A stretch of DNA of 20,992 nucleotides from a virus: positions 1 to 20,992 of IMG/VR virus record IMGVR_UViG_3300021440_000139. One strand, given 5' to 3'. Position 1 is the first letter of the stretch, and each line of letters opens with the position of its first letter. This document shows positions 1 through 20,992 of this stretch, in pieces. The position numbers and the translations under genes are program-made. Below the pieces are notes generated by a model, which saw only the letters and a program-made list of their open reading frames with translations, was not told the origin of the DNA and made no database searches.

Positions 1-12
1 CCCGCCCCCCCC

Positions 13-48
13 GTGGTAGTGGTAGTAGTAGTAGTAGTGGTAGTGGTA
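13..48. repeat. GTR trinucleotide simple repeat (12 units)
   Basis: Twelve consecutive GTG/GTA triplets follow a C-rich run at the left edge. On the plus strand in frame 1 they would be a poly-Val run; on the minus strand they read as Tyr/His, Thr or Pro/Leu repeats depending on frame. No gene can be assigned because the window begins here. The plus-strand frame stops at 97-99, inside the end of the leftward gene, so a real plus-strand gene is unlikely. The tract may belong to the next leftward gene or be non-coding. Confidence 0.85.
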
Positions 49-82
49 TCGACGAGCGCCGTCTTGGCCGCCCGCCCCCGAA

Positions 83-313
83 TCAGCCCGCCGTTTTGAG
101 CCACCGGCCGTCGGGCTGGCGCTCATACCGCTGCCCGCGTCCCGTGCCGACGCCCAGGCCGATCTCGGCATGGCAACCGGGGCACAGAATGCCCCAGCGC
201 CCCCTCCGCGTTGCGGCGTCGAGGAATACGCGGGCGAGTGTGAAGCCGCAGGCATCGCAGCGCGTGGGGGGTGTGCCGAGCCAGTATCGGGCGGGCGGAT
301 TGTCGGTGGTCAT
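83..313 (-). CDS. Small zinc-ribbon-like phage protein (76 aa), function unknown
   Basis: A 76-residue protein with two cysteine pairs, CDAC at residues 19-22 and CPGC at 44-47 followed by His48, spaced like a small zinc-binding ribbon. The tail is basic and glycine-rich (GVGTGRGQRYERQPDGRW), which would suit nucleic-acid contact, but that is inference. I chose the ATG at 313 because GAAAGGA lies directly upstream, the same leader as the neighbouring leftward gene. A longer reading from 403 would overlap the upstream stop as ATGA but has no such leader and adds a low-complexity extension. Small proteins of this type are, from memory, common as hypothetical proteins in phages of GC-rich bacteria. 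It is probably co-transcribed with the 198-residue gene upstream. Confidence 0.7.
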   Translation of the reverse strand: MTTDNPPARYWLGTPPTRCDACGFTLARVFLDAATRRGRWGILCPGCHAEIGLGVGTGRGQRYERQPDGRWLKTAG

Positions 314-375
314 AATCGTCCTTTCATCCGGGCGGATTGCCCCCAATACCCCAGCCCGTGGCGCATTGGGGACAA

Positions 376-391
376 CCCCGCTGGCGCGGGG
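376..391 (-). terminator. GC hairpin between the two leftward genes
   Basis: A perfect 6-bp stem CCCCGC/GCGGGG with a 4-base loop lies 9 bases beyond the stop codon of the 198-residue gene, read leftward. It is followed on the minus strand by TTGTCC, not a clear T-run, so it may be a weak terminator, an attenuator or an mRNA-stabilising stem. It could make the downstream 76-residue gene less expressed than the first gene. Confidence 0.35.
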
Positions 392-399
392 TCGGCCGA

Positions 400-996
400 T
401 CATTCAGCTGGGTCCGGGTCCGGGTCGGTCTCGTCGTCCGGGGTCTCGTCGTCGGCCGCGTCGAAGTCCCCCAGGGGATCGTCATCCGCCTTCATCCCCG
501 CCTCGGACGCCCGAATCCCCGCGACCGTGGTACGCAATGCATCCGCCTTCGGGGACGTCCCGAGCATGCACGCCTCGAGATATTCCTTCACCGACTGACC
601 CCGGGCGGCAGCCTGACCGGGGAGCTTGGCCAGCATGACATCCATCTCGATCCCGTAGACGGCGCACAAGCCCTGGATGATGGTCTGGTCCGGTCCCGCC
701 TCCACCTTGACGGCCCGCATGTCCCACTCCACCCCACCCGCCTCGATGAACTCCACGTAGGCCTTCATCCGGGCCGCCTTTTCCGCCGCCGTGGCGTACC
801 GGTTGAGGGTCTTGTTGAACCCGAGCGCCCCCCGGTCCGAGATCCGTTGAATCCACCCATGCAACGCGGCGCGCTTGTTGTTCGGACCGCTCGCCTTCGC
901 GGGGTTGAACGTGAAGGTTTCCGCGCCGATCACGCGGAACTCGATCGTCCCATCCGCGTTGATCTTGTGAGTGATAACCGCATTGGCCTTGGCCAT
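400..996 (-). CDS. Conserved phage protein of unknown function (198 aa) with acidic C-terminus
   Basis: A 198-residue cytoplasmic protein starting MAKANAVITHKINADG. The first part looks like a small beta-sheet segment, the middle is mixed helix with an ALHGWIQRISD stretch near residues 44-54, and the last ~30 residues are strongly acidic (DDETPDDETDPDPDPAE). An acidic tail is seen in DNA-replication and ssDNA-binding proteins, but I see no OB-fold signature, so no such role is claimed. From memory, related proteins with the HG.iQR.sD core are widespread hypothetical proteins in phages. The ATG at 996 is preceded by GAAAGGACAAT; an upstream in-frame extension to 1269 runs through the promoter and is rejected. 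It is the first gene of the leftward transcript. Confidence 0.8.
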   Translation of the reverse strand: MAKANAVITHKINADGTIEFRVIGAETFTFNPAKASGPNNKRAALHGWIQRISDRGALGFNKTLNRYATAAEKAARMKAYVEFIEAGGVEWDMRAVKVEAGPDQTIIQGLCAVYGIEMDVMLAKLPGQAAARGQSVKEYLEACMLGTSPKADALRTTVAGIRASEAGMKADDDPLGDFDAADDETPDDETDPDPDPAE

Positions 997-1010
997 GATT
1001 GTCCTTTCGT

Positions 1011-1024
1011 GCCCCCGTGGGGGC
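1011..1024 (-). promoter_or_regulatory. Leader hairpin upstream of the 198-residue gene
   Basis: GCCCCC-GT-GGGGGC, a perfect 6-bp inverted repeat with a very tight loop, lies just upstream of the GAAAGGA ribosome binding site of the leftward gene starting at 996. In the transcript it would form a stem right beside the Shine-Dalgarno sequence. It could protect the 5' end or tune translation; neither is shown. Confidence 0.4.
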
Positions 1025-1075
1025 GTGGTCCCGGGTCCGCCGGGTCGGTGGGGCGATTCGTTCGCCTTGGTATCC

Positions 1076-1103
1076 ATTATGGGCCATGCCAGCGGGATGT
1101 CAA
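1076..1103 (-). promoter_or_regulatory. Leftward sigma-70 promoter
   Basis: On the minus strand a perfect -35 box TTGACA (1098-1103) is separated by 16 bases from CATAAT (1076-1081), a five-of-six match to the -10 consensus. Initiation would fall near 1069, giving a leader of about 73 bases before the ATG at 996. This is the best promoter match I found in the window and should be read by unmodified host RNA polymerase, in keeping with early expression of the leftward genes. Confidence 0.65.
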
Positions 1104-1241
1104 CAACAATTTCATTGGGACAAACCCCTACATTCCAGGCACGATCCATGCATGGCTCCCGACTAGCATGAGCGCGCGATGCGCCCGCCCGCGCAGGCAC
1201 GCGCGCGTCGCAAGTCTCATGCCAACCCCGCGCCGCCCTGA

Positions 1242-1312
1242 TACCCCCAGGGGCATACCACCCGCTCACATACCCCCACTGGTATGCATGGCGCTGGATA
1301 CCCCAGGGGGTA
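1242..1312. promoter_or_regulatory. Three operator-like dyads, TACCCC-N2-GGGGTA type
   Basis: Three 14-base dyads start at 1242 (TACCCCCAGGGGCA), 1271 (TACCCCCACTGGTA) and 1299 (TACCCCAGGGGGTA). The third is a perfect 6-bp inverted repeat around two bases. The second keeps TACC/GGTA and extends to a perfect CATACC/GGTATG at 1269-1286. The starts are 29 and 28 bases apart. The pattern of similar symmetrical sites at near-constant spacing is what a dimeric phage repressor or activator operator looks like. No regulator gene is in the window. Confidence 0.55.
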
Positions 1313-1375
1313 CCTGCAGCGTCCCAGGAATCGAGGGGGGTGGGGGCAAATCCGTCCGCTTAGAAATTGTGATGG

Positions 1376-1397
1376 GGCCGCATTCTATTTTGCGGCC
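1376..1397 (+). promoter_or_regulatory. GGCCGC/GCGGCC hairpin with AT-rich loop
   Basis: A perfect 6-bp inverted repeat encloses the 10-base AT-rich loop ATTCTATTTT, about 100 bases before the terminase small subunit gene. It could be a transcript hairpin, a protein site or part of a packaging signal. No T-run follows, so it is not called a terminator. Confidence 0.4.
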
Positions 1398-1406
1398 AGT
1401 TTGAGA

Positions 1407-1440
1407 GTTGCATGCAAGAATTCCCATATAGTTGCATGCA
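1407..1440 (+). repeat. Direct repeat GTTGCATGCA (two copies)
   Basis: Exact copies of the 10-mer GTTGCATGCA lie at 1407-1416 and 1431-1440, 24 bases start to start. The first sits in the perfect palindrome TTGCATGCAA. A third exact copy lies at 13015-13024, in the loop of the hairpin after the major capsid gene. The two copies flank AGAATTCCCATATA, and a weak promoter-like pair (TTGAGA 1401-1406, CATATA 1425-1430, 18-base spacer) overlaps them. Confidence 0.6.
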
Positions 1441-1500
1441 TGCCCAACGCAGCGCACGCCCCCACTTGCATCCCACCCCCGAACCCATTAAGCTGCGCGC

Positions 1501-2148
1501 ATGACCACCCCGCCACCGACTTCCGACGCCACCTCCCCCGCGATCGCGGGAGGCGAAGCCGCGATCGACATCGACGCGGAACTGGCGAAGCTCGCAGCCA
1601 CGGGCGGGGGAGACCGCTTCAATGGCAACCAGGGCGAGAAGCTCCGGGGCGACATCATCAACCGAGTGCGCTACACGCACGAGGCCCTGATCGACTTCAT
1701 CGTGGCGAATCCGACCGCGAAGCTGCCTGTGGTAGCGGCACAATTCGGCCTGCACCCCGTCACCGTCCGCCGCCTCATGACGAGCGACATCTTCCGCGAG
1801 AAGCTCGCCGAGCGTCGCCTCGAGCTGGTCGATCCCGCGATCATGGCGCGGCTGGAGGACCACTTCGAAGCGGTGGCGCTGCGGTCCCTCGAAGTGCTGC
1901 AAGAGAAGCTCGCCCTCCCCGCCTCAATGGTGTCGGAAAGTCTCGCGCTCAAGGCCGCGGAACTCGGGGCGAAGGCCCTCTCGGTGGGTGGATTCTCGTC
2001 GAAGCCAAGTGCCCCCACCGCCCCGCCAGCGGATCGACTGGACTCGCTCGCAGCCCGCCTGGTCGGCTTCCTCGGTCCCCGCGCCCACATTCCTCCGGCT
2101 GACGTCGTTGACGTAGCCTCCCGTCCCCTTCCTTCTGGAGTACGCTGA
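1501..2148 (+). CDS. terS: Terminase small subunit-like HTH protein
   Basis: A 215-residue protein that probably recognises the packaging site and recruits the large terminase. Residues ~55-100 (YTHEALIDFIVANPTAKL, then VVAAQFGLHPVTVRRLM) form a helix-turn-helix typical of small terminases, where the AAxFGxxPxxVxR segment is the recognition part. A helical stretch (REKLAERRLELVDPAIMARL and on to EVLQEKL) follows and would serve oligomerisation. The last ~50 residues are Pro/Ala-rich and probably disordered. The ATG at 1501 has no Shine-Dalgarno upstream (AAGCTGCGCGC), so translation may be weak, leaderless or start further in. It opens the rightward operon and ends in a TGATG overlap. From memory, proteins with this HTH core commonly precede large terminases in environmental phages. 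It is unusual that 3.9 kb of other genes separate it from terL here. Confidence 0.75.
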   Translation: MTTPPPTSDATSPAIAGGEAAIDIDAELAKLAATGGGDRFNGNQGEKLRGDIINRVRYTHEALIDFIVANPTAKLPVVAAQFGLHPVTVRRLMTSDIFREKLAERRLELVDPAIMARLEDHFEAVALRSLEVLQEKLALPASMVSESLALKAAELGAKALSVGGFSSKPSAPTAPPADRLDSLAARLVGFLGPRAHIPPADVVDVASRPLPSGVR

Positions 2149-2573
2149 TGCCCCGTCTCGCCAATCGCCCCACCGAAGTCCGCGCCGTTGTCGAAGCGTT
2201 CGACGCAGCCGGCAAGTCCCTCGGGATGTTCACTCAGACCCCCGCGGGCTGGGACAACTACGTCAAGGCCGACGACACCACCTCGGTGCAGACGCCCCTC
2301 ACCGGCTTCGCCATCACAGTGGCGAACGGCACCCGAAACCTGATCCTGACGCCGGCCGGCACCCTCGCCGCAGGCGCCGTCACCTTCCCGGCCTCGACCT
2401 CGCTGGTGGACGGTCAGGAGCTCCTGATCGCCTCGACGCAGATCATCACCGCCCTCACCCTCACAGGCAACGGCAGCACGATCTCGAACGCCGTGACCAC
2501 TTTGGCCGCCGCCGGCGATCGCGTGCGCTACAAGTACGTCCTTTCGACCGCGACCTGGTACCGGATCGGCTGA
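2148..2573 (+). CDS. Beta-rich virion/adhesin-type protein (141 aa), unknown
   Basis: A 141-residue protein without membrane segments. Residues ~45-141 are rich in Thr/Ala/Gly/Val with alternating pattern (TPAGTLAAGAVTFPAST, LTLTGNGSTI) and end with YKYVLSTATWYRIG. This resembles the beta-structured ends of phage fibre or baseplate-associated proteins, where a trailing W-Y segment closes a small beta domain. The ATG overlaps the small terminase stop (TGATG), with GGAG about 10 bases upstream. It opens the adhesin cassette and may be the virion-anchoring or connecting piece for the spike proteins that follow; this is inference from position and composition. Confidence 0.6.
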   Translation: MPRLANRPTEVRAVVEAFDAAGKSLGMFTQTPAGWDNYVKADDTTSVQTPLTGFAITVANGTRNLILTPAGTLAAGAVTFPASTSLVDGQELLIASTQIITALTLTGNGSTISNAVTTLAAAGDRVRYKYVLSTATWYRIG

Positions 2574-2575
2574 TC

Positions 2576-2992
2576 ATGACGCTGGTCTACGACGCCGAGA
2601 AAACCGGCAAACACCCACTCGACCTGCAGGGCCAGGACGGGGCGCCGTGGGTCTATCTCAAGTCGCTTCTCGCGGGCGAATTCCCACAGTTCAATCGCTT
2701 AGGCGCGGGCATGATTCTGCCCTACACGGCGGTACTTGCCTCGGCGACAGTGAAATCGACGCCAGCGATCTATGGCGGTGTATTTTGCCTCACAGCAGGA
2801 ACCCTATCCGTCTACGACAACACGACCGCTGCGGGTACGGCCTTCATCAACGCGCGCGCCATGGCGGCGGGGGAGTTTTGCTTCCTCGGAGCCGCGGCAG
2901 CCTCCAACGCGGTGCCTGGTGTAGGCATCATCACTTCCATCGGCCTGCACGTCGCCGTCACGACTGGCACCTACCTCGTACTGGCGGCTTGA
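2576..2992 (+). CDS. Beta-rich virion-associated protein (138 aa), unknown
   Basis: A 138-residue protein beginning MTLVYDAEKTGKHPLDLQG. It is rich in Ala/Gly/Thr/Val with short alternating hydrophobic runs (VFCLTAGTLSVYDNTTAAGT) that suggest beta strands, and ends TYLVLAA. There is no signal peptide, long helix or known catalytic motif. Its start lies two bases after the previous stop in the junction TGATCATGAC, which recurs exactly before the beta-helix gene at 3990. The Shine-Dalgarno is weak, so translational coupling is likely. From its place it is probably a structural or connector element of the receptor-binding apparatus. Confidence 0.55.
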   Translation: MTLVYDAEKTGKHPLDLQGQDGAPWVYLKSLLAGEFPQFNRLGAGMILPYTAVLASATVKSTPAIYGGVFCLTAGTLSVYDNTTAAGTAFINARAMAAGEFCFLGAAAASNAVPGVGIITSIGLHVAVTTGTYLVLAA

Positions 2993-3987
2993 TGCCTGGG
3001 ATCTTTGCCCTCAACGAAGCGGGCTTCCGCACGCAAAACTCGAACTCTGCGAGTACGTTTCTCGCTGGGGTGGCGGGGAAAGTGCGGTGGCATCACTTCG
3101 CGGGGCCTGGCGCGATTGGCCTGATGCGCAACAGCACCGCAATGGCGAGTTCTTTGCAGTGGGGGACCGGCCCGAGCGAGTCGCCAGCCAGCACCTCGGT
3201 CACAGCGAACTACGCCGCGCAGGAGCCCGGAGGCTCTGCCCACACGCTGGTTAGCGTCGACGCCGCCACAGGCAACGCAACAGCCGACAACGGGCGCTTT
3301 CAATTCGACAAAGCGGCAGGCACGCTGCGCATGTCGCACAATCAAGACGATGCGCTTGTCAGCAGCAACCCTCGGGTGCAGCTCTACACAAGTTACCTGC
3401 CAGCGCGCTGCGGCTGGATGCGAATCTACATGGGATTCCAGCTCGGCGACGCAAATATGCCGTGGCCGAAGTGGGTTTTCAACCTCAACTCAACGCTGAT
3501 CCTCCAGATCAAGGACGGCTCGGCCAGTTTTCCGCCGCTCACGCTCGACATCTACGACAACAGCGACGGCGATACGAATCTCCGTGACCTCGTGTTGCCA
3601 ATCAGAACTGACAATGTCTCCAGCCAAACAGTGCTGTATCGTGTGAAGGGTGTCAAGCTCGCCACACGATACAACATTTGCCTGGACGTACGTCTCGACT
3701 GGCTCGACAGGTCTACTGGCGGCGCCCCCTCCATCCGTCTGTGGCAGGATACAAGCCTCGTCCCCAGCGTAAATGGCTTGACAGACGAAAACGCCACGCA
3801 CACCATCTACCCGCCGTCGGCGAACTACGTTTACCCCGGCAGCGCGAGCGGCGGCTGGCAAGCCATGTGGGGTATCTACCGCTACAGGTATTCAAGCGTG
3901 CAAGCGCCCGACGGCGCCTCGATCACCTTTCACAAAGCACTGGTTGAGCACTGGCTCGACGAGCCACCGACACCTACCTGGCCCTGA
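2992..3987 (+). CDS. Putative jelly-roll (polysaccharide lyase/lectin-like) receptor-binding protein
   Basis: A 331-residue protein starting MPGIFALNEAGFRTQNSNSA. The first ~100 residues are a Ser/Ala/Gly-rich, probably virion-attached part. From about residue 105 on it looks like a concanavalin-type beta sandwich: long strands with many aromatic residues (FQFDKAAGTLRMS, WMRIYMGFQLG, YNICLDVRLDWLD, PSIRLWQDTSLV, WQAMWGIYRYRYS). Such folds occur in heparinase/alginate-lyase-type polysaccharide lyases and carbohydrate-binding modules. I cannot point to catalytic residues with confidence, so binding without cleavage is equally possible. The ATG at 2992 overlaps the previous stop; an in-frame extension to 2647 lies inside the upstream gene and is rejected. 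Confidence 0.55.
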   Translation: MPGIFALNEAGFRTQNSNSASTFLAGVAGKVRWHHFAGPGAIGLMRNSTAMASSLQWGTGPSESPASTSVTANYAAQEPGGSAHTLVSVDAATGNATADNGRFQFDKAAGTLRMSHNQDDALVSSNPRVQLYTSYLPARCGWMRIYMGFQLGDANMPWPKWVFNLNSTLILQIKDGSASFPPLTLDIYDNSDGDTNLRDLVLPIRTDNVSSQTVLYRVKGVKLATRYNICLDVRLDWLDRSTGGAPSIRLWQDTSLVPSVNGLTDENATHTIYPPSANYVYPGSASGGWQAMWGIYRYRYSSVQAPDGASITFHKALVEHWLDEPPTPTWP

Positions 3988-3989
3988 TC

Positions 3990-5570
3990 ATGACACTTTG
4001 GTACGTTCGTCCGAGCACCTCGCACAGCGGAACGCGTAACGGCACCAGCTACGATACAGCCTGGGGCACATGGTCGGAGATCGTGTGGGCATCGCTTGCC
4101 GCCGGAGATCGATTGCGGATCTGCGGCGCGCATGTTTACACCAGCAGCCGTGCCACCAGCGCGCATGGTGGCACAGTAAACGCGCGTGTGGTTCTTGAAA
4201 GCTACAACGCCGATCCTGGATCCATCACATTTACCGCACTCGGCCTGACGATCGACGTGAATCATACCGAGATCCGCGGCCTGACAATCACGTCTGGTAC
4301 CGCGCAGGCCATATTGCTGAACGCGGCCAACTTGCAGAACGTTGCCATCGTCAACAACAACCTGGTGTGTGGTGCCGGCAGTACCAGCAACATCCTCGGC
4401 CTGCGCGACGTGACAGGCCTGAACTACAGTGACATCTTGATCGACGGCAACACTTTCACAGGCAAGCCGTCCGCTGGGTCTGCTATCCGCTGGTGGCTGA
4501 GCACGACGGGTGACCTTGGCACCATCAGCCGGTTGACGATTTCCAACAACAAGTTTGTCGGCGTTGTCACCTCCCGGGCCGTTATTCGGTTGCTCTACAA
4601 CCCAGACGTGAACGCCGGCACCAAACTGGCCGACATCAAAGTCATCGGCAACACCTTCACAGATTGCGTGGGCCTTGCTATCGAGGTCGGCGGCGGCGGT
4701 GGTGGTGCGCTGGCTGTGCCCGGCCGCGACACCGGTATCATCGTCCGCGGCAACGTCGCGCGGCGCCTGTCCTATGCCGGTGCTTTCGGCGGCATGATCT
4801 TCCTGTACCAGTTCGGCCCCTCGCTCACGCCCGGCTTCGGCCCAAACTTGGTGGAGTGGAACGAGGGCTACGAGATCCAGGGGGCGGGCGGCTTCATCGA
4901 TCTGCTGCAGGGCACCTACGTGGTCCAGTTCAACTACTGCGACGACGTGTGGAGCAACGGTTTCGACGGCAATGGTGTTCTGCTCGATTTGAGCAGCTAT
5001 AACTGCGTAGTCCGCTGGAATGTGCTGAAGAATTTGCGTTCCAACGGAAGCGTTTATGGAAGTGGCATGGGCATCTATGTCATTTCTTCGACCGGCGCGG
5101 AGGTGTACGGCAATCTGATCGAAAACTGCCGCATCGGTCTGGGTTTCTTCTGTCCTACAGGCTCGACCCAATCGGCAAACGTCTACGGCAATACGTTCGC
5201 AAACTGTTCCGTCAGTGCCATCTACCACGGGCAGCAGGACACAAACAAAACAGGCACCCACTGCCGCAACAACGTTTTTGTCGCAGCCACAAGTGGTGTT
5301 CAAGGTGTCAACAATACTGGAGCTGTGTGGTCAGGTACAGAAGACTACAACAACTTCTACAACTTCGGCGCCAACGTCAACCACACTTTCGGCGTCAACA
5401 CGCAAACGCAAAAGCCAAACCTTTCCATTCACTGGCGCCCAGCGCAAAACTCACCACTGCGCCGAGCTGGAACTCATTTAGCGTATACAACTGATTGCGA
5501 TGGCTTTACTCGTTGGAATCCGCCGACCATCGGAGCCTTCGAAATCCAACCTGATCGAAGTGTACGTTGA
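3990..5570 (+). CDS. Right-handed parallel beta-helix tailspike-like protein
   Basis: A 526-residue protein of the pectate-lyase/tailspike architecture. The N-terminus, TLWYVRPSTSHSGTRNGTSY then WASLAAGDRLRICGAHVY, is the opening cap common in this superfamily. It is followed by many short coils with I/V.NN, NxF and GN.F turns (VAIVNNNLVCG, ILIDGNTFTG, LTISNNKFVG, IKVIGNTFTDC, VYGNLIEN, VYGNTFANCS), typical of a beta-helix asparagine ladder. In virions such proteins bind or cleave host surface polysaccharide. No separate head-binding domain precedes the helix, so attachment probably needs a partner. G+C is visibly lower in the 3' part of the gene than in the capsid genes. The start follows the upstream stop by two bases with no good Shine-Dalgarno. 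Confidence 0.75.
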   Translation: MTLWYVRPSTSHSGTRNGTSYDTAWGTWSEIVWASLAAGDRLRICGAHVYTSSRATSAHGGTVNARVVLESYNADPGSITFTALGLTIDVNHTEIRGLTITSGTAQAILLNAANLQNVAIVNNNLVCGAGSTSNILGLRDVTGLNYSDILIDGNTFTGKPSAGSAIRWWLSTTGDLGTISRLTISNNKFVGVVTSRAVIRLLYNPDVNAGTKLADIKVIGNTFTDCVGLAIEVGGGGGGALAVPGRDTGIIVRGNVARRLSYAGAFGGMIFLYQFGPSLTPGFGPNLVEWNEGYEIQGAGGFIDLLQGTYVVQFNYCDDVWSNGFDGNGVLLDLSSYNCVVRWNVLKNLRSNGSVYGSGMGIYVISSTGAEVYGNLIENCRIGLGFFCPTGSTQSANVYGNTFANCSVSAIYHGQQDTNKTGTHCRNNVFVAATSGVQGVNNTGAVWSGTEDYNNFYNFGANVNHTFGVNTQTQKPNLSIHWRPAQNSPLRRAGTHLAYTTDCDGFTRWNPPTIGAFEIQPDRSVR

Positions 5571-5575
5571 CCGTG

Positions 5576-6031
5576 ATGGCGACTCGCGAAATGACTCCGC
5601 GCCGCCGAGCCGCGGACCACGACCCCTCTCTCACCGAGCAACGACTCGATCTTCTCGAAAACATCGCCGAAATGCTTGCAGCCCAAAGCGCCGAGCACAC
5701 CGCCATCATGCACAAGCTTGATCGGCGGCTTTCGACGCTGGCGGATGACCTGGTGAAAGCACAGGCGGCGGCGATCAAGGAGGCGCTCGAGGCAGAAGAC
5801 CAGTCGCTCATCGACAAGTTTGTCTCGAGAGTAGCGGCCTCGGCCCAGCGGGGCGCCCGCCGCTCCTTTCTCGACGCGGTGTGGAGTCAGCTGCTCATCG
5901 GCTGGAAGTTCTTCAAGAGCTTCCTCATCGCAATCCTGCTGTCGGCGCTCATCCTCGGGCCGCTGGGAATGTTCCCCTACGTCCTCAAGGCATGGAACGC
6001 ACTCGCGCCCGAGAAGTGGAGGCTCCTGTGA
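5576..6031 (+). CDS. Coiled-coil protein with one C-terminal membrane segment; holin-like candidate
   Basis: A 151-residue protein: basic N-terminus, a long amphipathic coiled coil at about residues 18-75, a basic patch (QRGARR, 91-96), then one hydrophobic span at about 112-133 (FFKSFLIAILLSALILGPLG) and a short tail. A single C-terminal membrane anchor with a charged N-terminal helix fits a lysis-associated protein (holin-like or spanin-like) or a membrane-tethered accessory protein, and I cannot tell which. No endolysin gene lies beside it. I chose the ATG at 5576; a TTG at 5567 overlapping the upstream stop is possible. Its stop overlaps the GTG start of terL (GTGA), implying coupled translation. 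Confidence 0.6.
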   Translation: MATREMTPRRRAADHDPSLTEQRLDLLENIAEMLAAQSAEHTAIMHKLDRRLSTLADDLVKAQAAAIKEALEAEDQSLIDKFVSRVAASAQRGARRSFLDAVWSQLLIGWKFFKSFLIAILLSALILGPLGMFPYVLKAWNALAPEKWRLL

Positions 6032-7485
6032 GCATCCCCTTCACCGCAGAACTTGTCGAGGCGACGGCGGGGGTATTCTTCTCCCCGATGTACGACAACC
6101 CTCAGCCGACCCCGAACTTTCACCGGGAAGGGTGGGAGCTGTATTGCTCCGACGTCCAGAAGGCCACGATCGTTGCCCCGCGTGAGCACGCGAAGTCGAC
6201 CGCCTTCACGCACAACTACCTCCTTACGGCGCTCCTCTTCCGCGTGGAGATGTTCGCGATCGTGGTCTCGGCGACGGAGGACCTCGCCAAGGACCACCTC
6301 GCAGACATCGCGAAGGTCCTGCGGGAAAACGACGAAGTCATCCAAGAATTCGGCATCATCGGGATGCCTATCGACGCGAAGACCGAGATCGTCGTGAAGT
6401 TCTCCGACGGCTACGAGTTCCGCGTCCTGGCGAAGGGTTCCGGGCAGAAGATGCGCGGCCTGAAGTGGAAGGGTCGCCGCCCCGGACTGATCGTCGGGGA
6501 TGACCTGGAAGAGGACGAACAAGTCGAGTCGCGCGATCGGCGTGTGAAGTTCCGCCGCTGGGTGTTCCGCGCCCTCCTTCCTTGCCTCCGGCGCGGCGGA
6601 AAGATCCGTCTTCACGGCACCATTCTGCACGAGGACTCGCTTCTCGCCCGCCTGCAGAAGGACTCGGAGTGGGGCAAGCTGTTCTTCAAGGCCCACGAGG
6701 GCTTCGACGACTTCACGAACATCCTCTGGCCCGAGCAGTTCCCCGAGGCGCGGCTCCGCTCCATCCGGCAAGGGTACATCAACCAGGGCGACGCGCCGGG
6801 CTACTCGCAGGAGTACCTCAACGATCCCCTCGACAACAGCGACGCCTATCTCATGCGGGATTGGTTCATCCCGATGCAGGAGTTCGATCGGCACAAGCGC
6901 AAGATCGTCTGCGCCGCGGCCGACTTCGCCATCTCGAAGGCCGACAAGGCGAACCGCACCTCCCTCACCATCGGCGGGAAGTGCGACGAGAACCTCCTCC
7001 ACTTCATCGACCAGCGCGTCGGGCGGTGGGACGCCCTCCAGATCTGCGATGAGATGTTCGCCCTCCAGGCGAACCACCACCCCGACATCTTCTGGGTGGA
7101 AGACGGCCAGATCTGGAAGGCGCTCAAGCCGACCCTCGAGAAGGAGATGCTCCGCCGCAACAAGTGGATCAACATCGTCGCGCGCCTCTCTATCAAAGAC
7201 AAGGCGTCGCGCGGACGCGCCCTCCAGATGCGCATGCGCTCGGGCGGAACGCGCTGGGACACCGAGGCCGAGTGGTTCCCGAGCATGCAGGATGAAATGC
7301 TCCGCTTCACCGGCTACTCTGAGGCAACCCTTGACGACCAGTTCGATTCGGCCGCGCTGCTTGCGCTCGGCTTCGAAGCCCTTGCCGAGGTGGAGTCCGA
7401 CGACCTGCTCGAGGAAGATGAGCTCGACATGCTGATCAACGATCCGCGCAACACCAGCGGCCGCAATGCCGTCACGGGATACTGA
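6028..7485 (+). CDS. terL: Terminase large subunit
   Basis: The 485-residue packaging motor: an N-terminal ATPase drives DNA into the prohead and a C-terminal RNase H-like nuclease cuts the concatemer. Visible motifs are Walker A APREHAKST (50-58), Walker B LIVGDDLE (154-161) with D158/D159 and the catalytic E161, and coupling motif LHGTILHEDS (195-204). Then come nuclease acids D299 in AAADFAISK and E358 in FWVEDGQ, and a late acidic site in DDQFDSAALLAL. The Walker A lacks the usual GxGKS but PREHAKST-type loops are a known variant in phage terminases. Length is normal. The start is GTG at 6028 with GGAGG upstream and GTGA overlap with the membrane-protein gene; the in-frame ATG at 5881 lies inside that gene and is rejected. 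Confidence 0.93.
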   Translation: MSIPFTAELVEATAGVFFSPMYDNPQPTPNFHREGWELYCSDVQKATIVAPREHAKSTAFTHNYLLTALLFRVEMFAIVVSATEDLAKDHLADIAKVLRENDEVIQEFGIIGMPIDAKTEIVVKFSDGYEFRVLAKGSGQKMRGLKWKGRRPGLIVGDDLEEDEQVESRDRRVKFRRWVFRALLPCLRRGGKIRLHGTILHEDSLLARLQKDSEWGKLFFKAHEGFDDFTNILWPEQFPEARLRSIRQGYINQGDAPGYSQEYLNDPLDNSDAYLMRDWFIPMQEFDRHKRKIVCAAADFAISKADKANRTSLTIGGKCDENLLHFIDQRVGRWDALQICDEMFALQANHHPDIFWVEDGQIWKALKPTLEKEMLRRNKWINIVARLSIKDKASRGRALQMRMRSGGTRWDTEAEWFPSMQDEMLRFTGYSEATLDDQFDSAALLALGFEALAEVESDDLLEEDELDMLINDPRNTSGRNAVTGY

Positions 7486-7489
7486 ACCC

Positions 7490-9508
7490 ATGCTGACACT
7501 TCAAGGCCGTCTCACCCTCACCGAGGCCGTTGCGAAAGCGGCGGACCTCACGGATCGCTTTGTGCGGGAAGACCTTACCGCGCTGGGTGGCTGGGTCTGG
7601 GAAGGCTACGACGCGGACAAGCAGTCGCGGGCTGGCTGGGAGAAGCGCATGCAGGCGGCGATGGACCTCGCCCTCCAGCTGCAAAAGACGAAGACCTTCC
7701 CCTGGCAGGGCGCAGCGAACGTCGCCTTCCCGCTCGTCACGATCGCGGCGCTGCAGTTCCACGCCCGGGCCTATCCCGCCACGGTGAGCGGCACCGAGGT
7801 CGTCCGTATGCGCGTGACTGGTGCCGATGAGGATGGCGCCCTCAACCAGCGTGCGCACCGCGTCGGTCGCTTCCTCTCCTACCAAGTGCTCGAGGCCGAC
7901 GAGGCCTGGGAAGAGCAACACGATCGCCTGCTCTTGAACCTCCCCATCATGGGATGCACGTTCAAGAAGACGACCTACTCGCCTGCGGCCGGATGCCCTA
8001 CCAGCGAGATGGTTTCAGCAACCGACCTGGTGATGGACTACTTCGCCAAGTCGGTGGAGACGTGCCAACGCAAGACGCACGTCATTTACCTCTCCCGCAA
8101 CGAGGTGTACGAGCGTGTGCGCTCCGGTCTCTTCCGGGACATCCTCGACGAAGGCTGGTATCGCAGCCCGCAGGTGCCTGACACAAACGTCCGGGGTGAC
8201 GTACGGAGGGGCGAGACTCCTCCCAGCGCCCCGGACGAGGCGACTCCGATCTGCTTCCTCGAGCAGCATTGCTGGATCGACCTGGACGGTGATGGCTACG
8301 CCGAGCCCTACATCGCCACAATCGAGGAAGGGTCGAAGTGCCTCGTGCGTCTGGTGGCGCGATGGGAGCGTTCCGAGGACGTCGAGCGTGACGCGCGAAG
8401 CCGCGTGATTCGCATCAACGCGAGCGAGTACTTCACCAAGTACGGCCTCATCCCCTCGCCGGACGGCTCCGTCTACGACCTCGGCTTCGGCATCCTGCTC
8501 GGGCCGTTGAACGAGTCGGTGAACTCGATCGTGAACCAGCTGATGGACGCAGGCACCATGCAGGTGGCGGCGGGCGGCTTCCTCGCGAAGGGAATCAAGA
8601 TCCGCTCGGGCGACTTCAAGTTCTCCCCGTTCGGTTACCAGCGTGTGGACGCGAGTGGCGAGGACCTGCAGAAGGGCGTGTTCCCCTTCCCGGTTCGCGA
8701 GCCCTCAGCGGTGCTGTTCCAGCTCCTCTCCCTCCTCATCAACTACACGCAGCGTATCTCCGGCTCGACCGACATGCTGGCGGGAGAGAACCCCGGCCAG
8801 AACACTCCCGCCGAAACCACTCGGGAGATGGTCGAGCAGGGCATGAAGATCTACAACTCGCTCTTCAAGCGCGTGTGGCGCTCGATGAAGCGGGAGTTCA
8901 AGATCCGCTACAAGCTCAACGGGCTCTACCTCGGCGCCGTCACCTACTTCGGCGGCGCGGGGGACAAGGCCCTCATCGAAGACTTCCAGGCCGATCCAAA
9001 CCTCATCTGCCCGGTTGCCGACCCGAACGTCGCTTCGGATGGGCAGCGAGTGCAGCAGATGACGCTGGTGAAGCAGGCGGCAGCGGCAACGCGTGGCTAC
9101 AACCTCGACGAAGTCGAGCGGGAATGGCTGCGTGCGCTGAAGGTGGACGGCATCGACAGGCTCTTCGTGGGGTCAGACAAAACCCCTCCCACGAAGGACC
9201 CGAGGATCGCCGTCGCCGAACTCAAGGCAGAAACAGAGAAACTCAAGCTCCAGCAGGAGCAACAACTCTTCATGATCGAGCTGATGTCGCAGCGCGAGTT
9301 CCTCGCGGCGCAAATCCTCGAACTGCAGGCACGGGCTGCGAAGCTTGGCGCCGATGCAGCCAACGAGGGTGCGCAGCAAACCGTGAGCACAATCAACGCG
9401 ATGATCGGCCTCATGAAGACACAGGACGACGCCCTCCACGCCCGCGCGGATCGTCTCCTGAAAGCCAAGGAAATCGAGCAAAATGCAAAGCAACCCCAAC
9501 CGGGATGA
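7490..9508 (+). CDS. Portal protein
   Basis: A 672-residue protein forming the dodecameric vertex through which DNA enters and leaves the head. The segment KTFPWQGAANVAFPLVTIAA followed by LQFHARAYP near residues 65-95 is characteristic of large podovirus-type portals. A conserved region with SEYFTKYGLIPSPDGSVYDL and GPLNESVNSIVNQLMDAGTM around residues 310-355 (the stem/crown area) follows. The C-terminal ~110 residues are a long Lys/Glu/Gln-rich coiled coil, as in portals with an extended barrel. An upstream in-frame ATG at 7466, inside the terL end, is possible, but 7490 follows the terL stop by four bases. The gene overlaps the next one by 26 bases. Confidence 0.88.
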   Translation: MLTLQGRLTLTEAVAKAADLTDRFVREDLTALGGWVWEGYDADKQSRAGWEKRMQAAMDLALQLQKTKTFPWQGAANVAFPLVTIAALQFHARAYPATVSGTEVVRMRVTGADEDGALNQRAHRVGRFLSYQVLEADEAWEEQHDRLLLNLPIMGCTFKKTTYSPAAGCPTSEMVSATDLVMDYFAKSVETCQRKTHVIYLSRNEVYERVRSGLFRDILDEGWYRSPQVPDTNVRGDVRRGETPPSAPDEATPICFLEQHCWIDLDGDGYAEPYIATIEEGSKCLVRLVARWERSEDVERDARSRVIRINASEYFTKYGLIPSPDGSVYDLGFGILLGPLNESVNSIVNQLMDAGTMQVAAGGFLAKGIKIRSGDFKFSPFGYQRVDASGEDLQKGVFPFPVREPSAVLFQLLSLLINYTQRISGSTDMLAGENPGQNTPAETTREMVEQGMKIYNSLFKRVWRSMKREFKIRYKLNGLYLGAVTYFGGAGDKALIEDFQADPNLICPVADPNVASDGQRVQQMTLVKQAAAATRGYNLDEVEREWLRALKVDGIDRLFVGSDKTPPTKDPRIAVAELKAETEKLKLQQEQQLFMIELMSQREFLAAQILELQARAAKLGADAANEGAQQTVSTINAMIGLMKTQDDALHARADRLLKAKEIEQNAKQPQPG

Positions 9509-9779
9509 GTTCCAGGAATGGCTTCTCCACCCGGTGACGCGAGCCTTCCGTGAGTATCTGGACAAGCAACGCCGGGCACTCATGGAAAAATGGGCGAGCG
9601 GAGACATTGCCCAAAAGGCGAAGCACGAGCATATCCTCATGGACGCGAGTGCAATCTCCGCCTGCCAAACCATGCAGGGCCTTCGGGACCTGAGTTACGA
9701 CAACCTGATTGAGGTACTGAACGATGAGCAAGTTGAATACTTCGGGCCTGAAGCCCCTCGGCCGCGCGATCTTGGTTGA
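9483..9779 (+). CDS. Small helical protein between portal and co-chaperonin, unknown
   Basis: A 98-residue, mostly helical, charged protein (RDEFQEWLLHPVTRAFREYL at residues 8-27). It overlaps the portal gene by 26 bases and the GroES-like gene by 56 bases, so the three are tightly coupled. The head, EFQEWLxHPVTxxFxxxL, recalls small proteins next to portals in other podovirus-type genomes. Those have no established function that I know of. A role as a portal or head-assembly accessory is suggested only by position. Confidence 0.7.
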   Translation: MQSNPNRDEFQEWLLHPVTRAFREYLDKQRRALMEKWASGDIAQKAKHEHILMDASAISACQTMQGLRDLSYDNLIEVLNDEQVEYFGPEAPRPRDLG

Positions 9780-10044
9780 GCCCTACGAGGCCGCGACCAA
9801 GTCGGAGACGATCCTGATTCTCGAGTCCACCAAGGAGCGCAACGTCATGCTGGAAACCCGCGCCGTCGTCATCGACGTCGGACCTGTCGCCTGGTGCGAG
9901 GAGCCCACTCCTCGCGCGAAGGTGGGCGATCGGGTACTGGTCTCCAACATGGCAGGCGTCGTGGCGGTCGGGCCGCTCGATGGCAAGCGCTATCGCGTCA
10001 TCAACGACCGCGATGTCTTTTGCGGCCTGGTGGAGGGCGTGTGA
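9724..10044 (+). CDS. Phage-encoded GroES-like co-chaperonin
   Basis: A 106-residue Cpn10-fold protein. LGRAILVEPYEAATKSETIL is followed by VVIDVGP and AKVGDRVLVSNMAGVVAVGP, then a final strand pair YRVINDRDVFCGLVEGV; this is the co-chaperonin order. Residues ~24-33 (ATKSETILIL) match the mobile loop, with ILIL in place of the GroES IVL tripeptide that docks on GroEL. Length is slightly above host GroES (about 97). It likely replaces host GroES as the lid of host GroEL while capsid protein folds, as T4 gp31 does. Its place just ahead of scaffold and capsid genes supports this. GAGG lies about 10 bases before the ATG, inside the upstream gene. Confidence 0.82.
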   Translation: MSKLNTSGLKPLGRAILVEPYEAATKSETILILESTKERNVMLETRAVVIDVGPVAWCEEPTPRAKVGDRVLVSNMAGVVAVGPLDGKRYRVINDRDVFCGLVEGV

Positions 10045-10871
10045 TGGAACTCGAACAAGAAGCGATGCAGATGGGCTGGGTTCCGCTCGAGCGGTTCCGC
10101 GGCGATCCCGAGAAGTGGGTCGATGCGGAGACGTTCGTCTCGCGCGGCAAGGAAGTGATGCCGATCCTCAAGGCGAACAACGCGCGCCTGCAGGAGAAGC
10201 TCACCCAGACCACCGCGATGACGACGGCCCTCCAGGGCGACATCACCGAGCTCCGCGCGACCATCGAGGAGATGACAAAGTTTCAACGCGAGGAAGTCCA
10301 GCGCCAAGTGGACGCGCAGATCGAGCGGCTGAAGCTCGAGAAGCGCACCGCTCGGCGTGAAGCCAACGACGACCGCGTCGACGAGATCGAGGACGAGCTC
10401 GAAGAGCTCGCGGAGCGGAAGACTACGCTGGCGAAGGCGCCCGCAGCGGCTCCGACGCCACAGCCGAAGCCGGGTGAAACGCCGCAGGGCGTCGATCCCG
10501 CCTTCGTCGAGTGGTCGAAGACCCGCCCCTGGGTGTCGAACGATCCCATTAAGGGCTCGCTCGCTCTCGGCGTGGCGCAGAAGCTACGGATCGAAGGCAC
10601 CGACCTGTCCGGCGTGGACTTCTACGACGAGGTGGAGCGGCGCGTGGAGGAGTTCTTCGCCGCGCCTCGCACCAGCAAGACAGAAGGCGCTGGCGGTGGT
10701 GGCTCGGGCGGTTCTTCGCGGCAGCTGAAGGGGGGTTACTCCTCTCTGCCGGCCGAGGCGAAGGCCGTCTGTGACCGCCAGGCCGAGAAGTTCGTCGGCC
10801 CGAACAAGCAATTCAAGACCCTGCCTGAGTGGCAGGCCCACTACGCGAAACTCGTTTCCGAAGCCAGCTGA
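10044..10871 (+). CDS. Scaffolding-type protein
   Basis: A 275-residue acidic, mostly helical protein. After a short conserved head (MGWVPLERFRGDPEKWVDAE), residues ~40-130 form a long coiled coil rich in Glu/Lys/Gln/Arg. A Pro/Ala linker follows (KAPAAAPTPQPKPGETPQG), then a small globular part (FVEWSKTRPWVSNDPIKGSL), a Gly/Ser linker, and a basic C-terminal helix. Scaffolds of this kind bind the coat protein through the C-terminal helix and leave the prohead later. The gene lies between the co-chaperonin and the capsid genes, the usual place. ATG at 10044 overlaps the preceding stop (TGATG) with GGAGG seven bases upstream. Confidence 0.72.
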   Translation: MELEQEAMQMGWVPLERFRGDPEKWVDAETFVSRGKEVMPILKANNARLQEKLTQTTAMTTALQGDITELRATIEEMTKFQREEVQRQVDAQIERLKLEKRTARREANDDRVDEIEDELEELAERKTTLAKAPAAAPTPQPKPGETPQGVDPAFVEWSKTRPWVSNDPIKGSLALGVAQKLRIEGTDLSGVDFYDEVERRVEEFFAAPRTSKTEGAGGGGSGGSSRQLKGGYSSLPAEAKAVCDRQAEKFVGPNKQFKTLPEWQAHYAKLVSEAS

Positions 10872-10878
10872 GGCAGCC

Positions 10879-11445
10879 ATGACCCAAGCCACCACTCCCA
10901 CCCCCGCCATCCCGAAAGCCACGCCTTCCGTCGAAGGCGATCTGCCCGGGACGAAAGTGTCGCCTGCATCGGAGGCACCGCGCCGCGTCACCCTCGCGAG
11001 TCGCGTACCGATGGGACTGCCGCAGCAACGGCTGTCCGTCCCGGAGATTCCGGGGTACTTCTGCTACTGGCATGTGACCGACAACGTACCGCGCGCCCTT
11101 CGCGCCGGCTACGAGTTCGTCTCACCCGAGGAAGTCGATGTCGCCAGCTTCGACGTTGCCGGTGATCCCACCCTGCCAGGCGGCACGGACATGGGCTCCC
11201 GCATCAGCCAATCGTCCGGTGTGGGCGCGTTCGCTGCGGATGGTGGGGCCGAACGGCTCTACCTGATGAAGCTGCCGCAAGAGTTCCGCGACGCAGACAA
11301 CAAGGCCCGCGAGGCCGGCTCCGAGCAACTGGCCCGCAAGCTGCGTGCCGGCATGGCCGGAGCGGAAAACGATCCCGATCGCGCCCGTCGCTACATGAAG
11401 CAGGGGCAAGATCTCTTCATCCCCAAACGCAATCGAGGTTCCTAA
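10879..11445 (+). CDS. Conserved head-region protein of unknown function (188 aa)
   Basis: A 188-residue soluble protein. The first ~40 residues are Pro/Thr-rich and probably disordered. SRVPMGLPQQRLSVPEIPGY at about residues 43-62 leads into FCYWHVTDNVPRALRAGYEFVSPEEV, a compact conserved-looking domain. The C-terminal third is basic and helical (FRDADNKAREAGSEQLARKL). Proteins with the lsvPeipGYhxxWxxD....raxxAGYeFV pattern occur beside capsid genes in many phages, but I know of no proven function; minor head or assembly protein is the best guess. Start at 10879 with GAGG just upstream; the in-frame reading from 10771 lies inside the scaffold gene. Confidence 0.7.
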   Translation: MTQATTPTPAIPKATPSVEGDLPGTKVSPASEAPRRVTLASRVPMGLPQQRLSVPEIPGYFCYWHVTDNVPRALRAGYEFVSPEEVDVASFDVAGDPTLPGGTDMGSRISQSSGVGAFAADGGAERLYLMKLPQEFRDADNKAREAGSEQLARKLRAGMAGAENDPDRARRYMKQGQDLFIPKRNRGS

Positions 11446-12048
11446 ATGGCAAACACTCCCTTCGGGCTGGCGCCCGTTCGCTACCACAACGGCTCGCCCT
11501 ACAACGGCGCAGCCCACGTGTACTTCATCCCGTCCACCGACGGCAACGCCTACGCTATCGGCGATCCGGTGATGTTCGCTGGCAGCGCCGACGCAAGCGG
11601 GCGCTGCGCCACCGTGGTCCTGGCCACGGGCGGCACCGGCAACTCGGTCCTCGGTTGCATCATCGGCGGTGGCTCGAACACCTACGGCGGCGCGATCGGT
11701 GCCAACCCGACGACGCTCGAGACGACCATCATCCCCGCGACGAAGACCCGCGGCTACTACGTCCTGGTGGCCGACGATCCGAACCTGGTCTTCGAGATCC
11801 AGGAAGACAGCATCGGCAACAACCTGGCCGCCACCGACGTGGGCAACAACTTCAACCTCGTCTCCGGCGCCAACAACGGCTTCATCTCCGGCTGGCAGCT
11901 CGATTCCTCGACCGCCGCGACCACCAACACCCTGCAGCTCAAGGTGCTGGGCCTGTCGCCGAAGCTGAACAACGCCATCGGCACCAATGGCAAGTGGCTG
12001 GTCATGATCAACAACCACGCGCTCCGTCCGGGCGTCGCCGGCGTCTAA
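11446..12048 (+). CDS. Capsid decoration-type structural protein
   Basis: A 200-residue protein rich in Gly/Asn/Ala/Thr with many short beta strands and no long helix. It begins ANTPFGLAPVRYHNGSPYNG, a pattern familiar from structural proteins encoded just before podovirus-type major capsid genes, and contains YYVLVADDPNLVFEIQEDS in the middle. Its size, composition and place suggest a head decoration or minor capsid protein that stabilises the shell. The start codon directly abuts the previous stop (TAAATG), with GAGG eight bases upstream. Confidence 0.68.
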   Translation: MANTPFGLAPVRYHNGSPYNGAAHVYFIPSTDGNAYAIGDPVMFAGSADASGRCATVVLATGGTGNSVLGCIIGGGSNTYGGAIGANPTTLETTIIPATKTRGYYVLVADDPNLVFEIQEDSIGNNLAATDVGNNFNLVSGANNGFISGWQLDSSTAATTNTLQLKVLGLSPKLNNAIGTNGKWLVMINNHALRPGVAGV

Positions 12049-12078
12049 CGCCACCTCAACCCAACAAGGAGCACAATC

Positions 12079-12999
12079 ATGCCCGCAGGTTCCATCAACA
12101 CCGGCACCCATCCCCTCCTGCTCTGGCCGGGGGTCAAGACCGTCTGGGGTCAGGTCAACGCCGAGCACTCGCCCGAGTACATCGACCTGTACGAGATCGA
12201 CACCTCGACGCAGGCCTACGAGAAGAGCGTCGAGATTACCGGCTTCGACATCGCCCCGATCAAGCCGGAAGGTCAGCCGGCTTCCTTCGACTCGGAGGTG
12301 CAAGGCGCCGTCTCCACCGTCACGCACATCGCTTACGCGCTGGGCTACATCGTGACCTACGAAGAGCTGCAGGACAACCTGTACGAGCAGGTGGCGGGCA
12401 ATCGCGCCCGCGCGAACGCCTTCGCGATGAACCAGACGGTGGAGAACGTGGCCGCGTTCCTCTACAACAACTCGCTGACCACCACCTACTTCACGACCGG
12501 CGACGGCGTGGCGCTGAACTCCGCCTCGCACGTCCTGCCCCTCGGCGGCACCTACAGCAACCTGCTGTCGACCGCTGCGGACCTGTCGGAAGTCGGCCTG
12601 GAAGACATGGTGGTGCAGGTCTACGGCGCGCAGAACAACCGCGGGCTGCAGATGAACCTGATGCCGCGTTCGCTGATCGTGCCGCGGCAGCTCTGGTTCA
12701 CGGCGAATCGCGTCCTCAAGTCGACGATGCAGTCGAACACCCAGTCGAACAACATCAACGTCCTGAAGGCGGTCAACGCGATTCCCGAGGGGATCAAGAT
12801 GAACCACTACCTGACCGACGCGACGACCTGGTTCATGCGCACGAACTGCCCCAACGGCATGAAGTTCTACTGGCGCCACAAGCCCGATCTGATGCAGGAC
12901 AACGACGGCGACACGCGCAACGCGAAGACTATCTCGTACATGCGCTTCTCCGTGACGTGCGAGGACCCGCGCGGCCTGTACGCCAGCGCCGGTTCCTGA
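12079..12999 (+). CDS. Major capsid protein
   Basis: A 306-residue shell protein, probably of HK97 fold. The order fits: an N-terminal arm, a long stretch with GQVNAEHSPEYIDLYEIDTS, a charged helix region (YEELQDNLYEQVAGNRARAN, then FAMNQTVENVAAFLYNN) matching the spine helix, and a C-terminal axial part (KMNHYLTDATTWFMRTNCPN). It lacks an obvious protease-delta domain, in keeping with a separate scaffold gene. Shine-Dalgarno AAGGAG at 12066-12071, seven bases before the ATG, is one of the strongest in the window, as expected for the most abundant virion protein. A hairpin follows the gene. Confidence 0.85.
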   Translation: MPAGSINTGTHPLLLWPGVKTVWGQVNAEHSPEYIDLYEIDTSTQAYEKSVEITGFDIAPIKPEGQPASFDSEVQGAVSTVTHIAYALGYIVTYEELQDNLYEQVAGNRARANAFAMNQTVENVAAFLYNNSLTTTYFTTGDGVALNSASHVLPLGGTYSNLLSTAADLSEVGLEDMVVQVYGAQNNRGLQMNLMPRSLIVPRQLWFTANRVLKSTMQSNTQSNNINVLKAVNAIPEGIKMNHYLTDATTWFMRTNCPNGMKFYWRHKPDLMQDNDGDTRNAKTISYMRFSVTCEDPRGLYASAGS

Positions 13000-13006
13000 T
13001 CGTCAA

Positions 13007-13035
13007 GCGGGGGTGTTGCATGCAATAACCCCCGC
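13007..13035 (+). terminator. Hairpin after the major capsid gene
   Basis: An 8-bp perfect stem GCGGGGGT/ACCCCCGC encloses a 13-base loop holding GTTGCATGCA. It begins seven bases after the capsid stop. The sequence after it, ATTCTCGCATGC, is not a good T-run, so this may be a partial terminator, a 3'-stabilising stem or a processing site that separates abundant capsid mRNA from the tail genes. The next gene starts 28 bases further on. Confidence 0.5.
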
Positions 13036-13062
13036 ATTCTCGCATGCATTATCGGAGGTGCC

Positions 13063-13770
13063 GTGTCTCTTCTCGCTTCAACCATCATCACTCGCGCGAT
13101 GCAGAACGCCGGGCTCATCGAGTCTGTGGCGACGGCTTCCTCCGACCAAATCACTTCGATGTTGCCGAGGCTCAACGACCTCATCAACGTCTGGCAGACG
13201 GAGGGGTTGAAGCTCTGGCTCACCCGCTCCGTGACGGTGCCTCTCGTAGCGGGCCAGCCCGACTACGAACTTGGACCCTCCCTCGACGTCTCCATGGCGC
13301 GCCCACTGCGGGTTGACGGAGCCTGGTACGTGACGACGGCGGGCAACCGGAGAGAACTCACCGTCGCCGCTCGCAAGTCCTATCGGACGCTGCCCAACCT
13401 CACGCAGCAGGGCTCCATCAACACCTACTACACCGAGAAGCTCCCCGCGAAGCTCGTGGTGTGGTTCTGGAACGCCCCAACTGCGGCGGAGGCGGCAGCA
13501 GGTTCCGTCGAACTCGACGTGAGGTCCCAAGTCACCGGCTTCGACGCGGTGACGGCCTCCACGTCCTTCCCGGACGAGTGGGCCCTCGCCCTTCAGTGGG
13601 GCCTCGCCGACGAGATCTCCACCGGCCAGCCCCAGGTCATCATGGACCGCTGCCAACAACGGGCGCAGGTCTACAAGGAGAAGCTCGACTCCTTCGAGGT
13701 CGAGGACGCCCCTATCCAGATGAGCGTGGACATGCCGATCAGTGGCTATGGTACGGGAGGGTTCGTCTAA
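13063..13770 (+). CDS. P22 gp4-like head-to-tail adaptor
   Basis: A 235-residue protein. The N-terminal half has the helical pattern of P22 gp4-type adaptors: IITRAMQNAGLIESVATASS, then QITSMLPRLNDLINVWQTEGLKLW. A later FPDEWALALQWGLADEIS helix packs against the portal in this family. Adaptors of this kind bind the portal ring and begin the short tail. Here a beta insertion (about residues 60-135, LPAKLVVWFWNAP) makes it longer than P22 gp4 (about 166 residues). The GTG at 13063 follows a GGAGG at 13054-13058. It overlaps the next gene by TAATG. Confidence 0.75.
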   Translation: MSLLASTIITRAMQNAGLIESVATASSDQITSMLPRLNDLINVWQTEGLKLWLTRSVTVPLVAGQPDYELGPSLDVSMARPLRVDGAWYVTTAGNRRELTVAARKSYRTLPNLTQQGSINTYYTEKLPAKLVVWFWNAPTAAEAAAGSVELDVRSQVTGFDAVTASTSFPDEWALALQWGLADEISTGQPQVIMDRCQQRAQVYKEKLDSFEVEDAPIQMSVDMPISGYGTGGFV

Positions 13771-15140
13771 TGCCTGACCAAAAGCCGCAGCGGATGCCCT
13801 TCGTTCCCGAACTCGGGAACAGGGATACCTCCGACCAGAAGGACGCCCGCCTCGTCAATGGCTTCATCGAGATCCTCGGCCAGGATCATGTGAACCTGTA
13901 CAAGCGCCCGGGACTCACCGAGGCGACGGGCGGCCCTGGCACCGCGTCCACGGGGAACGGGGTCTACTTCTGGCAGGGCGACAAGTACGCCGTCTTCGGC
14001 ACGACCCTCTACAAGAACGGCGGCAGCATCGGCACGGTAGACGCGGGCCGCTACCACTTCTCGTCCACCCTCGGTACGCCGCGCTATCTCTTCCTGAGTA
14101 CCGCGACGAAGGCGTACTACTACGACGGCACCACCCTCACGGCAGTGGTCGACGTCGACTACCCTGCGACGACCGTGCCCGGATCGGCGTATTTGAACGG
14201 CGTCACCTACGTCATGACGCCAGACGCCGCGATTCACGGCTGCGACACCAATACCCCTTCCTCCTGGGAAGCCCTCAACAAGATCCTCGCCCAGATCGAA
14301 CCCGACGGCGGCGTCGCTCTCGCGAAGCAACTGACCTACGTCGTCGCGCTGAAGGAGACGAGCGTCGAGGTCTTCTACGACGCAGGCAACGCCACGGGCT
14401 CGCCGCTCTCCCCCGTCCAGGGCGCCAAGGTGAACTACGGCTGCCGCTGGGCCGAGTCCCTCCAGGACCTCGACGGGACGCTGATCTGGGTCGGCAAGAC
14501 GCGCAGCGGGCCGATCGAGGTTCTTGCGATGGATGGGCTTAAGGTCCAGCCCATCTCGAACCCGCGCGTGTCCCGGCTCCTCGAGGCCTTCGACGGGGCC
14601 ACGATCTCCTCGTGGCGCGCGAAGATCTCCGGCCACAAGTTTTACGGCATCACGAGCGCCTCGACAAACATCACCCTCGTCTACGACGTGGGGCAGAAGT
14701 TCTGGTCGGAGTGGGGTGACTCGGGTGGAGGGGAGTGGTCGATTGTTGCGGGCGACTTCGACGCCAGCGGTAACACCCTCCTCCAGCACGCCACGAACGG
14801 CAAGCTTGCAACGCTCGTCCCGGCCATCGCGACGGACTTTGGCAGCACATTCACCCTCGACCTCTACACCCCGGAGTACGACGGCGAGACGAAGATCATC
14901 AAGTACCTCAAGCGGATGGACCTCGTCTCCGACATCCGAGCGGGGACGGTGAGCGTCCGCTTCTCCGAGGACGACTACACCACCTGGTCAGCATTCCGCG
15001 ATTGGGACCTCGCGCAGAAGCGGCCCTCCATTACCGACTGCGGCTCGTTCACGCGACGCGCCTGGCACCTTCGCAACACCGACGCCCTTCCTCTTCGCCT
15101 CAAGGGCGTTGAGTTCCAGATCGACCTCGGAACGCTCTGA
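13770..15140 (+). CDS. P22 gp10-like tail hub / DNA stabilisation protein
   Basis: A 456-residue, mostly beta protein close to P22 gp10 in length (472). It shows the typical opening RLVNGFIEILGQDHVNLYKR and then PGL, followed by repeated small beta units of a propeller: LTYVVALKETSVEVFYDAGN, GTLIWVGKTRSGPIEVLAMD, ITLVYDVGQKFWSEWGD. Proteins of this family sit under the gp4-like adaptor, plug the packaged head and carry spikes and needle. The start at 13770 overlaps the previous stop (TAATG), with GGAGG ten bases upstream; an in-frame extension to 13461 lies inside the adaptor gene. Confidence 0.78.
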   Translation: MPDQKPQRMPFVPELGNRDTSDQKDARLVNGFIEILGQDHVNLYKRPGLTEATGGPGTASTGNGVYFWQGDKYAVFGTTLYKNGGSIGTVDAGRYHFSSTLGTPRYLFLSTATKAYYYDGTTLTAVVDVDYPATTVPGSAYLNGVTYVMTPDAAIHGCDTNTPSSWEALNKILAQIEPDGGVALAKQLTYVVALKETSVEVFYDAGNATGSPLSPVQGAKVNYGCRWAESLQDLDGTLIWVGKTRSGPIEVLAMDGLKVQPISNPRVSRLLEAFDGATISSWRAKISGHKFYGITSASTNITLVYDVGQKFWSEWGDSGGGEWSIVAGDFDASGNTLLQHATNGKLATLVPAIATDFGSTFTLDLYTPEYDGETKIIKYLKRMDLVSDIRAGTVSVRFSEDDYTTWSAFRDWDLAQKRPSITDCGSFTRRAWHLRNTDALPLRLKGVEFQIDLGTL

Positions 15141-15907
15141 TGGCTACCTACGAGCCGCCGCCGACATTCGCTGACGTCGTCCTCTACAACGAGGTAACGG
15201 GGAAGGCACAGTTCAACCCGATCTGGCTGAACTGGTTCTTGCGCCTCGCGGGGGTGTTGAATGGGGTCGGCGGAGGCGGCGGTGGTTCGGGCGTGCTCGG
15301 AGCGCCGCTCTCCAACGGTATCGTCGTCCACATCGGGAGCGGCATCACCGAGGGGCGTACCCTCCAGAACGACGCCTACGTCAGCATTACCGACGCAGAC
15401 GGAGTAGGCGCTGCCCCCACCATCGGGCTGAACCTCACGGCGCTCAAGGAATACATCGAGGATACGACAGCGGCACTACTCGTAGCGGGCACTAACATCA
15501 CCCTGACCTACAACGACGGCGTGCCCTCTCTCACCATCGACGCGAGTGGAGGCGGGGGTGGCGGCGGCACTTGGGGCTCCATCACAGGCACCCTGTCGCT
15601 GCAGCTTGACCTCCAGGCGGCACTCGATGCGAAGGCGGACATTGCTTCCGTCCCCGTCTCAGGGGCCGTCATCGTCACTCCGACAGGCGTGCTTGCCCAC
15701 GAGGAGACCGTCGCGGCAGTTGGCGTCTCCGCTGGCATGCGAGTGTTTCCTTGCCTCGCCCCTCATTCCGACACGGATGAGAACCATGAGGAGTTCCTCA
15801 GCATCTCCGCGCTCGCCGCTACCGCGGGCACGAACCAGATTACAGTCAGCATGGCGTTCGGCGAACTCACCAGCGGCCCAGTCCGCATCAACTACATGGC
15901 GGTGTAA
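15140..15907 (+). CDS. Tail fibre / needle-like protein
   Basis: A 255-residue protein. The N-terminus, EPPPTFADVVLYNEVTGKAQ then FNPIWLNWFLRLAGVLN, resembles the tail-attachment segment of many phage fibre proteins. A Gly-rich linker (residues ~42-50) leads to a beta-structured middle. A second Gly run is followed by TWGSITGTLSLQLDLQAALD, the short trimeric-fibre motif W.sItGtLs.Q.DLq.aLdaK. The C-terminal ~80 residues are a beta domain. It probably hangs from the gp10-like hub. The ATG overlaps the hub stop (TGATG); the Shine-Dalgarno is weak, so coupling is likely. Confidence 0.65.
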   Translation: MATYEPPPTFADVVLYNEVTGKAQFNPIWLNWFLRLAGVLNGVGGGGGGSGVLGAPLSNGIVVHIGSGITEGRTLQNDAYVSITDADGVGAAPTIGLNLTALKEYIEDTTAALLVAGTNITLTYNDGVPSLTIDASGGGGGGGTWGSITGTLSLQLDLQAALDAKADIASVPVSGAVIVTPTGVLAHEETVAAVGVSAGMRVFPCLAPHSDTDENHEEFLSISALAATAGTNQITVSMAFGELTSGPVRINYMAV

Positions 15908-16678
15908 ATGCCCTCTCTTGTCACAGACCTAACCAGCTCCGCGCTACGCACCGTTGCCAGCCGGGTGCACCCCCGCGAGAACCTCTACGTCACCGGCACG
16001 CTCGGCGCACTCAACGCGGAGATCTCGGCCTACTGCGATGGCTGCTCGACAGTCGCGATCGACCTCCGCGGCACGTTCTCGATGACGGTGGCGGTCCAGG
16101 GGACGGTCGATGGAACGAACTGGGTGTTGATCCCTGTGCGTCCACAGACAGGCGGCATCTTCGTCCTCGCCGTCACCGGCACGGCGGCAGGTGTCTGGAT
16201 GGCCTCCTGCGCTGGCTTCACGAAGGTTCGCGCCATCGTCACGGCGTACACCTCGGGCAGCGCGACGGCCTTCATCGCGGCGTCAACTGCTCTCTTCGAT
16301 GACTTCGCCAAGAATGGCGGCGTCACCAGTTCCATCGGAACGGCAACGGGCGCTGCGGCGGCGGCGGTCACCCTCACAATCGCAGCCCCGGGCGCCGGCT
16401 TGCGGCACTACCTTACCTACGTCGCGATCAAGCGATTTGCTTCCGCGTTGCTGACCGCCGCAGCCACCCCCGTCTTGGTGACGACAACAAACCTTCCCGG
16501 CACGCTCGTCTTCAGCCTGCCCGCAGACGCGGCGGCACAAGGTACGATCTTCCCCCACCAGGAGGACTACACCTTCCCTATCGCGGCTGTGGCGCAAAAC
16601 ACAGCGACAACGATTGTGTGCCCGGCGACGACTGCAGTCATCTGGCGCGTGACAGTCGGCTACTACGTGGCTCCGTAA
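15908..16678 (+). CDS. Beta-rich virion protein (256 aa), function unknown
   Basis: A 256-residue Ala/Thr/Val-rich protein in two parts. Residues ~25-130 (NLYVTGTLGALNAEISAYCD, TMTVAVQGTVDGTNW-type strands) look like a beta domain found in phage and prophage structural proteins that ends in an AxxSGSATAFIAAS strand. Residues ~145-256 are another beta-rich part ending VIWRVTVGYYVAP. No catalytic motif, signal or long helix. The start abuts the fibre stop (TAAATG). A role as a fibre-associated or tail-surface protein is inferred from place and composition. Confidence 0.6.
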   Translation: MPSLVTDLTSSALRTVASRVHPRENLYVTGTLGALNAEISAYCDGCSTVAIDLRGTFSMTVAVQGTVDGTNWVLIPVRPQTGGIFVLAVTGTAAGVWMASCAGFTKVRAIVTAYTSGSATAFIAASTALFDDFAKNGGVTSSIGTATGAAAAAVTLTIAAPGAGLRHYLTYVAIKRFASALLTAAATPVLVTTTNLPGTLVFSLPADAAAQGTIFPHQEDYTFPIAAVAQNTATTIVCPATTAVIWRVTVGYYVAP

Positions 16679-16696
16679 CCCTTCAAGGAGTAGAAC

Positions 16697-17650
16697 ATGG
16701 CAGATGGCAGTGATGGACTTGGCGGCGGCTTCGACTCGTCCGCTGGTATTTTCGGAGGTGGCTTCGACCTCGGCAGCGGGATGAACGCTCCCGCAGGCTC
16801 CTTCAACGGAGCCGGCATGTCCCCCAGTTTTGGCGGCGGTGGCTTCACCGGCAGCTTCGGAGGTGTCCAGGGCCCGTCCCTGGGCGAGTCCTTTTTCGGC
16901 AACCCTGCAGCCAGCTGGGGCTTCGACACCAGCTCCATGGACGGACTGCTCGGAAACTCCCCCGCAGGTCTGGGGCTTGGCAGCGTTGGCCTTGGCAATT
17001 TTGGCTATTCGAATGCTGGTGTCGCTCCGTCATTCGCTTCGAACCTGGCCCAGGCTCTGATGTCCCTGGCGAAGGGCAAGATGATGGGTCTCGCGGCGGG
17101 GAAGCTGGGCGTGCCGAGCATGGCCCTCAATGCGGTGGTGAGCGGTATTCAAGGGAAAGCCACTACCCCCACCGACGCGCTCAACGGCCTCTTCTCGACC
17201 GTGAGCCCCGCGCTCGGTCTGGCGAACTTCGGCCTCTCCGCGTTCGGGCAGCCTTCCCTCGGGAGCATGGCCGCCGGCTTCCTCGGCAATGCGACGACGG
17301 GTACGCCAGGGGCACCGAGTCCGAGCAACTCCGCCGATCCCCTCTCGATGATTATGTCACTCTATGGCCTCTCCAAGGCGGGCGCAATCAGGCGGCAGGC
17401 GGGCCTCCCCAGCTCCGACGTCACGCAGCTCCCCGGCTACCAGGCGGGCCTCCAAGCCGTCGAGCGCCGGATGAACGCGCAGGGCTTCCAAGGTTCGGGC
17501 AACATGATGACGGAGCTCGCGAAGTACGGCGGCGACGCCTACAACCAGGCGGCGACGCAGCGCATCAACTCCTCGAACGCGCAGATGGGCCCCCTCGTCG
17601 CGGAGATGAGTGCACTCGGTCTGCTCCGCTCGTCGCTGCCGGGAGGTTGA
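16697..17650 (+). CDS. Internal virion / DNA-ejection-type protein with Gly-rich N-terminus
   Basis: A 317-residue protein. Residues 1-110 are low complexity, dominated by Gly, Ser, Phe and Asn (GGGFDSSAGIFGGGFDLGSG). Residues ~115-215 have hydrophobic helices rich in Ala/Gly/Leu. The C-terminal part has QLPGYQAGLQAVERRMNAQG, then GSGNMMTELAKYGGDAYNQA. That motif set is familiar from phage proteins annotated as internal virion or DNA transfer proteins. By position it corresponds to the first of the P22 gp7/gp20/gp16 ejection set. Shine-Dalgarno AAGGAG at 16685-16690, six bases before the ATG, is strong. Confidence 0.68.
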   Translation: MADGSDGLGGGFDSSAGIFGGGFDLGSGMNAPAGSFNGAGMSPSFGGGGFTGSFGGVQGPSLGESFFGNPAASWGFDTSSMDGLLGNSPAGLGLGSVGLGNFGYSNAGVAPSFASNLAQALMSLAKGKMMGLAAGKLGVPSMALNAVVSGIQGKATTPTDALNGLFSTVSPALGLANFGLSAFGQPSLGSMAAGFLGNATTGTPGAPSPSNSADPLSMIMSLYGLSKAGAIRRQAGLPSSDVTQLPGYQAGLQAVERRMNAQGFQGSGNMMTELAKYGGDAYNQAATQRINSSNAQMGPLVAEMSALGLLRSSLPGG

Positions 17651-17651
17651 G

Positions 17652-18743
17652 ATGGCTGAAATCGGCATGGCCTTCATGGCGCCAATCCAGGCGCGGCAGA
17701 AGATGCTCATCGAAGCAGCTGCGGCGCCGGTTGACCTCGCGGCAAGGCAGGCAGCAACCACCCTCAACACGGCGAATGCGGCGCAGATGCAGCAGCACAT
17801 GCAGGATGCGCAGGCCCTCCGCGCCATCACGATGTCCTCGCTGGCGCAGCAGCCCGCCGCTGGAGCGGAAGCCCCAAATCAAAGCGACCAGCTAAGCACC
17901 CTCGGAAACGCCCTACTCTCCCAAGGCTTCTACAAAGAGGGTACGGCCGCTCTCGCACAGGGTGCGCTGGTGGACTCTCGCGGCGCGCGGGCCGCTGCCA
18001 CGACGCAGAAGACTGAGTTCGACAAGGCGAAGTGGTACCTCGAGCGTGTCGGGGGCGTGATGAACCAGAGCGACCTCGACCGGACGAACGAGCTGTTCCA
18101 GCAGATCTTTCCCGGCGCGACTCCCTCGGTGACGAAGTACGACACGAATGTGGTGCGGAACGCCCTCCGCTCCTCGATGACAACGGCGCAGCGGCTCATG
18201 GCCGAAAACCGCGACGAGCGGCTTTCCGTCTACGTGGCGTCCCTCGCGCAGCAGGAGGATGCGCGGAGGGAGCGACTGCGGCTTGCGGATCTGGAACTGA
18301 ACCGCCGGGTCGAGGCTGACGCGAACCGCGCTAAGGCCGGAGCCAAGGGAACTGGCGGGCGGGCTCCCTCCACCGCCGCCCCCATCGCGAAGGCGACGAC
18401 CCTCGCCATGAAGGACGATCCCGACGCGTCGAAGCTCGAAGGGACAGAGGCCATGGCCGCCCGCCTTACGATCGCGCAAGAGGCTGATCGCCTCATCAAG
18501 GCCGACCCGAGCCTCAACTACGACCAGGCAGCCCGGGCGGCGCTCCTTACCGCGAAGAAGCGGGGTGACTTCTCCGTCGAGAAGGGGATGTTCTCCGACA
18601 AGGTGCGCTACTCGGCGAAGGGGCTCCGCGTGGAAGATCCGGCACCGCTCCCCCCTACCAAGGACAAGCTCGCGGCAGGGCGCTTCTACCAGACCAAGCA
18701 GGGACCTGCCCTCTGGAACGGCACTGCCTTTGTGAAGGATTGA
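17652..18743 (+). CDS. Internal virion / ejection-type protein (363 aa)
   Basis: A 363-residue, predominantly helical, Ala/Gln/Arg-rich soluble protein. The N-terminus (AEIGMAFMAPIQARQKMLIE, residues 2-21) and helices through residue ~240 are typical of long coiled or bundled ejection proteins. A Gly/Ala/Pro linker near 250-265 precedes a helical part, and a short beta tail reads KLAAGRFYQTKQGPALWNGT. That final GxxYxTxxGpxxWnG strand pair resembles an anchoring or packing module. It starts one base after the previous stop, with GGGAGG upstream; a longer reading from 17610 lies in the preceding gene. It is the second of three adjacent ejection-type genes. Confidence 0.62.
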   Translation: MAEIGMAFMAPIQARQKMLIEAAAAPVDLAARQAATTLNTANAAQMQQHMQDAQALRAITMSSLAQQPAAGAEAPNQSDQLSTLGNALLSQGFYKEGTAALAQGALVDSRGARAAATTQKTEFDKAKWYLERVGGVMNQSDLDRTNELFQQIFPGATPSVTKYDTNVVRNALRSSMTTAQRLMAENRDERLSVYVASLAQQEDARRERLRLADLELNRRVEADANRAKAGAKGTGGRAPSTAAPIAKATTLAMKDDPDASKLEGTEAMAARLTIAQEADRLIKADPSLNYDQAARAALLTAKKRGDFSVEKGMFSDKVRYSAKGLRVEDPAPLPPTKDKLAAGRFYQTKQGPALWNGTAFVKD

Positions 18744-18744
18744 G

Positions 18745-20992
18745 ATGGCGACGTTCTCGTTCGAAGAAGCGATGGGCAGCACGGCCGCTCCAGCGGCGCC
18801 GAGCCTGCCCGCTCCAGTCTCCGCGCCCGCGGGAGGGAAGCAGTTCTCCTTCGAGGAGGCGATGGGCGCTCCCGTGCCTGTCTCGTCGGTCAAGCCCGCC
18901 GACGACCCGAATTGGCCGCTCAAGGACACCCTCAAGGAGCACGGCGCCAAGTTCCAGAAGGAGTTCGCGAAGGGCGCCAGCAGCCTCGGCACCGTCGCGG
19001 ATATGCTGGTGGGCTTCCCCTGGCAAGTCTGGTCCACGATGGCGGAGGCGGACAAGCTCCAGCAACTCCGCACGTACAACAAACTCGCTGGCGCGAACGG
19101 GATGAAGACCCTCTCGCGGAAGGAGATGGAAGACCAAGCCGCGACAGTCCGGAACGAGATTCTCTTGCGTTCGCCTACCTTCTTCACGCAGCTGGCGGAC
19201 ACCCTCAAGGCACCTACCGACACCACTCAGGGCAACCCGGTCGCTCACGCGATGGAGACGGTGAGCAAGCTCCTCGACGAGCAGGGCGGTCAGATCGAAT
19301 ACCTCACGGGCGGTCGCTTCACTCGTAACAACTTCAACGCAGCGGTGAATGGTGTTTTCGCCGGCCTCGGTCTCACAGGCGCAGTTGCTCCGATGAAGGG
19401 GGCGGCGAAGGCCCAGCAGGCGCGGGCGGATGCGGCGCTCAAGACGACGAACTTCCCCATCGTGGAAGAGCCGCCCAAGGAGAGCCGTCCGGTCGACTAC
19501 ACCTACGTGCCTGCCGCCCACGACATTCCCGCTCCCGAGGCGGTGGCGAAGTGGAAGGAGCGCACCGACGCCGCCACCTCTGCAGCGGAAACCAAGACGA
19601 ACTACTCCGACCTCGACCGCATGCGGACGGCGGAGCAGATGGCCTCTCGCCTCATGGCGGAAGGGGCCTCGGTCAAGCGCGTCGAGGCGATCGTGGCGAA
19701 GAACCCCCTCGTTGGGGAGGCGATGGCGGCGATTCGCGCTCGGCGCGCGGCGGTAGTTGATTCGAGGCTCGGAACAGTGCAGCAGTTCGGCGCGAGCGAC
19801 ATCCTCGATCCGAACCAGGGGAAGCCGGGAGCGCCAGCACTCGAGCCGCCAGGCGGGCGAGTTGCGCCCGAGGGGACGCCGACTCCTGGCACTTCGCTCT
19901 CGGTTCCGAAGACCGTCGCCGCCGTGGCTGCGGGTGCGGCGGCCGCCTACGGCCTCTCGCAGATGGACTCTGACCAAGCCGCGATCGCCGCGATGGCGCC
20001 GGTGGCCTTCGTCGCGGGTCGTGGGAAGGGACTCACCCTCGAGGAACTTCGCGCAGTTCCACCAGAGACGTCGCTGGGCACGCTGCTCGATCGGTCAAGC
20101 TACACGCTGAAGACCCTCGACCGCCTGCCGAAGAACCGGACGGAGTTCCCTGTCCAGATGGTGCGGGACCAGCTCAAGCGCCAAGACGTCTCCGCGCCGG
20201 AGAAGGCGATTCTCGAGAAGGTCCTCGAGGGGAAGGAGAAGGTCACTGCGAAAGACCTCATCACGAGCATGAAGGAGCAGACGCAGAGCTGGGAACTGAC
20301 GCCGAAGAAGACCGACACCTACGCCGACTATGGGCTGGAGAACATCGATCGGGCGCAGCCGAATCCGGACTTCTCTTTGCGAGACGTTCGTGAGGCTCGC
20401 CTTGAACACGCCTCCAGCAACGGAACGCTGTATCAGGTCATCACACCGGATGGCGAGATCCTTGACTCACTCGTTATCCAGGCGGGCGAGGATCAGGCTG
20501 CCGCACTTGCGAAGTGGAAGACGGAAGCAGAAGCCATCTTCGACGGCCCCGAGGCCTCGACGAACCTCTACCGTCTCCCCGACCACATGCAGATGTCGGC
20601 CAACAACCACTTCGGCGATCCGCAGCTCTTCGGCTGGACGCGAAGCTTCGACGAGAAGGGCGTGCGGCACGTCGTGGAGATCCAGTCGGATCTGGCACAG
20701 CACGCGGGAAAGGTGCTGTCCGAGGAAGAGCGTGCCGCTGCGACAAACGCCCAAGCGGAAGGCCTGACACGCGCACAGATGCTGCGTGACCTGGGAGAGC
20801 AGCTGCTTCCGTTCGAGAAGTTCAATCCGGTTGGTCCGCTAACCTACACTCCCTCGACGACACTCGTGCCCCTTCTCGACAAGTTGCCGTCGGGAGTAAA
20901 GACCAACTTCCTGCGTAACCTGGCGCGGCAGCTCGACCTTAGTGAGTCGGCAGCAGAAGGCGCCGGGACCTACGTGCTGCGTGTGCTTGACA
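18745..20992 (+). CDS. Giant internal virion (polyvalent-type) protein, N-terminal 749 residues, cut by the window edge
   Basis: An open frame runs from ATG 18745 to the right edge without a stop (checked codon by codon through 19561-20992), so the gene is partial. It begins TFSFEEAMGS and repeats FSFEEAMG at residues 34-41. A helical region follows to about residue 200, and Ala/Gly-rich hydrophobic stretches near 390-404 and 413-425 could cross or dip into a membrane. Near residues 622-655, HFGDPQLFGW and VVEIQSDLAQHAG match an EIQSD-type motif that I recall from large polyvalent and internal virion proteins of phages. By analogy with P22 gp16 and T7 gp16 it may be ejected ahead of the DNA. 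AAGGA lies eight bases before the start codon. Confidence 0.65.
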   Translation, partial: MATFSFEEAMGSTAAPAAPSLPAPVSAPAGGKQFSFEEAMGAPVPVSSVKPADDPNWPLKDTLKEHGAKFQKEFAKGASSLGTVADMLVGFPWQVWSTMAEADKLQQLRTYNKLAGANGMKTLSRKEMEDQAATVRNEILLRSPTFFTQLADTLKAPTDTTQGNPVAHAMETVSKLLDEQGGQIEYLTGGRFTRNNFNAAVNGVFAGLGLTGAVAPMKGAAKAQQARADAALKTTNFPIVEEPPKESRPVDYTYVPAAHDIPAPEAVAKWKERTDAATSAAETKTNYSDLDRMRTAEQMASRLMAEGASVKRVEAIVAKNPLVGEAMAAIRARRAAVVDSRLGTVQQFGASDILDPNQGKPGAPALEPPGGRVAPEGTPTPGTSLSVPKTVAAVAAGAAAAYGLSQMDSDQAAIAAMAPVAFVAGRGKGLTLEELRAVPPETSLGTLLDRSSYTLKTLDRLPKNRTEFPVQMVRDQLKRQDVSAPEKAILEKVLEGKEKVTAKDLITSMKEQTQSWELTPKKTDTYADYGLENIDRAQPNPDFSLRDVREARLEHASSNGTLYQVITPDGEILDSLVIQAGEDQAAALAKWKTEAEAIFDGPEASTNLYRLPDHMQMSANNHFGDPQLFGWTRSFDEKGVRHVVEIQSDLAQHAGKVLSEEERAAATNAQAEGLTRAQMLRDLGEQLLPFEKFNPVGPLTYTPSTTLVPLLDKLPSGVKTNFLRNLARQLDLSESAAEGAGTYVLRVLD

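Follow-up and report, generated by a model that had tools for sequence, protein, structure and literature searches.

Polyvalent proteins are described in Iyer et al. 2017 (PMC5512222), in the part of the text available, as containing ARTs, GNATs, and peptidases as well as 40 LPDs whose function is unknown, and the same part of that source names T4 Alt as a protein that is injected and modifies RNA polymerase. Rac of phage LUZ19 is, according to the accessible part of PMC7552054, a predicted acetyltransferase which inactivates host transcription. No paper on the EIQSD motif was found under its letters, as EIQSD occurred only in unrelated papers and EVQSDW, EIQSDW, and IQSDW in none, and novelty is limited to these words. 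LPD23 as a literature term also led to unrelated papers only.

The window, which is the whole stretch of DNA analysed here, is a virus record 20,992 bases long. Its last gene, read 5' to 3' on the + strand, encodes the large protein with the EIQSD motif. Relatives are designated by L numbers; L150 is the relative whose predicted model was used to place the strands. The features of the window around this gene are:

16697-17650, + strand: protein of 317 aa in the place of the small internal virion protein, assigned by position only.
17610-18743, + strand: protein of 377 aa in the place of the second internal virion protein, assigned by position only.
18745-20991, + strand: large virion-position protein of polyvalent type with ATG start, the 3' end of its gene truncated where the contig stops, leaving 749 aa.
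20110-20298, + strand: helical module KTLDRLP...QSWEL before the domain, conserved in the clade (alignment A3).
20299-20313, + strand: predicted strand beta1 of the GNAT-like domain (TPKKT), by alignment to strand 82-86 of the L150 model.
20557-20574, + strand: predicted strand beta2 (STNLYR), by alignment to strand 129-134 of the L150 model.
20602-20622, + strand: NNHFGDP loop, residues 620-626, with invariant H622 (frame translation and conservation in alignment A4).
20626-20655, + strand: predicted strand beta3 (LFGWTRSFDE) with invariant R633 (strand 152-161 of L150; R in 19/19 rows).
20662-20691, + strand: predicted strand beta4 and start of the putative cofactor loop (VRHVVEIQSD), with E645 to D649 (strand 164-171 of L150; E, Q, S, and D in 19/19 rows, partly selected by the search patterns).
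20692-20991, + strand: loop LAQHAGK and insertion (alignment A3 and the L150 model).

The contig end falls before helix 3, strand 5, helix 4, and strands 6-7, and half of the domain is missing from the window. The stretch HFGDP corresponds to residues 622-626 and VVEIQSDLAQ to residues 643-652 (nt 20671-20700). The frame translation agrees with the initial annotation in the numbering of E645 (nt 20677-20679) and D649 (nt 20689-20691).

Genes upstream of the large gene and in the same direction code for the terminase large subunit (phrog_38, E 9.7e-69), portal protein (phrog_1216, E 1.4e-09), capsid protein (phrog_4523, E 5.5e-08), and head-closure protein (phrog_578, E 1.4e-37). The capsid, g13063, head-closure, g15140, and large proteins encoded in the window have matches in the same gene order in several relatives, and the virion position claimed for the large protein is right on grounds of gene position only, in a virion block colinear with that of the relatives. 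The 317-aa protein has a short similarity to proteins of the relatives in its C-terminal part. No significant similarity was found between the 377-aa protein and the protein of like length in L003 or those of other loci. Homology of the two genes upstream of the large gene with their L003 counterparts was considered and not found, despite the like lengths. A GroES-like co-chaperonin is encoded between the portal and capsid genes at 9724-10044, in the direction of these neighbours (phrog_3188, E 3e-11). Upstream of the terminase, at 3990-5570, there is a protein of 526 aa, Asn/Gly-rich and by eye repeat-like, with no PHROG match, which is perhaps a tail spike.

A 48-residue query recognized three relatives, and alignments of those recognized more. 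Alignment A4 has 19 rows, namely the window and 18 IMG/VR relatives carrying the whole domain. L133 and L152 were excluded from it, as their frames break after the motif; in these two loci, at about 10.6-10.7 kb, the large gene is apparently in two frames soon after the EIQSD motif (one of 409 aa, then another), and the split appears to be a frameshift or sequencing error. In A4, the H of HF, the R of TR, and the E, Q, S, and D of E[IL]QSD are each present in 19/19 rows; the relatives were fetched by patterns on the motif stretches, so that the invariance of NHF and HVVE[IL]Q is partly selected, while the R and the positions past the end of the window lie outside these patterns. The clade profile matches the window with E 5.8e-83, a partly circular value, since the 19 rows of the profile include the window. 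The longest alignment is that of L153, from another contig, which covers 684 columns and window residues 84-734 with 33% identity and E 6e-74. Thus the motif of HFGDP and VVEIQSDLAQ is real, being shared with relatives of the same gene order that also carry the rest of the domain. Beyond the end of the window, the domain of the relatives continues with motifs around K-N/D-W, V-R-F-A-x-A-D-T, I-Y-D-R-Y, and G-H-x-W-x-E-V-P. Bacterial genomes searched with the clade alignment through two narrow patterns gave no match.

The large protein of those relatives not cut by contig ends is, as in very large multidomain proteins encoded with virion genes, about 1200-1930 aa long from stop to stop, and that of the window is cut at 749 aa. 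Pfam LPD23 was over the cut-off in 2 of the 13 clade proteins scanned (L131 and L156), and no such match was found in the window. LPD23 (PF18838) lies at residues 238-281 of the large protein in L131 and 232-275 in L156, some 520-570 residues before the EIQSD motif.

A larger family carries the variant IEE[IV]QSDW. A degenerate DNA pattern for IEE[IV]QSDWH matched at least 120 viral stretches, near-copies included, and among the viral matches listed the motif is in an open frame in 119/120 (L025 has none), that is, in at least 119 viral loci. It was also confirmed in 61 bacterial or archaeal contig loci, mostly metagenome bins, of 164 pattern-matching stretches. With one member as a tblastn query, relatives were found in 5 records out of 50,697 from phages and in 5 out of 72,556 from plasmids. 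One of the plasmid loci, L230 (P. aeruginosa plasmid p382, 1-9566), encodes a very large protein annotated with LPD23 (record 67300-82302) that contains a domain of the EIQSD type; an integrase is nearby, and the locus is perhaps a phage-like element on the plasmid.

The viral and genome loci were fetched by patterns fixing IEE[IV]QSDW(H), and invariance in this stretch is by construction. Alignment A2 (65 rows) originated from 123 motif loci, of which 74 passed a K..W..L..R expression and then a redundancy and length filter; K116, W119, L122, and R126 of A2 are therefore partly selected. Residues were recounted on all hits, from all loci, of the HMM built on A2. A tyrosine in helix 4, which is in no search pattern, is present in 110/110 viral, 56/56 genome, and 5/5 named rows with a residue there (171/171 together), and likewise in 18/18 such rows of the window clade, where it lies past the end of the window. 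The H before strand 3 (119/119 viral, 61/61 genome, and 5/6 named rows) and the R in strand 3 (120/120, 61/61, and 5/6, respectively) are also conserved in this large family and lie outside the IEE[IV]QSDW patterns.

Among the known domain families, any Pfam domain model was matched by no more than 1/65 large-family members, and none of the 65 matched an LPD or GNAT model of Pfam at E 0.01. A Pfam LPD family was rejected as the identity of the motif on this count of LPD matches. The profile phrog_7348, labelled endolysin, matches 62/65 members; the label was rejected for the IEE[IV]QSDW family, as it comes from a long multidomain profile of 2564 positions. Similarity to polyvalent domain families, which the initial annotation had led one to expect, was thus present in the two LPD23-bearing clade relatives, and absent from the window, which has no Pfam match, and from the large family in respect of LPD models. 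To our knowledge, Pfam need not hold all of the 40 LPDs described from polyvalent proteins. The EIQSD domain may be one of those 40 LPDs of Iyer et al. that are without a Pfam model, as compared by text only.

The window clade and the large family were compared directly. Profile comparison in hhalign gave 39 columns with E 1.9e-5 and probability 77. The large-family HMM scored at most 10.2 bits for clade proteins and 0.7 bits for the window, and no clade locus passed E 1e-5. The conserved H, R, E-x-Q-S-D, W, and Y are all present in the clade in this order, W and Y past the end of the window. The two groups share the order H...R...E-x-Q-S-D, the W helix after the insert, Y-D in helix 4, and the predicted fold. 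They differ in that the clade has VVEIQSDL, whereas the large family has IEEIQSDWH, and in that the subsequent GR..GY is lacking from the clade. The complete stretch WHQxGRxxGY after the motif is not found there; 17/19 rows have L or V, one residue, and Q, and W is at the first place in 0/19. We think that both groups could form one superfamily, mainly because their predicted folds agree.

Pelagibacter phage HTVC028P is a named phage with the domain. Its gp34 reads HFNKMNEFAHVRF...VVEEMQSDLLQ, and the gene is located two genes after 'putative internal protein A' and adjoins 'putative internal virion protein'. With HVRF...VVEEMQSDLLQ, gp34 looks intermediate between the two families and lies in a block of internal-protein genes; in one-sequence searches it matched the large-family HMM with E 2.9e-51 versus E 2.6e-05 for the window-clade HMM. 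A separate putative acetyltransferase gene (gp37) is in the same block as gp34 (L227, 4592-5053 and 7207-10071).

AF2 models were computed from separate alignments for L150 (window clade, 19 rows) and L081 (IEEIQSDW family, 65 rows). The L150 model has a mean pLDDT of 82.8 and pTM of 0.73, and the L081 model a mean pLDDT of 85.5 and pTM of 0.77. Ahead of the domain, residues 5-79 of the L150 model, the counterpart of the helical module, form helices and two short strands. The first part of the domain consists of strand 82-86, short helices, strands 129-134, 152-161, and 164-171 (IRHVVEIQ), and a helical insert, and the second part of helix 251-265, strand 270-274, a short helix, helix 303-322, and strands 326-329 and 335-340. 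The order in L150 is therefore b1-a1-(a2, low confidence)-b2-b3-b4-[insert]-a3-b5-[short helix]-a4-b6-b7, and in L081 it is b2-b3-b4-a3-b5-[inserted strands and helices]-a4-b6-b7. The L081 slice seems to begin at strand 2, because its matches begin near residue 33 of many single-domain chains; those of L150 mostly begin near residue 1-5 of the matched chains in VIA-align. The GNAT fold has the order b1-a1-a2-b2-b3-b4-a3-b5-a4-b6-b7. The predicted L150 model has this element order, and the VIA-align rows of L150 and L081 agree with it.

Among the best 50 VIA-align rows for each model, all are GNAT-fold chains as read, and most titles name an acetyltransferase or a toxin of that kind; the ICL2 entries, 8g8k, 3eo4, and the Elp123 entries, whose titles do not say so, we take to be GNAT-fold chains as well. 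The best row is 1y9k for L150 (Z 9.1, 3.5 A, 117 aligned) and residues 636-763 of 9obo for L081 (Z 8.6, 3.5 A, 122 aligned), and Z values of 8-9 are only modestly above the level that VIA-align calls common. Foldseek against PDB revealed nothing at E 0.001 or better for either model, with best values of 0.042 and 0.23, which is perhaps due to the insert. In BFVD, the L150 model comes closest to a 'Large polyvalent protein associated domain-containing protein' (41% identity, E 3.7e-22), and the first acetyltransferase-type row (NAT_SF) has E 0.2. The view that the motif belongs to a domain of polyvalent-type phage proteins is supported by this 41% match and by LPD23 in 2/13 relatives. By strand order, EIQSD, with E645 and D649, is at the end of predicted strand 4. 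In GNATs, the end of strand 4 holds the pantetheine and pyrophosphate of acetyl-CoA. Taken together, this widespread orphan domain quite probably has a GNAT-like fold, as judged from the models.

Sequence comparison with GNATs gave a different result. The hhalign of both alignments against 30 PF00583 proteins had local E values of 0.71 and 0.87 (0.4-0.9 over modes), PF00583 was found in 0/4 records (G000, G001, G003, and G007) at E 0.001, and neither alignment yielded an informative match in profile searches of PDB. The classical GNAT motif A is [QR]xxGx[GA] after strand 4. It is complete in 1/19 clade rows and 16/65 large-family rows under a loose reading of the 16 residues after EIQSD; the corresponding region of the window is QHAGKV, with Q and the first G only. 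A tyrosine in helix 4, such as that conserved here, is a common general acid of GNATs. Because sequence profiles give no support and motif A is mostly absent, the EIQSD domain was not filed as a GNAT; it is more probably GNAT-like and may work like one.

It is somewhat unlikely that the resemblance to GNATs arises as an artefact from a widespread alpha/beta arrangement, with the EIQSD domain being a fold of its own. Such a reading draws on the lack of any Foldseek E below 0.04 for PDB, on Z values of 8-9 near the noise level stated by VIA-align, and on the absence of profile similarity to GNATs, but two models from separate alignments agree, and the best 50 rows for each are GNAT-fold chains. 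A GNAT-like fold without enzyme activity, in which the domain would serve the structure or assembly of the ejection apparatus and its conserved residues would have a structural role, is quite unlikely. In its favour are the absence of motif A from most rows, the moderate fold match, and a gene position like that of internal virion proteins; against it, most of the invariant residues have polar or charged side chains (H, R, E, Q, S, D, and Y), the strand order places them in strands 3-4 and helix 4, the site of GNAT active sites, and giant proteins with quite another architecture, the product of a 5000-codon plasmid gene for instance, contain the domain too.

Another enzyme on a GNAT-like scaffold, for example an aminoacyl transferase, a peptide ligase, or a family-specific chemistry using EIQSD with H/R, is very unlikely. 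FemX, arginyl-tRNA-protein transferase, and LasI do appear in the Foldseek list, all with E above 1, and the conserved set differs from classical motif A, but the best structural rows are mostly acetyl-CoA enzymes, though such lists cannot tell chemistry. That the window frame merely resembles the EIQSD domain by chance would fit the direct searches, in which the window protein had no match in Pfam, PHROG, or NCBIfam and only a chance-level match in PDB sequences (E 2.1), the domains of the window, L003, and L004 had none among 50,697 phage records, and an initial scan of viral sequences with the complete window protein, by patterns without the motif, had none either. This is extremely improbable, as relatives share the motif, the gene order, and the rest of the domain, and one of them aligns over nearly the whole frame.

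The preferred reading is that EIQSD forms strand 4 and the start of the cofactor loop of a GNAT-like domain, and that the giant virion-block protein would be ejected with the DNA and transfer an acyl group to a host target; we hold this with even confidence. Judging from the gene position and the annotated neighbours in HTVC028P, the giant protein would be packed in the capsid and would leave it with the phage DNA, and the domain would then move an acyl group from acyl-CoA to the host target at the start of infection. The enzymatic role guessed in the initial annotation gains weight from the GNAT-like predicted fold of the L150 and L081 models, and we infer acyl-CoA binding and catalysis from this fold, the invariant helix-4 tyrosine, and the invariant H, R, E, Q, S, and D in or near strands 3 and 4. 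The anti-defence role that the initial annotation also suggested drew evidence in neither direction from these analyses. For an ejected active enzyme, the chances seem evenly balanced.

In some relatives, a sigma factor is part of the same giant protein. Regions 2 and 4 of Sigma70 are over Pfam cut-offs just after the domain at residues 970-1130 of L003 and 974-1136 of L142. The large protein of L003, encoded at 8192-13711, has an ECF-type sigma factor at residues 970-1130, and residues 948-1122 of L138 are 53% identical to this stretch (similarity only). The sigma factor was found in 3/18 clade proteins besides the window (blastp, E 0.001), a count in which L139 and L126 are cut by contig ends. 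In the phylogenetic tree, where sigma labels are on L003 and L142 only and L138 is unlabelled, the window groups with L155 and L003/L138/L139/L142 at 88/94, below the star threshold. With support below the threshold and with no sigma match in L155, nothing is said about the missing end of the window. As a first and weak guess, the target of the domain might be the host transcription machinery, because three clade proteins carry a sigma factor and both Rac and T4 Alt act on host RNA polymerase.

What is new here is a predicted GNAT-like fold for a domain which is present in at least 119 viral and 61 bacterial or archaeal loci and is nearly an orphan in Pfam. The fold assignment makes this domain a testable enzyme question, namely whether acetyl-CoA is bound and what is modified. 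If ejection holds, the domain would act before any phage gene is expressed, and in those relatives that have a sigma factor beside it, one protein would hold two takeover devices. A broader proposal, that EIQSD marks a large unnamed family of virion-borne phage acyltransferases, joined in some relatives with an ECF-type sigma factor in one ejected polypeptide, is unlikely; if true, the particle would deliver at once a host-modifying enzyme and a factor steering RNA polymerase to phage promoters.

Compared with the GNATs of PF00583 and kin, the EIQSD domain has a like predicted fold, element order, and helix-4 tyrosine, but it differs in having no profile similarity, a mostly absent motif A, and an insert between strand 4 and helix 3. 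In common with the GNATs of polyvalent proteins, as given in the available part of PMC5512222, it would be an acetyltransferase-type domain in a virion-position polyvalent protein; two GNAT families are described there as RimI-like, and the letters EIQSD are absent from the text available. The likeness to LUZ19 Rac, taken from the accessible part of PMC7552054 and by description only, is that of a predicted phage acetyltransferase acting on the host, as is proposed for EIQSD; Rac, however, is a separate gene product, unlike the EIQSD domain, which is one part of a giant protein.
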